Below, piece after piece: positions 1 to 64,000 of a stretch of 64,000 bases of DNA. The position numbers and the translations under genes are program-made. The stretch lies in NCBI RefSeq assembly GCF_021631985.1, contig NZ_CP070225.1:2914001-2978000 (forward strand). The letters run 5' to 3'. This stretch comes from Sandaracinus amylolyticus. Its GTDB lineage: Bacteria; Myxococcota_A; Polyangia; Polyangiales; Sandaracinaceae. The notes under the pieces were generated by a model. The model was not told the DNA's origin. It did no database searches and saw nothing but the letters and a program-made list of their open reading frames with translations. Within the stretch, counting starts at the first letter, position 1. Every line of letters begins with the position of its first letter.

Positions 1-377
1 CCGCGCGCCGCGGCGCGGGGCCCGCGTGGCTCGCGCTCACCAACGCATCGTTGCTCTCGCGCGTCGGCCGCGCGGAGTCGGCGGCGGATCATCTCGAGGA
101 GATGTACGCGCTCACCGACGACGACGACGAGCGCACGCGACTCGCGCATGCGATCGCGGAGCTGCGCTCGAGCGCGTACGCCGAGGGGCTCGTCGAGGCG
201 AACCGGCGCGAAGAAGAAGGCCGCGTGCGCGAGATGCCGTATGCGTCGCCCGCGTTCTACTTCCTGGTGGGCCCGCGCCCGGTCGTGCGATGGCAGGACG
301 CCTATCGCGACGGGTTCGCCGCGCACGCGTTCGAAGAAGAGCGCGAAGCGCTCGAGGCGATCACCGAGGTGGAGTGA
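1..377 (+). CDS. C-terminal part of an unknown protein, cut by the window edge
   Basis: The frame is open from base 3 to a TGA at 375-377, so the start lies outside the window. About 124 residues are visible. The first part (LLSRVGRAESAADHLEEMY) reads like a TPR-type helical hairpin. It is followed by an acidic stretch and a more hydrophobic segment (SPAFYFLVGPRPVVRW). No catalytic motif or membrane segment is visible and I do not recognise the family. It runs tail to tail into the pilin-like gene, with no base between the two stop codons. That the frame is coding is likely from its composition; the function is unknown. Confidence 0.6.
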   Translation, partial: ARRGAGPAWLALTNASLLSRVGRAESAADHLEEMYALTDDDDERTRLAHAIAELRSSAYAEGLVEANRREEEGRVREMPYASPAFYFLVGPRPVVRWQDAYRDGFAAHAFEEEREALEAITEVE

Positions 378-386
378 TCACTCCAC
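369..386. terminator. Perfect palindrome covering two back-to-back stop codons
   Basis: GTGGAGTGATCACTCCAC is an 18-base perfect inverted repeat. Its centre TGATCA supplies the TGA stops of both converging genes. There is no T-run, so it is at most a weak or bidirectional terminator. A shorter version of the same arrangement occurs at 63094-63105. Confidence 0.35.
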
Positions 387-956
387 GCGATCGCGCGTGT
401 AGAGGATGCCGATCGGGACGAGCTCGCCGGTGCGCGGATCGGCGGCGGCGCGTCGCTCGAACACCGAGCGCACTCCGTCGCCGTCGAGATCGCCGTTCGC
501 GCGGAACGTGACGAGGTAGGTGCCCTCGGCGCTGCGCAGACCGCAGCCGTGCGTCGCGGGCTCGAACGCGTAGCTGAAGCGCACCGGTCGATCGGGCGCG
601 AAGCCGAGCGCGCTCCACGTCGCGCCGTCGATCGTCGACGCATCGTTCCACGCGACCTCGACGGGCTCGACGCTCGGGGTCGCGGGCGTCGGACCGGCAG
701 CGCCAGGCAGGCAGTGACGCGCGGTGCCGCGCTCGGTCTCGTGGTCCGCCGCGAAGTACGCGGCCGCGCGCATGTGCATGAGCGCAAGGTGCTCGGACGC
801 CTCCGAGATCTTGCTCAGCCGCAGCTGCCGGATGTACGTCGGCACGAACGCGGCGAGCAGCGATCCGACGACGAAGACGACGGCCGCGACCTGCAAGAGC
901 GTCGCGCCCTCACGTGCACGTCGTCGTCGGTTCGCGCTCTCGGTCCGGCCGCACAT
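378..956 (-). CDS. Type IV pilin/pseudopilin-like protein
   Basis: 192 residues. A basic leader ends in ..RRRRAREG at residue 17, followed by a single hydrophobic helix (residues 18-41, ATLLQVAAVVFVVG..) as in class III signal peptides cut by prepilin peptidase. Unusually, position 5 of the predicted mature protein is Gln rather than the conserved Glu. The C-terminal globular part has two Cys (residues about 106 and 147) and an acidic 'NGDLDGDGVRSVFER' segment resembling the C-termini of minor pilins. It follows the PEGA kinase gene on the same strand after 52 bases and may be co-transcribed. Start ATG at 956. Pilus or type II secretion involvement is inferred; a plain single-pass membrane protein is the alternative. 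Confidence 0.6.
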   Translation of the reverse strand: MCGRTESANRRRRAREGATLLQVAAVVFVVGSLLAAFVPTYIRQLRLSKISEASEHLALMHMRAAAYFAADHETERGTARHCLPGAAGPTPATPSVEPVEVAWNDASTIDGATWSALGFAPDRPVRFSYAFEPATHGCGLRSAEGTYLVTFRANGDLDGDGVRSVFERRAAADPRTGELVPIGILYTRDRVE

Positions 957-1008
957 CGGGCGCGATCATGAGCGGAGCCCGCGCGCGACGCACGCGGGCT
1001 CGTCTCGC

Positions 1009-3867
<2,859 letters not shown>

Positions 3868-3956
3868 CGCAGTCTCGATCCCCGCCTGCGGCGCCCGGAG
3901 TAGGTGACGACCTCGACGCGAGCCGCACCCCCGGGAACTCTCGGGAAAGGCGGCCC

Positions 3957-3986
3957 ATAGTACTGGTCCTGCGCAGCGCAGATCAA
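3957..3986 (-). promoter_or_regulatory. Sigma70-like promoter of the PEGA kinase gene
   Basis: Read on the minus strand: TTGATC (3986-3981), an 18-base spacer, then TACTAT (3962-3957). Transcription would begin near 3949, leaving a leader of about 80 bases before the ATG at 3867. This is a pattern match only. Confidence 0.42.
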
Positions 3987-4090
3987 CGGTGGGTCCCCCG
4001 TCATCGGCTCATGAGTCCGAGAGGGACCTCACGGCCTACGACGTCGGACCACCGGGCGCGCGCTGCCTTTGGCTCCGGTTCGAGACGCGA

Positions 4091-6823
4091 TTATTGCGGG
4101 GAGGTTTCCTCGCCCTCGACCTCGCGGCTGAAGCGCGGCGGGTGGTCGGGGAAGTAGCGGACCCGTTGTCCCTGCAAGTATCCCCAGCGCGAATAGGGCA
4201 TCGGCGCGTTGTCGGGGAAGATCACTTCGGCCGCCGCGCGCTGTGCGGCGTAGAGCGCGAGGGTGGGCTCGGCGGCGAGATCGCGGGCGGTCTCGCCGTC
4301 GGGCGCCGCGGCGCCGCCCTCGCCCGCCAGCGCGAGCCGGACGTCGTCGCCCAGCGCGATCGCGTCGGTCACTCCGGCGCGGGTCAAGGCCGCACGCACG
4401 TCGCCGCCCTCGGCGTAGATCACGAAGCCGTCGCGATCGACGCCGACCGCGGCGCCGGCCCCCTCGGTGAGCGGCGCACCGGAGAGCAACACCAGATCGT
4501 CGGGACCGGCGCGCCCGATCGCGATCTCGTGACCGATCGAAGCGCGCGTCGCGTAGAGCGAGATCGACCCGGCGCTCGCACCGGTGAAGCCGGCGAGCAG
4601 GCGCGGCGCGTCCTCACCGACTGCGCGGTGCAGCGGCGCCGGCACCGCGCGACGCGGATCGATGCGCACGATCCAGGTCTCGCCGCTGCGCGTGCGCGCG
4701 AACGCGTAGGGCCAGCCCGCGTGCGGGAGCCCCGCGCTCGAGAAGCGTCCTTCGTCGTCGCTCGCGCCCACGAGCGCCGGCCCCGGCAGCGTCGGTCGCA
4801 GCGTGAGATAGAAGAAGTCTCGCGGGTCGCGCGCGAGATAACGCGGGAAGCGCATCGCCATCGAGCGCACCGCCTTGCGGCCGCGCACGCGCCAGCCCGG
4901 CGACTGCGGGAGCTCGCCGTCGTGCTCGTACTCCGCGTGGACGCGCTGCACGGGCGGCGGCGCGTCGTCGCCCGTCGCGTCCCGGCGGTACGGCCGGAAG
5001 AACTCGAAGCCGCAGTGCCCGCTGTTCATGTCGAGGTGCATCGCGCGCGCGCAGCGCGCCGAGACCATCGCCTGACCGAGCGCCTCGGGCCCGAGCGAGC
5101 TGCCCCAGAAGAACGCGAGGAAGCCCTCCTGCGTGAGGCAGAGACCGCTGCGATAGGTGAAGGTCTGCTCCTCGCTCTCCTGCGGAGCCGCGCCCCACCA
5201 CCAGCGCTCCCAGGGGTTCCACACGCCGTCCTCGACCATCGCGGTGAGGTTCTGGCGCATCTCGATCATCCCCTCGGGGATCTGCCGGTTCGCGAGGTTC
5301 TCGTCGAAGTACTGACCGCGCCAGCTCGGCGCCGGCCAGCTGCCCATGCCGACCGTTCCGTCGTCGAACACCGCGACCGTCGCGGCCCACGGCTTCGGCG
5401 GGAGATAGACGCGGCGCTCGGCCATCATGCCGAACTCGCCGTGCATCGCCTGGAAGCCGCCGTTGAACGCGGCGACCAGCGTGCGGACGGTGCGCTCGTC
5501 GCGCGGGATGCGGCCCTGGCCGACCTCGCCGGTCGCGCTCTGGGGCTCGCGCGTGCCCGGCACGACGCGCAGCTGCACCTGACGCGGATCCCACATCGTG
5601 ACGTAGACGCGCACGTAGGGGCGCTCGACGTCGGGCCGCACGAAGCCCTGCACGAACGCGGGCGGCGCGCCCGGGTACTGGTTGACGAAGGGATCGTCGA
5701 TCACCGGGATCCACTCGCCCTCGCCGGCGACGGGATCGTCCGTGATCACCGGCTGCATCGCGGGCGGAGGCCAGCCGAGCTCGGCCTCGGCCGCGGTCAG
5801 CAGCGCGCGGCGCTCCTCGCTCATGTGCGCCTGCACGTCCTCGCGCGTGACGCCGAGCTCGGCCGCGACCGCTTCCTGCGTGTCCTCGCCGCCGATCAGC
5901 GCGTAGCGCGTGCGATCCCACCAGTCCTGCACCGCGAAGACTCGGTTCTCGAGCCACTCGATCGGCGCGGGCCCGACGAACGACAGGTTGCGCACGGTGT
6001 CGACGACCCACGTGATCCCGCCGGGCTGACCGGGCACGTGCTCCTGCACGTCGACCCGCTCCGCGCCCTCGCGCAGCGCGAGCGTCGCGAGATCGAGATC
6101 GATCACCGTGTGCTCGCCCTCGAGCAGCGCGACGTGCGTCGCGTCGGCGCGCAGATCGGCCTCCGAGCCGGTCTCGTGGCGCTGGTAGCGAACGCGACCG
6201 AAGCCCGCGGTGCGCCCCGTCTCCTGCAGGTTCGAGATCGCGTGCTGCGCGCGCTGCACGGCGGTGAACGCCGCGATCGCCTCGGGATCCTCGCCGCGCA
6301 GATCGAGCACGGTGAGCGCGTCGATCTGATCGCCGGTGCGCGACAGGAAGACCGCGTGATCGCCCGCGCGCGAGAGGCGCTCTTCCGCCGTGCTCGCGCT
6401 CTTGGTGAGGTTCGCGACCGACGTGACGTCGAGCACCGCACCACCGCGACCGGGGCGCACCTCGGCGTACCAGACGTCGTCGAGCTCGCGATCCGCGTGG
6501 GCGAGGAAGAGCGCGGGACGCAGGGACCACGGCCCGTCGTCCTCTGCGAGCCACAGCACCGTGTCCGGATCGACGCGCAGCCCGTCGCGCGCCAGCACGG
6601 TGGCGAGCGAGGCCTCGGGCGATCCCGAGCTGGCGCCCGAGAGCGCGTAGCGGACGCCGGCGAGCACGACGAGCGCGAGCAGGAGCGCGCCGAGCAGGCG
6701 GCGGCGCGGGCGCATCCAGCGGGCGAAGGGCCGCCTCGGTGCAGGCGCGCCGGCGGGCTCGGAAGGCGCGGACTCGCGGGCGCGGAAGGCCGCGTGCGCG
6801 CTGCGAGAGCTCGTCGAGGACAT
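4091..6823 (-). CDS. Membrane-anchored protein with phosphodiester-glycosidase (NAGPA)-like domain
   Basis: 910 residues from the ATG at 6823; an in-frame upstream extension looks non-coding. A basic N-terminus leads to one membrane helix (about 42-60, RRRLLGALLLALVVLAGVRY), so most of the chain is outside the membrane. The middle contains VAAFNGGFQAMHGEFGMM and, about 115 residues later, CARAMHLDMNSGHCGFEF. This spacing and pattern resemble the DUF2233/NAGPA family (N-G-G-F near the start, LD-x-N/G-S-G near the end of the domain), which cleaves phosphodiester-linked sugars. The first 350 residues have no family I recognise. Glycosidase activity is inferred from two motifs and could be wrong. 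It stands alone, divergent from the HEAT operon. Confidence 0.75.
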   Translation of the reverse strand: MSSTSSRSAHAAFRARESAPSEPAGAPAPRRPFARWMRPRRRLLGALLLALVVLAGVRYALSGASSGSPEASLATVLARDGLRVDPDTVLWLAEDDGPWSLRPALFLAHADRELDDVWYAEVRPGRGGAVLDVTSVANLTKSASTAEERLSRAGDHAVFLSRTGDQIDALTVLDLRGEDPEAIAAFTAVQRAQHAISNLQETGRTAGFGRVRYQRHETGSEADLRADATHVALLEGEHTVIDLDLATLALREGAERVDVQEHVPGQPGGITWVVDTVRNLSFVGPAPIEWLENRVFAVQDWWDRTRYALIGGEDTQEAVAAELGVTREDVQAHMSEERRALLTAAEAELGWPPPAMQPVITDDPVAGEGEWIPVIDDPFVNQYPGAPPAFVQGFVRPDVERPYVRVYVTMWDPRQVQLRVVPGTREPQSATGEVGQGRIPRDERTVRTLVAAFNGGFQAMHGEFGMMAERRVYLPPKPWAATVAVFDDGTVGMGSWPAPSWRGQYFDENLANRQIPEGMIEMRQNLTAMVEDGVWNPWERWWWGAAPQESEEQTFTYRSGLCLTQEGFLAFFWGSSLGPEALGQAMVSARCARAMHLDMNSGHCGFEFFRPYRRDATGDDAPPPVQRVHAEYEHDGELPQSPGWRVRGRKAVRSMAMRFPRYLARDPRDFFYLTLRPTLPGPALVGASDDEGRFSSAGLPHAGWPYAFARTRSGETWIVRIDPRRAVPAPLHRAVGEDAPRLLAGFTGASAGSISLYATRASIGHEIAIGRAGPDDLVLLSGAPLTEGAGAAVGVDRDGFVIYAEGGDVRAALTRAGVTDAIALGDDVRLALAGEGGAAAPDGETARDLAAEPTLALYAAQRAAAEVIFPDNAPMPYSRWGYLQGQRVRYFPDHPPRFSREVEGEETSPQ

Positions 6824-7038
6824 GGCTGGCGGGCCGCGAGGTAGCACGGGGCATTCCCCTCGGCAGCACCGTCCCACCCGTCCGGTGAGCCGATCCAGGT
6901 ACGACGGCGACACTTGTCACGAGGGGACGCGTGAGTTCCCAAGGATCTCTGGGTTGATCGGTCCGTGACATGACGGCAAGATGCCGGCGCCGAGTGTGCT
7001 ACGGGCCGAAAAGCCCGCGTAATTCGAGGGTTTCAGTC

Positions 7039-8004
7039 ATGCGCATCCAGACGTTCCTGGCCGTGCTGTCGGCGGCCACGCTGGGCCTTGCGGCGATGAT
7101 CGCCGCGCCCGATCGCGCCTCGGCGCAGCCCCGCCAGCGCGGCCAGCGGCGTACCGCCCAGCCCGCGCAGCCGAGCGAAGGCACGGCCGAGGGCCCCACC
7201 GCACCCGCGCCGACGATCGCGGATCTCGGGACGATCGTCCCGCGCCTCCAGAGCGCCAACCCCGACGAGGTGCGCGAGGCGATCGATCTCCTGAGCGTCA
7301 TCGATCGCCGCGAGGTCGTCGCGCCGCTCGCCGATCTGCTGCGCTCGGGTCAGCCCGATGCGATCACCGATCGCGCGCTCGAGGCGCTCCGCGGTCTCGC
7401 CGATCCGACCTCGCTCGACGTGCTCACCGAGTTCACGCGGCATCGCCGCGCCGGTGCGCGTCGTCGTGCGTACCAGGCGATCGCGGCGGTCGAGGATCGT
7501 CGCGTCGCGGCGCTGCTCGAGCAGGGTCTGCGCGACAGCGATCGCAGCGTGCGCGCGACGGTCGCGCTCGCGCTCGGCAACATCGGGTCGCGCAGCTCGG
7601 TCGACGTGCTCTTCCGCGCGTTCGATCGCGGCGTGGTCGAGGCCGCGGTGGCGATCGGCAAGCTCGGCGACGGGCGCAGCGTCGAGCGCTTCTCCACGCA
7701 GCTCGGGCAGCAGCCGCTCTCGGTCATGCTCAGCGGCTACGAGCAGTTCCTGCGTCGGACCGACATCGACGAGGACGTGAAGGTGCAGATCGTGAACCGG
7801 CTCGGCGAGGTGTCGGGCCGCACCGTGCGCGAGTTCCTCGCGCAGGAGCTCACGCGGCTCGGCGAACGTGATCGCAGCCGCTACAGGCAGGTCGTGCAGG
7901 ACACGCTGCGCCGCATCCCGGTGGACGGGGACACGCGGCGCACCACGACGGTGGGCGGGCCCGCGGCGCCGGCCACCACGACGACGACGGGAGGTGCGCA
8001 GTGA
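7039..8004 (+). CDS. Exported HEAT-repeat protein
   Basis: 321 residues. The ATG at 7039, behind GAGGG at 7026, was chosen because it gives a clean signal peptide (MRIQTFLAVLSAATLGLAAM..ASA, cleavage near residue 29). Then comes a Gln/Arg/Pro linker and about five HEAT/PBS-lyase-type helical repeats (about 75-240; for example SDRSVRATVALALGNIGS). HEAT solenoids bind other proteins; no catalytic residues are seen. The last 30 residues are Thr/Pro-rich. Its stop overlaps the GTG start of the next lipoprotein gene (GTGA), so the two are translationally coupled and probably act together in the envelope. A weak TTGATC-N17-CAAGAT promoter-like pair lies at 6954-6982. Confidence 0.88.
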   Translation: MRIQTFLAVLSAATLGLAAMIAAPDRASAQPRQRGQRRTAQPAQPSEGTAEGPTAPAPTIADLGTIVPRLQSANPDEVREAIDLLSVIDRREVVAPLADLLRSGQPDAITDRALEALRGLADPTSLDVLTEFTRHRRAGARRRAYQAIAAVEDRRVAALLEQGLRDSDRSVRATVALALGNIGSRSSVDVLFRAFDRGVVEAAVAIGKLGDGRSVERFSTQLGQQPLSVMLSGYEQFLRRTDIDEDVKVQIVNRLGEVSGRTVREFLAQELTRLGERDRSRYRQVVQDTLRRIPVDGDTRRTTTVGGPAAPATTTTTGGAQ

Positions 8005-10742
8005 TCTCGCTGCGTCGGGTCTCGATGCTCGCGCTGATCGCGGCGCTCTCCGGCTGTGGCGCCGGGACGCAGGCGGCGTTCAGCCATCAGTTCGCCGACA
8101 ACCAGGCGGAGGACATCGCGGCGGTGCTCGAGCGCCTTCCCGATCCGCGCCCGCACGAGCGCCCCGAGAACGCGCTCGGTGAGCCGCTGGTGATCGCGTC
8201 GACGCACGGCGAGGGCCGGCGCGTGGTCGCGATCGCGCCGGACGGCACCGAGCGCTGGTCGCAGGCGATCGACACCCAGACGCGCCCGGAGATCCTCGGC
8301 GACGTCGTGCTGGTGAGCGATCGGCAGCAGCTCGTCGCGCTCGATCTCCGCACCGGCGCGCAGCGATGGACGCAGCGCCTCGCGGATCTCGCGTACGTCG
8401 GCGCGACGCGCGACGGCGACACGATCTACTACGCGGCGACCGTGGGCGCGCTCGGTGGCGCGCGTCGCGTGGGCCACGTGGCGGCGGTCGACGCGCAGAC
8501 GGGCACGGAGCGCTGGCGCCACGAGGTGCAGGGCGTGTTCGGTCAGCCCGCGGCCTCGGGCGGCATGGTGATGGTGCCGTGGGAGCGCCAGAACCTCGCG
8601 ATCCTCGACGAGACGACGGGCACCGAGCTCGCGCGCCTGCGCTCGACCGACGACGTCCTCGCGTGGACCTTCGAGGACCCGACCGGCGTCTACTACGGGC
8701 ACCGCAGCGTCTATCGCATGACGCACCGCTCGGTGAGCGGTCAGCGCGCGGAGTCGACGCACCGCGAGCTGCCGATCCCGCAGCTGCCGGTGCTGCACGA
8801 GGGCGAGGTCGCGCGCGAGGTCGAGCTCTTCGACGACGGCTTCCTCCCGAAGCCCGGCACGCGCAGCGCGCGCGGCCGCATCCGGCTCTACTTCACGCCG
8901 GGTCAGACGGCCTCGCCCGAAGAGGTCGCGATCCTCGGCGACACCGTCTACTTCGTCTACTACCGCTACGCGTTCGCGTACGACCTCGAGGGGAACATGC
9001 GCTGGGCGCGCATCCTCGAGCAGGACGTGATCGGCGCGCAGGCGACGGCGGACGGGCTCTTCGTGGTCGGCGAGCAGGGACGCATGCGCGTGCTCGATCG
9101 CGCGAGCGGGCTCGATCGCTGGACCGGCGGCAGTGAGCTGCAGCTCGCGTCGGTCGCGCTCGACGTGACCGGCTTCGCGCCCGGTGCAGCGCCCGAGGGC
9201 GAAGCGCCCGCGCTCCGCGCGAGCCTCAGCGCGATCGCGGTCGATCCCGACAACCGCCTGGTGCCGGCGCGCGCGTACGCGATCCAGCAGCTCGCGGCGA
9301 TGGAGGATCCGGAGATCACGCGCGACCTGCTCGATCTCTACGCGCAGCAGTCGATGCCGGGCGCGCTGCGCCAGGCGATCGGCAACTCGCTGCGCGCGCG
9401 TCGCACCGGCAGCGAGCACCTCGTGGAGGCGCTCGCGCGCCGCTACGACTTCCTCGATGACACCCAGGCGCCGCCGCTCGAGGTGATCGTTCCCTCGCTG
9501 CTCGAGATGCGGGCGACGCAGGCGGTGCCCGGCCTCGTGCAGCAGATGAACGATCACGAGACGCCCGCGGCGGTGCTGCCGACGGTGGTGCGCGCGGTGG
9601 TCGAGCTGGGCGACGCGTCGGTGGTGCCCGCGCTGCGGCAGTTCCTGGTGCTCTATCACGCGGACACGACGTTCGCGGAGCACTCGCAGGCGCTCGCGGC
9701 GGCGGCCGAGGGCGTGTTCCGGCACGGTGGGCCCGAGGGTCGCGAGATGCTGACCGCGCTGGCGGCGGAGCCGCGCACGGTGGGCGCGCTCCGCGAGTCG
9801 ATCGGCGGCTACTTCGAGGCCGAGCGCCAGCAGCAGGAAGCGCTGGCGCGGCGCGAGGTCGAAGAGGCCGAGCGCGCGGCGCAGGAGGCGGCGCGCCAGG
9901 AGGAAGCGGCGCTCCCGGGCCGTCTGACCCAGGAGCAGATCGACCAGACGTTCGCCGGGCACGTCGATCCGCTGCGCGAGTGCGTCGCGGGCGAGATCGG
10001 GCGGAACCCGCTGCTCGGTCAGGTGCGCCTCGTGTTCATCCTGAACAACGACGGGCACGCCCAGGAGATCGGCGTCGCGCCGAACACGCCCGAGCTCGTG
10101 CAGTGCATGCAGGAGCGCGTCTCGGCGATCGAGTTCCCGCGGTTCCGCCAGCGGCGCATGCGCGCGTCGTTCGTGATCCGCGTGCGCGGTGGCGCGGGCG
10201 AGGAGACGGCGGCGCCGACGCAGTCCGAGATGGCGGCGATTCCGCCGGGCGCGCCGTGGTGGACGTGGTCGCAGCGCCGGGCGTCGACCAGCGCGCCGGC
10301 GAGCACCGAGCCGGTGGCGCGCGCGTGGTGGGAGCGCCGTCCGGCGCCCGCCCGGCCCACGCCGCCGCCCCCGACGGGCCCGCAGGTGCCGGTCGCCGGA
10401 ACGACCACGGCGGGTGGTGGCACCACCGCGACGACGAGCGGCGAGCCGGCCGGATCGGGCGGCGGAAGCGGTGCCTGGTGGAGCGGCGCAGGCGCGGAGG
10501 AGGGCGGCGAAGAGGTCGCCCCCGAGGAAGCCCCTGCAGCGCCCCCGGCCGAGCCCACGCCGCCCCCGCCGACCCAGCGTGGTGCGCGCGGCCGTCGTGG
10601 TCGCGCACAGGCCCCCGAGGCCGCTCCGACGCCGCCGGCGGCACCCGCCCAGCCCACCCCGCCGGCCGCGGCGCCCCCGCCGGCCCAGCCCACGCCTCCT
10701 CCCGCCGAGGAGAACCCGTGGTGGGCGCCCGCGGAGGGCTGA
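8001..10742 (+). CDS. Lipoprotein with PQQ-like beta-propeller, HEAT repeats and AgmX/PglI-type C-terminal domain
   Basis: 913 residues, GTG start behind GGAGG (7990-7994). A lipoprotein signal ends in the lipobox ALSGC (Cys about residue 19). Residues about 55-390 are PQQ-type propeller blades with repeated D-x-x-TG-x-x-RW units (DLRTGAQRW, DAQTGTERW). Residues about 410-600 are HEAT-like helices. A charged coiled coil (about 610-650) precedes a domain (about 655-740, LTQEQIDQTF..LRECV..GQVRLVFILNNDG) of the AgmX/PglI type, linked in Myxococcus to gliding and envelope complexes. The tail is Pro/Ala-rich with four separated Trp pairs (PWWTW, AWWER, AWWSG, PWWAP). It is probably a scaffold coupled to the HEAT protein encoded upstream; the specific role is unknown. 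Confidence 0.88.
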   Translation: MISLRRVSMLALIAALSGCGAGTQAAFSHQFADNQAEDIAAVLERLPDPRPHERPENALGEPLVIASTHGEGRRVVAIAPDGTERWSQAIDTQTRPEILGDVVLVSDRQQLVALDLRTGAQRWTQRLADLAYVGATRDGDTIYYAATVGALGGARRVGHVAAVDAQTGTERWRHEVQGVFGQPAASGGMVMVPWERQNLAILDETTGTELARLRSTDDVLAWTFEDPTGVYYGHRSVYRMTHRSVSGQRAESTHRELPIPQLPVLHEGEVAREVELFDDGFLPKPGTRSARGRIRLYFTPGQTASPEEVAILGDTVYFVYYRYAFAYDLEGNMRWARILEQDVIGAQATADGLFVVGEQGRMRVLDRASGLDRWTGGSELQLASVALDVTGFAPGAAPEGEAPALRASLSAIAVDPDNRLVPARAYAIQQLAAMEDPEITRDLLDLYAQQSMPGALRQAIGNSLRARRTGSEHLVEALARRYDFLDDTQAPPLEVIVPSLLEMRATQAVPGLVQQMNDHETPAAVLPTVVRAVVELGDASVVPALRQFLVLYHADTTFAEHSQALAAAAEGVFRHGGPEGREMLTALAAEPRTVGALRESIGGYFEAERQQQEALARREVEEAERAAQEAARQEEAALPGRLTQEQIDQTFAGHVDPLRECVAGEIGRNPLLGQVRLVFILNNDGHAQEIGVAPNTPELVQCMQERVSAIEFPRFRQRRMRASFVIRVRGGAGEETAAPTQSEMAAIPPGAPWWTWSQRRASTSAPASTEPVARAWWERRPAPARPTPPPPTGPQVPVAGTTTAGGGTTATTSGEPAGSGGGSGAWWSGAGAEEGGEEVAPEEAPAAPPAEPTPPPPTQRGARGRRGRAQAPEAAPTPPAAPAQPTPPAAAPPPAQPTPPPAEENPWWAPAEG

Positions 10743-10758
10743 GGACGCGCTGAGACCG

Positions 10759-10790
10759 GATCGGGCGCTGCGCCGCGGCGGCGCCCGATC
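10759..10790. terminator. Bidirectional stem-loop terminator between converging genes
   Basis: GATCGGGCGC (10759-10768) and GCGCCCGATC (10781-10790) form a perfect 10-base stem around a 12-base GC-rich loop. It lies between the stop at 10742 and the opposing stop at 10789, which it overlaps. There is no T-run. Confidence 0.55.
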
Positions 10791-11733
10791 AGCGGGCCGC
10801 GCGCAGCTCGCGGGCCGCACCGTTGATCGCGCACGCGACCTCGGTCGACACGCGGAGCAGCGGCGCGGGGACACCGTGCGCGAAGCGATCGGGGTGCAAC
10901 GTCGCGGCGAGCTTGCGCCACGCTGCGCGCGCCTCGTCGGGCCGGGCGCCGCGCGGGAGGTCGAGCAGCGCCTCCGCGCTCGTGGCTCGGCGGATCTCGC
11001 GCGCCTTCCGCGCGAGGAGAGAGAGCGTCGCGCGCCCCGGCGGCGGCGGCGCGGCGCCTTCGAGCACACGCAGCGCGAGCAGGAGTCGGAAGGCGCGATC
11101 GCTCCCGCGACACGCGCGCTCGAGCGCGTCGAGCGTCGACGGCCGGCGGAGCACCGCCGCGAGCGCTTGCTCGTCGGGCCAGAGCGGCGCGCCGCCGACC
11201 AGCGCTTCGCCGAGCGGCGTGAGCACGAGCGAGCCCTCACCGATTCGATCGCGCACCGAAGGAACGGTCGCGCCCGAGAGCGCATCGCGCATCGCACCGA
11301 GCAGGAGCTCGCCGGCGCGGCTCGGCTCTTCGTGGGCACGCGGACGGGGCGCGCATCGCTCGAAGCGCAGCTCGACACCGTCCCACCCCGCGATCGAACG
11401 GACGCGCGCGCGGAGCTGTACCCGCAGCGCGTGGCTGATCGCGCCCTGCCCTGCGAGCCCTGCGCGCACCACCGCGTCGCCCACGCGCACGCCCGATTCG
11501 CGCGTCGCGGCGGCGCGTTCGACCGCGGCCGCATCGACGCCCGATCCGACGAGCAGATGACCGAGGCGCGGCGCGGCCACCGATGGCGCGTCGATCGCGA
11601 TCACTCGACCCTCGCGGATCACGATCTTCGCCCGGCCCTCGCGCGCGCTCGCCTCGAGCTCGCCGCTCGCGCCAGCGCGCTCGAGCATCGTCAACGCACG
11701 AGCGAGCGCAGCAGCGGCAGGCCACACGGTCAT
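10789..11733 (-). CDS. DUF4388-like (PATAN) domain protein with C-terminal J domain
   Basis: 314 residues. Residues about 15-130 match the DUF4388/PATAN pattern (SGELEASAREGRAKIVIREGRVIAI), common in deltaproteobacterial regulators. A helical middle follows. The last 60 residues look like a J domain, with the HPD motif in LAATLHPDRFAHG preceded by a helix starting PDEARAAWRK. J domains stimulate DnaK, so this may bring DnaK to a signalling complex; that is inference. The J-domain part is truncated compared with DnaJ, with no Gly/Phe or zinc regions. ATG at 11733. It is monocistronic, 147 bases after the TPR-HTH gene on the same strand. Confidence 0.8.
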   Translation of the reverse strand: MTVWPAAAALARALTMLERAGASGELEASAREGRAKIVIREGRVIAIDAPSVAAPRLGHLLVGSGVDAAAVERAAATRESGVRVGDAVVRAGLAGQGAISHALRVQLRARVRSIAGWDGVELRFERCAPRPRAHEEPSRAGELLLGAMRDALSGATVPSVRDRIGEGSLVLTPLGEALVGGAPLWPDEQALAAVLRRPSTLDALERACRGSDRAFRLLLALRVLEGAAPPPPGRATLSLLARKAREIRRATSAEALLDLPRGARPDEARAAWRKLAATLHPDRFAHGVPAPLLRVSTEVACAINGAARELRAAR

Positions 11734-11880
11734 GCCCGTCGGATACGACGTTCGCGATCACCGCGTCCACTTTTCGCCGAGCGGATGCAGCGCGCCGAGC
11801 ACGAGCAAGCGGGGCTGGGGCCCCGCGCGCAGCGCGTAGCGGCCGGGGCTCGAGAAGGGGGCGGAGCTCCCTCGGGATAC

Positions 11881-13095
11881 TCAGCAGCGCGCGTAGCGCG
11901 GATCGTCGGGCTTCAGCGCGAGGACGACCTGGATGTCGTCGAAGCGCTCCGACACCGCGCGCGCGCTCACGCCGTAGCGGCGCGCGACCGACGCGCGCGT
12001 GACTCCGTCGAGTCCGTGCAAGCGCGCGATCGCGTACTCGATCGCCGCCGCGCACACGTCCGGCTTCGGCGCGCGCGGCGCGCGCTCTTCACGACGCGAT
12101 GCGCGACCTTCGCGCGACCCACGCGTCTCGCGATAGTCCACCCACAGACGTCGCGCGCGGGCGACGTGCTCGGGCGTGAAGCCACCATCGCGCATCACGC
12201 GCTCGAGGATCGGAAGGACCGCGTCCTCGTCGTCACCGCGGACACGGACGCCGGGCTCGGTGCGCGCGCGCGACTCACCACCGCGGGTGCGCTCGCCGGT
12301 CGGCCGCGGCGTGCGTCGCTCCGCGCGCGCTTCGCTGCGCGATTCCACCTCACGGCGCGCGTCGACCTCGCGCGGAGGACGCGACGACGTCGACGCGGAG
12401 CGGCCCGGCGACGCGTTGCGCGCGGGCGATGCGCCGCGTGCGCGCTGCTGCTGCTCCGGCGAAGCGCGACGCGTGCGCGGGTCGCCCTCTTCTTCGGGAG
12501 CACCACGCTCGATCCACGCGAGCAGCTGCTTGTGCTCGCGGTTGCGCGGCTCGCCCTGCACCGCGACGGTCGCGGTCTCGCGCGCATCGTCGATGCGGCC
12601 CAGACGCGCGAGGCAGTGCGCGAGCGACGCAGCGATCTCGTGCTCCGGCGGGTTCGCAGCGCGATGCGCGAACTCGAGATGACGGAGCGCGGTCGCGGGC
12701 TGATCGAGCGCGACGTCGAGCAGGTGACCGAGGTTGTGGTGGTACCAGGGGTTGCGCGGCGCGAGCGCGAGCGCGCGACGGTACGAGGAGACCGCGGAGC
12801 GGAAGTTCGCGAGCAGCGCGTGCGAGAGACCCATGAGCGCGTGCACGACGTCGTCGTCGGGATGCGCGCCGACGACCTTGCGCAGATGGAGCAGCGCGCG
12901 CCACGGATGATCTTCGATCCGGTACTCGGCGAGGTGGCGATGCGCGAACACGCTCGCGTCGCTGCCATCGGGCGCGAGGCTCACGATGCGCTCGAGCAGC
13001 GGCTCGACCACACGACGTCCCTGCGCAGCGGCGATCGCGCGCTCCGCCTGCTTGCGCAGACGCTCCACGGCGCTCTCCTCCGACCTCGCGCTCAT
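11881..13095 (-). CDS. TPR protein with C-terminal helix-turn-helix-like segment
   Basis: 404 residues from the ATG at 13095. Residues about 1-190 are TPR-like helical repeats (for example NFRSAVSSYRRALALAPRN, WYHHNLGHLLDVALDQPATALRH). A long Arg/Ser/Glu-rich disordered linker (about 200-300) follows. The C-terminus (about 340-395) reads DVCAAAIEYAIARLHGL then VTRASVARRYGVSARAVSERF, with the spacing of a helix-turn-helix and a resemblance to the DUF6398-type domain. A sequence-specific DNA-binding role is inferred, not shown. A -10-like TATACG lies only nine bases before the start codon, suggesting a very short or absent leader. Confidence 0.8.
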   Translation of the reverse strand: MSARSEESAVERLRKQAERAIAAAQGRRVVEPLLERIVSLAPDGSDASVFAHRHLAEYRIEDHPWRALLHLRKVVGAHPDDDVVHALMGLSHALLANFRSAVSSYRRALALAPRNPWYHHNLGHLLDVALDQPATALRHLEFAHRAANPPEHEIAASLAHCLARLGRIDDARETATVAVQGEPRNREHKQLLAWIERGAPEEEGDPRTRRASPEQQQRARGASPARNASPGRSASTSSRPPREVDARREVESRSEARAERRTPRPTGERTRGGESRARTEPGVRVRGDDEDAVLPILERVMRDGGFTPEHVARARRLWVDYRETRGSREGRASRREERAPRAPKPDVCAAAIEYAIARLHGLDGVTRASVARRYGVSARAVSERFDDIQVVLALKPDDPRYARC

Positions 13096-13104
13096 GTGGA
13101 TCAG

Positions 13105-13110
13105 CGTATA
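13105..13110 (-). promoter_or_regulatory. -10-like box close to the start of the TPR-HTH gene
   Basis: On the minus strand TATACG (13110-13105) sits nine bases upstream of the ATG at 13095. In this GC-rich context it stands out. If used, the transcript would be nearly leaderless. No -35 element is evident. Confidence 0.3.
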
Positions 13111-13150
13111 GACCGATGCCCCCCGCAGGGCAAGCACGGCACTCGCGCGT

Positions 13151-13870
13151 TCAGCGCCGACGGACGACCGCGACGAGGAAGCCGCCGAGCGTGCGCAGCA
13201 TCGATCGACTCGCGTGCTCTTCGACGCGCGCGAACAGCGTCGAGACCAGCGGAACGCGATGCACGAACGCTGCGGGCGTGACCACGCGGACACCACGCAT
13301 GTCGACGAGCTCGGTGCCGCTCGGGAGCATGCGGCGGATGGCGCGCGGCGAGTCCCAGCGCGTCGCGACGTCGGCCTCCGTGTGCGCGCGACCGATGCGC
13401 CGCGCGCCCGCGAGACGACGTGCCAGATAGCGCAGGCTCCACGCGTTGTAGAACTCGAGGAGCATGTGCCCGCCGGGCCGCGTGACGCGCGCGATCTCCG
13501 AGAGCGCGCGCTCGATGTCGGGCACGTGCGCGAGCACCTTGAACGAGTAGACGACGTCGAACGACGCGTCGCGGAACGGCAGCGCCGTCGCGCTCCCGCG
13601 CACCACGTCGAGCCCTCGCGCGTGTGCCTGCGCGATCATGCCCGCCGAGAGATCGACGCCCACGCTGCGCGACGCGTGCGGCGCGACGCGCGCGAGCACG
13701 AGCCCGGTGCCGCACCCGACCTCGAGCACCTCGGCGCCGCGCGCGTGATCGATCACGATCTGCGACTCGAGGCGGTCGACCAGCGCGTGATAGCCCTCGT
13801 CGCGACCGCGATCGTAGGTGCTGCTGAAGTCGTCGTAGTAGCGCTTGGCGCGCGCGTCGTGGCCGCTCAT
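13151..13870 (-). CDS. Class I SAM-dependent methyltransferase
   Basis: 239 residues, starting at the ATG (MSGHDARAKRYYDDF) that overlaps the upstream glycosyltransferase stop as ATGA; a longer open frame upstream lies inside that gene. Motif I is VLEVGCGTGLVLARV, with SVGVDLSAGMI as the acidic loop and a later FDVVYSFKVLAHV segment, typical of Methyltransf_11/UbiE-like enzymes. A C-terminal helical region follows. It is coupled to the glycosyltransferase, so it probably methylates a sugar, lipid or polyketide-like product made with that enzyme. Substrate unknown. Confidence 0.9.
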   Translation of the reverse strand: MSGHDARAKRYYDDFSSTYDRGRDEGYHALVDRLESQIVIDHARGAEVLEVGCGTGLVLARVAPHASRSVGVDLSAGMIAQAHARGLDVVRGSATALPFRDASFDVVYSFKVLAHVPDIERALSEIARVTRPGGHMLLEFYNAWSLRYLARRLAGARRIGRAHTEADVATRWDSPRAIRRMLPSGTELVDMRGVRVVTPAAFVHRVPLVSTLFARVEEHASRSMLRTLGGFLVAVVRRR

Positions 13871-14961
13871 CGGAGCACCTCGTCGTAGAGCGACTCGTAG
13901 GCGGCCGCCATCGCGCGGGGGTGATGGCGTCGCTCGGCCGCGTGTCTCGCGCGCGCTCCGATCGATGCGCGCGCGCTCGCGTCGTCGAGCCATCGGCGGA
14001 GCGCGTCGACGAGCGCATCGAGCGTCGGCTCGATCGCCAGCGCCGCACCGTCCTCGGCGAGCTCCTCCGCGGCGCAACGCGACGCGACGATCACCGGGCG
14101 CGCCTGCCACATCGCTTCGATCAGCACCAGCGGCAGATCGACCTTCGCGCCGAGATCACGCGTCGGCAGCGCGACGACGTCGGCCGCGCCGAGCAGCGCG
14201 AGGATGTGCGGCGTCTCGCCGATCCATCGCACGCGCGACGCGACGCCGAGCGCCTCGGCCCGTGCCCGCAGCGCGCGCTCGGCCTCGCGCGACCGCTCGC
14301 TCTTCTGGCGGTACGCGAGCGCGAGCACCGCGTCGCGCAGCGTCACGAGCGACTCGATCAGGTGCCTCGCGCCCTCGCCGCGCTCGAGATCGCCGGGGAA
14401 CACGATCAGCGGCGCATCGCGCGGCAGCTCGAGCCCCTCCCGCGTCGCCGCGCGCGCCTCGTCGCCGGGCACGTCGATCGGCGCGACTGCCGGCGGGATG
14501 CGCACCACGCCGCGCACGCCCGCGTCGCGCACCCGCGTCTCGGTGTGGCGCGAGAGGACGACGGTGCGATCCGCGAAGAGCACGCGGCGCGCATCGAGAT
14601 CGTCGCGCGGCGCGCTCGACACCGTGTGCACCGTCGGACGTCGTCGCGCGCGGGAGAGCGCCTTCGCGACCACCGACGTGCGCGGGTTCGGCTGGAAGAA
14701 GAAGTGCGCGAGGTCGCCCTCCCCGATCGCGACACGCGCCAGCACGCGCAGCGCTTCGCGGGGAGGCAGCGCGTGCCCGCGCGCATGCGGGCCGAACGTC
14801 CGCTCGACCTTCGCGCGCGGCGGGTGGAACGACGAGCCGCGTGTCGCCATCACGATCGGCACGTGACGCTCCATCGAGCTCACGAGGTCCCTCACCAGGG
14901 TCTTGCTGCCGTCGTTCCACGGAGGCTCGACCGGCTTCGAAATCATCAGGATGGTCGCCAT
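13867..14961 (-). CDS. GT4-type glycosyltransferase
   Basis: 364 residues; the start is the ATG at 14961 (a GTG one codon earlier is equally possible). The N-terminal half starts ATILMISKPVEPPWNDG, like other GT-B folds that begin with a Rossmann strand and a Gly-containing loop. The C-terminal half (about 175-330) carries LIVFPGDLERGEGARHLIES, RVRWIGETPHILALLGAADV and a K-x-x-L-P-L-V-L-IEAMWQARPVI segment, the nucleotide-sugar binding E-x7-E-like region of family GT4. It is the first gene of a two-gene unit with the methyltransferase. It probably makes a cell-surface or secreted glycoconjugate; donor and acceptor are unknown. Confidence 0.88.
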   Translation of the reverse strand: MATILMISKPVEPPWNDGSKTLVRDLVSSMERHVPIVMATRGSSFHPPRAKVERTFGPHARGHALPPREALRVLARVAIGEGDLAHFFFQPNPRTSVVAKALSRARRRPTVHTVSSAPRDDLDARRVLFADRTVVLSRHTETRVRDAGVRGVVRIPPAVAPIDVPGDEARAATREGLELPRDAPLIVFPGDLERGEGARHLIESLVTLRDAVLALAYRQKSERSREAERALRARAEALGVASRVRWIGETPHILALLGAADVVALPTRDLGAKVDLPLVLIEAMWQARPVIVASRCAAEELAEDGAALAIEPTLDALVDALRRWLDDASARASIGARARHAAERRHHPRAMAAAYESLYDEVLR

Positions 14962-15019
14962 CACACGCGCGGGATCGGATACGTTTGACCCCGACCCACC
15001 CCTGCTCTAGAGGTCCAGC

Positions 15020-15610
15020 GTGGTCTATCACGGCGGCCCCGAGGACGACGACGAGACGCTCGCCGCTGGCGAGGACGAAGGCGCCGCGCTCGACGAGGAC
15101 GACGAGCTCGAGCCCGACACCGAGACCACGCTCGAGTCGGAGCCGCCCGATCGCGCGCACGGCGAGAGCCGCCGCAAGCGACTCGAGCGCATCCTCCCCG
15201 AGATCCTCAAGCGCGCGATCGAGAAGGGCCTCGAGACCGGCATCGGCACGCTGACCAACAGCCGCGAGGCACTGCAAGGCGTCGTCGGCAAGGTCGAGCT
15301 GCCGAAGGAGGTCGCGAGCTACGTCCTGTCGCAGGTCGACGAGACCAAGAACGCGATGGTCCGCGTCGTCGCGCGCGAGGTCCGCGAGTTCCTCGAGGCG
15401 GCCGATCTCGCGAAGGAGCTGCAGCGCGCGCTCACCAGCCTCTCGTTCGAGATCCGCACCGAGATCCGGTTCATCCCGAACGACGCGGGCGGCGTCACGC
15501 CCGACGTGAAGGCGCGCGTCGGCCCGACCACGAAGCAGCGCGGCCGCCGCCGCGGGCTGCGCCGGCCTTCGGCCGAGGCGCAGGAGCCCGAGGACGGCAG
15601 CGACGTCTGA
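15020..15610 (+). CDS. Conserved-looking acidic/basic protein of unknown function
   Basis: 196 residues from GTG 15020. The first 45 residues are strongly acidic (runs of Asp/Glu). Residues about 50-150 are helical and charged (RKRLERILPEILKRAIEKG, then ..EVASYVLSQVDETKNAMVRVV..). The tail is Arg-rich (KQRGRRRGLRRPS). There is no signal peptide or membrane helix. The middle may be amphipathic or coiled coil. I do not recognise the family. It converges with the cyclophilin gene, with three bases between the stops. Confidence 0.75.
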   Translation: MVYHGGPEDDDETLAAGEDEGAALDEDDELEPDTETTLESEPPDRAHGESRRKRLERILPEILKRAIEKGLETGIGTLTNSREALQGVVGKVELPKEVASYVLSQVDETKNAMVRVVAREVREFLEAADLAKELQRALTSLSFEIRTEIRFIPNDAGGVTPDVKARVGPTTKQRGRRRGLRRPSAEAQEPEDGSDV

Positions 15611-15613
15611 CGA

Positions 15614-16609
15614 TCACTCCGGGCGCTGCTCGCGGAGCTGCTCGGCCGCTTCCTCACGACGACGCCGCATCCCCTCGAGCGTGCGCAGCTCGCTGGGACC
15701 GGGGCTCGCGCCACGACCGACCGCGGGCTCTCCCGGCGGCAGCTGCGGCGCGGTGATGCGCGCGGATGCCGCACCGCCCTCGACGCGCTGGACGAGGACG
15801 CGCGCGATGCGCACCGGCGTGAGCGGACGGTTGTCGGGATCGCCGCTCTGCGGCACGCGCGCGATCATCGCGACCACGTCCTCGGGGCGGCACTGACCGA
15901 ACACCGTCGCGGTGCCGTCGAGCTGCGGCGCGGGCCCGTCGAGGATGTAGAACTGCGCGCCCCCGGTGTCGCGGCCCCCGGTGGTCGCCATCGCGAGCCG
16001 TCCCGCACGATCGTGCGCGAGCGTCTCGTGCGGCTCGTACGGCATCGTGTACCCGATCGTCCCGCTGCCATCGCCGAGGTAGTCGCCGCCCTGGACGACG
16101 AACTCGGGGATCACGCGGTGGAACGTCGTGTTCGCGTAGTAAGGCTGGCGGCGCCAGATGCCCGCACGCGCGTCCCACCACGGGCGCCGGCCGCGCGCGA
16201 GGCCGACGAAGTTCGCGACCGTGCGCGGAGCGCGATCCGCGTAGAGATCACAGAAGAGCGTGCCGAGGTCGGTCGAGATCTCCGCGACGAGCTGCCCGTC
16301 GATCGGCATGCCCTCGACCGCTTCGTCGAGCGTGAAGTCGCCGCCCTCGGGATCGGGCTCGGTGGGCTCGCGCACCAGACGATCCGGCGTCTGCTTCGTC
16401 GTGCTGCGCGCGCCGCGGTCTCCTCCCGCGAACACGATCTGCTCGCCGTCCTCGGTCACGCCGATCGTCGGCTGCTTCGTCGCGCTCGCGCCGCCGCCGC
16501 CCTGTCCGCCCGTGGCCTCTCCGCCCGACGTCGCGCCCGTCTCGCACTCGCAGCCCCACAGGCCACCGAGCGCGATCACCGCCGCGATCACCGCGTTCCC
16601 TCGACGCAT
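15614..16609 (-). CDS. Cyclophilin-type peptidyl-prolyl isomerase lipoprotein
   Basis: 331 residues, ATG 16609. The signal ends in GGLWGC (lipobox Cys about residue 20), then a Gly/Ala-rich linker and the cyclophilin domain (about 105-280): TVANFVGLARG, FHRVIPEFVVQGGD, GGAQFYILDGPAPQLDGTATVFGQ. The active-site Arg in FHRV and the Q in VQGGD are present. The enzyme catalyses proline cis-trans isomerisation and here should act in the periplasm or at a membrane surface. The C-terminus (about 300-331) is Arg/Glu-rich and helical. It follows the DUF192 gene by two bases on the same strand, so both probably come from one transcript. Confidence 0.92.
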   Translation of the reverse strand: MRRGNAVIAAVIALGGLWGCECETGATSGGEATGGQGGGGASATKQPTIGVTEDGEQIVFAGGDRGARSTTKQTPDRLVREPTEPDPEGGDFTLDEAVEGMPIDGQLVAEISTDLGTLFCDLYADRAPRTVANFVGLARGRRPWWDARAGIWRRQPYYANTTFHRVIPEFVVQGGDYLGDGSGTIGYTMPYEPHETLAHDRAGRLAMATTGGRDTGGAQFYILDGPAPQLDGTATVFGQCRPEDVVAMIARVPQSGDPDNRPLTPVRIARVLVQRVEGGAASARITAPQLPPGEPAVGRGASPGPSELRTLEGMRRRREEAAEQLREQRPE

Positions 16610-16611
16610 GC

Positions 16612-17220
16612 TCACTCCCACTCCTCGATCACCACGTCGTCGTCTTCGATCGCTTCGTCGTCGTGCGGCCCGCCCGCCGCGGGCACCTCGCCGACCTCTT
16701 CGAAGCGCACCTGCGCGCCGGCGCCGATGCCGTGCGCGCGCGCGAACCCGCCGTTCACCTCGAGCACGAACTGCGAGAGGCCCTCGACCTCGCGCGGATC
16801 GTCGGTCTGCGGCTCCGCGCTCTCGACGATCCCCAGCACGCGCATCTCGCTCGTGATGAAGATCATGTCGAGCGGGATGAACGTGTCGCGCATCCAGAAG
16901 CTCTGCTGTCGCTCGCGCGCGAACAAGAAGAGCATCCCGCGATCGGCCGCGAGCTCGCGCCGGTACATCAGGCCTCGCGAGGTCTGCGCAGGCGTCCGCG
17001 CGACCTCGACCTCGACGACCACCGGGTCCGCGCCCTCGCGCTCCAGGATCACGCGGGGCCGCGCAGGAGGCGGGGCGGGGCGCACCGGCTCGCCACCACC
17101 GCTCCCCGGCGTCGGCGGCGCCGGACGCGGCGCGTCGGCGCTCGCCTCGCGAGAGGCCTCGCCTCCCGAGCATGCGGCGATCATCGCGAGCGCAGCGGTC
17201 ACGGCGAGCGTCCTCGTCAT
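16612..17220 (-). CDS. DUF192 family lipoprotein
   Basis: 202 residues from ATG 17220, chosen because it gives a lipoprotein signal (MTRTLAVTAALAMIAAC). A Pro/Gly-rich linker precedes the DUF192 domain (about 65-180), with the diagnostic RGLMYRRELAADRGMLFLF and FWMRDTFIPLDMIFI segments. The function of DUF192 proteins is not established; they are small exported beta proteins. The acidic tail (DDEAIEDDDVVIEEWE) is unusual. It lies upstream of the cyclophilin lipoprotein gene with a two-base gap and is divergent from cobA-hemD. Confidence 0.9.
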   Translation of the reverse strand: MTRTLAVTAALAMIAACSGGEASREASADAPRPAPPTPGSGGGEPVRPAPPPARPRVILEREGADPVVVEVEVARTPAQTSRGLMYRRELAADRGMLFLFARERQQSFWMRDTFIPLDMIFITSEMRVLGIVESAEPQTDDPREVEGLSQFVLEVNGGFARAHGIGAGAQVRFEEVGEVPAAGGPHDDEAIEDDDVVIEEWE

Positions 17221-17321
17221 CCGGATCGGCGTGCCAATGGACAGCGCGCCCTCGTACCACGGACTCGCGCGCGATGCCGCTCTTTGGGTCCGTCGGACGC
17301 GCCCGCGCGCGGCGCGCAGAG

Positions 17322-17327
17322 TATATA
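17322..17327 (+). promoter_or_regulatory. -10-like TATATA box just before cobA-hemD
   Basis: TATATA (17322-17327) is followed by only eight bases before the ATG at 17336. This is one of very few AT runs here. A start site seven bases downstream would give a leaderless mRNA. The same stretch read on the minus strand (TATACT) could serve the DUF192 gene. There is no clear -35. Confidence 0.35.
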
Positions 17328-17335
17328 GACGCGCC

Positions 17336-18868
17336 ATGCCCCTCGGCCGGGTCTATCTCCTCGGCGCCGGCCCCGGCGACCCCGAGCTGATCACGCAGCG
17401 CGCCGCGCGTCGCCTCGGCGAGGCCGACCTCGTCCTCTACGACGCGCTGGTGCACCCCGAGCTCCTCGATCTCTGCCGCGAGGACGCCGAGAAGACGTTC
17501 GTCGGCAAGCGCGGCGGGCGGGTCAGCGAGCGACAGAGCGCGATCAACGAGCGCATGATCGAGGCCGCGCGCGCCGGGCGGGTCGTCGCTCGCCTCAAGG
17601 GTGGCGATCCCTATCTCTTCGGTCGGGGCTCCGAAGAGGCCGAAGCGCTGCACGCCGCGGGCATCCCCTTCGAGGTCGTGCCCGGTGTGCCCTCCCCCAT
17701 CGCCGCGACCGCGTACGCCGGCATCTCGCTCACCCATCGCGCCGCGTCGAGCAGCGTCGCGTACGTGACCGCGACCGAGTCGCCCGAGAAGGATCGCTCG
17801 AGCCACGACTGGACGAAGCTCGCGACCGCCACCGAGACGCTCGTGATCTTCATGGGCGTGCGCTCGCTCGAGTCGATGATGGCGCGCCTGATCGAGCACG
17901 GTCGCGCCCCCGAGACGCCCGCGGCCGTCATCCAACAAGCGTCGATGCCGAAGCAGCGCACCATCGTCGGCACCATCGCGACGATCGCGAAGCTCGCGCG
18001 CGAGGCGAACGTCGGCATGCCCGCGCTCACCGTCGTCGGCGAGGTCGTGAAGCTGCGCGATGCGCTGCGCTGGTACGACGTGCAGCCGCTCTTCGGCAAG
18101 CGCGTGCTCGTGACGCGCCCCGAGGATCGCTCGCTCGGGCTCGCGCGCCTGCTCCGCGACGAAGGCGCCGAGGCGATCTGCATCCCCGCGATCCGCATCG
18201 CGCCGCCCGAGGATCCCGAAGCGCTCGCCCGCGCGGTGCGCGAGGCCGCGACCTACGACTGGCTCGTCTTCACCAGCGCGAGCGGCGTCGACTCCTTCTT
18301 CCAAGAGGTCGACCGCCAGGAGCGCGACGCGCGCGTGGTCGGCGCCGCGCGCATCTGCGCGATCGGCCCCGCGACCGCATCGTCGCTGCGCGCGCGTGGC
18401 CTCCGCGCCGACGCGGTGCCCACCGAGTTCCGCGGCGAGGGCGCAGCGAAGATCCTCCTCGATCACCACGGCGGCGATCTCCGCGGCGTGCGGGTGATGC
18501 TCCCGCGTGCCGCGGTCGCGCGCGAGGTCCTCCCCGAGACGCTGCGCGCGGCAGGCGCGCACGTCGACGTGGTGCACGCCTATCGCAACGTCCCTCCTTC
18601 GCCCGACGACGAGGCCGCGCTGCGCGCCGCGATCGAGGCGCACGAGCTCGACGTGATCACGTTCACCGCGCCATCGACCGTCGAGAGCGTCGTGCGCATC
18701 CTCGGGCCGAACGCCGCCGCGCAGCTCGCCTCGTTCACCATCGCCTCGATCGGCCCGGTCACCACCGCGGCGGCCGAGAAGCTCGGCGTGCGCGTCGACG
18801 TGACCGCGCCGTACTACACCAGCGAAGGCCTCGCGCGCGCGCTGCGCGAACACTTCTCCAGGACCTGA
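17336..18868 (+). CDS. Fused uroporphyrinogen-III C-methyltransferase / uroporphyrinogen-III synthase
   Basis: 510 residues. The first half (about 1-245) is the SUMT/CobA methyltransferase: YLLGAGPGDPELIT for SAM binding, RLKGGDPYLFGRG, and IVGTIATIAKLA near its end. It methylates uroporphyrinogen III at C2 and C7 to precorrin-2 for siroheme or cobalamin. The second half (about 250-510) is the HemD fold (VLVTRPEDRSLGLARLLRDEGAE..., FTSASGVDSFF, FTAPSTVESV), which cyclises hydroxymethylbilane. Such CobA-HemD fusions are known. No other tetrapyrrole gene is adjacent. The ATG at 17336 may be leaderless. The following small lipoprotein gene begins three bases after the stop. Confidence 0.95.
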   Translation: MPLGRVYLLGAGPGDPELITQRAARRLGEADLVLYDALVHPELLDLCREDAEKTFVGKRGGRVSERQSAINERMIEAARAGRVVARLKGGDPYLFGRGSEEAEALHAAGIPFEVVPGVPSPIAATAYAGISLTHRAASSSVAYVTATESPEKDRSSHDWTKLATATETLVIFMGVRSLESMMARLIEHGRAPETPAAVIQQASMPKQRTIVGTIATIAKLAREANVGMPALTVVGEVVKLRDALRWYDVQPLFGKRVLVTRPEDRSLGLARLLRDEGAEAICIPAIRIAPPEDPEALARAVREAATYDWLVFTSASGVDSFFQEVDRQERDARVVGAARICAIGPATASSLRARGLRADAVPTEFRGEGAAKILLDHHGGDLRGVRVMLPRAAVAREVLPETLRAAGAHVDVVHAYRNVPPSPDDEAALRAAIEAHELDVITFTAPSTVESVVRILGPNAAAQLASFTIASIGPVTTAAAEKLGVRVDVTAPYYTSEGLARALREHFSRT

Positions 18869-18871
18869 CCC

Positions 18872-19285
18872 TTGCGCAACGCCCTCGCTCTCGCGGTCCT
18901 CGCCCTCGCGCTCGCGCCGATCGCCGGCTGCGAGCGCACCCCACCCGGTGAGATCGTCGTCATCCCACTCGGCGACGATCTACTCGCGCATCAGGTGATC
19001 GATCGCGACGCGACCACCGGCGAGGTCCGTTCGTGGGCGAGCGCGCCGCTCGACGCCGAAGACGACACCTGGATCCCCTACCCCGGCCGCATCCGGATCC
19101 AGGTCGAGCACGATCTCGGTCGCGCCCCCAACGGCGTGCTGGTCTACCTCTCGTTCACCGACGACGGGCGCACGCCCGCGCTCGCTGCCGGCGATCTCGC
19201 GCGCATCGAGGTCGTGAACGAGGATCACGTCGTCATATGGAACGACACGAACGGGAACTACTTCGCACGGGTGGTCGTCTTCTGA
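18872..19285 (+). CDS. Small lipoprotein of unknown function
   Basis: 137 residues from TTG 18872, three bases after the CobA-HemD stop, so the two are co-transcribed and probably coupled. The signal MRNALALAVLALALAPIAGC has a clear lipobox (IAGC). The mature part is beta-rich with no Cys pairs (for example IRIQVEHDLGRAPNGVLVYLSF and HVVIWNDTNGNYFARVVVF). I do not recognise the family. The operon position does not imply a tetrapyrrole role, since the following genes are also unrelated. Confidence 0.78.
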   Translation: MRNALALAVLALALAPIAGCERTPPGEIVVIPLGDDLLAHQVIDRDATTGEVRSWASAPLDAEDDTWIPYPGRIRIQVEHDLGRAPNGVLVYLSFTDDGRTPALAAGDLARIEVVNEDHVVIWNDTNGNYFARVVVF

Positions 19286-19295
19286 CGTCTCGTCC

Positions 19296-19760
19296 ATGAG
19301 CCCGTACCGCACGTTCGAGCACGACACGTACAACGAGGGCAGCGTCGCGCTGCTCCGCTCGGTCGCGATCGTGGTCGTGCTGCTCTCGATCGGCGGGCTC
19401 GCGCTCGGCCTCCGCAACTGGGTCGGACTGCTGTTCTCGATCGTCGGTCTCGCCGCGTGCGCTGCGTGGGTCGCGCTCGTCGGTCGCTCGCGCCGCCGCG
19501 CCCGCGGCAACGTCTCGCTCCGGCTCGAGCCCGACGCGCTCCGCTTCGTCGACGGCGCGACCACGATCGAGCTGCCGTGGTCCGAGATCACCGCGGTCGA
19601 GGTCGACGAAGATCGCCTCGACGTCCGCGTCGCCCGACACGATGCGGATCCGCTCCGCATCGAGCCGATGTTCCGCGGCGCGTCGGTCTACGATCTCGCC
19701 GACGCGATCTCCGCGGCGTGGCGCGCGTCCGCCTCCGCGACCGACCATTCGGGCAGGTAG
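19296..19760 (+). CDS. Small membrane protein with PH-like cytoplasmic part
   Basis: 154 residues, ATG 19296. Two membrane helices (about 18-37 and 41-63: SVAIVVVLLSIGGLALGL, NWVGLLFSIVGLAACAAWVAL) are followed by a basic loop (RSRRRARG). The rest is a beta-rich domain (about 70-130: VSLRLEPDALRFVDG, TTIELPWSEITAVEVDEDRLDVR) of the kind found in bacterial PH-domain/YcxB-like proteins. Function unknown. It sits between the small lipoprotein gene and clpS on the same strand; the 111-base gap before clpS probably holds that gene's promoter. Confidence 0.75.
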   Translation: MSPYRTFEHDTYNEGSVALLRSVAIVVVLLSIGGLALGLRNWVGLLFSIVGLAACAAWVALVGRSRRRARGNVSLRLEPDALRFVDGATTIELPWSEITAVEVDEDRLDVRVARHDADPLRIEPMFRGASVYDLADAISAAWRASASATDHSGR

Positions 19761-19871
19761 ACCCCCGTCACAGCGGCATGGCGAGCCGCCGCGGCGGGAA
19801 CGATGCTGCGAGGACGGTGCGCGGCGCTCGCCACCGGTTACACTCGCTCTCGCTTTTTTCGCGAGGAGACC

Positions 19872-20213
19872 GTGGCAGATCCCTTCGATCCCGACTCCGG
19901 CGTCATCACCGAGACGCGGTCCGAGAAGAAGGTGCAGCGGCCGCGCATGTACCGCGTGCTGCTCCACAACGACGACTACACGACGCGCGAGTTCGTCGTC
20001 GAAGTCCTCAAGACCGTGTTCCACCACAGCGACGCGGAGGCCGTGCGGGTGATGCTGCACGTCCACTACAACGGCGTCGGCGTCGCGGGGGTGTTCACGC
20101 GCGAGATCGCGGAGACCAAGATCGCGATCGTGGAGAGGCTCGCCAAGGAGCGCGAGTACCCGCTGCGTCTCTCGATGGAGCCCGAGGAGGACGACGACGG
20201 GGACAAGAAGTAG
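19872..20213 (+). CDS. clpS: ClpS adaptor of the ClpA unfoldase
   Basis: 113 residues from GTG 19872, supported by GAGGAG at 19863-19868; an in-frame ATG at 19803 adds residues with no ClpS match. Core motifs: RMYRVLLHNDDYTTREFVVE (the hydrophobic pocket for the N-terminal residue includes the ND/DYT region) and HVHYNGVGVAGVFTREIAETK. ClpS binds proteins with Leu, Phe, Trp or Tyr at the N-terminus and hands them to ClpA. The acidic tail (EEDDDGDKK) is not part of the core fold. clpA follows after 54 bases and aat comes next. Confidence 0.95.
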   Translation: MADPFDPDSGVITETRSEKKVQRPRMYRVLLHNDDYTTREFVVEVLKTVFHHSDAEAVRVMLHVHYNGVGVAGVFTREIAETKIAIVERLAKEREYPLRLSMEPEEDDDGDKK

Positions 20214-20267
20214 CGCGCGCATCGACGAACGAGACCGCCGCCTTAGAGAAGAAGCCTCAGGAGAACG

Positions 20268-22583
20268 ATGGCCACTCCGATGATCGCGAAGGAGCTGCAG
20301 GCGACGCTGCGCAAGGCCTACGAAGAGGCTCGTCGCATGCGGCACGAGTTCGTGACGCTCGAGCACCTGCTGCTCGCGCTCTGCGACGACCCCAAGGCGG
20401 CGAAGGCGCTCGATGCCTGCCGCGCGAACCGACACAAGCTCCGCAAGTCCCTCGCCGAATGGCTGGAGAACAGCCTCGAGGCCGTGCCCGACGAGGACGG
20501 CGACGAGCTCCAGCCCCACCAGACCATCGCCGTGGAGCGCGTGCTCCAGCGCGCCGCGATCCACGCGATCTCGTCCGAGATGAAGCAGATCGACGGCGGC
20601 AGCGTGCTCGTGCAGCTCTTCCACGAGCGCGACTCGCAGGCGGTCTACCTGCTCTCGCAGCAGGGCGTCTCGCAGTTCGATCTCAAGCGCTACGTGAGCC
20701 ACGGCGCCGGCCCCGAGGGCGAGGCGTCGGGCGACATGGAAGAGGACGAGAGCGACGACGCGGGGCTCGGCGACGAGGACGAGGAAGGCGGCGGCGCCGC
20801 GCGCGATCCGCTCAAGGCCTACACCGTCGATCTCAACGCCGAGGCGCGCGAGGGCCGCATCGATCCGCTGATCGGTCGCGACCTCGAGCTCGAGCGCACG
20901 ATCCAGGTGCTCTGCCGCCGCCGCAAGAACAACCCGGTGTTCGTCGGTGAGCCGGGCGTCGGCAAGACGGCGATCGCCGAGGGCCTCGCGCTGCACATCG
21001 TCGAGGGCAAGGTCCCCGAGGTGCTGCGCGGCGCGACGATCTACTCGCTCGACATGGGCTCGCTGCTCGCGGGAACGAAGTACCGCGGCCAGTTCGAGGA
21101 GCGGCTCAAGGGCGTCATCAAGAAGCTCCAGGAGCACGAGGACGCGATCCTCTTCATCGACGAGATCCACACGATCGTCGGCGCCGGCGCCACGACCGGC
21201 TCCTCGATGGACGCGTCGAACATCCTCAAGCCCGCGCTCGCGAGCGGGAAGCTGCGCTGCATCGGCAGCACGACGTTCCAGGAGTACAAGGGCAGCTTCG
21301 AGCGCGACCGCGCGCTCGCGCGCCGTTTCCAGAAGATCGACATCGGCGAGCCCAGCATCGACGACTCGATCCTCATCCTCGAGGGCCTGCGCTCTCGCTA
21401 CGAAGAGCACCACGGCGTGAAGTACCTGCCCGGTACGATCGAGGCCTCGGTGAAGCTCTCGGCGAAGCACATCGTCGAGCGGCTCCTGCCGGACAAGGCG
21501 ATCGACGTGATCGACGAGGCGGGCGCGCAGGACCGCATGCGCAACGAGCGCAAGCGCGAGGTCACGATCCGCGACGTGGAGCGCGTGGTCGCCAAGATGG
21601 CGCGCATCCCCGAGAAGACCGTCTCGGCCGGCGAGCAGGAGCGCCTGCGCGACATCGAGGCGGACCTCAAGCACGTCGTGTACGGACAGGACGACGCGAT
21701 CGCGAAGATCGCGAGCGCGATCAAGCTCTCGCGCGCGGGCCTGCGCACCGGCGACAAGCCGATCGGCAACTTCCTCTTCAGCGGCCCCACCGGCGTCGGC
21801 AAGACCGAGCTGGCGCGCCAGCTCGCGAAGACGCTCGGCGTCGAGCTCATCCGCTTCGACATGAGCGAGTACCAGGAGCGCCACACCGTCTCGCGCCTCA
21901 TCGGCGCGCCGCCGGGCTACGTCGGGTTCGATCAGGGCGGCCTGCTCACCGACGCGATCCGCAAGCAGCCCTACGCCGTGCTGCTGCTCGACGAGATCGA
22001 GAAGGCGCATCCCGACCTCTTCAACGTGCTGCTCCAGGTGATGGACCACGCGACGCTGACCGACAACAACGGTCGCAAGGCGGATTTCCGCAACGTCGTG
22101 CTCATCATGACGACCAACGCGGGCGCGCAGGACATGGCGAAGCGCGCGCTCGGGTTCGGCGCGGGCGTGGAGGGCGCGGACCTCAGCAAGGCGAAGCAGG
22201 CGATCGAGCGCACGTTCTCGCCCGAGTTCCGCAACCGGCTCGACGCGTGGGTGCTCTTCGGCGGGCTCTCGCGCGACGTGATCCTCAAGGTCGTCGACAA
22301 GGAGGTCGGTCTCCTCCGCGCGCAGATCGCGGAGAAGAAGATCGAGCTCGAGCTCACGAGCGCAGCGCGCGAGTGGCTCGCCGACAAGGGCTACGACCCT
22401 GCGTTCGGCGCGCGTCCGATGGGCCGCACCGTCGAGCAGTTCCTGAAGAAGCCGCTCGCCGAGGCGCTGCTCTTCGGGCCGCTCAAGGAAGGCGGCACGG
22501 TGGTCTTCGACGTGGTCGAGAAGGACGGCGAGAAGACGGTCGCGCCGAAGTTCGTCGACGTGAAGACGACCATCGAAGCATGA
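20268..22583 (+). CDS. clpA: ATP-dependent Clp protease ATP-binding subunit ClpA
   Basis: 771 residues. It has an N-terminal Clp_N double repeat (about 1-145), an acidic linker (about 150-180), AAA+ module D1 with Walker [10 protein letters not shown] (about 226-234) and Walker B ILFIDEIH, and D2 with GPTGVGKTE (about 505-513), [12 protein letters not shown] and an arginine-finger region. There is no long M domain, which distinguishes it from ClpB. With ClpP (not in this window) it unfolds and degrades substrates delivered by ClpS. Length and layout match E. coli ClpA. Coordinate position between clpS and aat defines an N-degron cluster. Confidence 0.97.
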
Positions 22584-22599
22584 TCAGCGCGACTCGGTC

Positions 22600-23322
22600 G
22601 TGCCGGTCTATCTGCTGACGAAGGAGCTGGTGTTCCCGCCGCCCGAAGGCGCTTCGCCCGAGGGCGTCGTGGCCATCGGCGGCGACCTGAGCCCGGAGCG
22701 GCTGCTGCTCGCGTACTCGCAGGGGATCTTCCCCTGGCCGAGCGAGGGCATGCCGCTCCTGTGGTTCTCGCCCGATCCCCGCTTCGTGCTCGAGCCCTCG
22801 AGCGCGCACGTCCCGCGCTCGCTGCGCAAGCGCGCGAAGAAGGGCGACTTCGAGATCCGCTGCGACACCGCGTTCACGCAGGTGATCACCGGATGCAAGC
22901 GCGCGTATCGCCCCGGCCAGCGCGGCACGTGGATCACGCGCGAGATGGTGCGCGGCTACGAGCGCCTCTTCGAGCTCGGCTACGCGCACAGCATCGAGTG
23001 CTGGATGAACGGCGTGCTCGCGGGCGGCCTCTACGGCGTGTCGCTCGGCAAGATGTTCTTCGGCGAGTCGATGTTCGCGGAGGCGCCCGACGCATCGAAG
23101 CTCGCGTTCGCGACGCTGCTCGGGAACCTCGCGCACTGGGGCTTCGATCTCGTCGACTGTCAGGTCCACACCGAGCACCTCGAGCGCTTCGGCGCGGAGG
23201 ACTGGCCGAGGAGGAGGTTCCTCGACGTGCTGCACCGCTCGCTCGCGAACGAGACGCGACGTGGGAAGTGGACGTTCGAGCTCGGCGCAGTGGAAGCGAT
23301 CGCGAAGCTGCGCGAGGGCTGA
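22600..23322 (+). CDS. aat: Leucyl/phenylalanyl-tRNA-protein transferase
   Basis: 240 residues, GTG 22600, 16 bases after clpA. Family signatures: FPPPEGASPEGVVAIGGDLSPERLLLAYSQGIFPW at the N-terminus, LLWFSPDPRFVL, then WITREMVRGYERLFELGYAHSIECW and GGLYGVSLGKMFFGESMF, with the DCQVHTEHLERFGA segment near the end. It transfers Leu or Phe from tRNA to proteins whose N-terminus is Arg or Lys, making them ClpS substrates. Full family length. Linked directly to clpS-clpA, so the tagging, recognition and unfolding steps sit together. Confidence 0.96.
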   Translation: MPVYLLTKELVFPPPEGASPEGVVAIGGDLSPERLLLAYSQGIFPWPSEGMPLLWFSPDPRFVLEPSSAHVPRSLRKRAKKGDFEIRCDTAFTQVITGCKRAYRPGQRGTWITREMVRGYERLFELGYAHSIECWMNGVLAGGLYGVSLGKMFFGESMFAEAPDASKLAFATLLGNLAHWGFDLVDCQVHTEHLERFGAEDWPRRRFLDVLHRSLANETRRGKWTFELGAVEAIAKLREG

Positions 23323-23340
23323 TTCCCATCGACGCGCGTA

Positions 23341-23913
23341 ATGACCCTGCTCGATCGATACGACGCCTTCCTCGACGCGACGCTCGCGCTCACTCCACTG
23401 ACGCCGAGCGTTCTGCTGCGCGTCGTTCTCCGGCCTTCGTTCCAGCCCGAGTGCGCCCTCGAGCTCGCGAAAGAGCGAGACGACACGACGCTCACGATTC
23501 ACACGCTCGACCATTCGGCGTGGGCTTGCCTGCCCGGGCGTGCCGATAACACGACGGCCTACACCCGCGACTCCGTCACGGGACGGTGGGTACGCGCGCC
23601 CGTCCGCGACACGTCCGCCGCGCGGGCTCCTGTGCTCACGCGCGAGCGCAGCGTGCTCGACGAGGAGGACCGCCGCACGGTCGAGCAGGCGCTCGACGCG
23701 TGCCGCGCCGAGCCACCGACGGACGACGCTCTGGTGCTCGACGGAATCTGCGTCGTCCTCCAGACGCCCACGCAGCGGTGGGAACGACGCGTCGCCGGAT
23801 CGCGGCTGGATCCGTGCATCACAGCCACGCGCCTGGTGCTGGGGATCGCTGCACGTCACGCCACGAGCGACATCGTGCGAGAGCGACTCGTCACGCTCGC
23901 GCTGGCGCTCTGA
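23341..23913 (+). CDS. Unknown protein downstream of aat
   Basis: 190 residues, ATG 23341, 18 bases after aat and probably in the same transcript. There is no signal peptide, membrane helix or known motif. The sequence looks like a mixed alpha/beta cytoplasmic domain: a short N-terminal helical part (LLDRYDAFLDATLALTPLT) and a C-terminal helix (ERLVTLALAL). G+C at third codon positions is somewhat less extreme than in its neighbours. It may be an N-degron pathway accessory or simply a rider. It converges with the small genes that follow. Confidence 0.65.
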   Translation: MTLLDRYDAFLDATLALTPLTPSVLLRVVLRPSFQPECALELAKERDDTTLTIHTLDHSAWACLPGRADNTTAYTRDSVTGRWVRAPVRDTSAARAPVLTRERSVLDEEDRRTVEQALDACRAEPPTDDALVLDGICVVLQTPTQRWERRVAGSRLDPCITATRLVLGIAARHATSDIVRERLVTLALAL

Positions 23914-23946
23914 CCGAGAACGCGTGCCCCGCGGCAGCGAACCTGC

Positions 23947-24066
23947 TCACCAGAACGCCGCGATCTCGTCGCGGTACACGTACGCGAGCCCCGCGCACGC
24001 GAAGAACACCACGCTGAACACGAGCGCGAACGGATCGAAGCGCAGGTCCGCGGGTGATTGCTTCAC
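23947..24066 (-). CDS. 39-residue single-pass membrane protein
   Basis: GTG start at 24066 overlaps the stop of the upstream lipoprotein gene (GTGA), the arrangement of a translationally coupled gene. The product begins with KQSPADLRFDPFALV and has one hydrophobic helix (about 12-29, FALVFSVVFFACAGLAYVY), ending DEIAAFW. It is too short to assign to a family. Coupling is the main evidence that it is real; the codon bias alone would not decide. Confidence 0.5.
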   Translation of the reverse strand: MKQSPADLRFDPFALVFSVVFFACAGLAYVYRDEIAAFW

Positions 24067-24401
24067 GGCCTCGAGTCTACTTCGCACGCCTGGTGCTCGC
24101 CGACCTCGCCCTCTTCCTCCTCGGTGCACGCGCGCCATCCCCTGCCCAGCGACACGCCCGACACGGCCCACCATCGCGTGCCCGTCTCCTCGTCCACCAC
24201 GCACGTGGCGGCGAGCACCGGCTCCTGATCGGCGCGCGCGCAGATCGAGACCTCCTCCTGCAGCGTGCACGCGCGCTCCACGTCGACGGGCCGCGCGCTC
24301 AGCACGTAGCACTCCGACGGGCACCCGTTCGCGCCGATCCACGCGTCCTGACACGGCGTCCCGCACGCGCAGAGCGCCAACGCGATCACCCACGCTCGCA
24401 T
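24063..24401 (-). CDS. Small Cys-rich lipoprotein
   Basis: 112 residues from ATG 24401, chosen because it gives a short lipoprotein signal (MRAWVIALALCAC; Cys at 11 or 13 would be lipidated). The mature part has about eight more Cys (GTPCQDAWIGANGCPSECYVL ... ACTLQEEVSIC, TCVVDEE, WRACTEE, HQACEVD), probably in disulfides in the envelope. There is no catalytic motif. It is coupled to the 39-residue membrane protein downstream and divergent from the coiled-coil-like gene at 24485. Confidence 0.68.
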   Translation of the reverse strand: MRAWVIALALCACGTPCQDAWIGANGCPSECYVLSARPVDVERACTLQEEVSICARADQEPVLAATCVVDEETGTRWWAVSGVSLGRGWRACTEEEEGEVGEHQACEVDSRP

Positions 24402-24484
24402 CGCGCTCACGAAGAGCACGCGCCGCGCCTCCGTCTCCGAGCGCGGTCTCCCTCGCTCCGGAGCGCTCACGTAGGCTCGCGCGC

Positions 24485-25261
24485 ATGTCATCGAAGATGG
24501 TCTCGGATCGCATCGCGTCGACGCGCGCGGTGCAGGGCTCCCTCGAACAGAACGCGGACGCGATCGCGACACACATCGCCGCGCGGTTGCGTCCTCACCT
24601 CCGCGCGGGCGAGCGCATGCCCGACGTCGCGCTCCTCGTGCAGCTGCTCGGCCGCGAGCTCGCGTCGCGCGCCGACACGATGCAGCGCGCCGATCGCGCC
24701 CACGAGATCGAGCTCGCCGACGACGCGGGCCCGCGCGCCGCACGCGATCGCCACGCCGCGACACTGCGCGAGGTCTACACCGATCTCCGCAACACCGTGC
24801 TCTCGGCGTACCCCGACGAGGCGCTCGCGCTGCTGCACCTGCGCGAGCCTGCGTCGATGGTGCCGTCGGTCCTCGCCGAGCAGGCGCACGCCACGCGCGA
24901 GGCGCTGCTCGACGCATCGATCCGATTGCCCAAGCCGCGCCGCAAGGGCACCAAGCTCGACCGTGACGACTACGCGCAGGAGCTGAGCGAGAGCGCGCTC
25001 GCGCTCTCGAAGGCGCTCGCCGACATCGACCGCGAGGCGAAGGAAGCCGACGTGGCGCTCGCCGCGAAGACCACCGCGATCGACGCGTTCGACGACGCGT
25101 TCGGGCTCGAGGTGCCGGTGCTCGCGTCGCTCTACGCGCTCGCCGGGCAGGACGTGCTCGCCAGCAAGCTCCGAGTGAACCCGCGGAGCCGCGGAACGCT
25201 CGTGGTGACGCCGGGAGGCGATCCCGCGACGCCGAACGACGCCGATCCCGACGAGACGTGA
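24485..25261 (+). CDS. Unknown helical protein
   Basis: 258 residues from ATG 24485. No signal peptide or membrane segment. The sequence is almost entirely charged helices (for example NADAIATHIAARLRPHLRAG, RDRHAATLREVYTDLRNTVL, LSKALADIDREAKEADVALA) with coiled-coil character. A second part (about 210-240) is more hydrophobic. The tail (DPATPNDADPDET) is acidic. I do not recognise the family. An array of palindromic repeats begins about 14 bases after its stop. Confidence 0.72.
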   Translation: MSSKMVSDRIASTRAVQGSLEQNADAIATHIAARLRPHLRAGERMPDVALLVQLLGRELASRADTMQRADRAHEIELADDAGPRAARDRHAATLREVYTDLRNTVLSAYPDEALALLHLREPASMVPSVLAEQAHATREALLDASIRLPKPRRKGTKLDRDDYAQELSESALALSKALADIDREAKEADVALAAKTTAIDAFDDAFGLEVPVLASLYALAGQDVLASKLRVNPRSRGTLVVTPGGDPATPNDADPDET

Positions 25262-25275
25262 ATTCCGCGCCGACG

Positions 25276-25305
25276 AATCGCCTCCAGCGCCCGCTGGAGG
25301 CGATC
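25276..25305. repeat. Palindromic repeat copy 1
   Basis: ATCGCCTCCAGCG (25277-25289) and CGCTGGAGGCGAT (25292-25304) are perfect inverted arms of 13 bases with two bases between. It lies directly after the stop of the preceding gene. Confidence 0.75.
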
Positions 25306-25357
25306 CGCGAATCCCAACACGCAGTCAGACGGGAATTTTCGCGATCCTCGCGCCCCG

Positions 25358-25387
25358 AATCGCCTCCAGCGACCGCTGGAGGCGATT
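25358..25387. repeat. Palindromic repeat copy 2
   Basis: AATCGCCTCCAGCG (25358-25371) and CGCTGGAGGCGATT (25374-25387) are perfect arms of 14 bases with AC between. The left arm is identical to that of copy 1, 82 bases away. Confidence 0.75.
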
Positions 25388-25397
25388 TCGCGCCGCA

Positions 25398-25429
25398 GAA
25401 TCGTCCCCAGCGCGCGCTGGACGCGATTC
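25398..25429. repeat. Palindromic repeat copy 3, diverged
   Basis: GAATCGTCCCCAGCG (25398-25412) and CGCTGGACGCGATTC (25415-25429) keep the same core with three mismatched positions in the stem. The flank CGCCGCAGAATCG before it recurs at about 25432, where a further partial copy starts (ATCGCGATCC). Confidence 0.65.
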
Positions 25430-25474
25430 GTCGCCGCAGAATCGCGATCCGCGGCCGAAAACGGGGGGTTCGCG

Positions 25475-25772
25475 ATGAGGATCGGCGTGCTCGCGGTCGA
25501 ACGAGAGGACGAGGACGGCGCGCAGTCGATCGAGCTCGACGTGGACGAGCGGCTCGAGCCTCGGCCGCAACGCCCGGCGGACCGACGCGCGATCGCCGCG
25601 ATGGACGCAGCACGACGACGCGGTCGAGGAGGTCGACGACGACGGGCTCGTCTGCCTGCGGCTCGCGCCCGATTGCCTGGTGATGATCGAGGCCGCGCCC
25701 GGCGCGTGCGTCGCAGGGGAGTGGCTGTACCTCACGCTCCGCGCGCGCAGTGACGGTCTCGGTGTTCGGCGT
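25475..25772 (+). pseudogene. Small acidic ORF that appears frameshifted
   Basis: An ATG at 25475 opens a protein-like stretch (MRIGVLAVEREDEDGAQSIE, LDVDERLEPRPQ) that becomes an Arg-rich run after about codon 45. A different frame then reads convincingly (HDDAVEEVDDDGLVCLRLAP, ACVAGEWLYLTLRAR) from about 25608 to 25750. The switch needs a one-base change near 25605-25625. That frame has no stop of its own before the opposing TetR gene. Either this is a decayed gene, a sequencing error, or the match is accidental. No family recognised. Confidence 0.35.
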
Positions 25773-26327
25773 CTAGCCGCTGATCAGCGCGCGCAGCGCG
25801 GCGCTCGTCAGCTTGCGGTACGTCGCCTCGAGCTCCGCGACGCTCGCGCGCTTCGGCGTCGTGCGATCGACGAGGAGCAGCTCGACCAGCGCGCCCGCGA
25901 GGTAGCGCAGCGCGATCTCGCGCTCGGTGCCCTTCGCTATCTGATCGCCGAGATCCTCGTCGAGCAGCTCCATCACGAGGCGCGTCACGCGCTCGCGGAT
26001 GATCTGCCCGCCGCGCCCTCGTGTCAGCGCGCTCACCCGGCGCCGCGTCGCGAGCCAGTAGCCCTCGCGCACGTGCTCGATGAGCGGGCGCACCCACCCG
26101 AGCGGTCGTCCCTGCGCGTGTGCGCGCAGCTCGCGCTGCAGGGTGTCGAACCCGCTGAGCAGCAGGTCCTCCTTGTCGGTGAAGTGCGTGTAGAAGGTCG
26201 AGCGCGCGATGCCGGCGCGCTCGCAGACGTCCTGCACGCGCACCGCCTCCCAGCCGCGCTCGACCATCAGCGAGAGCAGCGCGTCGCGCAGCGCGCGCGT
26301 CGTGCGCTGGGTGCGCGCGTCGCTCAT
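25773..26327 (-). CDS. TetR-family transcriptional regulator
   Basis: 184 residues from ATG 26327. The N-terminal HTH is typical (TRALRDALLSLMVERGWEAV, VQDVCERAGIARSTFYTHF, TDKEDLLLSGFDTL). The C-terminal ligand domain (about 70-184) is helical with a basic patch (RGRGGQIIRERVTRLVME). It is transcribed away from the membrane protein gene at 26423, and an inverted repeat lies between them, the classic arrangement for a repressor of its neighbour. The ligand is unknown. Confidence 0.92.
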   Translation of the reverse strand: MSDARTQRTTRALRDALLSLMVERGWEAVRVQDVCERAGIARSTFYTHFTDKEDLLLSGFDTLQRELRAHAQGRPLGWVRPLIEHVREGYWLATRRRVSALTRGRGGQIIRERVTRLVMELLDEDLGDQIAKGTEREIALRYLAGALVELLLVDRTTPKRASVAELEATYRKLTSAALRALISG

Positions 26328-26342
26328 CGCCGCGCCTCGTGA

Positions 26343-26366
26343 TGGACAGAACGCGCCGCGTGTCCA
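26343..26366. promoter_or_regulatory. Candidate TetR operator
   Basis: TGGACA (26343-26348) and TGTCCA (26361-26366) are perfect inverted half-sites, 12 bases apart, in the 95-base divergent spacer. The position suits repression of both genes. No direct evidence beyond symmetry and location. Confidence 0.42.
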
Positions 26367-26422
26367 GGAACGCGCGGGGCGATCGATGGCGAGCACGCCC
26401 TCGTCACCACCACGGTCGACGC

Positions 26423-26875
26423 ATGACGAATGTGCTGATCGGCGCGCGCATCGCGCGCCCCGCGTACCTCACCCTCCTCCTCACCAGCATCCATCACGTC
26501 TACGGCGCGTGGGTCTACGCGACGCCGTGGCGACACCACGCCGTCTTCGTGAGCCTGGTCGCGGCGAGCGTGATGGCGATCGCGCTGCGTCTCGCCGCGC
26601 GCGAGACGCTCGCCGGCCGTGTCGCGTGGTGGGTCTTCGTGCTGACCACGGCGGCGATCCCGGTGCTGATGATCGGCGCGTTCGAGGGGCTCTACAACCA
26701 CGTGATCAAGAACGTCCTCTACTTCGGCGGCGCGTCCGCGTCGACGATGCACACGCTCTTCCCGCCGCCGACCTACGAGCTGCCGAACGACTGCTTCTTC
26801 GAGGCGACCGGCATCCTGCAGGTGGTCCCCGCGGCGTTCGCGGCGGCACGGCTGGTCCGCGCGATCACCGCCTAG
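26423..26875 (+). CDS. Four-helix membrane protein divergent from TetR
   Basis: 150 residues, ATG 26423. Four hydrophobic helices are visible (about 13-30, 40-57, 66-88 and 130-148), with a loop containing CFFEATG and a His/Tyr-rich first helix (SIHHVYGAWVY). There are no transporter signatures. It is likely the target of the divergent TetR regulator; a small efflux or membrane-modifying role is possible, but the family is not recognised. Its end overlaps the convergent TPR gene by 11 bases. Confidence 0.75.
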   Translation: MTNVLIGARIARPAYLTLLLTSIHHVYGAWVYATPWRHHAVFVSLVAASVMAIALRLAARETLAGRVAWWVFVLTTAAIPVLMIGAFEGLYNHVIKNVLYFGGASASTMHTLFPPPTYELPNDCFFEATGILQVVPAAFAAARLVRAITA

Positions 26876-27464
26876 CGCAGAGCGCTCTCCGCACCTCGCT
26901 GCGCGGATCGCAGCGGCGCACCGGATCGTTCGTGCCCACCAGGAAGCGCAGCGCGATCACGTTGCGCTGCGCTTCGTCGTCGCCGATGCGGCGGTAACAC
27001 GCGAGCGCCTCGCTCCACGCGCCGCGCCGCATCGCGAGCGCGGCGCGGGCCCGCCACGCGTCGGGATCGTCGGGCGTCCTGCGCGTCAGCTCACGCATCG
27101 CGCGCGCCGCCTCGTCCATCGCGCCCATCCGCTCGAGGGTCTCGGCGAGGCCGATCCACAGCGGGCCGTGATCGGGGCGTCGCGTCACGCCGGCCTCGAA
27201 CGCGCTGCGCGCATCGCCGAGCGCCTCGCGCTCGAGGAAGACGCGCCCCAGCCGCTCGTACGAGAGCGCGTCGTCGGGATCGGCAGCGATCGCGTCGCGA
27301 TACCACCCGATCGCCGAGCCTCGATCTCCCGCCGCGCGCAGCGAATCGCCCTGCGCACGGTACTGGGCGGCGATCTCCTCGCGCGACGCGCGCATGTCGC
27401 GCTGTGCCTCGATCCGAGCAGGCGCGATCGCGATCAGGACGAGCGCTGCGATCACGCGGAGCAC
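26865..27464 (-). CDS. Exported TPR protein
   Basis: 199 residues from GTG 27464, which gives a signal peptide (LRVIAALVLIAIAPARIEAQ, cleavage near 20). The rest is four to five TPR units (SAIGWYRDAIAADPDDALSY, DARSAFEAGVTRRPDHGPLW, EAARAMRELTRRTPDDPDAW, WSEALACYRRIGDDEAQRN). It lies back to back with the large membrane fusion gene, sharing a 96-base spacer. It is probably a periplasmic scaffold; partner unknown. Confidence 0.8.
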   Translation of the reverse strand: MLRVIAALVLIAIAPARIEAQRDMRASREEIAAQYRAQGDSLRAAGDRGSAIGWYRDAIAADPDDALSYERLGRVFLEREALGDARSAFEAGVTRRPDHGPLWIGLAETLERMGAMDEAARAMRELTRRTPDDPDAWRARAALAMRRGAWSEALACYRRIGDDEAQRNVIALRFLVGTNDPVRRCDPRSEVRRALCARR

Positions 27465-27488
27465 CTGCCCGTGATGACACGCCCTGCC

Positions 27489-27533
27489 CGCCCGTGCCCC
27501 CGGGTCGCGACGGGCGTGTGCTCTGTCTATACT
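27489..27533 (+). promoter_or_regulatory. Promoter region of the membrane-synthase fusion gene
   Basis: A -10-like TATACT (27528-27533) lies 27 bases before the GTG at 27561. Upstream, CGCCCGT (27489-27495) and ACGGGCG (27510-27516) form an inverted repeat that could be an operator in the divergent spacer. The -35 position is not a good match. Confidence 0.4.
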
Positions 27534-27560
27534 GCCGCCGATTTTTCGCCCGGAGCGCCC

Positions 27561-30500
27561 GTGAACCGTCGTGCCTTGATCGATCAGAAGCGCATCGCGC
27601 CCTACGTGGCGTTCGTCCTGTCGGGCGCGTCGAGCCTGATCTTCCAGACGATCTGGACCCGCATGCTGCACCACGTGTTCGGCGCGACCTCGGTCGCGAT
27701 CAGCACGGTGCTCACGGTGTTCATGGCGGGCCTCGGCCTGGGCACGTGGATCGCGGGGCGCTTCGCGCATCGCATCAAGCACCCGATCTACGCCTATGCG
27801 ATCGCCGAGATCGGCGTGGCGATCTGGGGCCTGCTGATCCCGTTCATGGTCGCGTCGGACGGTTGGCTCGCCGACGTGAACGCGTTCCTCCGGCAGTCGC
27901 TGGGCGCCGAGAGCACGACGTTCATGATCGCGCGCTTCCTCTGCGTCGTGCCGATCCTGCTGGTGCCCACGACGCTGATGGGCACCTCGCTGCCGCTGCT
28001 CTCGCAGCACTTCGCGCGCACCGAGAAGGACCCCGAGGTCGTCAGCTCGTACGTCGGCACGCTCTACTCGGTGAACACGTTCGGCGCGGCGTGCGGCCCG
28101 CTGCTCTCGGCGTTCGTGCTGATGCCGAGCGTCGGCCTGGCGATCACGAACGTGGTCGCGTGCTCGCTGAACCTGACGCTCGCCGCGCTGATCTTCGCGT
28201 TCCGCGAGCCGCTGATCGGCAGCAAGTGGGGCAGCGGCGAGAAGATCGAGTTCCTGCCCGGCAAGGAGCCGGTGGCCGACGATCCGGTGCCGGCCCCGGT
28301 CGTGGTGAGCGAGCCCGAGCCGGAGACCGCGGCGAAGAAGAAAAAGAAGAAGACCTCCGAGGCCGCGGCGAAGGTCGACGCGCCGGTGACGAGCGCGGAG
28401 CGCGAGGTCTGGATCCCGCCGATCGCGCGCAAGATGGCGTTCCTCGCGTTCGCGCTGAGCGGCGCGGCGGCGCTCTGTTACGAGGTCGTGTGGTCGCGCG
28501 CGCTCGCGATGACGATCGGCTCGTCGATCTACTCGTTCGCGCTGATCCTCGAGACGTTCCTCATCGGCATCGCGAGCGGATCGGCGGCGATGAGCGCGCT
28601 GATGTCGCGCGGTCGCGGACCGCTCGGCGGCATCGGCGTCGCGGCGTCGATCCTGACGCTGATCGCGATGGCGCCCTGGGCGATCGACATCCAGCTCGGC
28701 GAGGGCCACATGCACGGGGGCGACGTCAGCACGTGGCTGATCGTCTCCGCGTTCCCCCTCGCGCTGATCGTGCTCGTCGCGGTCTACGGGATCCGCAAGG
28801 CGCAGCAGGAGCAGACGCTGGTCGAGATGGCGGAGGTGCGCACGAAGCGTCCCGACGCGTTCGCCGCGCCCGGCGTGATCATGCTGCTGGTCCCGCTGAC
28901 CTGCGCGATCCTCAACGCGGCGTACTTCTCGTACGGCTACCTGCCGAAGATCCTCGCGTCGGTCGTCGCGGCGCTCTGCATCATGCTCGGCTGCGCGATC
29001 ACGCTGCGCCGTCATCCGGTGCTGCTGCTCGCGATCATCCAGCTGCTGATCGCGGGCGCGACGACGGTCTCGTACGTGTGGCAGGACGAGATCCCGTACG
29101 CGTTCGCGCAGCTCGTCGTGTCGATCGGCGAGCTGCCCGATCACGTCGGCACGGTGCAGTTCTTCATGTTCTTCACGGCGGCGCTCTGCACGCTGCCGGC
29201 GACGCTGGGCATGGGCGCGATGTTCCCGCTCACGCTGCGCGTGTGGACCGCAGGCGGCAGCGGCGTCGCGCGCGACGTCGCGACCGTCTACACCGGCAAC
29301 ACGCTGGGCTCGATCGTGGGCTCGTGGCTGCCCGGCTTCGTGCTGCTGCCGCTCGTCGGCATGGAGCGCACGCTGCACATCGGCATCGCGCTCAACATGC
29401 TGCTCGCGCTCGGCATGCTGATCGCGGGCGCGGCGGAGCCCGACGTCGAGACCGAGGCGGACAAGGCGAAGCCGCGCACGAAGATCTCGCCGATCGTGTC
29501 GCTGATCGTGCCGCTCGTGATCCTCGGGGCCGCGACCGGTGTGGGCCTCTGGCTGGTCGGTGACGACGCGGCGATCCGCACCGCGATCGGCCTGGGCGCG
29601 GGCGCGACGGCGCTCTTGATCGTCGGTCTCTGGGGCCTGCTGCGCGTCTCCGAGCGCGATCGCAGCGATCGCGACGCGAAGCCGCCGACGTCGGCCGAGC
29701 TGCCCACGTGGCACGCGGTGACGGTCTACGTGCTCTCGCCCGCGATCCCGGCGCTGCTCGCGCTGCTCTACGTGGGCACCCACCGCCCCGACTCGATCAT
29801 GCGGTGGAACCTCACCCAGATGACGCTCGGCGTGTTCCGCGTGTCGCTCGCCGAAGGGATGCTCGATCCCGAGTCGTGGGGTCAGCCCGACCTCGTCTAC
29901 TACCACGACGGTCTGAGCACCACGGTCTCGGTCGAGCGCTGGGGACGGCACTACGCGCTGAAGAACAACGGCAAGGTCGACGCCTCGAACGGCGACGACA
30001 TGCCGACGCAGATCACGGTCGCGGCCTACCCGCTGCTGATGCACCAGAACGGCCCGCAGGATCTCGACGTCGCGGTCGTCGGCTTCGGCTCGGGCGTCAG
30101 CGTCGGCACCGCGCTCTCGTTCCCGGTGCGCACCGTCGACGTGATCGAGCTCGAGCGCGCGATCCCCGAGGCCGCGCGCTTCTTCCAGGACGTGAACTTC
30201 CTCGAGTACACGCGCGAGACGTTCCCCTACGTCGAGATGGATCGCCTCGAGATCATCAACGACGACGGGCGCAACTACCTCGCGTCGACCGATCGCCAGT
30301 ACGACGTGATCATCAGCGAGCCGTCGAACCCCTGGATCACCGGCGTCAGCGATCTCTTCACGGTCGATCACTTCCGCATCACGAAGCGCCGGCTCCGTCC
30401 GGGCGGCATCTACTGCCAGTGGGTGCAGCTCTACGAGATGAGCCCGGAGAACATCAAGACGATCTACCGGACGTTCGCGTCGCAGTACCGCTACGTCGTG

Positions 30501-31649
30501 GTGCTCGCGGCGGACGATCGCTCGAGCGACACCGTGATGCTCGGATCGGACGCGCCGCTCACGTTCGATCTCGAGCGCATGCAGCGGGTGTGGGAGACGC
30601 CGCAGGTCGCGGACCGCATGACGGTGCACGACCAGCTCGAGCGCGCGTACCTGCACGCGCCCTTCGACATGCTCGCGCGCGTGCTGCTCTCGTCGAAGGA
30701 CGAGGTCGAGGTCTACACGCAGCTCGAGCGTCGCCAGCGCGGCGGCGCGTGGCACGTCGACTACGCGTCGACGAACACCGGCACCTGCGAGGCCCCGGGC
30801 TGCGTGCGCGAGCCGGTGGTGCTCAACACCGACGACAACGCGCGCATCGAGTTCGCGGCGCCGCGCGACCTGATCGGCTTCGAGCGCTTCGAGGGCTACC
30901 TCGCGACGATCTACTCGCCCGAGTGGCCGTTCGGTCGGCTCGAGGATCACGTGCGCGGCTTCGGCGAAGGCGACGAGCGCGCGCGCAACCTCGCGGAGCT
31001 CGCGATGTCGCTCATCGGCCACGGGCGCTACGAGGTCGCGGCGCACTTCATCGAGCTCTCGCAGCAGGCGGGGCGCGCACGCGAGACCGCGGTGGCGCTC
31101 GAGGTGCTGACGTATTTGCTCTCGAGCGAGCACGAGCCGCGGGTGCGCATCGAGGAGCCGATGCCGGGCCCCGAGATGGATCGCGCGAGCGCCGAGCAGC
31201 TGGTGCGCGGCTTCGAGCGCGTGCGATCGGCGATCGATCGCGCGCAGTGGGGCGCGGCGCTGAGCGCGATGGAGGACATCCCGGCGCCGCTCCGCATGCA
31301 CAGCGGGCCGGCGATGCGCTTCCTCTACGGCTACCTGCTCTACAAGGCGGCCGAGGGATCGTTCGCGCAGTACCGCGCGGCCGCGGAGCAGTTCGACGAT
31401 CTGATCCGCACCGACGAGGACTACGTCACCTCGCACCCCGAGGTGTTCTACTTCCTCGCGCGCTCGCGCGACTCGCAGGGCGAGTACAGCGAGGCGCTCG
31501 ACAACATGCGGCTCTACGTCGAAGCGCGGCTCACGTCGTCGCACGCCGATGCGCTCGAGGCCCCGGAGCCGCCCGAGGGCGAGGCCCCGGCGAGCGACGC
31601 GGCGGGCGAGTCCGACAAGACCGAGCACGACGAAGCGACGCGCGGGTGA
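27561..31649 (+). CDS. Giant fusion: multi-pass membrane part, spermidine-synthase-like domain, TPR tail
   Basis: 1362 residues from GTG 27561. Residues about 10-225 and 285-720 are two blocks of hydrophobic helices, joined by a Lys-rich linker near residue 258 (AAKKKKKKTSEAAAK). From about 770 to 1060 comes a spermidine/spermine-synthase-like fold with DVAVVGFGSGVSVGTAL and DVIELERAI for nucleotide binding, then NDDGRNYLAS and YDVIISEPSNPWITG. This combination is the known 'fused MFS/spermidine synthase' type, in which polyamine synthesis is not proven. Residues about 1120-1330 are helical, TPR-like. It is probably an inner-membrane protein with a cytoplasmic catalytic or regulatory part. 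Confidence 0.85.
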   Translation: MNRRALIDQKRIAPYVAFVLSGASSLIFQTIWTRMLHHVFGATSVAISTVLTVFMAGLGLGTWIAGRFAHRIKHPIYAYAIAEIGVAIWGLLIPFMVASDGWLADVNAFLRQSLGAESTTFMIARFLCVVPILLVPTTLMGTSLPLLSQHFARTEKDPEVVSSYVGTLYSVNTFGAACGPLLSAFVLMPSVGLAITNVVACSLNLTLAALIFAFREPLIGSKWGSGEKIEFLPGKEPVADDPVPAPVVVSEPEPETAAKKKKKKTSEAAAKVDAPVTSAEREVWIPPIARKMAFLAFALSGAAALCYEVVWSRALAMTIGSSIYSFALILETFLIGIASGSAAMSALMSRGRGPLGGIGVAASILTLIAMAPWAIDIQLGEGHMHGGDVSTWLIVSAFPLALIVLVAVYGIRKAQQEQTLVEMAEVRTKRPDAFAAPGVIMLLVPLTCAILNAAYFSYGYLPKILASVVAALCIMLGCAITLRRHPVLLLAIIQLLIAGATTVSYVWQDEIPYAFAQLVVSIGELPDHVGTVQFFMFFTAALCTLPATLGMGAMFPLTLRVWTAGGSGVARDVATVYTGNTLGSIVGSWLPGFVLLPLVGMERTLHIGIALNMLLALGMLIAGAAEPDVETEADKAKPRTKISPIVSLIVPLVILGAATGVGLWLVGDDAAIRTAIGLGAGATALLIVGLWGLLRVSERDRSDRDAKPPTSAELPTWHAVTVYVLSPAIPALLALLYVGTHRPDSIMRWNLTQMTLGVFRVSLAEGMLDPESWGQPDLVYYHDGLSTTVSVERWGRHYALKNNGKVDASNGDDMPTQITVAAYPLLMHQNGPQDLDVAVVGFGSGVSVGTALSFPVRTVDVIELERAIPEAARFFQDVNFLEYTRETFPYVEMDRLEIINDDGRNYLASTDRQYDVIISEPSNPWITGVSDLFTVDHFRITKRRLRPGGIYCQWVQLYEMSPENIKTIYRTFASQYRYVVVLAADDRSSDTVMLGSDAPLTFDLERMQRVWETPQVADRMTVHDQLERAYLHAPFDMLARVLLSSKDEVEVYTQLERRQRGGAWHVDYASTNTGTCEAPGCVREPVVLNTDDNARIEFAAPRDLIGFERFEGYLATIYSPEWPFGRLEDHVRGFGEGDERARNLAELAMSLIGHGRYEVAAHFIELSQQAGRARETAVALEVLTYLLSSEHEPRVRIEEPMPGPEMDRASAEQLVRGFERVRSAIDRAQWGAALSAMEDIPAPLRMHSGPAMRFLYGYLLYKAAEGSFAQYRAAAEQFDDLIRTDEDYVTSHPEVFYFLARSRDSQGEYSEALDNMRLYVEARLTSSHADALEAPEPPEGEAPASDAAGESDKTEHDEATRG

Positions 31650-31654
31650 GCCCT

Positions 31655-31679
31655 GCCGGAGTGCTCGTTCCGCAGGTCC
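31655..31679 (+). repeat. Post-stop element, copy A
   Basis: GCCGGAGTGCTCG, two variable bases, then CCGCAGGTCC starts six bases after the fusion gene's stop. The same element recurs at 52230-52254 behind another gene. CCTGC[C]GG and CCGCAGG can pair around the middle, giving a stem. Confidence 0.6.
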
Positions 31680-31923
31680 CGGACGGGAGCGCGCGGATCA
31701 CCCGAGAGTCTGCACAGGCCGCTGCGCACTCGGTCCGGGTGCGTAGCTCGCTGCGCAGCGATCTCGCCGCCGGATGCGAAGCCTGGTACGCAGCCGCACT
31801 GAAACCGGCCGGTCGGCCGGATGAATACTGACTCTAAGTAGCTGAAAACACACGCGCATCGCGTTTCCAACCCCCGTGGCACGTACGGTGCTGAAGGGGG
31901 CCGCCGAGGAGGACGAAGACTTC

Positions 31924-32127
31924 ATGAGCCAGCCGACCGCCAGCAGCGCCCCCCAACAGCAGGGCCCGCGCGCGCTGCGCATCCTCGCGAAGTCGGTGTT
32001 CCGCGAGCTCAAGAGCAGCGGCTACAGCCGCTCCGACATCGTCGCGTTCGCGACCGAGATGCTCGCCCTGGTGACCACCGATCTGCGCGAAGAGGCTCCG
32101 TCGGAAGAGATCGCGGCGGCCGAGTGA
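31924..32127 (+). CDS. Small helical protein, 67 residues
   Basis: ATG 31924 is preceded by a strong GAGGAGG at about 31909; an upstream GTG in frame (31876) lacks such a site. After a Gln/Pro-rich start (MSQPTASSAPQQQG) come two helices, ALRILAKSVFRELKSSG and SDIVAFATEMLALVTTDLRE, then an acidic end. No signal peptide. I do not recognise the family, but the clear ribosome site and the terminator behind it make it a well-supported gene. It could be a small DNA-binding or adaptor protein. Confidence 0.78.
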   Translation: MSQPTASSAPQQQGPRALRILAKSVFRELKSSGYSRSDIVAFATEMLALVTTDLREEAPSEEIAAAE

Positions 32128-32162
32128 CGCTCGGCACGTGATCCCCGCGAGGGAGTGATGAC

Positions 32163-32186
32163 GAAGGGAGCCCACGGGCTCCCTTC
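32163..32186. terminator. Rho-independent terminator, probably bidirectional
   Basis: GAAGGGAGCCC (32163-32173) and GGGCTCCCTTC (32176-32186) form an 11-base perfect stem followed by TTCG. It separates the 67-residue gene from the converging glycosyltransferase gene. Confidence 0.75.
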
Positions 32187-32195
32187 TTCGTTCCG

Positions 32196-33287
32196 TCAGC
32201 CGACTCGCGCCAGGCGCGCGCTCGTGTACGTCCCGTGCGGCGAGCGCGCGGGATCGTCGAGCTCGAGGAGCGACGCGTTCGCACGGAGCCGCGCCGGCTC
32301 GTGGGTGGGAGGCAGCGTCGTGACGACGCGCGGTCGCAACGAGAAGGTCGCGGTCCAGAGATCGCGCACCGTCTCGAGCGGCGGCGCGAAGCCGCGCTGA
32401 CCGAGCAGCGCGCGCGACGTTGCGAGCGCGGCGCCGGTCATCCACGCGAGGTTCGCGCGGAGCGGGCCGGTCCGGCCGTGGTGCCGCGCGAAGTAACGCG
32501 CGCGCGACTCGAAGTAGTAGCGAGGCAGGCGCTTCGGCATGCCCTCGCGCGTCGAGAAGCCCGACGAGCCACCGCCGAGGTGGATCACGCGCGCGCTCGG
32601 CCAGTAGAGCATCTTCCACCCCGCGGCGCGCACCCGACGGCAGTAGTCGGCGTCCTCGAAGTACATGAAGAAGCCCTCGTCGAGCCCGCCGATCTCCGCG
32701 AGCACCTCGCGGCGCACCAGCACGCACGCGAAGCCGAGCCACTGCGGATAGAACGGACGCTCCGCGCTCGCGACCGGCGTGGGCACGCGCACCCGCGACA
32801 AGAGTCGCGACACGATGCCGGTGCTCGCCGCGACCTCGAGCTCCGAGATCGGCGTGTGATCGCGGAAGGCGCTCACGTCGAGCTCGCCGTCCGCGGTGTC
32901 GAATCGCGGTCCGACCAGGCCGGCCTCGGGATGCGCGCGCATGCCCGCGACGAGCGCGTCGAGCGCGCCCTCCGAGACGACGGTGTCGCTGTTGAGCAGC
33001 ACGTACGCCTCGGCGGGACAGTGCACCCGCGCATGACGCAGCCCGAAGTTGTTGCCCGCGGCGAAGCCTCCGTTGATCGGAGAGCGCAGCACCTGCGCCC
33101 ACTCGCCCCAACCTCGCTCTTCGATCGCACGCTCGATGCGATCCGCCGAGCCGTCGGCCGACGCGTTGTCGACGACCAGGACGCGGCGGCGCGCACCGAT
33201 CTGCGGCGCGAGTGACGCGACGCAATCGAGCGTGAGCTCGGGCGTCCGGTAGTTGAGCACGACGATCGTCAGCTCGAACGGAATCAC
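32196..33287 (-). CDS. GT2-family glycosyltransferase
   Basis: 363 residues. GTG at 33287 was preferred over TTG 33293 because the GGAGGAG site then sits about seven bases away. It starts with the GT-A fold strand TIVVLNYRTPELTLDCVASL, followed by VLVVDNASADGSADR, INGGFAAGNNFGLRHA and the catalytic-metal region VLLNSDTVV (DxD-like). Further on, GGLDEGFFMYFEDADYCRRV is the rhamnosyltransferase-like signature. It probably builds cell-surface polysaccharide or lipid-linked sugar; donor and acceptor unknown. No membrane helix is evident. It stands alone. Confidence 0.92.
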   Translation of the reverse strand: MIPFELTIVVLNYRTPELTLDCVASLAPQIGARRRVLVVDNASADGSADRIERAIEERGWGEWAQVLRSPINGGFAAGNNFGLRHARVHCPAEAYVLLNSDTVVSEGALDALVAGMRAHPEAGLVGPRFDTADGELDVSAFRDHTPISELEVAASTGIVSRLLSRVRVPTPVASAERPFYPQWLGFACVLVRREVLAEIGGLDEGFFMYFEDADYCRRVRAAGWKMLYWPSARVIHLGGGSSGFSTREGMPKRLPRYYFESRARYFARHHGRTGPLRANLAWMTGAALATSRALLGQRGFAPPLETVRDLWTATFSLRPRVVTTLPPTHEPARLRANASLLELDDPARSPHGTYTSARLARVG

Positions 33288-33780
33288 GCGCAAACTCCTC
33301 CTCCGCGTCCTTCACGGATCGCGCCGCTCGCCCAGCGCGCCCCTCGTCCTCCACGTCAGGTGGGCACGTATCGCGCCGGAGTCACCCTCGCATCGACGCC
33401 ACATGGGCTTCTTGCGCGACCACGGGCGGTCAGCAGAGCAAGCGCCAGGCCTCGTCGCGTTCCCGAGCGCGCGTCCACGATGCGGCACGCGCAGCACGCC
33501 GTGCGCAATCGCAAGCCCCGGAAACAGGGGCCACGCGCGCGCCTCGCATCGCGCACGCCCGTGGCTCGGGCGCCACGATCGAGAGGCGTCGTGGCACGCG
33601 AGGAGTGGGCTACGCGGCCTCGGGGCCTACCTTGACCGCGCCGAAGGGCGAGGGCTAGATTCCGCGCCCCTTCGGGGATCCCGGCATTTCGCGCGCCGAT
33701 CGAGCCCTTCTCGACGTTCGTTTCGAGAGCGACGCGCGAGGGATCGAAGAGGCATCCGGAAGGAAGACAGGAGTCGAATC
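33288..33780. other. Intergenic region between GT2 gene and gap
   Basis: 493 bases with no convincing gene; open frames here are Arg/Ser-rich and lack ribosome sites. It holds the GT2 ribosome site at its left end, a promoter-like pair at 33632-33661, and the gap leader with AGGAG about 11 bases before the ATG. Confidence 0.6.
33632..33661 (+). promoter_or_regulatory. Sigma70-like promoter of the gap-pgk-tpiA operon
   Basis: TTGACC (33632-33637), 18-base spacer, TAGATT (33656-33661). Transcription would begin near 33668, leaving about 113 bases before gap. Confidence 0.5.
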
Positions 33781-34797
<1,017 letters not shown>

Positions 34798-34800
34798 CCC

Positions 34801-35991
34801 ATGTCGCTCGAGGGGATTCGCAGCGTTCGTGATCTTCCGGTCGAAGGACGGCGCGTGTTCGTGCGCGTCGACTTCAACGTGCCGCTCGAGGGAGGCAAGG
34901 TCGGCGACGACACGCGCATCCGCGCGGCGATCCCGACGCTGCGACATCTCCTCGAGCGCGGTGCGCGCGTGGTGATCGCGTCGCACCTCGGGCGTCCGAA
35001 GGGCGCGCCCGATCCGAAGTACTCGATGGAGCCCGCGGCGCAGAAGCTGGCGGAGCTGATGGGCGTCGAGGTGCTGCTCGCCGACGACTGCGTGGGCGAT
35101 GGTCCGCGCAAGGTCGTGCAGGATCTCCGCGAGGGGCAGATCGCCTGCCTCGAGAACCTCCGCTTCCATGCGGAGGAGGAGAAGAACGACGCGCAGTTCG
35201 CGGCGGAGCTCGCGAAGCTCGGCGACGTGTACGTGAACGACGCGTTCGGTGCGGCGCATCGCGCGCACGCGTCGGTCGCGGCGCTGCCGAAGCTGATCCG
35301 CGATCGCGGCGCGGGCTTCCTGATGGAGGCCGAGCTCGACGCGCTCGGGAAGATCAGCAAGGGCGAGGTGCAGCGGCCCTACGTCGCGGTGCTCGGCGGC
35401 GCGAAGGTGAGCGACAAGCTCGCGGTGCTCGAGGCGCTGCTGCAGAAGGTGGACGCGCTGATCATCGGCGGCGCGATGGCGAACACGTTCCTCGCGGCCA
35501 AGGGCGCGTCGATGGGCAAGAGCCTCGTCGAGCAGGACAAGCTCGCGCTCGCGCGCACGATCATGACGCGCGCGGGTGAGCGCAAGGTGGACCTGCTGCT
35601 CCCCGACGACTTCGTGGTCGGGACCGGGCTCGACGCGACGTCGGGGCGGGTCGCGCTGCCCGACGAGATCGGCGAGAACGAGATGGCGCTCGACATCGGG
35701 CCGAAGAGCCTCGAGGCGTTCTCGAAGAAGCTGCGCAGCGCGAAGACGGTGTTCTGGAACGGCCCGATGGGTCTGTTCGAGAACGAGGCGTTCGCGGCGG
35801 GCACGCGCGGGATCGCGAAGACGATGAGCGAGCTCTCGGGCGCGTTCACGGTCGTCGGCGGTGGCGACAGCGTCGCGGCGGTGCAGGAGACCGGGCTCGC
35901 CGACAAGTTCGGGCACGTCTCGACGGGCGGTGGCGCGTCGCTCGAGCTGCTCGAGGGACGCAAGCTGCCGGGCGTGGACGCGCTGCGATGA
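34801..35991 (+). CDS. pgk: Phosphoglycerate kinase
   Basis: 396 residues. Starts with VRVDFNVPLEGGKVGDDTRI, followed by SHLGRPKG and LENLRFHAEEEKND. The C-terminal nucleotide part includes VAVLGGAKVSDKLAVLE and VGGGDSVAAVQ. It transfers phosphate between 1,3-bisphosphoglycerate and ADP. Length matches the family. It starts right after gap and its stop overlaps the tpiA start (ATGA), a standard glycolytic gene order in bacteria. Confidence 0.97.
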   Translation: MSLEGIRSVRDLPVEGRRVFVRVDFNVPLEGGKVGDDTRIRAAIPTLRHLLERGARVVIASHLGRPKGAPDPKYSMEPAAQKLAELMGVEVLLADDCVGDGPRKVVQDLREGQIACLENLRFHAEEEKNDAQFAAELAKLGDVYVNDAFGAAHRAHASVAALPKLIRDRGAGFLMEAELDALGKISKGEVQRPYVAVLGGAKVSDKLAVLEALLQKVDALIIGGAMANTFLAAKGASMGKSLVEQDKLALARTIMTRAGERKVDLLLPDDFVVGTGLDATSGRVALPDEIGENEMALDIGPKSLEAFSKKLRSAKTVFWNGPMGLFENEAFAAGTRGIAKTMSELSGAFTVVGGGDSVAAVQETGLADKFGHVSTGGGASLELLEGRKLPGVDALR

Positions 35992-36755
35992 GCGCGCGGA
36001 AGAAGCTCGTCGCGGGCAACTGGAAGCTCCACCACGATCGTGCGGCGAGCGTCGAGCTCGCGAAGGCGATCGCGGCGGGGCTTCCGTCGTCGCAGGTCGA
36101 GGTGGTGATCGCGCCGGTGTTCACGTCGCTCGACGTCGTGCGCGGCGCGATCGCGGGCACGCCGATCGGCCTGAGCGCGCAGAACCTGCACTGGGACGAC
36201 TCGGGCGCGTTCACGGGCGAGGTCTCGGCGCCGCTCCTCAAGGACGTCGGCTGCACCCACGTGATCATCGGGCACTCGGAGCGGCGTCAGCTCTTCGGCG
36301 AGACCGACGATCGCGTGAGCAAGAGGCTCGGTGCGGCGCTGAAGCACGGGCTCGTGCCGATCGTGTGCGTGGGCGAGACGCTCGAGGAGCGCGAGGCCGG
36401 GCGCACGCTCGACGTGGTGCTCGGGCAGATCGACGCGGCGCTCGCCGGGATCACGAAGGACGCGCTCGCCGGGATCGTGATCGCGTACGAGCCGGTGTGG
36501 GCGATCGGGACCGGGAAGGTCGCGAAGTCGTCGGACGCGCAGGAGGTCCAGGCGGCGATCCGCGCGCGGATGAGCGAGCGGATCGATGCGGGCGCGGCGC
36601 AGAAGACGCGGATCCTCTACGGCGGCAGTGTGAAGCCGGACAACGCCGCGGAGCTGATGGCGCAGCCGGACGTGGACGGCGCGCTGGTCGGCGGCGCCTC
36701 GCTCAAGGCCGACTCGTTCCTCGCGATCGTGAAGGGTGCCCTGCCCGCTTCGTGA
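35988..36755 (+). CDS. tpiA: Triosephosphate isomerase
   Basis: 255 residues. VAGNWKLHHD holds the catalytic Lys (NWK); HSERRQLFGETD holds the catalytic His; AYEPVWAIGTGK holds the catalytic Glu; LYGGSVKPDN is the phosphate loop. It interconverts dihydroxyacetone phosphate and glyceraldehyde 3-phosphate. It is coupled to pgk by the ATGA overlap and followed after 64 bases by secG. Confidence 0.97.
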   Translation: MSARKKLVAGNWKLHHDRAASVELAKAIAAGLPSSQVEVVIAPVFTSLDVVRGAIAGTPIGLSAQNLHWDDSGAFTGEVSAPLLKDVGCTHVIIGHSERRQLFGETDDRVSKRLGAALKHGLVPIVCVGETLEEREAGRTLDVVLGQIDAALAGITKDALAGIVIAYEPVWAIGTGKVAKSSDAQEVQAAIRARMSERIDAGAAQKTRILYGGSVKPDNAAELMAQPDVDGALVGGASLKADSFLAIVKGALPAS

Positions 36756-36819
36756 GGAAGCTGGAACGCACGCCTGACCCTGCTATGTTCGGCCGTCCGT
36801 CGGTCTGGGAGCCCTGTCG

Positions 36820-37413
36820 ATGTATCTCTTCGTGTCGATCCTCTACTGCCTCGTCTGCGCGTTCCTGATCTTCGTCGTGCTGCTCCAGCAGGGGCGCGGC
36901 GGCGGCATGGGCTCGGCGTTCGGTGGCAGCAGCCAGACCGTCTTCGGCGGTGCGGGCGCAGGCAACATCCTCACGCGGATCACCTCGATCTGCGCGGGGC
37001 TGTTCATGGTGCTCAGCGCGCTGCTCGCGTACATGTCGTCGGGCAGCGACTCGACCCTCGAGGACGTGACGCGCGAGATCGAAGAGCGTCAGAGCGCCGA
37101 GGTGACGGCCGAGGAAGAGCCCGGCGAGCCCGCGCCCGAGGCGGGCGAGACCCCGGCGGCGGCCGAGGGCGTGCCGACCGAGGACACGGTCGACCCCGAC
37201 GGGCTCGAGGGTGATCCCCAGACCGGCCAGCCGATGGAGGTCGCGCCGAGCGAGGGCAGCTCGGATCCCGCGGCGGCGTCGCCGACGGCGATCGCCCCGA
37301 GCGCGGAAGCGCCTGCGGCCGAGCCCGCTGCGGAGCCCGCGCCGGCGGCAGAGCCCGCGCCCGCGGCCCCTGCGGCCGAGCAGCCTGCCGCAGAGCAGCC
37401 CGCGACGCCCTGA
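36820..37413 (+). CDS. secG: Preprotein translocase subunit SecG with long acidic tail
   Basis: 197 residues. Two membrane helices (about 3-23 YLFVSILYCLVCAFLIFVVLL and 52-69) flank the conserved QQGRGGGMGSAFGGSS segment of SecG, which joins SecYE and eases SecA-driven export. The family is normally about 75-110 residues. Here about 120 extra residues of Ala/Pro/Glu repeats (AEPAAEPAPAAEPAP) follow the second helix. The core is intact. SecG adjacent to tpiA is a common order in bacteria. Confidence 0.93.
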   Translation: MYLFVSILYCLVCAFLIFVVLLQQGRGGGMGSAFGGSSQTVFGGAGAGNILTRITSICAGLFMVLSALLAYMSSGSDSTLEDVTREIEERQSAEVTAEEEPGEPAPEAGETPAAAEGVPTEDTVDPDGLEGDPQTGQPMEVAPSEGSSDPAAASPTAIAPSAEAPAAEPAAEPAPAAEPAPAAPAAEQPAAEQPATP

Positions 37414-37434
37414 ACGGTTCGCGCGCCCGAAACG

Positions 37435-37464
37435 ACGGCGTCAGCTCGAGAGAGCTGGCGCCGT
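37435..37464. terminator. Stem-loop between secG and the kinase-ATPase gene
   Basis: ACGGCGTCAGCTC (37435-37447), loop GAGA, GAGCTGGCGCCGT (37452-37464): a 13-base stem with a single wobble pair between converging genes. There is no T-run, but the position fits a bidirectional terminator. Confidence 0.6.
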
Positions 37465-37490
37465 TCGCGTTCCGTCCCCGCGCAGCCCGT

Positions 37491-40400
37491 TCAGTCGGGC
37501 ATCGGAATGGGACGCGACGACTCGAGCGCGATCAGCGCGCGCTCCGCGGCCTGCATGTAGTCCGCGTGCCCGTGCTCCGCGGCGAGCCGCAGCACCTCGC
37601 GCAGCGCCGCCCTCGCCTCCTCGGGCTCACCGCGCGCCTGGTCGATCATCGCGAGGTAGTAGCGACCTTGCACGAGGTCCCAGACGAGCCCGCGCGCATC
37701 CGCGAAGTCGTTGGCGTCGACCACGTGGCGACGCCCTTCTTCGCTCCCGAAGCGCATCGCGTCGATGAACCCGAGGATGCGCATGTCGCCCATCATCAGG
37801 CTCTCGTAGCCGTGATCGCGCGCGAGCTCGTACGAGTAGCGCAGCGACGCGAACGCGCGCTTGTAGTCGCCGAGCCGGAGGTGCGCCTCACCGACGTTGT
37901 GCGCGTTGACCGCGGCCTCGTAGGTGAAGCCGTACTCCTTCGCGAGCTCGAGCGCGCGCTCGCCCACTTCGATCGACGCCGCGTAGTCGCGCGCGAAGAA
38001 GTGCACGAGCGACTCCATCTTCAAGAGCTCGCACTCGGTGAAGCGATCGATGCGCGCCTCGGTGAGCCGCCGCGCCTCCGCGAGCGCACCGAGCGCCGCC
38101 TGACGGTTGCCGGTCGACGAGTACGCGAGCGCGAGCGGCACGAGGCAGCGCACCTGGGCCTCGACGTCCGACGTCTCGCGCGAGAGCGTGAGCGCCTGCT
38201 CGAAGAAGTGGATGCCACCGCGGTGATCGCCGAGGCGCATGCACGACTCCGCGGTCGCGAGGACGATGTCGCGGAAGAGCGCGCGATCGTCGAGCTGACG
38301 CGCGATGTCGCCCGCGCGATCGAGCCAACGCCGCCCTTCGTCGACACGGTGGGCCGCGACCAGCAGTCGGCCGCGCAACAGCGAGAGGCGCGCGATCCAG
38401 TCGCGCCGATCGAGCGCCTCCGCGAGCTCGACGCCGCTCGCCATGCGCGTGATGCCGCGGTCGAGCGCGCGCGCCTTCCAGCACAGCTCGCCGATGCGCT
38501 TGTAGAGGGCGAGCATGCGCTCGCGATCCGGCACCGCCATCTGCGAGAGCAGATCGATCGCGCGCTCGAACGCCTGCACCGCGCCTTCGTGCGCGAGCTC
38601 GGCGACCATGCGATCGCCCGCGCGCACCAGGTACTCGACGGCCTTCGCGCGATCACCGGCCTCGCGCCAGTGCGACGCGAGCCGCTCCGCGAGCTCGTCG
38701 AGGCGCTGCGGATGGAGGCGCTCCAGCGATGCCGCGACGGCGCCGTGGATCTCGCGTCGCGTCTCGAGGGTCAGCCCTTCGCGCAGCACCTCGCCGACGA
38801 GATCGTGCGCGAACGCGAGCTCGGTCGCGCCTGCACGGGCGACGAGGCCGCGCCCCTCGAGCACCGCGAACGCCTCGCTCACGACCGCGACCTCTTCGCC
38901 CGCGACGTCCGCGACGAGCTCGGCGTGGAAGCGCGCGCCCGCGACCGCGGCGATCTGCAGGAAGTGGCGGTCCGCGACGCCGAGCCGCGAGAGGCGCGCT
39001 CCGACGATGCCGCGGAGCGTCTTCGGGACCTCGACCTCGGCGACCTCGGGCCGGTAGATCACGCGCCCCGAGCGGATCTCGACGGCGCCCGCGTCGGTGA
39101 GCGCCTTCACGTACTCCTCGACGTAGAGCGGGTTGCCCGCGCTCTTGCCGGTCACCTCGCGCAGCAGATCGATCGGCACCTCTTCCGCGGCGAGGCGCGT
39201 CGCGGTGAGCCGCGCGATGTCGTCGTCGCTCATCGGTCCGATCGTGAGCTCGTGGTACGTCGGCGCGCCCTGCCATCCGTGCACGAAGCCCGGGCGGTAC
39301 GCGAGCACCACGGCGATGCGCGCCTCGCGTCCGTCGCGGATCAGCGCGTCGAGCAGCATCTGCGACTCGTCGTCGAGCGACTCCGCGGAGTCGAACGCGA
39401 ACACGGTCAGGCGATCCTGCGCGAGCTTCAGCGCGACGCGCCCGATCGCGGGGCGTAGCGCGCGCACCAGCGGATCGGATCCCTCGGGCAGCGGTCCTGC
39501 GCCGAGCGCCGCGCCGATCGCGGCGACGTCCTGCTGCACGAGACCGAGCTCACGCAGTCGTCCGACCTTCGCGTCGCGCTCGTGATCGGGCTCGAACTCG
39601 TCGACGCCGAGCACCACACGCATGATCTCGGTGATGCCCGAGAGCGGCACGGTGCGTCCGTGGCGCGCGCACGTCGCGATGTACATGCCGACGTCGTGGC
39701 CGCCGAGCTTCAGGCGACGGCGCGTCTCGAGCAGCAGGCGCGTCTTGCCGACGCCCGCTTCGCCCGCGAGGCCGAGCATCTTGAGCTTGCCGCGGTTCGC
39801 GAGCGCGAGGATCTCGCCCATCTGCCGCAGCTCTTCGCGGCGCCCGACGAACTTGCCCGATGCGTCGGGGAGATCGCGCTCTTCCTCGAGCAGGTGCGGC
39901 GGATCGTCGCCGTCGCCGTGAGGCAGCGTGAGGAAGAGGCCCGCGATGATGCGCTGGGCCGCGGGCGAGACGAGGACCTGCCGCGTCGCCGCGCGCGATG
40001 CGAGCGTGCGCGTGCTGTCGAGCAGCCGCTCGAAGGCCTCGTCGCGAATGGGCTCGCCCGCGAGATCGACGAGGATGCGCCCGCAGTCGATCGCGATCTG
40101 CACCGGCACGTCGGGCGTGCCGGTCTGCGTGCCGGTCGCGGCCGCGCGCACGAGGCGCAGCGCGCACCGCGCCGCCGACTCCGAGTCGCGCCCGTCGGGG
40201 TCGCGCACGCCGAAGAGCAGCGCGACCGCGGGCACGTCGAGCGCGCGCGGGGGCTCGTCGATGCGCACGCCGCCGTAACGACGCGCGAGCCGCTCGACGA
40301 CCTCGTCGGCGACGAACGACGCCGACTCCGAGCGCATCACGAGCACCGTGACGTCGCGACGCTCCGCGGTCGGACGCGCGACCCCGGTGCTGCCGCGACG

Positions 40401-41498
40401 CGGCTGCGACTCCGATCCGCTGCTCGACGGACCGCTGCGGGTGGCACGCGAGAACGGCACCTGCACCGGCGTCGCCGGCGGCGCGTACGCGCCCTTGCTG
40501 CCCTCCTCGTCGAACATCGCGCGCAGGCGCGCGGCGTCGCGCTCCTGCTCGTGCGCCTGGCTCACCTCGCGCAGGTCCTGGAGGTATCGCGCGAGGTCGT
40601 GCCCTCCCACGCGGCGACCGCTCGCGTAGAGGAACTGCACGAGATCTTCGTACAGACGTCCCGCGTTCGCGTGGCGCAGCTCGGGCTGCGGCGCGAGCGC
40701 GCGATCGACGATCGCCGCGAGCTCGTCGGGCACGTCGGGCACGACCGTCTTGAGGGGCGGCGCGTCCCCCTCGCGCACCCGGCGCAGCGTCTCGTACGCC
40801 GACTCGTGCTGGAACGGACTCTCTCCGCTCAGCGCCTCGAAGAGCACGATGCCGAGCGCGTAGAGATCGGTGCGCGAGTCGACGTTCTCACCGCGCGCCT
40901 GCTCGGGGCTCATGTACGCGTACTTGCCCTTGAGCACGCCCTCGTCGGCCGCGTCGTCGGCGATCGTCTTCGCCTTCGCGATGCCGAAGTCGGTGAGCTT
41001 CACCTCGCCTTCGAACGAGAGCAGCACGTTCTGCGGCGACACGTCGCGATGCACGATGTGCAGCGGGCGCAGGCTCGCGTCGCGGCGTCGATGCGCGTAG
41101 TCGAGCCCCTTCGCGAGCTCGCTGACGACGAACACCGCGAGCTCCTGCGAGAGCGGGCGCCTGTAGCGCGCACCGCGGCGCAGCACCGTCGCGAGGTCGT
41201 AGCCCGCGACGTACTCCATCGCGATGAAGTAGGTCTCGTCGGCGCGCCCGAGGTCGAACACCTGCACGATGTTCGCGTGCGAGAGCGTGACCGCGATCTT
41301 CGCCTCGTTGATGAACATCTCGACGAAGCGAGGGTTGCGGCTCAGCTCCGGCAGGATGCGCTTGATGACGAGGATCTTCTCGAAGCCCTCGACGCCGTGG
41401 GACTTCGCTTTGAACACCTCGGCCATGCCGCCGCGCGCGAGCAGCTGCAGCAGCTGGTACTTGCCGTAGACGACGGGGGCGAGCTCGGGCGGCGGCAT
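37491..41498 (-). CDS. Multidomain Ser/Thr kinase with cyclase-like segment, AAA-type ATPase and TPR tail
   Basis: 1335 residues. N-terminal kinase (about 10-285): ARGGMAEVFKA loop, K46 in VIKRIL, HRDVSPQN and DFG motifs, SPEQARG. Residues about 380-540 resemble a degenerate nucleotide-cyclase-type domain (TVLVMRSESASFVADEV...; no metal-binding Asp pair seen). Residues about 545-860 are an ATPase with FVGRREELRQMGE and Walker A GLAGEAGVGKTRLL. The remaining 450 residues are TPR-like (QALTLSRETSDVEAQVRCLV, ...). This is the PknK-like architecture of kinases fused to MalT-type ATPases. ATG 41498. A monocistronic sensor; substrates unknown. Confidence 0.9.
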   Translation of the reverse strand: MPPPELAPVVYGKYQLLQLLARGGMAEVFKAKSHGVEGFEKILVIKRILPELSRNPRFVEMFINEAKIAVTLSHANIVQVFDLGRADETYFIAMEYVAGYDLATVLRRGARYRRPLSQELAVFVVSELAKGLDYAHRRRDASLRPLHIVHRDVSPQNVLLSFEGEVKLTDFGIAKAKTIADDAADEGVLKGKYAYMSPEQARGENVDSRTDLYALGIVLFEALSGESPFQHESAYETLRRVREGDAPPLKTVVPDVPDELAAIVDRALAPQPELRHANAGRLYEDLVQFLYASGRRVGGHDLARYLQDLREVSQAHEQERDAARLRAMFDEEGSKGAYAPPATPVQVPFSRATRSGPSSSGSESQPRRGSTGVARPTAERRDVTVLVMRSESASFVADEVVERLARRYGGVRIDEPPRALDVPAVALLFGVRDPDGRDSESAARCALRLVRAAATGTQTGTPDVPVQIAIDCGRILVDLAGEPIRDEAFERLLDSTRTLASRAATRQVLVSPAAQRIIAGLFLTLPHGDGDDPPHLLEEERDLPDASGKFVGRREELRQMGEILALANRGKLKMLGLAGEAGVGKTRLLLETRRRLKLGGHDVGMYIATCARHGRTVPLSGITEIMRVVLGVDEFEPDHERDAKVGRLRELGLVQQDVAAIGAALGAGPLPEGSDPLVRALRPAIGRVALKLAQDRLTVFAFDSAESLDDESQMLLDALIRDGREARIAVVLAYRPGFVHGWQGAPTYHELTIGPMSDDDIARLTATRLAAEEVPIDLLREVTGKSAGNPLYVEEYVKALTDAGAVEIRSGRVIYRPEVAEVEVPKTLRGIVGARLSRLGVADRHFLQIAAVAGARFHAELVADVAGEEVAVVSEAFAVLEGRGLVARAGATELAFAHDLVGEVLREGLTLETRREIHGAVAASLERLHPQRLDELAERLASHWREAGDRAKAVEYLVRAGDRMVAELAHEGAVQAFERAIDLLSQMAVPDRERMLALYKRIGELCWKARALDRGITRMASGVELAEALDRRDWIARLSLLRGRLLVAAHRVDEGRRWLDRAGDIARQLDDRALFRDIVLATAESCMRLGDHRGGIHFFEQALTLSRETSDVEAQVRCLVPLALAYSSTGNRQAALGALAEARRLTEARIDRFTECELLKMESLVHFFARDYAASIEVGERALELAKEYGFTYEAAVNAHNVGEAHLRLGDYKRAFASLRYSYELARDHGYESLMMGDMRILGFIDAMRFGSEEGRRHVVDANDFADARGLVWDLVQGRYYLAMIDQARGEPEEARAALREVLRLAAEHGHADYMQAAERALIALESSRPIPMPD

Positions 41499-41615
41499 CG
41501 GAAGCGCGGTCGCGGCCGAGGGTCGTCGCGCGATGCGATCCCCCCGAATCCGATCGAATGAGCATACCGCAAACGCCTCTGCGGATCGCCAGTTCTCGTG
41601 TCGCGTGCGATGCGA

Positions 41616-43486
<1,871 letters not shown>

Positions 43487-43490
<4 letters not shown>

Positions 43491-45277
43491 TGGAGGGCCG
43501 AGATCTCCCGCTCGAGGCGCTGCCGCGCCGCGAGCCGCGCGTAGAGCCCGTCCTTCGCGACGAGCTCGTCGTGCGTGCCGTGCTCCACCACGCGCCCGTG
43601 ATCGAGCACCACGATGCGATCGGCGCGCGCCGCCGCTGCGATGCGATGGGTGACGAGCACCAGCGTGCGCCCCTCCGCGGCGCGCTCGAGTGCTTCGAGG
43701 ATCGCGGTCTCGGTGCGCGCATCGACGGCGCTCATCGGGTCGTCGAGCACCAGCACGCGCGGGTCGTTCAGGAGCGCGCGCGCGAGCGCGAGGCGCTGCT
43801 TCTGGCCGCCCGAGAGCTGCACGCCGCGCTCGCCGACGACCGTCGCGAAGCCCTCGGGCATCGCCTCGATCTCGTCGAGCACGCAGGCCTCGCGCGCCGC
43901 GTGGCGGATGCGCTCGTGCGCTTCGGGCGCATCGGGATCGTCGAGCGCGAACGCGAGGTTCTTCTCGACCGTCGTCGAGAACAAGAAGGGCTCCTGCTGC
44001 GCGTAGCCGACGCGATCACGAAGGTCGCGCAGCTGCAGGTGCGTGACGTCGTCGCCGTCGAGGAAGACGCGCCCCTCGGGGGTCGGCAAGAGGCGCGGGA
44101 GGAGCGCGGCGAGCGTGCTCTTGCCGCTGCCGGTCGCACCGACGACCGCGAGGCGACCGCCCGCGGGCACCTCGAACGCGACGTCCTCGAGCACGCGGCG
44201 CTCCTGGTACGCGAACGTGAGCCCGTCGACGCGCAGCGCGCCCTCGTGCCCCGCGCGCTTCGCGTCCGGTGCCTCGCGCACGTCGGGCATGCTCTCGAGG
44301 ATCTCGCCCACCCGCGCATACGAGGCGCGGCCGCGCTGGAGGATCGAGAGGATGTAGCCGAAGGCCAGCGTGGGCCAGAGCAGCTGACCGAGGTACGCGT
44401 TGAACGCCGCGAACTCGCCGACGGTGAGCGACCCCTCGAGCACCATCGCGCCGCCCTGCCACACGACGATGAGCGTGCCGATCGACGAGAGTCCGAAGAG
44501 CACCGGCCACATGAGCCCGCGCAGCGTGACGAGCTCCATGTTGCGATCGACCGCCTCGGCGTTGACCTTCGCGAAGCGCTCGCGCTGGTGCGGCTCGAGC
44601 CCGAGCGAGCGCACGAGGCGCGCGCCCGCGACGTCCTCCTGCACGCGCTCCGCGAGCTTGCCGATCACCTGCTGCGCCGCGCTGCTGCGCTTGTAGAGAG
44701 CGCGCGCGAAGCCCGCCGACGAGAGCGCGATGAACGGGTACGGGATGAGCGCGAGCAGCGTGAGGCGCGGCGAGGTCGCGAACATCAGCGTGATCGCCGC
44801 GACGAACGCGAGGATCGAATTCACGACGTTGAGCCCCGCGAAGCCGACGAGCAGTCGCACCTGCGCGAGATCGTTCGTCGCGCGGCTCATGATCTCGCCC
44901 ACCGACATGTGCCGGAAGAACGAGGGGCCGAGCGCGTGCAGTCGCTCGAGCAGCGCGTTGCGGAGGTCGTACTCGACGTCGCGACCGACGTTGAAGATCT
45001 GGATGCGCGAGGCGGTGCGCACCACCCACGCGCCGGTGGCGAGCCCGATGACCCAGAGCGCCATCTGCTGCACCTGGGCGAGCTGATCGGCGCGCAGCGC
45101 GTCGAGCCCGAGGCGCAGCATCCACGGGATCGCCTTCTCGGCGGCTTGCGTGAGCAGGAGCAGCGTGAAGCCGAACGCGAGACGCCTCGCGTAGGGCCTC
45201 ACGGTCTCGCTCAGCGTTGGCGCTCGCGCGCTCGTCGATTGATCGGGACCGGCCACGGGGCGCGGTCTCTTTGGCAC
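43487..45277 (-). CDS. ABC exporter subunit, half with degenerate Walker B
   Basis: 596 residues from GTG 45277: six-helix domain (about 25-310), ATPase domain (about 355-580). Walker A is GATGSGKSTL; the signature LSGGQKQRLALARAL is canonical; Walker B reads VLVLDDPMSAVD, with Asp where the catalytic Glu is expected. This half therefore lends a good signature to its partner while its own site is degenerate. That pattern is known from heterodimeric exporters such as TM287/288. First gene of the pair. Confidence 0.93.
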
Positions 45278-45320
45278 CGGCGCTCCGAAACGGCAATCCC
45301 TGCCTCGACGGAAGGACAGA

Positions 45321-45352
45321 GCCCCGCAGCGCGCACATCCGCACTGCGGGGC
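45321..45352 (-). terminator. Stem-loop after the metalloprotease gene
   Basis: GCCCCGCAG (45321-45329) and CTGCGGGGC (45344-45352) form a perfect nine-base stem just beyond the stop at 45368. On the minus strand it is followed by TCTGTCC, without a long T-run. It separates the protease unit from the ABC pair. Confidence 0.55.
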
Positions 45353-45367
45353 CCCATCGAGATCACC

Positions 45368-47161
45368 TCAGCGGCGACGACGTGCGCGCCACGTCGCGAG
45401 CGCCGCGAGCAGCCCGATCGCGAGGAGACCGCCGCGCGCGCCCTCACCGCGGCCCGGCGCGCTGCATCCGCATCCGCCGCTCGACGGCGGGCGGCAGATC
45501 GACACGCTCGGATCGTCGGTCGCGACGCACGAGAACCCGTCGGGGCACGGCGCACCGAGGTTGCAGATGCGCGTGCAGTACGACTCCTCGTCCTCCACCG
45601 CGCAGATGCCGCCGAGGCAGTCCGCGTTGGTGCCGCACTCGCTGCCGAGGCCACCGGTGTCGGGCACGCACACCGAGGTCTCGCCCGCCGCGAGGCAGCT
45701 GAAGCCGCTCGGGCACGGCGCGCCCTCACCGCAGCGATCGGTGCAGAACGAGTCGCCCTCGAGCATCGCGCACAGGCGCGACGTGCAGTCCGTCTCGACC
45801 TCGCAGGGATCACCGAGCGAGCCCGAGCGCTGGCACGAGCCACAGCCCGACACCGCTCCGACCTGGCAGGCGAAGCCTTCCGCGCAGCCGCTCGCACCAC
45901 CGGGTGCGCACGGCGTCGAGCAGCGCCCGTTCGCGCAGTAGAGCGACGCGCACTCGGTCGCGGCACCGCACGCCTCGCCGATCGCGCGCGATCCCGCAGT
46001 GCCCTGCACGCACACGCCCGCGGCGCCGCAGCTGCCGGTCGCCTCGCCGCTGCAGTACCAGCCGCCCGGGCACGACGTCGGGCTCAGCCAGTCGCACGAC
46101 TGCGAGCAGCGACCCGCGAAGCAGAGGCCCGACTGGCACTCGGTGCTCGCGCCGCAGTCCGCTCCGATCGCGCCACCGGTGGTCGGACGCGCCTCGCACA
46201 TGCGGGTGGTCGTGTTGCAGCGCTGGGTCGCCGAGCACTGCGAGTCCGACGTGCAGCCCGACGACGACGTGCTGCAGGTCGGCGTGCTGCCGACGAACCG
46301 CGCGCAGAAGCTGCCGGCGGTCCCGACGTTCACGCAGACGTCCCCGCCGCACTGCGCGTTCGTGGTGCACGGAGTCCCGCAGTACGCGGCGTCGTCGCTG
46401 TAGCCGAGGCACGCGTTGCCGGCGGCGCAGTCTCCGCCGGTCGTGCAGGGCGAGCACATCCCGCCGTCACCGCCGCCCGTCATCGTCACGCAGGTGCCGC
46501 CCTCGCAGACCTGGCCCGAGGGGCAGCCCGTCGTCGTGCAGTCCGACGTGCCGCTGCGCGGATAGAGCGCGCAGATGCCGTTCTGATCGTCGGTGCGCAA
46601 CGAGAGCGTGCCGCCCGAGTACGCGTAGTACATGACCGCGCTCGAGTCCGACGAGTGATCGAGGCCGTAGTAGTGCCCCGCCTCGTGCAGCACGATCGAG
46701 TACGCGTTCACGCGGTTGCCCGATCCCGGACCGGTCGACCACGTGTAGTTCACGCCGTTGAGCATCATGTCGGCGCGGAAGATCTGCGATCCCGAGTACT
46801 GCGGGATCGTCACGCCGATCGCGTTCGCGTCGAAGCCGCGCTCGCCCCACCCGCTCTCGAGCCAGCCGACGGTGTTCGCGCTGTCGCGCTCCGACGGGAC
46901 GCGCGAGACCGCGCCGAGATAGTTGGTGGTCAAACTGGTGCACGACACGCGCGACCAGTCGTCCATGCCCTGGCGCACGATCGTCTCGCTCATCGCGAAC
47001 CCGCCGAGATCGGGCGAGCCCGCGTTGTTGAGCTCGTACGGCGCAGCGGTGCGCCAGACGGGACGCTGGGACGTGAGCGGAGCCCACGCCGAAGCCCGGT
47101 GCGCGACGAGCGCGCCCAGCGCGATCACCAGGGTGATCGCGGCGAGGTGGCGGCGGCTCAT
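45368..47161 (-). CDS. Secreted matrixin-like zinc metalloprotease with Cys-rich repeats and MYXO-CTERM tail
   Basis: 597 residues, ATG 47161. Signal peptide to about residue 25 (ALGALVAHRASA). The protease domain (about 27-200) contains the metzincin zinc site HEAGHYYGLDH (H159, E160, H163, H169) and a following YYAYSGG in the place of the Met-turn. Then come about ten Cys-rich repeats (SDCTTTGCPSGQVCEGG, ..CSSDxQC.., CPxGxxC). The C-terminus is Ser/Gly/Cys (GGCGCSAPGRG), a hydrophobic helix and RARRRR: a MYXO-CTERM signal for anchoring after processing. Overlaps the upstream secreted protein gene (ATGA). Confidence 0.93.
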   Translation of the reverse strand: MSRRHLAAITLVIALGALVAHRASAWAPLTSQRPVWRTAAPYELNNAGSPDLGGFAMSETIVRQGMDDWSRVSCTSLTTNYLGAVSRVPSERDSANTVGWLESGWGERGFDANAIGVTIPQYSGSQIFRADMMLNGVNYTWSTGPGSGNRVNAYSIVLHEAGHYYGLDHSSDSSAVMYYAYSGGTLSLRTDDQNGICALYPRSGTSDCTTTGCPSGQVCEGGTCVTMTGGGDGGMCSPCTTGGDCAAGNACLGYSDDAAYCGTPCTTNAQCGGDVCVNVGTAGSFCARFVGSTPTCSTSSSGCTSDSQCSATQRCNTTTRMCEARPTTGGAIGADCGASTECQSGLCFAGRCSQSCDWLSPTSCPGGWYCSGEATGSCGAAGVCVQGTAGSRAIGEACGAATECASLYCANGRCSTPCAPGGASGCAEGFACQVGAVSGCGSCQRSGSLGDPCEVETDCTSRLCAMLEGDSFCTDRCGEGAPCPSGFSCLAAGETSVCVPDTGGLGSECGTNADCLGGICAVEDEESYCTRICNLGAPCPDGFSCVATDDPSVSICRPPSSGGCGCSAPGRGEGARGGLLAIGLLAALATWRARRRR

Positions 47162-47796
47162 CGCGCACCTCCGCCCAGCGCGCGGCCGGTGGTCGGGTCG
47201 TTCTCGATCTGCTCGAGCGTCGCGCGGACGTACGCGAGGAAGTCGTCGAGGCGCATCGCGCGCACGCCACCGTGCTCGATCGCCATCGGACCGCTCGCCC
47301 ACGTCGCGAACCCGACCGACGTGGTGTCGCGCACCACGACGTCGTCCGCGCCGGCGAACCCACGGAGGATCGAGAAGCGCCCCTGCACCATCGCGTACGT
47401 GCGCAGCGCGCCGTCGGGCGTGCGACGCAGGAACACGACGACCTCGTCGCCGCGCGTGTACTCGGGCGTGCCCGCGATGCGCGTCGAGACGATGTCGGTC
47501 TCACCGCCCAGCTCGTCGATGCGCACGAGCTCGCCGCCCGAGCCCTTCACCCACTCGCGCACGCGGAGCGTGGTGATCGTGTGCGGCTCTGCGCCGCCCG
47601 AGGGCGACATCACGAGACGCGCGCCGACGTTCTCCACGACACCGACGACGATCGCGTCCGCGTCGCGCACCATCGCCTCGAGCGGCACCTCGACCATCAC
47701 GGTCGCGCGCGCCCGTGGCTGGAAGACTGTGGCCGCGACCACGATCGACAGAGCGGCGAGCGCGATGCGCGCCCCCGCCCAACGCAAGCTCCCCAT
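47158..47796 (-). CDS. Secreted protein coupled to the metalloprotease
   Basis: 212 residues from ATG 47796, chosen for the signal peptide MGSLRWAGARIALAALSIVV (cleavage near ARA, about residue 32). The mature part is a beta-rich domain (MVRDADAIVVGVVENVGARL, ITTLRVREWVKGSGGELVRI, RGDEVVVFLRR), reminiscent of small OB-like secreted domains. No Cys. The ATGA overlap with the protease suggests a shared function, perhaps a partner or inhibitor; that is inference only. Confidence 0.8.
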   Translation of the reverse strand: MGSLRWAGARIALAALSIVVAATVFQPRARATVMVEVPLEAMVRDADAIVVGVVENVGARLVMSPSGGAEPHTITTLRVREWVKGSGGELVRIDELGGETDIVSTRIAGTPEYTRGDEVVVFLRRTPDGALRTYAMVQGRFSILRGFAGADDVVVRDTTSVGFATWASGPMAIEHGGVRAMRLDDFLAYVRATLEQIENDPTTGRALGGGAR

Positions 47797-47915
47797 CACG
47801 CCCTCCACGACATCCTCGCGGGCGCCGTCGTCGCCCGGAGGAAATGCGGGGCGGAACTCTATCAACTCCGTCAAGCGGAGCGAGAGCGTGTCCGCTCACT
47901 GCACGATCCGCGCGA

Positions 47916-49301
47916 TCAGGCCCCCGCGCGCGCGGAGAGAAGAGCACCGCGCTCGATGACGCCCCAGCTCTTGTGGTTCTTGCCCGCGAGCTGCGTGAGA
48001 CCGAGCGCCTCGTAGAGCCCGGGGATGGCCATGAGCACGCCGGGCGCGGCGCGCAGCGCCTTCTCGAGCGCGTCACGCACCTCGGGCAGCGGGCGATCGC
48101 CGGGGATCAGCAGCTTGCCGAACACGGCGCGATGCTCGGTGGGCGCCTCGTGCTCGTGCTTGGTGAGCACCTCACCGGCCGCGCAGCGCGCGCAGACCTG
48201 CTCGACGCGCTGGCCGTGGACGTAGAGCACCACGCCCTCGGGGAGCTGCTCCCCGAGCGCCCTCACCTGCCCGTCGGTCTGCTCGAGCGCGAGGAAGCGG
48301 AAGCGACGCTCGTCGCCGGGCTTGAGCACGGCGAGCATCGGAAAGACGGGCACGGCGCGACCCTCGTGGGGGATCGTGCCGGTCGGCGCCGCGTCCCAGA
48401 GCACGACGTCGCCCCAGTCGGCGATCGCCTCGCGGAACGTCGGGCTCCGCACGACGCCGTGGAGCGGCGAGAGCGGCTGGACCCAGACCCGCTCGAACGA
48501 CGCGGCTGCGTCGGGCACGAACGCCGCGAGGCCGTGCCCGGGGCCACGGGTGGGCACGCGGAGCTGCGCGGCGGGCAGGTCGGGCACGAAGGGCAGGCGC
48601 TCGGGGGCGGCCTCTGCGGCGAGCCCCAGGGCGCGCAGGGCCGCGGCGGCCTCCTCGCCCTCCCCGGCGCCGATCGCGGCACCTGCGAGGTGGAAGAGCA
48701 CCGGGCGCCGCTCTCCGAGCTTCTCGCGCGCCTTGCGGAACGCGAGGAGCGCGGCGCGGAAGCGCCCCGCCCACTTGTGGCAGAGCCCGAGGTCGACGAG
48801 CCACTCGCCGCGGGCGCCGTGGCGCGCGATCGCGCGCTCGAAGGCAGCGACGGCGTCGGCGTCACGCGCCGGGCCGAGGCGTCGCAGCGCGTTCGCGTAC
48901 GCGATGGTGAGCGCGCCGCCGCGATCGGCGTCCGCCGACGCCTCGGACGAGAGCGCCGCGAGCAGCTTTTCCGCGTGCCGCGCGGCCACCGTCGCGGCGC
49001 CTTCGCCGATCGCCGGCTCGTCGAGGGGACGCCGCTCGTCGACACGCACGAGCGCAGTGATCGCGGCCGCCGCGAGCGCCGGGTCGGCGGCGCCGAAACG
49101 ATCGAGGATCGCGGTCAGGTCCTCCACCGCGCCCGGCCGCGAGGGCGACGCCTGCAGGAGCACCGCCCACGCGGAGGCGACCTCGGGGTCGCGCGTCAGC
49201 GCCGCGCGGAACGGTTCGAGGTGGGACCAGGCGGCGTCGGCGCTGCGCTCGGCGAGCGCGCGCTGCATGGCGGCCTCGAGCTCGGTGGGCTTGGAGGACA
49301 T
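47916..49301 (-). CDS. TPR-like protein with a C-terminal unknown domain
   Basis: 461 residues, ATG 49301. Residues about 1-215 are helical repeats of TPR or TPR-like type (DPEVASAWAVLLQASPSRPG, GEWLVDLGLCHKWAGRFRAA). Residues about 220-330 contain the segments GLAAFVPDAAASFERVWVQP and WGDVVLWDAAPTGTIPHEG; near residue 385 a CARCAAGE motif gives one Cys pair. No signal peptide. It does not resemble an enzyme I know. Monocistronic, between the secreted protein gene and the HtrA protease. Confidence 0.78.
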   Translation of the reverse strand: MSSKPTELEAAMQRALAERSADAAWSHLEPFRAALTRDPEVASAWAVLLQASPSRPGAVEDLTAILDRFGAADPALAAAAITALVRVDERRPLDEPAIGEGAATVAARHAEKLLAALSSEASADADRGGALTIAYANALRRLGPARDADAVAAFERAIARHGARGEWLVDLGLCHKWAGRFRAALLAFRKAREKLGERRPVLFHLAGAAIGAGEGEEAAAALRALGLAAEAAPERLPFVPDLPAAQLRVPTRGPGHGLAAFVPDAAASFERVWVQPLSPLHGVVRSPTFREAIADWGDVVLWDAAPTGTIPHEGRAVPVFPMLAVLKPGDERRFRFLALEQTDGQVRALGEQLPEGVVLYVHGQRVEQVCARCAAGEVLTKHEHEAPTEHRAVFGKLLIPGDRPLPEVRDALEKALRAAPGVLMAIPGLYEALGLTQLAGKNHKSWGVIERGALLSARAGA

Positions 49302-49353
49302 CGAGGTCCGCGAGTATGGGGCGGGGCCTGGGCCCCGCCACCCGCGGTCCTCG

Positions 49354-50511
49354 TCAATGTTGAAGCGTGGCCGTCGTCTCGCCGCTCAGCACGCCGGGCC
49401 CGACCGTGACCGTCAGCCGGACCACGTCCCCGGCGCGATGCGCGGCGATGGCGGTGCGCAGCTCGTCGACGTTGCGCACCGGCACGCCGTCGACCGCGGT
49501 GATGATGTGCCCGGTCCACGCGACGCCGAGACGCGCGACGAGCGGGGGCGGCGGCTCGGCCGCGCCGAGCAGGCCCGCGCGCTGCGCCGCCGAGCCCGGC
49601 ATCGTGCGCTGCACGCGCACGCCGACGTAGCCGCCCTGATCCCAGTTCTCACCGACGACACCGAGATCCATCTGCTGCGCGGGCGCGGGGTCCGGCGGGG
49701 TCGGCGTCGCGGCGGTGGTCGTGGTGGTGGTGGTCGTCGTCGTGGTCGTCGACGTGCTGGCGGTCGCGGTCGCGCCACGGCGCGTCTCGCGCACTCGGTC
49801 GAGCACCTCGGACACGTAGTTCGCGGGCACCGCGAAGCCGATGCCGTGCGAGCCGCCGGTGCGCGAGAGGATCGCGGTGTTGACGCCGATCACGCGGCCG
49901 CGGCGATCCACCAGCGGGCCGCCGGAGTTGCCGGGGTTGATCGGCGCGTCGGTCTGGATGAGACGGCGCGCCATGCCGCCGCCGATGCCCGGCACGTCGC
50001 GGCGCGCGCTGACGATGCCCTGGGTGAGCGTGCCGTCGAGCCCGAACGGCGAGCCGAACGCGAGCACGGTCTGACCGACCTCGACGCGATCCGAGTCGGT
50101 GAGCTCGAGCGGCGGCGAGGGCACCGTCCCGCCCTGCACCTCGAGGATCGCGAGGTCGTGGCTGGGATCGATCTCGATGATCGACGCGCTCAGCGTGGTG
50201 CCGCTCCCGAAGCGCACCTGGACGCGACCGCCGCGCCCTCCGCCCGCCTCGACGACGTGCGCGTTGGTGATGATCCAGCGCTCGCGCCCGACCACGAAGC
50301 CCGATCCGCTCGAGGGACCCGCGACGACCGTCACGGTGCTCTGCTGGAGGCGCCGCGCGATCGCGATGCGGCGCTCCTCGGTCATCGCCTGCGCGTCGGC
50401 GTGCGCGGGCAGGAGCGTGGTGAGGACGGCCGCCGCGGGCGCGCACGCGCCGAGGACGAGGGCGAGCGTGCGAGCCTTCCAACTGTCGATGCGGCGGCCA
50501 GGCGCGGTCAT
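49354..50511 (-). CDS. HtrA/DegP-type serine protease with PDZ domain
   Basis: 385 residues from ATG 50511, six bases from GGAGG. Signal peptide (to about residue 40). Trypsin-like domain with H85 in TNAHVV, D119 in SHDLAIL and S196 in NPGNSGGPL, so the catalytic triad is complete. A Thr-rich linker of about 20 residues (codons ACC/ACG) precedes a C-terminal PDZ-like domain (about 290-380, GYVGVRVQRTMPGSAAQRAG). It should act in the periplasm as a protease/chaperone against misfolded proteins. Only one PDZ. Monocistronic. Confidence 0.93.
   Translation of the reverse strand: MTAPGRRIDSWKARTLALVLGACAPAAAVLTTLLPAHADAQAMTEERRIAIARRLQQSTVTVVAGPSSGSGFVVGRERWIITNAHVVEAGGGRGGRVQVRFGSGTTLSASIIEIDPSHDLAILEVQGGTVPSPPLELTDSDRVEVGQTVLAFGSPFGLDGTLTQGIVSARRDVPGIGGGMARRLIQTDAPINPGNSGGPLVDRRGRVIGVNTAILSRTGGSHGIGFAVPANYVSEVLDRVRETRRGATATASTSTTTTTTTTTTTTAATPTPPDPAPAQQMDLGVVGENWDQGGYVGVRVQRTMPGSAAQRAGLLGAAEPPPPLVARLGVAWTGHIITAVDGVPVRNVDELRTAIAAHRAGDVVRLTVTVGPGVLSGETTATLQH
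49707..49766 (-). repeat. Trinucleotide repeat coding the poly-Thr linker of the HtrA protease
   Basis: A run of about 20 ACC/ACG-type codons (seen as GGT/CGT triplets on the + strand). It codes for poly-Thr between the protease and PDZ parts. Such microsatellite-like runs can change length in threes without breaking the frame. Confidence 0.65.
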
Positions 50512-50714
50512 TCCAAACCTCCGGAGATGGTTCCCCACGGACACCGCGCGAGGCCTCCGCTTTGGGCCGCCCCGGGGCTCCTCGACACGACAAGCGTACG
50601 CCGTTCCAAGTTCCCGCGCTCCCTGTCCCGACGAGCAGGAGACGCGCCGCAGTCGCGACCAGGTGACAGAGCGCTCTTGACCTGGACGCCCGCGCCCCGA
50701 TAGACGGGCGTGGC

Positions 50715-52223
50715 ATGGCGGACGATCTCGGCGCGCGACTGCTCCGCGCGGGGTTGGTCACCCGGGATCAGCTCGCCGAGACGTTGGCCACCGCGCCGGC
50801 GCACGGAGGCGCGCTCGTCGCGGCGCTGGTCTCGCGTGGGGTCCCGGAGGACGCCATCGCCGGGTTTTTCCTGGCCGACGGATTCGGGCCGCTGATGGAG
50901 GCGGACGACCTCGCCAAGGCCGATCCCGGCGCGCGGCGACGGCTCTCGGGCGCGATGGCGGCGGACCTCCTGGCGATGCCGGTGCGCTCCAGCCCGGCGG
51001 GGCTCGTGGTCGCGATGGCCGCACCCTCGGATCGTCACGCGGTGCGCGAGATCGCGCGGGTCGTCGGCGGCGACGTCCTGCCGACCGTCGCGTGTGTGCG
51101 CGCGCTGCGTGCGGCGATCGGAGACGCGTACCCCGATCAGGCGAAGCAGGATGCCGCGGCCTCGGAGCCCTCGTTCGACGACCGCCCGACGATCATCGAG
51201 TCCGAGCCGCCGGTGCTGGAGCTGGTGCGGCGCCGGACGTCGGCCGAGACCCCGGCCGCCGGCAGCGCGCCGCTCGGCCCGCGGCTGATCGTAGACGACG
51301 ACGAGCTGGCAGTGCCGCTGGTGCGCACCAAGCCGCAGCACACGCCGCCGCGCGGTGTGGACGCGGTGCCGGCCGCGACCGCGGCGAAGGTGGTGAGCAA
51401 GGCGTTCGGGCGCCCCGAGGGTGTGCGCCGGGTGCAGCTGCCTGCGGCGCCGGGGCGTCACGATCGTCGCGGGACCGCGGAGTATCCGGCGATCAAGGAC
51501 GATCCCGAGCCGACCTCGACGCCCGCCCCTCCCGCATCGTCCTCGATGCCCGCAGCGGCGCCCGCCTCCACGCCCGCGAGCGCTCCGCGCGCGCCCACGC
51601 CGCGCCCGACGAGCATCGTGCCGCCGGAGCACGAGCGCTGGGACTTCGGTGGGCCGTCGAGCTCGTCGGCGCCCGCGCCGCCGCCTCCCAGAGCAGCGCC
51701 CAAGGTCGGACCGCGCGCCCGCAGCGAGCTCCCGAACGCGCGCTCGACGCTCCCCGAGGTCGGCACCGTGCTCGCCGCGATCCGGGGCGCGCCCGATCGC
51801 GACTCGGTGGTGCGCCTCGCGTGCGAGGGCGCGATCACCGTGGCGCGCACCGCCATCTTCCTCGCGCTGCGCAAGGGCGTGCTGAAGGGCTGGGAGGGCG
51901 CGGGCGGAGGGCTCACCCACGACGCGGTGCGCAACCTCTGGATCCCGACCACGAGCGCTTCGATGCTCAAGGACGTCGTGGAGCATCGCGAGGCGTACGT
52001 CGGGCCCTACGGGACCGCGGTGGCCGACGGGCTCTTCCGCGCGGCGGTCGGGAGCCGGGGCGGCGACGTCGCGCTGCACCCGGTGGTGGTCAGCGATCAC
52101 GTCGTAGGCGTGCTCTGCGCGGACGACGTGCTCCCCGTGCCCATCGCGCGACAGCGCATCGAGCTCCTGGCGCACGCGGTGGGCGAGGCGTTCAAGCGGA
52201 TCATCGTCGAGCGGAAGGGCTGA
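50715..52223 (+). CDS. MshEN-like domain protein with C-terminal GAF-like domain, no ATPase
   Basis: 502 residues, ATG 50715. Residues about 1-140 resemble the MshEN/GspE N-terminal domain (LGARLLRAGLVTRDQLAETL, then VPEDAIAGFFLADGFGPLMEA), which binds c-di-GMP in some secretion ATPases; typical ligand arginines are not all evident. A long Pro/Ala/Ser linker (about 165-335) follows. Residues about 345-500 are GAF-like (LAAIRGAPDRDSVVRLACEG, VVVSDHVVGVLCADDVLPV). No Walker motifs. It may be a c-di-GMP or small-ligand sensor rather than a motor. Post-stop element B follows. Confidence 0.78.
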   Translation: MADDLGARLLRAGLVTRDQLAETLATAPAHGGALVAALVSRGVPEDAIAGFFLADGFGPLMEADDLAKADPGARRRLSGAMAADLLAMPVRSSPAGLVVAMAAPSDRHAVREIARVVGGDVLPTVACVRALRAAIGDAYPDQAKQDAAASEPSFDDRPTIIESEPPVLELVRRRTSAETPAAGSAPLGPRLIVDDDELAVPLVRTKPQHTPPRGVDAVPAATAAKVVSKAFGRPEGVRRVQLPAAPGRHDRRGTAEYPAIKDDPEPTSTPAPPASSSMPAAAPASTPASAPRAPTPRPTSIVPPEHERWDFGGPSSSSAPAPPPPRAAPKVGPRARSELPNARSTLPEVGTVLAAIRGAPDRDSVVRLACEGAITVARTAIFLALRKGVLKGWEGAGGGLTHDAVRNLWIPTTSASMLKDVVEHREAYVGPYGTAVADGLFRAAVGSRGGDVALHPVVVSDHVVGVLCADDVLPVPIARQRIELLAHAVGEAFKRIIVERKG

Positions 52224-52229
52224 CTGCGA

Positions 52230-52254
52230 GCCGGAGTGCTCGCCCCGCAGGTCC
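52230..52254 (+). repeat. Post-stop element, copy B
   Basis: GCCGGAGTGCTCG, CC, CCGCAGGTCC begins seven bases after the stop and differs from copy A (31655) at only two bases. Both continue with GATC, three variable bases, CGA and AGTCT, so the similarity extends past the core. Confidence 0.6.
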
Positions 52255-52288
52255 GAGCCGATCGTTCGACAGTCTCCGACCCCGGCGC

Positions 52289-53248
52289 TCACGCGAGCTG
52301 CGCGTCGTGGAGCGAGAGCGACGCGGCGTGCGAGCGCGCGCTCCGGAGCAGCGCGTCGAGCGCCTCGGTCGCGTCCGCGAATCGCGCGGCCGGGTCCCAG
52401 CGCAGACACCGAGCGATCACACGACCGAGCGCGCCGAGGGTCGAGCCCGCGAACGCTTGCTCGATCGCGGCATCGCCGAAGGAGACGATGTCGCGCGCGC
52501 GCTCCGAGACCGGATCGGGGCGCCTTCCGAGGAACATCTCGTGGAGGATCACGCCGAGCGAGAAGACGTCGGCCGGGGGCGTGTTGCCGCTCTCGTAGAG
52601 CGACTCCGGCGCCATGTAGCAGGGCGTTCCGATGATCACGCCCGACCGCGACGGATCGTTCGCGTCCGCGGCGCCGATGGGGCTCGCGAGACCGAAGTCG
52701 ACGAGGCGAACGCGCGGCGAGTCGGGCTCCTGCTCGATGAGCACGTTTCCGGGCTTCAGGTCGCCGTGCACGAACCCACAGCGATGCACCGCGCGAACGG
52801 CGCGCACGACCTGGATCGCGAGATCGAGCGTCCGCGTGCGGTCGAGCGACGGATCGCGCAGCTCCTCGTCGAGCGAGCTCCCGTCGACCCACTCGAGCAC
52901 GATCGCGGGCCCGGCCCTGCCCGTCTCGACCACGTCGAACACGCGCGGGACGCTCGGATCGTCGATCAGCGACATCGTCCTGGCCTCGGCGACCAGGCGC
53001 GCGACGAGGTCGTCCTGCGATCGGATGCGCTCGGACCGCGCGATCTTCAGGGCCACCTGGCGCTCGTGTCGCAGGTCTCGCGCGCGGAACACGACGCCCA
53101 TTCCGCCGCGCCCCGCGACCTCGGCGACGAGGTAGCGACCCGCGACGACCATGCCCGGCCGCACCGGATCGTCGGGCCGCTCCGAGCGCCGGCGACGGGG
53201 CGCGACGCCGACCTCACCTCGAGCGACACGGCGATCGCGACCCGGCAT
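52289..53248 (-). CDS. Ser/Thr protein kinase, short form
   Basis: 319 residues if started at ATG 53248; the frame is open to GTG 53440, but the added residues look non-coding. Kinase domain about 33-310: AGRGGMGVVFRARD loop, ALKIARS Lys, catalytic loop HGDLKPGN (Gly replaces Arg of HRD), DFG and a TPCYMAPES segment. It lacks sensor, membrane or PEGA parts. The Arg-to-Gly change is seen in non-RD kinases. Convergent with the MshEN-GAF gene. Confidence 0.88.
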   Translation of the reverse strand: MPGRDRRVARGEVGVAPRRRRSERPDDPVRPGMVVAGRYLVAEVAGRGGMGVVFRARDLRHERQVALKIARSERIRSQDDLVARLVAEARTMSLIDDPSVPRVFDVVETGRAGPAIVLEWVDGSSLDEELRDPSLDRTRTLDLAIQVVRAVRAVHRCGFVHGDLKPGNVLIEQEPDSPRVRLVDFGLASPIGAADANDPSRSGVIIGTPCYMAPESLYESGNTPPADVFSLGVILHEMFLGRRPDPVSERARDIVSFGDAAIEQAFAGSTLGALGRVIARCLRWDPAARFADATEALDALLRSARSHAASLSLHDAQLA

Positions 53249-53480
53249 CAGACGAGTCGTGATCTCGCTGTCGATCGCGTCCCTGCGAATCAGCGCGCGC
53301 AACGGCACCTCGAGTTGCTCGGCTCCCGTGGACCGAGCGAACGCTCGTCGGTCGCGACCGGTGTTCGTTCCACCTACGACTGGTGCCGATCGATTGGTGG
53401 AAAGGCTCGCTTTCGTCGTAACGAACGTGCGGTCCCGCACGTGGATGGCACGAGGCGGATCGCGCGCGTACCGTCGTGCG

Positions 53481-53678
53481 GTGGCACGTGGGTGGTCGGT
53501 GATGCTCGGTGCGATCTTCGCGCTCGTCGGATGTGGATCGTCGATCCCCGCGGAATCGACCGCGGACGCGACGGATCACGAGTGCGGTCGGTGCGAGGCG
53601 TGGAACGAGGCCGATCGGGTCTGCGTGCCGTGCCTGGGCCGCCCCGAGCCCGGATACGAGTGCAGCTGCGGGCGCTAG
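53481..53678 (+). CDS. Small Cys-rich lipoprotein
   Basis: 65 residues from GTG 53481 (ATG 53445 is possible), both giving a lipoprotein signal ending [11 protein letters not shown]. The mature part has about six Cys ([27 protein letters not shown]), probably disulfide-bonded. Its TAG stop overlaps the meaB stop in the opposing strand (CTAG). Function unknown; start uncertain. Confidence 0.6.
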
Positions 53679-54652
53679 AACGCGTCGACGATGCGCGATG
53701 CCGCGACGGCGGGCGGGATCGCCCGCGATGCGACCTCGCGCTCGAGCTGCGACGCGAGCGCGCGCACTGCGGGATCGAGGTGGAGACGGTGGCGCAGCTC
53801 GCTCTCGACCGCGCTCCACATCGCGGCGATCTCCTGCGCGCTCCTCCGGCGCTCGAGCTCTCCGTCGCGCTCGAGCGTGGCGCGGTGGCCCTCGATCGCG
53901 CGCCACACCGCGTCGACGTTCGTGCCCTCGAGCGCGCTCGCAGTGAGCACGGGCGTCGCCCATCCGGGCGTGGCGGGCGCGAGGTAGCGCAGCGCCCCGG
54001 AGAGCTCGGACGACGCGCGCTCGGCCGCGGGGATGCGCTCGCCGTCGGCCTTGTTCACGACGACGACGTCCGCGAGCTCCACGATGCCGCGCTTGATGCC
54101 CTGGAGCTCGTCACCCGAGCTCGGGAGCCAGAGCAGCACGAACGTGTCGACCATCGACGCGACCGCGGTCTCGCTCTGTCCGACGCCGACCGTCTCGACG
54201 ATCACGACGTCGAACCCCGCGGCCTCGCACACGAGCAGCGCCTCGCGTGTCTTGCGCGCGACACCGCCGAGCGCGCCGCCGCTCGGGCTCGGTCGCACGA
54301 ACGCGCGCTCGTCGCGCGAGAGCTTCGCCATGCGCGTCTTGTCGCCGAGGATCGAGCCGCCGCTCTTGCTGCTCGTGGGATCGACCGCGAGCACCGCGAC
54401 GCGCTTTCCCTCGCCGGTCAGGCGCGTGCCGAGCGCCTCGAGGAACGTGCTCTTGCCCGCGCCGGGCACGCCGGTGAGCCCGACGCGTTTCGCGCGCCCG
54501 GAGAACGGCAGGAGGCGCGTGAGGAGCGCCTCGGCGCGCGCCCGATGTCGCGCGGCGTTGCTCTCGACGAGCGTGAGCGCGCGACCGAGCACCGCGCGAT
54601 CGGACGAGCGCACTCCGTCGACGAGCTCGTCGATCGAGAGCTCGTGGACCAT
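53675..54652 (-). CDS. meaB: Methylmalonyl-CoA mutase-associated GTPase MeaB
   Basis: 325 residues. Walker [10 protein letters not shown] (about 58-66); [20 protein letters not shown] and [10 protein letters not shown] (switch regions); NKADGERI for guanine. MeaB/ArgK-type G-proteins protect and reload the adenosylcobalamin cofactor of methylmalonyl-CoA mutase. The ATG shares one base with the mutase stop (TGATG), so it is translated with it. Fits the operon exactly. Confidence 0.95.
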
Positions 54653-56799
54653 CAGTGCCCGAGATGCTTGCCGAGCAGCGCGAGCAGATCGCCCGCGGCG
54701 TCGGGGATCACCGTGCCGGGCCCGAAGATCGCGGCCGCGCCCGCATCGCGCAGCGCCTGGTGATCCTGGGGCGGGATCACGCCGCCCGCGACGATCAGGA
54801 TGTCGGCGCGGCCGAGCTTCGCCAGCGCCTCGCGCAGCTCGGGCACGAGCGTGAGGTGGCCCGCGGCGAGCGAGCTGACGCCGACGACGTGCACGTCGTT
54901 CTCGACCGCCTGCCGCGCGGTCTCGTCGGGCGTCTGGAAGAGCGGCCCGATGTCGACGTCGAACCCGAGATCGGCGAACGCGGTCGCGATCACCTTCTGC
55001 CCGCGATCGTGCCCGTCCTGGCCCATCTTCGCGACGAGGATGCGCGGGCGTCGCCCTTCCTTTTCCTCGAAGCGCGCCGCTGCGCCGCGGACGTCCTGCA
55101 CGCGATCCTGCTGCGCGCCCATCTCGCCTCCGTACACGCCCGAGACGACGCGGATCTGCGCCTCGTAGCGACCGAAGACCGTCTCCATCGCGGTCGTGAT
55201 CTCGCCGACCGTCGCGTGCGCACGCGCGGCTTCGATCGAGAGCGCGAGCAGGTTGCCCTCGCCGGTGCGCGCGCACTGCGTGAGCGCCGCGAGCGCGGCC
55301 TGCGTCTTCGCCTCGTCGCGCTCGGCGCGCAGCTTCTTCAGGCGCGCGATCTGCGCCTCGCGCACCGCGCGGTTGTCGACCTGGAGGATCTCGATCTCGT
55401 CGTCCTGCTCGGGGCGGAAGACGTTCACGCCGACGATCGGACGCTCGCCCGAGTCGATGCGCGCCTGGGTGCGCGCCGCGGCCTCTTCGATGCGCAGCTT
55501 CGGGATGCCGGCCTCGATCGCCTTGGTCATCCCGCCGAGCTTCTCGATCTCCTCGATGTGCGCCCACGCTTTGTTGGCGAGCTCGTGGGTGAGACGCTCG
55601 ACGTAGTAGCTGCCGCCCCAGGGATCGATCGGGCGCGTGGTGCCGCTCTCGAGCTGCAGCACGAGCTGCGTGTTGCGTGCGATGCGCGCGCTCGCGTCGG
55701 TCGGCAGCGCGAGCGCCTCGTCGAGCGAGTTGGTGTGCAGCGACTGGGTGTGGCCCTGGGTCGCGGCCATCGCCTCGATGCAGGTGCGCACGACGTTGTT
55801 CCAGACGTCCTGCGCCGCGAGCGACCAGCCGCTCGTCTGACAGTGCGTGCGCAGCGCGCGCGACTTCACGTCCTTCGGATCGAACTTCGCGACGATGCGA
55901 TCCCAGAGCAGGCGCGCGGCGCGCAGCTTCGCGATCTCGACGAAGAAGTCCATGCCGATCGCGAAGAAGAACGAGAGACGCGGCGCGAACTCGTCGACCT
56001 TCATGCCCGCGGCGATGCCGGTGCGCAGGTACTCGAGGCCGTCGGCGAGCGTGTAGCCGAGCTCGAGATCGGCCGTCGCTCCGGCCTCCTGCATGTGGTA
56101 GCCGCTGATGGAGATCGAGTTCCACTTCGGCATGTTCTTCGCGGTGTAAGCGAAGATGTCGCCGATGATCCGCATGCTCGGTCCGGGCGGATAGATGTAC
56201 GTGTTCCGGACCATGAACTCCTTGAGGATGTCGTTCTGGATCGTCCCCTGGAGCTCGGACTGAGGAACGCCCTGCTCTTCCGCGGTCACGATGAAGAGCG
56301 CGAGGATCGGCAGCACCGCGCCGTTCATCGTCATCGAGACGCTGATGCGATCGAGCGGGATGCCGCCGAACAGGATGCGGGTGTCGAGGATCGAGTCGAT
56401 CGCGACGCCCGCCATGCCGACGTCGCCGCTGACGCGCGGGTGATCGCTGTCGTATCCGCGGTGCGTCGCGAGATCGAACGCGACGCTGAGGCCGGTCTGA
56501 CCGGCGGCGAGGTTGCGGCGGTAGAACGCGTTCGAGGCCTCGGCCGTGGAGAAGCCGGCGTACTGCCGGATGGTCCACGGGCGCTGCACGTACATCGTGG
56601 GGTACGGGCCGCGGACGAAGGGCGCGCAGCCGGGCATCGAGCCGAGGTGCGGGAGATCGCGCGCGTCGTCGGGGCCGTACTCGCGATGGACTGCGATGCC
56701 CTCGGGCGTGGTGCGCACGATCGTGGGATCGGCAGGGCGCGCGGCGGGCGCGTCGTCGTCGTCCCACGAGAGCGAGGCGAAGTCGGGGATGCGGCTCAT
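54652..56799 (-). CDS. mutB: Methylmalonyl-CoA mutase, large (catalytic) subunit
   Basis: 715 residues. TIM-barrel part (about 1-560) has the substrate region [14 protein letters not shown] and [14 protein letters not shown]; the cobalamin domain (about 585-715) has [13 protein letters not shown] with the Co-ligating His near 596, then [14 protein letters not shown]. It isomerises (R)-methylmalonyl-CoA to succinyl-CoA with adenosylcobalamin, the last step of propionate use. Overlaps mutA (ATGA) and meaB (one base). Full length and all key residues present. Confidence 0.96.
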
Positions 56800-58382
56800 G
56801 ACGCCTTCTCGAGGAGCGTCTCGGCGAACGTCACGACGTCGGCGCCGAGGAAGACGAACGCGTCGACGCCCGCATCGCGCAGCGCCTGCTCGTGCGCGCC
56901 GGGTTTCGCGGCGACGCCGATGGCCTTCGCGCCGGCGGCGCGAAGCGCGCGCACGACCGTGGGGAGCTCATCGGGCAGCGCGGCATCGGGCGCAGCCAGG
57001 ATCACGATCGAGGCATTGCTGAGCGCGGCGGCGGCATCGTCGGTGAGCGCGACGACATCGTCGGAGAGGCCGGAGATCGCGAGGATCTCCCGCGCGAAGT
57101 CGACGCGCGCAGACGGGCACGCCGCGAGGGTGATCACGCGCGCGACCTGGCCCTGGGCGCGCGCGCGGACCTCGATGAACGGCTTCGCGTCGGAGGCATC
57201 GTAGTCACGCCCCGGCTCTCTCGTCGGAAAGCGACTCACTCCGACGAGCGGGCGCCGTCTCGTCCTGATCAGGTTTCGACGTTGCGCCTGCGATCGCTCG
57301 AGGCGCTCGACGACCCGCGCATGAGCGCGCGCGAGACCGCCCTCTCGCTCGATCTCGCGGAATGACTCCCACGCGGCGCGGACGAGCTCGTCGGTGAGGC
57401 GCTCCACGTAGAACGAGCCGCGCGCCGGATCGTCGACACCCGGGAGGAACGACTCGAGCGCGAGCACCAGCGGCACGTTTCGCGCGATGCGCTCCGGCAA
57501 TGCGTTGTTCTCGATACGCTCGTGCGCGTAGACCGCGACACCATCCGCACCACCGAGCAGCGCCGCCGACGCAGCGATCGTGTTGCGGAGCAGGTTCACC
57601 GGTCGGTCGACCGGCTGATGGTTGTGCGACGAGTTCACCGCCACGATGAGCGGCCGCGTTTGAATCGCACAAGCCACGAGCACACGATTCACCAGCCTCC
57701 GGAGCGCGCGCAGCTTCGCGATCTCGTCGAAGAACTCGACGCCGATCCCCACGCCTACGGTCGCGCCGTCGACGGCATCGTCGAGCGAGACACCGCGCGC
57801 GTCGAGCGCGCGCAGGCTCTCGACGAGCGAAGCGAGCGAGAGTGCGAGCTCGTCGATCGCGTTCGCGCCGTACAGCACGTCCCACACCCAGCTCGCGACG
57901 CCCAGCGAAGGCCGTCGCGCCGAGACCGCGGTCGCGATCTCGTCGAGCGCGCGTGCCTGATCCGCTTCCTTGCGTCGCGCCGCGAGGGTGACCCATCCCG
58001 TCCACGGATCCGCGACAGGACGCACCCACCGGGATCCCTTCGACGCAAGCCCCTCGACCCCACGCAAGCTGACGGCGACGGTGACGAGGTCCTCGGTCTC
58101 CGGAAGCTCGCCGGCGCCTGCGAACACCCACGCGAGCGAGGCGCCGGCGTCGCGATGAGCGGACAAGCTCTCGGGCAACACGCCCGCGGGTCCGACCAGC
58201 CGCGGGCTCCTCGGGGCCCACGGCACGCCCTCTTCGCTCGGTCGATCGCGCTCCGTGTAGAGCGGCTGGATCGCGATGCCTTCGAGCGTCTTGCCGACCA
58301 GCGAATCGAACGGCGCGCCCTTCAGCCCGCGTTCGACGAGGGCGCGCCAGCGCTCGAGATCCTGATCGGCGTTGCTCGTCAC
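56796..58382 (-). CDS. mutA: Methylmalonyl-CoA mutase, small subunit
   Basis: 528 residues from GTG 58382. It resembles the barrel of the large subunit ([42 protein letters not shown]) and ends in a cobalamin-like domain without the DxHxxG ligand motif, as expected for the non-catalytic partner. Somewhat shorter than the usual small subunit. Its start overlaps the stop of the HARE-HTH protein gene (GTGA) and its stop overlaps mutB. The two proteins form the heterodimeric mutase. Confidence 0.93.
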
Positions 58383-60631
58383 CGCTCCTCGTCGTCCTCG
58401 TCGGTCTCGTCCTCGACGTCGGGCTCGTCCCGATCGTCATCCTCGTCCTCGCGCTCGTCGAGGTCGAGGTCCTCGTCCTCTTCGTCCTCTTCGGGCGCCT
58501 CGAGCTCGTCCTCGCCGATCTCGACGTCCTCGACGGCGGCGCGCTCGTCGGCTTCCTCGTCGGTCTCCTGCGCGAGCGCCTGCGCCTCTTCCTCGGCCGC
58601 CGCCTCGGGCTCGGCCGCGATCTCACCGGCGCTGGTCGCCGCCTCGACGCCCTCGGCCTCGCTCTCTTCTTCCTCTTCCTCGCCGGCCTCGGCGCCCGTC
58701 ATCGCCTCGCCCGCAGCGGCCTGCTCGGCGCCCCCACGGCCGCGGCGACGACGACGACGACGACGCCCACCGCGCTCGCGCTCGCCGCCCTGGCCCTCCT
58801 GGGGCTGCGCAGCCTGCATCGCCTCGGGCGTGGCGCCGACCTCGGTGGTGGCCTCGGCCGCCTCCGCGGGGGCTGCAGCCGCTTCCTCGGCCGCGGGCTC
58901 CGCAGCGCTCGGCTCGCGCTCCTTCTCGCGCCCGCGCTCCCGGTCGCGATCACGATCCCGCTCGCGACGCTCCTCGCGATCACGATCCCGACGCTCGTCG
59001 CGATCGCGTCGCCCCTCCTCGCGATCGCGCTCGCCGCGCACCACCGGCTCGGGGCGGCCACGCAGCGCGTCGAGCAGGTCGAGATCGATCGCGGAGATCG
59101 GGATCGACACCGGCACCAGGCCGATCCGCCGCGACTCCATCGCTTCCGCCAGCGCGCCGCCGTCGTAGAGCGCGACCGGCAGCGTGCCCGCGCCCGCCGC
59201 CTCTTCCCGCGCGGCCGGCGACACCGCACCGGTGCTCACGATCCAGGCCGTCGACGCGCTGCCGTAGTGGTGCAGCGAGCCGCGCATCTCGACGACCTTC
59301 TCGCGCGCGATCTCGCGCCCATCGCGCAGCACCAGCACCGCGACCCGCGTCTCCTCGGGGCCGCGCCGGATCACACCCGCGAGGTGGATCTCCTGCGCCG
59401 AGCTGCCGGGACGACGCACCGCGCGCAGGCCCGACACGCCCTCGGCGTTGAGCCAGGTCGCGAGGATCTCGACGAACCCTGCGGTCGGCAGATCCTGCAG
59501 CTTGCGGAGGAACGCGCGGCGCACCTGATCGCGCTGGCGCTCCGCGAACCGCACGACGTCCTTCTCCTGCCGGACCACGTCGCGCGGCAGATACCAGTCG
59601 ACCAGCGCGACCCGCCCCTCGACGTAGCGGAAACGAGCCCGCTCGTGGCGCTTCGCGTCGGCGCGGATCGCGGCTGCCACCGTCGGCGCCAGCGCCGCGG
59701 CATCACCCACGAGACGCCCGCGACGCACCAGCTGCTCCGCGATCTGCGCGTAGCTCAGCGGCTGCATCTCGCCCGACGCGAGCACCGACGAGACCGCGTC
59801 CGCGAGGTCGCGCCCGAGCAGATCGTCCTGCGCCGGCTCGCGCGCCAGATCCACCTGCGGCAGACGCCCGTGCCGCTCGCCCCGGTCGCCACGCTCGCGG
59901 TCGCGCTCGCGATCCCGCTCACGATGACGGTCTCGATCGCGATCACGGTCACGATGCCGCTCCCCGCGATCCCGGTCTCGGTCGCGATCCCGGTCGCGCT
60001 CGCGATCCCGCTCACCACCACCACCGCCACCGCGGTGCTCGGCGCGCTCGCCCGCCTCGGCCTCGGCGCCGCCTTCTTCCTTCCCGCGACGACGACGACG
60101 ACGGCGGCCACGGCGGCCATCCTCGCCCTCCTCTTCTTCCTCTTCGTCGAGGCCGGCGAGGATCGGCTGATCGTCGTCCTCTTCCTCCGGGAACACCTCG
60201 GCGCCCGGCATCGCGCGGCGCGGCGCGGCGGGCGGCGTCGGAGCGACGGCCACGGGCTCGACCTCGCCTCCCTCGCTCACCACCGCGACCTCCTCGCTCA
60301 CCACCACCGGCGCGCTCGAGGTCGGCTCGGGCTTCTGCGACGAGGGCGGCGGCAGCGCGCTCAGGTCGATGTCCTCGTCGGAGTCGGCGAGCGCCATCAT
60401 CTCGGCGGTGAACTCGCGCAGCGCGAACACGCCGGGCTTCACCTTCAGGATCGGCTCGTCGCCGCGGTCCTTCTTCACCATCGTCGCGAGCCGCGAGCTC
60501 ATCGTGAGCTCCGGCGCCTTGCCGACGTGCGAGAGCAGGTTCCGCTCGATCGCGAGCTCGGTGATCTTCTTGTAGTGCAGAGGGCGGCCGACCAAGCGGA
60601 GGATCTCGACCGCAGCTTCGGTGAAAGTCAT
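58379..60631 (-). CDS. HARE-HTH protein with second wHTH-like and Mrr-like nuclease-fold domain
   Basis: 750 residues, ATG 60631. Residues about 1-75 are a HARE-HTH/RpoE(delta)-like winged helix (TFTEAAVEILRLVGRPLHYK, ..KKDRGDEPILKVKPGVFALRE). About 195-255 is an Arg/Asp/Glu dipeptide run. About 275-355 reads like a second winged helix (MQPLSYAQIAEQLVRRGRLV). About 375-525 resembles an Mrr-type restriction-nuclease fold (REKVVEMRGSLHHYGSASTA, AWIVSTGAVSPAAREEA), but the usual catalytic D...QxK pattern is not visible. An acidic tail (AEEEAQ.. to DEDDDRDEPDV) ends it. Coupled to mutA by a GTGA overlap. Probably DNA- or chromatin-associated; role in the operon unknown. Confidence 0.82.
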   Translation of the reverse strand: MTFTEAAVEILRLVGRPLHYKKITELAIERNLLSHVGKAPELTMSSRLATMVKKDRGDEPILKVKPGVFALREFTAEMMALADSDEDIDLSALPPPSSQKPEPTSSAPVVVSEEVAVVSEGGEVEPVAVAPTPPAAPRRAMPGAEVFPEEEDDDQPILAGLDEEEEEEGEDGRRGRRRRRRRGKEEGGAEAEAGERAEHRGGGGGGERDRERDRDRDRDRDRGERHRDRDRDRDRHRERDRERDRERGDRGERHGRLPQVDLAREPAQDDLLGRDLADAVSSVLASGEMQPLSYAQIAEQLVRRGRLVGDAAALAPTVAAAIRADAKRHERARFRYVEGRVALVDWYLPRDVVRQEKDVVRFAERQRDQVRRAFLRKLQDLPTAGFVEILATWLNAEGVSGLRAVRRPGSSAQEIHLAGVIRRGPEETRVAVLVLRDGREIAREKVVEMRGSLHHYGSASTAWIVSTGAVSPAAREEAAGAGTLPVALYDGGALAEAMESRRIGLVPVSIPISAIDLDLLDALRGRPEPVVRGERDREEGRRDRDERRDRDREERRERDRDRDRERGREKEREPSAAEPAAEEAAAAPAEAAEATTEVGATPEAMQAAQPQEGQGGERERGGRRRRRRRRGRGGAEQAAAGEAMTGAEAGEEEEEESEAEGVEAATSAGEIAAEPEAAAEEEAQALAQETDEEADERAAVEDVEIGEDELEAPEEDEEDEDLDLDEREDEDDDRDEPDVEDETDEDDEER

Positions 60632-60871
60632 GGAATCTCGGGGCTGCTCGGCAGGGCGGGGCGACTTCGGTGCACAACCGCTGCGCGAGATTGTTCCTGG
60701 AAGCGCCCGAGGCGCGATCGTCGCGCGCGTCGAGCGCGGATCCGCGCCCGTTCGGGCGGCGCGACGCTAACAGAGGGGCCCGGGGGACGCAACGGCGGGA
60801 CCCCTACGTGAGGGCCTAGGACCCACCCACTTCGATTGACAGGCGCGGGCCTGCGCCGTACCTCGCGCGCC

Positions 60872-61777
60872 GTGCTCACGAGGGTCCCCGTCGTCGCGTT
60901 CGTGCTCGCCCTGGTCCTGCCGGGGTGCTGCGTGAACCCGTTCGTCGGCACCGACACGAACGTCGCGCCCGACGCCCCGGGCAGCCCGGAGCGCGAGACC
61001 GGCGGCTCGCTCGAGGAGCACGCCCCTGCACCCGATCCGCGCGAGGGCGATCAAGAAGGCCCGGGCGCCGGGTTCGACATCCGCTTGGTGCGCGTGCAGC
61101 CCGGCATCCACCTCGGCACCGAGCAGCTCTGCGACGTCGCGGCGGCGGGACGGCTCGAGCCCATCGAGCTCGACGAGCAGGGCGAGTCGCCGGAGCAGTA
61201 CTCCACCGGCGCGACCCAGCGCATGTCGGTGCAGTGCATCGCGCCGACCGGTGCGAGCTGGGCCGATCTCGCGTTCACGCCGACCAACGTGTCCCACGCG
61301 CCCGAGGTGCAGCCCGGCGCGCGCGTGCGCGTCCGGATCCACAGCGCGGACTCGGGCTTCTTCGACTATCCGATCGTCGACTTCGTCGGCATCGCGGGGC
61401 GCGCGCCGGAGCGCACGATCGAGGGCGGGCGCATGCTCGGCCCGACCGCGGTCCCGACCGGCTTCGATCTGCGCCAGATCGGCAGCGATCCCGCGCTCGT
61501 CGGCAGCACCCAGCAGTGCGCGGTGAGCCACGCGGGCGACATCGACATCCTCGAGGCGCGCGACGCGCGCCGGCGCAGCTATCCGGCGGGCATCCAGAAC
61601 CGCATGACCATCAAGTGCCGCCACGCGGGCGGCGAGGAGTGGGCGGACCTGGTGTTCATGCCGGCGCAGGCGCGCGCGGCGCTGCACGTCGGGCGCGGCG
61701 ACGTGATCCCGGTGACCGTCGTGTCGCGCAGCGGTGGGTTCAGCGACTACCCGGTGCTGCAGTTCGCCGGGGAGTGA
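60872..61777 (+). CDS. Lipoprotein with two tandem copies of a beta-rich domain
   Basis: 301 residues from GTG 60872; the lipobox is LVLPGC. After an acidic/Pro-rich linker come two repeats, about 75-185 and 200-300, sharing QLCDV/QQCAV, QRMSVQC/NRMTIKC, WADLAF/WADLVF and GFFDYP/GFSDYP motifs. Each copy holds one Cys pair, likely a disulfide. Function unknown; an internally duplicated cell-surface binding protein fits. Divergent from the HARE-HTH gene, with a promoter spacer of about 240 bases. Confidence 0.82.
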   Translation: MLTRVPVVAFVLALVLPGCCVNPFVGTDTNVAPDAPGSPERETGGSLEEHAPAPDPREGDQEGPGAGFDIRLVRVQPGIHLGTEQLCDVAAAGRLEPIELDEQGESPEQYSTGATQRMSVQCIAPTGASWADLAFTPTNVSHAPEVQPGARVRVRIHSADSGFFDYPIVDFVGIAGRAPERTIEGGRMLGPTAVPTGFDLRQIGSDPALVGSTQQCAVSHAGDIDILEARDARRRSYPAGIQNRMTIKCRHAGGEEWADLVFMPAQARAALHVGRGDVIPVTVVSRSGGFSDYPVLQFAGE

Positions 61778-62100
61778 TGCGCGTTGCCGGGATTCGTCGG
61801 GTCTGATACCAACGCCCGCTTCCAATTCGCGGCGGTCAGTCCGCGAACCAGCAAGCAGTGCACGAGTGCAGGTTTTTTGACGGTGTCGATCGGGACGCGT
61901 AAGGGGTGGGCATCGGGCTTCGATCGCGTGTCCCCTCGGACGCGGGAGCGAGACCCCCGGAACCCCGGTTTCGCTTCGATTCCTGCAGATCTCGGCGGGT
62001 GGCGCGAGGTCTGCGACACCATCCCGCGCGGCCCAGCGCCGCGAACGGGCCCGGCTCGTCCATCGCGGACGGTCGCGCCTCGCACGGAGGAGCTCGGCGT
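61778..62100. other. Intergenic region before ddl
   Basis: 323 bases with no gene I can support. It holds stem-loops and a T-run (see next entry), a possible TTGACG -35-like site at 61877, and the ddl ribosome site GGAGGAG at about 62085-62091. Confidence 0.55.
61826..61878 (+). terminator. Stem-loops and T-run behind the duplicated-domain lipoprotein
   Basis: TTCGCGG (61826-61832) pairs with CCGCGAA (61841-61847); then TGCAC/GTGCA (61859-61870) forms a short stem followed by GG and TTTTTT (61873-61878). The T-run is exceptional in this GC-rich DNA. It also overlaps a TTGACG, so promoter use is an alternative. Confidence 0.45.
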
Positions 62101-63099
62101 ATGAAGAGCGGTGGCAAGCAGTTCGGGCGCGTCGGTGTGCTGATGGGCGGTCTCGGCGCCGAGCGCGACATCTCGCTCGCGACCGGCGAGGCGATCGCGA
62201 AGGCGCTCGAGGAGCGCGGACACGACGTGGTGCGCGTGATCGTCGATCGCGACGTGGACCGCGTGCTGCGCCAGACCCCGATCGACGTCGCGTTCCTCGC
62301 GCTGCACGGCACGTACGGCGAGGACGGCTGCATCCAGGGGATGCTGGAGATGATGGGGATCCCGTACACGGGGTCCGGCGTGCTCGCGAGCGCGCTCGCG
62401 ATGGACAAGCTGAAGAGCAAGGAGCTCTTCCGCCTCTACAACGTGCCGACGCCGCCGTACTACGTGGCGGAGTCGGATCAGCTCGACCGGCTCGAGGAGC
62501 TGCACGGTTCGTTCGGCTTCCCGGTGTTCGTGAAGCCGCGTCGCTCCGGGTCGAGCGTGGGTGCGGGCAAGGCGAACGACATGGCCGAGCTGCGGGCGCG
62601 CTGTGAGGATGCCGCTCGTTACGACCGGTCGATCCTCGTGGAGCGCTTCGTCGCGGGCAAGGAAGTGCGCGTCGCGGTGCTCGACGGTCGCGCGCTCGGT
62701 GCGATCGAGATCGTGCCGAAGGGCGAGTTCTACGACTACCGCAGCAAGTACTCGAAGGGCCGCAGCGAGTACCACTTCCCCGCGCGCCTCGCGCCGACCC
62801 GCTACAAGGGCGTGCTCACGCTCGCGGAGCGCGCGCACCGTGCGCTCGGCTGCGAGGGCGCGACCGGCGTCGATCTCCTCGTGACCGAGGGGGAGAACGA
62901 GTACGTGCTCGAGGTGAACACCATCCCGGGCATGACGCCGACCTCGCTCCTGCCGAAGATCGCGGCGGGCGCAGGCTACGAGTTCGGCGATCTCTGCGAG
63001 GCGCTCCTCTCGCGCGCGGCGCTCGGCGCGCCTTCGGACGCGGAGCGCGACGAGGAGAGCGCGATCGGGTCGAGCGCGGCGGTCGTCGCCGCGGAGTGA
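62101..63099 (+). CDS. ddl: D-alanine--D-alanine ligase
   Basis: 332 residues, ATG 62101 with GGAGGAG about ten bases upstream. ATP-grasp enzyme: GVLMGGLGAERDISLATGEA (binding of the first D-Ala), HGTYGEDGCIQGMLEMM, the Mg/ATP loop PVFVKPRRSGSSVG, and EVNTIPGMTPTSLLPK near the end. It joins two D-alanines for peptidoglycan. No other cell-wall genes adjoin. The extra C-terminal tail (SDAERDEESAIGSSA) is not part of the fold. Convergent with the final gene. Confidence 0.96.
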   Translation: MKSGGKQFGRVGVLMGGLGAERDISLATGEAIAKALEERGHDVVRVIVDRDVDRVLRQTPIDVAFLALHGTYGEDGCIQGMLEMMGIPYTGSGVLASALAMDKLKSKELFRLYNVPTPPYYVAESDQLDRLEELHGSFGFPVFVKPRRSGSSVGAGKANDMAELRARCEDAARYDRSILVERFVAGKEVRVAVLDGRALGAIEIVPKGEFYDYRSKYSKGRSEYHFPARLAPTRYKGVLTLAERAHRALGCEGATGVDLLVTEGENEYVLEVNTIPGMTPTSLLPKIAAGAGYEFGDLCEALLSRAALGAPSDAERDEESAIGSSAAVVAAE

Positions 63100-63105
63100 T
63101 CACTC
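63094..63105. terminator. Short palindrome over two converging stops
   Basis: GAGTGATCACTC: TGA of ddl and TCA (opposing TGA) meet in the centre of a 12-base palindrome, as at 369-386. No T-run. Confidence 0.3.
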
Positions 63106-64000
63106 GCGCGGTCGGAGGTCGACCGCGTAGTCGCCCGCACCGCCGAGCGCAGTGATCGTCACGTCGAGCGTCGCGGGATCGCCGCAGCGCTCGACGGTCG
63201 GCGAGCGCGACTCGGTGCGCGCGACGTCGCGCACGTCGAGGGCGAGGCGCGCGATGGTGCCCGCCTCGGGTCGCGCGACGAGCTCCACGCAGCCGCGCGG
63301 GACGCGCACCCGATGCGCCGCGACCTCGCCGCGCGCGAGCGTCCCGCGGGCCACGCGACGCCCTCCGCTCGCGGCGATCGCATCGCGCGGGACCCCGCCG
63401 AGCCACAGCCCGGCCGAGCCTCCGAGTCGATCGTCGTCGCCCTCGGCGATGGTGATCGAGACGACGCCCTCGGCGTCGCCGCTCCAGAGCTCGATCGCGC
63501 GCTCGACGTCCTCGGTCTCGCAGCGCTGGAGCACGTTCTCCGATGCGTCGGCGTCGGCGAGCGGGCGACCGGCGAGATCGAGGAGCCGCATCGCGACGCT
63601 CGCGAGCGGGGCGCGCGGCGTCGCGATCACCGCGTAACAACGTCCGGCGCGAGCACGCAGGGGAACGCGAACGCGCTGGTCGCGCGCGAGCGTCACCTCG
63701 AGCGGTGCGGCGGTGATCTCGAGGCCGCGGCGGAGCAGCGCGATCTCGAGCTCGCTGCGGGCCTCGCCATCGCGGGCGATCCCCGGCGTGCCTCCGAGCT
63801 CGCGCGCGACGACGTGCAGCGCGTCGCTCGGGATCGCGAGCGATGCGACGAGCACCGCGCCCGAGCCGTCGTACGCATCGAGCACGAGCCACGCGCGCGA
63901 GGACGCGTGCTCGGTCGCGCAGAAGACGATCGCGGGGTGGGAATCGGGCGCGACGTCCTCGGTGATCAGCGCGCCCTCGGGCGTGAAGAGACGCGCGTCG
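63100..64000 (-). CDS. Unknown protein, N-terminus beyond the window
   Basis: The frame stays open to the right edge, so the visible 300 residues are the C-terminal part. The sequence is beta-rich with repeated short hydrophobic strands (HPAIVFCATEHASSRAWLVL, GEARSELEIALLRRGLEITA, CYAVIATPRAPLASVAMRLL, CVELVARPEAGTIARLALDV). Few Cys, no membrane helix. It may be a secreted or cell-surface protein with Ig-like repeats, but I do not recognise a family. Stops back to back with ddl. Confidence 0.7.
   Translation of the reverse strand, partial: DARLFTPEGALITEDVAPDSHPAIVFCATEHASSRAWLVLDAYDGSGAVLVASLAIPSDALHVVARELGGTPGIARDGEARSELEIALLRRGLEITAAPLEVTLARDQRVRVPLRARAGRCYAVIATPRAPLASVAMRLLDLAGRPLADADASENVLQRCETEDVERAIELWSGDAEGVVSITIAEGDDDRLGGSAGLWLGGVPRDAIAASGGRRVARGTLARGEVAAHRVRVPRGCVELVARPEAGTIARLALDVRDVARTESRSPTVERCGDPATLDVTITALGGAGDYAVDLRPRE

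Follow-up and report, generated by a model that had tools for sequence, protein, structure and literature searches.

Why should two unrelated genes carry the same 25-base sequence directly after their stop codons? The window analyzed here is a stretch of 64,000 nucleotides of the Sandaracinus sp. MSr10575 genome, in which GCCGGAGTGCTCGNNCCGCAGGTCC occurs at 31655-31679 and again at 52230-52254. A sequence-only reading of the window had drawn attention to the pair and counted two differences in 25 bases. The element proved to be real: there are 0 mismatches outside the two free bases (NN), and 0 such pairs were expected by chance in 100 shuffles. Its placement just downstream of a stop codon also held, although the distances from the in-frame TGA are 5 nt for copy 1 and 6 nt for copy 2 rather than the 6 and 7 nt first given. 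The features at the two loci, including assignments to subfamily A (described below), are as follows.

31647..31649, forward strand: TGA stop codon adjoined by copy 1 (gene 27561-31649)
31650..31690, forward strand: copy 1, an A-type 5′ fragment (GCCCT-GCCGGAGTGCTCGTTCCGCAGGTCCCGGACGGGAGC) left by a deletion that removed the 3′ half and part of the flank (alignment to the orthologue in the sister-species genome G001; profile match)
31691..31715, forward strand: host flank, not element, holding GATC, CGA and AGTCT (same sequence beyond the full element in G001)
52221..52223, forward strand: TGA stop codon adjoined by copy 2 (gene 50715-52223)
52224..52276, forward strand: copy 2, an A-type element with an internal deletion (profile match; orthologous G001 site empty)
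52289..52291, reverse strand: stop codon of the convergent gene beyond copy 2 (gene 52289-53152, reverse strand)

Copy 1 gives a profile match at 31655-31702 (E=2.4e-10), and in copy 2 the 5′ part runs to GGTCC (52254) and is fused straight to the 3′ part GAGCCGATCGTTCGACAGTCT. The similarity had been described as continuing beyond the 25-mer through GATC, CGA and AGTCT. This continuation is coincidental, as the letters are genuine 3′ element sequence in copy 2 and host flank in copy 1. The latter assignment follows because the G001 orthologue, before it reaches the same GCGCGGATCACCxGAGAGTCT, carries a full-length element and extra sequence, ~100 nt more in total. An argument for a structured RNA had been drawn from the differing gap lengths, and it fails because the copy 1 letters are host flank. 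Folding of the window copies was no better than that of shuffles (z +0.90 and +0.16), unlike intact copies elsewhere, which form a strong hairpin. Both window copies are decayed A fragments, fossils of a hairpin repeat. An Rfam scan confined to the 64-kb window, which holds these decayed copies, returned 0 matches above the gathering score.

Across the 10.96-Mb genome, the 25-mer has 212 matches at ≤3 mismatches (116 forward and 96 reverse), versus 0 for the reversed pattern under the same threshold. Together with the shuffles, this control refutes chance similarity of two GC-rich stretches, an explanation for which base composition alone speaks and which is vanishingly improbable. A loose two-box regular expression returned hundreds of coding false positives and was replaced by profile searches. 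The full-length model matched at least 150 times in MSr10575, where our copy counts are lower bounds, and at least 78 times in G001. The intact unit of ~82-100 nt reads TGA-(GTCCTT)-GCCGGAGT-GCTCGTCCCGC..hairpin..GCGGGCGAGC-CGATTTTTCGACAGTCTTCGAG, and the aligned copies give a unit of ~82 nt plus flanks, TGA-GTCCTT-GCCGGAGTGCTCGTCCCGCAGGTCCCGGACGGGAGCGCGCGAAGCGCGCGGACGGTAGGGACCGGCGGGCGAGCCGATTTTTCGACAGTCTTCGAG. Folding of the consensus gives a single long hairpin that encloses an inner one (−53.8 kcal/mol, z −3.57) and covers ~66 nt of the unit, with the tag GGAG(T) at its foot. The feet are nearly invariant (GGAGT-GCTCG and CGAGC-CGAT); the foot sequence GGAGTGCTCG and its far counterpart CGAGCCGA hardly change across 231 full-length copies, whose mid-stems vary. 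Clear terminal inverted repeats were not found in the element. Single copies number 108, and the remaining arrays run head-to-tail with 2 to 5 units. In the B-type array at C1:10174900-10175197 of MSr10575, the spacers repeat CTCAGAGCAT from the 3′ flank, which suggests that arrays grow via duplication of the element along with ~10 nt of flank.

Two subfamilies were distinguished. Subfamily A lies in sense relative to its gene, whereas subfamily B is antisense, its 3′ end adjoining the complement of the TGA stop. The feet and inner boxes are common to both, and the stem sequences of B differ from those of A yet stay paired. In a mixed A/B alignment, 97.8% of the tested cells were paired, and in none of 500 shuffles did pairing or the covariation score come up to the observed value; along part of the stem the arms are offset by one column between A and B, and such columns were excluded from the test. 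On the sense strand, unique A sequences contain 63 G.U pairs versus 30 A.C mismatches, an excess that leans towards sense-strand pairing but is suggestive only, because the copies are related. In subfamily B, an opposite-strand TGA stop lies 8-16 nt past CCGA at 15 of the 24 array tails. In the RefSeq annotation, two convergent genes flank the plasmid B copy, each ending ~10 nt away from it; these annotations are independent of our own gene calls, and the agreement covers that one B copy.

A genome-wide search for further copies after stops had been proposed as a check on the element, and it found many. With genes taken from our own codon-usage predictions (the plasmid excepted), 100 of the 112 MSr10575 array heads lie in sense 2-8 nt past an in-frame TGA, and for 79 the distance is exactly 6 nt. 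None of these array heads follows TAG or TAA, though 12% of genes end in those codons; the probability of TGA alone, given 88% TGA usage, is ~3e-6. At G001, 33 of 46 array heads are located at stops (29 TGA, 2 TAG and 2 TAA). The R1 model was trained on copies mostly at stops, so the only unbiased figure comes from an 800-kb sample, where 12 of 13 A-type sites fall 5-6 nt past a TGA stop. Non-coding, non-stop TGAs outnumber stop TGAs twofold in 800 kb (1196 vs 571), which excludes random use of any non-coding TGA as the source of the 100/112 count (~4e-36). A search upstream of the TGA for a longer target motif yielded no more than a weak G at −2. Selection may account for some of the preference for stop codons; the near-exact precision of insertion at stop codons is unusual for such repeats.

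The sister-species genome G001 (10,327,335 bp; ~90% identity at compared loci) is collinear across the examined stretch and provides a view of the same loci lacking the element. The sites are cleanly empty in G001, and the gene stops at the same TGA, opposite MSr10575 positions 263606, 415051, 497789, 2472722, 4448248, 4460074, 4910276, 5068647, 9521126 and others. The element was therefore inserted beside a pre-existing stop. At 497789, MSr10575 reads GAGTGA[GCCCTC..CGACGA]TGACGG versus GAGTGACGCG in G001; at 415051, CTGA[GTCCTT..CAGTCTC]TGAGCGCTCG versus GTGAGCGCTCG; and at 4448248, GGGCTGA[GTCTTG..GAGAC]TCACGC versus GGGCTGATCACGC. A second TGA is present at the far end of the element at 415051, 497789, 4460074 and 263606, and is absent at the TGA|TCA convergent sites 4448248 and 9521126. 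Duplication of the three bases TGA thus appears likely at some sites and is probably not general, because it is missing where convergent stops abut (TGATCA). Some sites are occupied in both genomes. For 143 of 155 MSr10575 copies, the closest relative is another MSr10575 copy, with a median of 3 differences in 82 columns, which indicates that the family expanded recently in the MSr10575 lineage. As a separate observation, one full A-type copy (C1:5090122, reverse strand) breaks the last codons of a gene rather than lying past a stop; CGATGGG is repeated on both sides, and the orthologous G001 site is empty.

Three options had been offered for the 25-mer: a 3′UTR element, a terminator family or a small mobile element. 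In favor of the last are the hundreds of copies scattered through the genome, their tandem arrays, an occupancy that differs between the species and the clean empty sites in the sister species. On these sequence comparisons, the 25-mer probably represents the conserved foot at the 5′ side of a mobile hairpin that is non-autonomous, resembles REPs and MITEs, and inserts at TGA stops. The 3′UTR position stands as well, but termination does not hold up as the defining role. A terminator or 3′UTR RNA family, kept by selection at gene ends and copied via local recombination instead of transposition, draws on the sense orientation right past stops, the strong hairpin with a U-run in A, the G.U excess and the enrichment of A copies before convergent genes (54/100 vs 234/648). 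Yet the U-run is variable (second U 64%) and starts 3 nt past the stem, a consensus scan calls no terminator in an intact element, and subfamily B is antisense to its gene. Moreover, termination needs no exact 6-nt spacing, the arrays reach 5 units, and near-identical elements have been gained by unrelated genes whose sister-species orthologues are without them. We consider this explanation unlikely. Intact A copies may act as terminators, but such a role does not explain the spacing, the arrays, the empty sites or the antisense subfamily; any effect on host mRNA, whether 3′-end stabilization or termination, would be secondary.

A search for Y1/RAYT proteins (PF01797) at E≤0.001 found none in MSr10575; relaxing the threshold to E≤1 gave one sub-threshold match in MSr10575 (E 0.81) and none in the related genomes G001 or G002, and the same Y1_Tnp search was positive in relatives G005 and G007. 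TnpB-like genes had no match in the genus. Among the intervals examined between neighboring elements (coverage did not extend to three), only ordinary genes and no carrier gene were found, and searches for a transposase carrying the element or flanked by it likewise found none. Reverse transcriptase families are present in the genome and were rejected as the mobilizer, not being linked to the element. These results bear on whether the copies are classical REPs moved by a RAYT or an IS200/IS605 Y1 transposase, or a lost relative, cutting single-stranded DNA at TGA. The GGAG(T) left unpaired at the 5′ hairpin foot, the many copies at extragenic 3′ ends, the want of clear terminal inverted repeats and the fixed orientation to the target are all consistent with such an enzyme; the failure to find a convincing Y1_Tnp in three genomes where the search works in others, the missing TnpB, the length of the unit and arrays that are head-to-tail instead of inverted pairs are not, and we regard this explanation as possible but doubtful. 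Palindrome-associated elements derived from IS200/IS605 lack terminal inverted repeats and have a subterminal hairpin, a short fixed target and a fixed orientation. The Sandaracinus element has all four features in common with them, but differs in that neither a Y1 transposase nor TnpB was found in the genus.

A different enzyme of the same genome uses related sites. MSr10575 carries six copies of an IS110-family insertion sequence, with CTTGTATCTAGTGCAC at its left end and GGTATCTCAGT at its right, located on C1 near 2737515, 4917692, 8393966, 7081218 and 7192921 and on the plasmid at 22665-24114. The right end is followed by CTCAGT in 6/6 copies, the junction CT|CAGT being the complement of ACTGAG. 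In 4/6 copies, the TCA serves as the stop codon of a well-supported gene that closes with Asp-TGA, on the side and in the orientation seen in subfamily B, and 3/6 copies are situated at the 5′ (left) end of an A-type element. These observations favor a reading in which the bridge-RNA-guided IS110 recombinase moves the elements, which would then be miniature relatives of the insertion sequence. However, the element ends are unlike those of IS110, A sites show no preference for a GACTGA context, and G002, in which the search for elements was negative, has an IS110 match too. There is accordingly only a slim chance that IS110 is the mobilizer; more simply, it uses the same kind of target, the element end, which is not proof that it moves the elements.

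Returning to a mobile hairpin that inserts at TGA stops, we compared it with described repeat systems. GTAG and CGTC REPs are high-copy extragenic palindromes with an unpaired foot tag, found mostly downstream of coding regions at co-directional or convergent genes; CGTC REPs have no dedicated transposase, and GTAG termini often give flanking ORFs a TAG stop (Di Nocera et al. 2013, PMC3733652). The Sandaracinus element is likewise high-copy, extragenic and at gene 3′ ends, with its foot tag unpaired. It differs in the tag itself (GGAG(T), not GTAG/CGTC), in a unit of 80-100 nt with an inner hairpin versus 20-40 nt, in head-to-tail arrays whose junction is fixed at TGA stops, in two subfamilies of opposite orientation to the stop, in the lack of any RAYT found in the Sandaracinus genomes searched, and in its host, as Myxococcota are unmentioned in that paper. 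Set against bacterial MITEs and other small mobile sequences such as ERIC/RU-1 (review PMC2229807), the element is similarly short, non-autonomous and dispersed, with clean empty sites in relatives, but no autonomous parent was found, the terminal inverted repeats are not clear, and the duplication, if any, is TGA only, with position set by stops. We therefore file it as a new variant among dispersed mobile palindromes, a member of neither group: not a REP because no RAYT was found and its size and tag differ, and not a MITE because no parent was found and clear inverted repeats were not seen.

The family has a narrow distribution. The R1 model matched in MSr10575 and G001 only, with 0 of 54 other relatives positive, among them the 820-contig assembly that is the genus's third genome. 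The broader R2 model gave the same distribution plus one weak match in relative G030 (E 0.004), which was dismissed as chance since the surrounding sequence reads like coding DNA. An exact 22-base pattern was absent from the genome contig and viral contig collections, and no element was found in phages. Within a plasmid collection, the element occurs only on pSa001 (NZ_MW053453.1) of MSr10575; near records may be missing from these collections. Literature searches found no description of the family; in the S. amylolyticus genome paper (PMC5010890), the passages retrieved by term search cover CRISPR and insertion-element screening and hold no such repeat.

How might such an element find its site? 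In the most likely mechanism, transposition in trans, an enzyme would recognize the hairpin feet (GGAGTGCTCG / CGAGCCGAT) and join one fixed end of the element, with a polarity that we infer, to the TGA; at the far end a second TGA would often result. Harmful insertions elsewhere may be purged by selection, which would presumably share with targeting in producing the observed pattern. Because joining the TGA leaves the protein unchanged, the host would bear little cost, and the stop codon would offer a mobile repeat a cheap route of spread. A bolder and rather improbable proposal is that the elements sense stop codons as such, through a mobilizer coupled to the end-points of transcription or translation or through a TGA-reading guide. 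If true, insertion genome-wide at the first base after the coding sequence would make this a stop-codon-homing element, with two subfamilies that evolved opposite orientations. Gene-end targeting is directly testable with the hundreds of natural copies, the antisense subfamily and the empty sites of a collinear sister genome, and the mapped copies supply 3′-end hairpins for a natural-product genus.

Two further repeats were observed alongside the family. At about 4841300-4841400 on C1 of MSr10575, tandem ~45-nt repeats GGATGACTCGGAGTGCTCGCGAGGACC carry the GGAGTGCTCG box without the rest of the element. Within the window, a palindromic hairpin of ~31 nt (GAATCGCCTCCAGCG.CCGCTGGAGGCGAT) occurs three times at positions 25275-25438, and a genome-wide pattern search returned only this locus.
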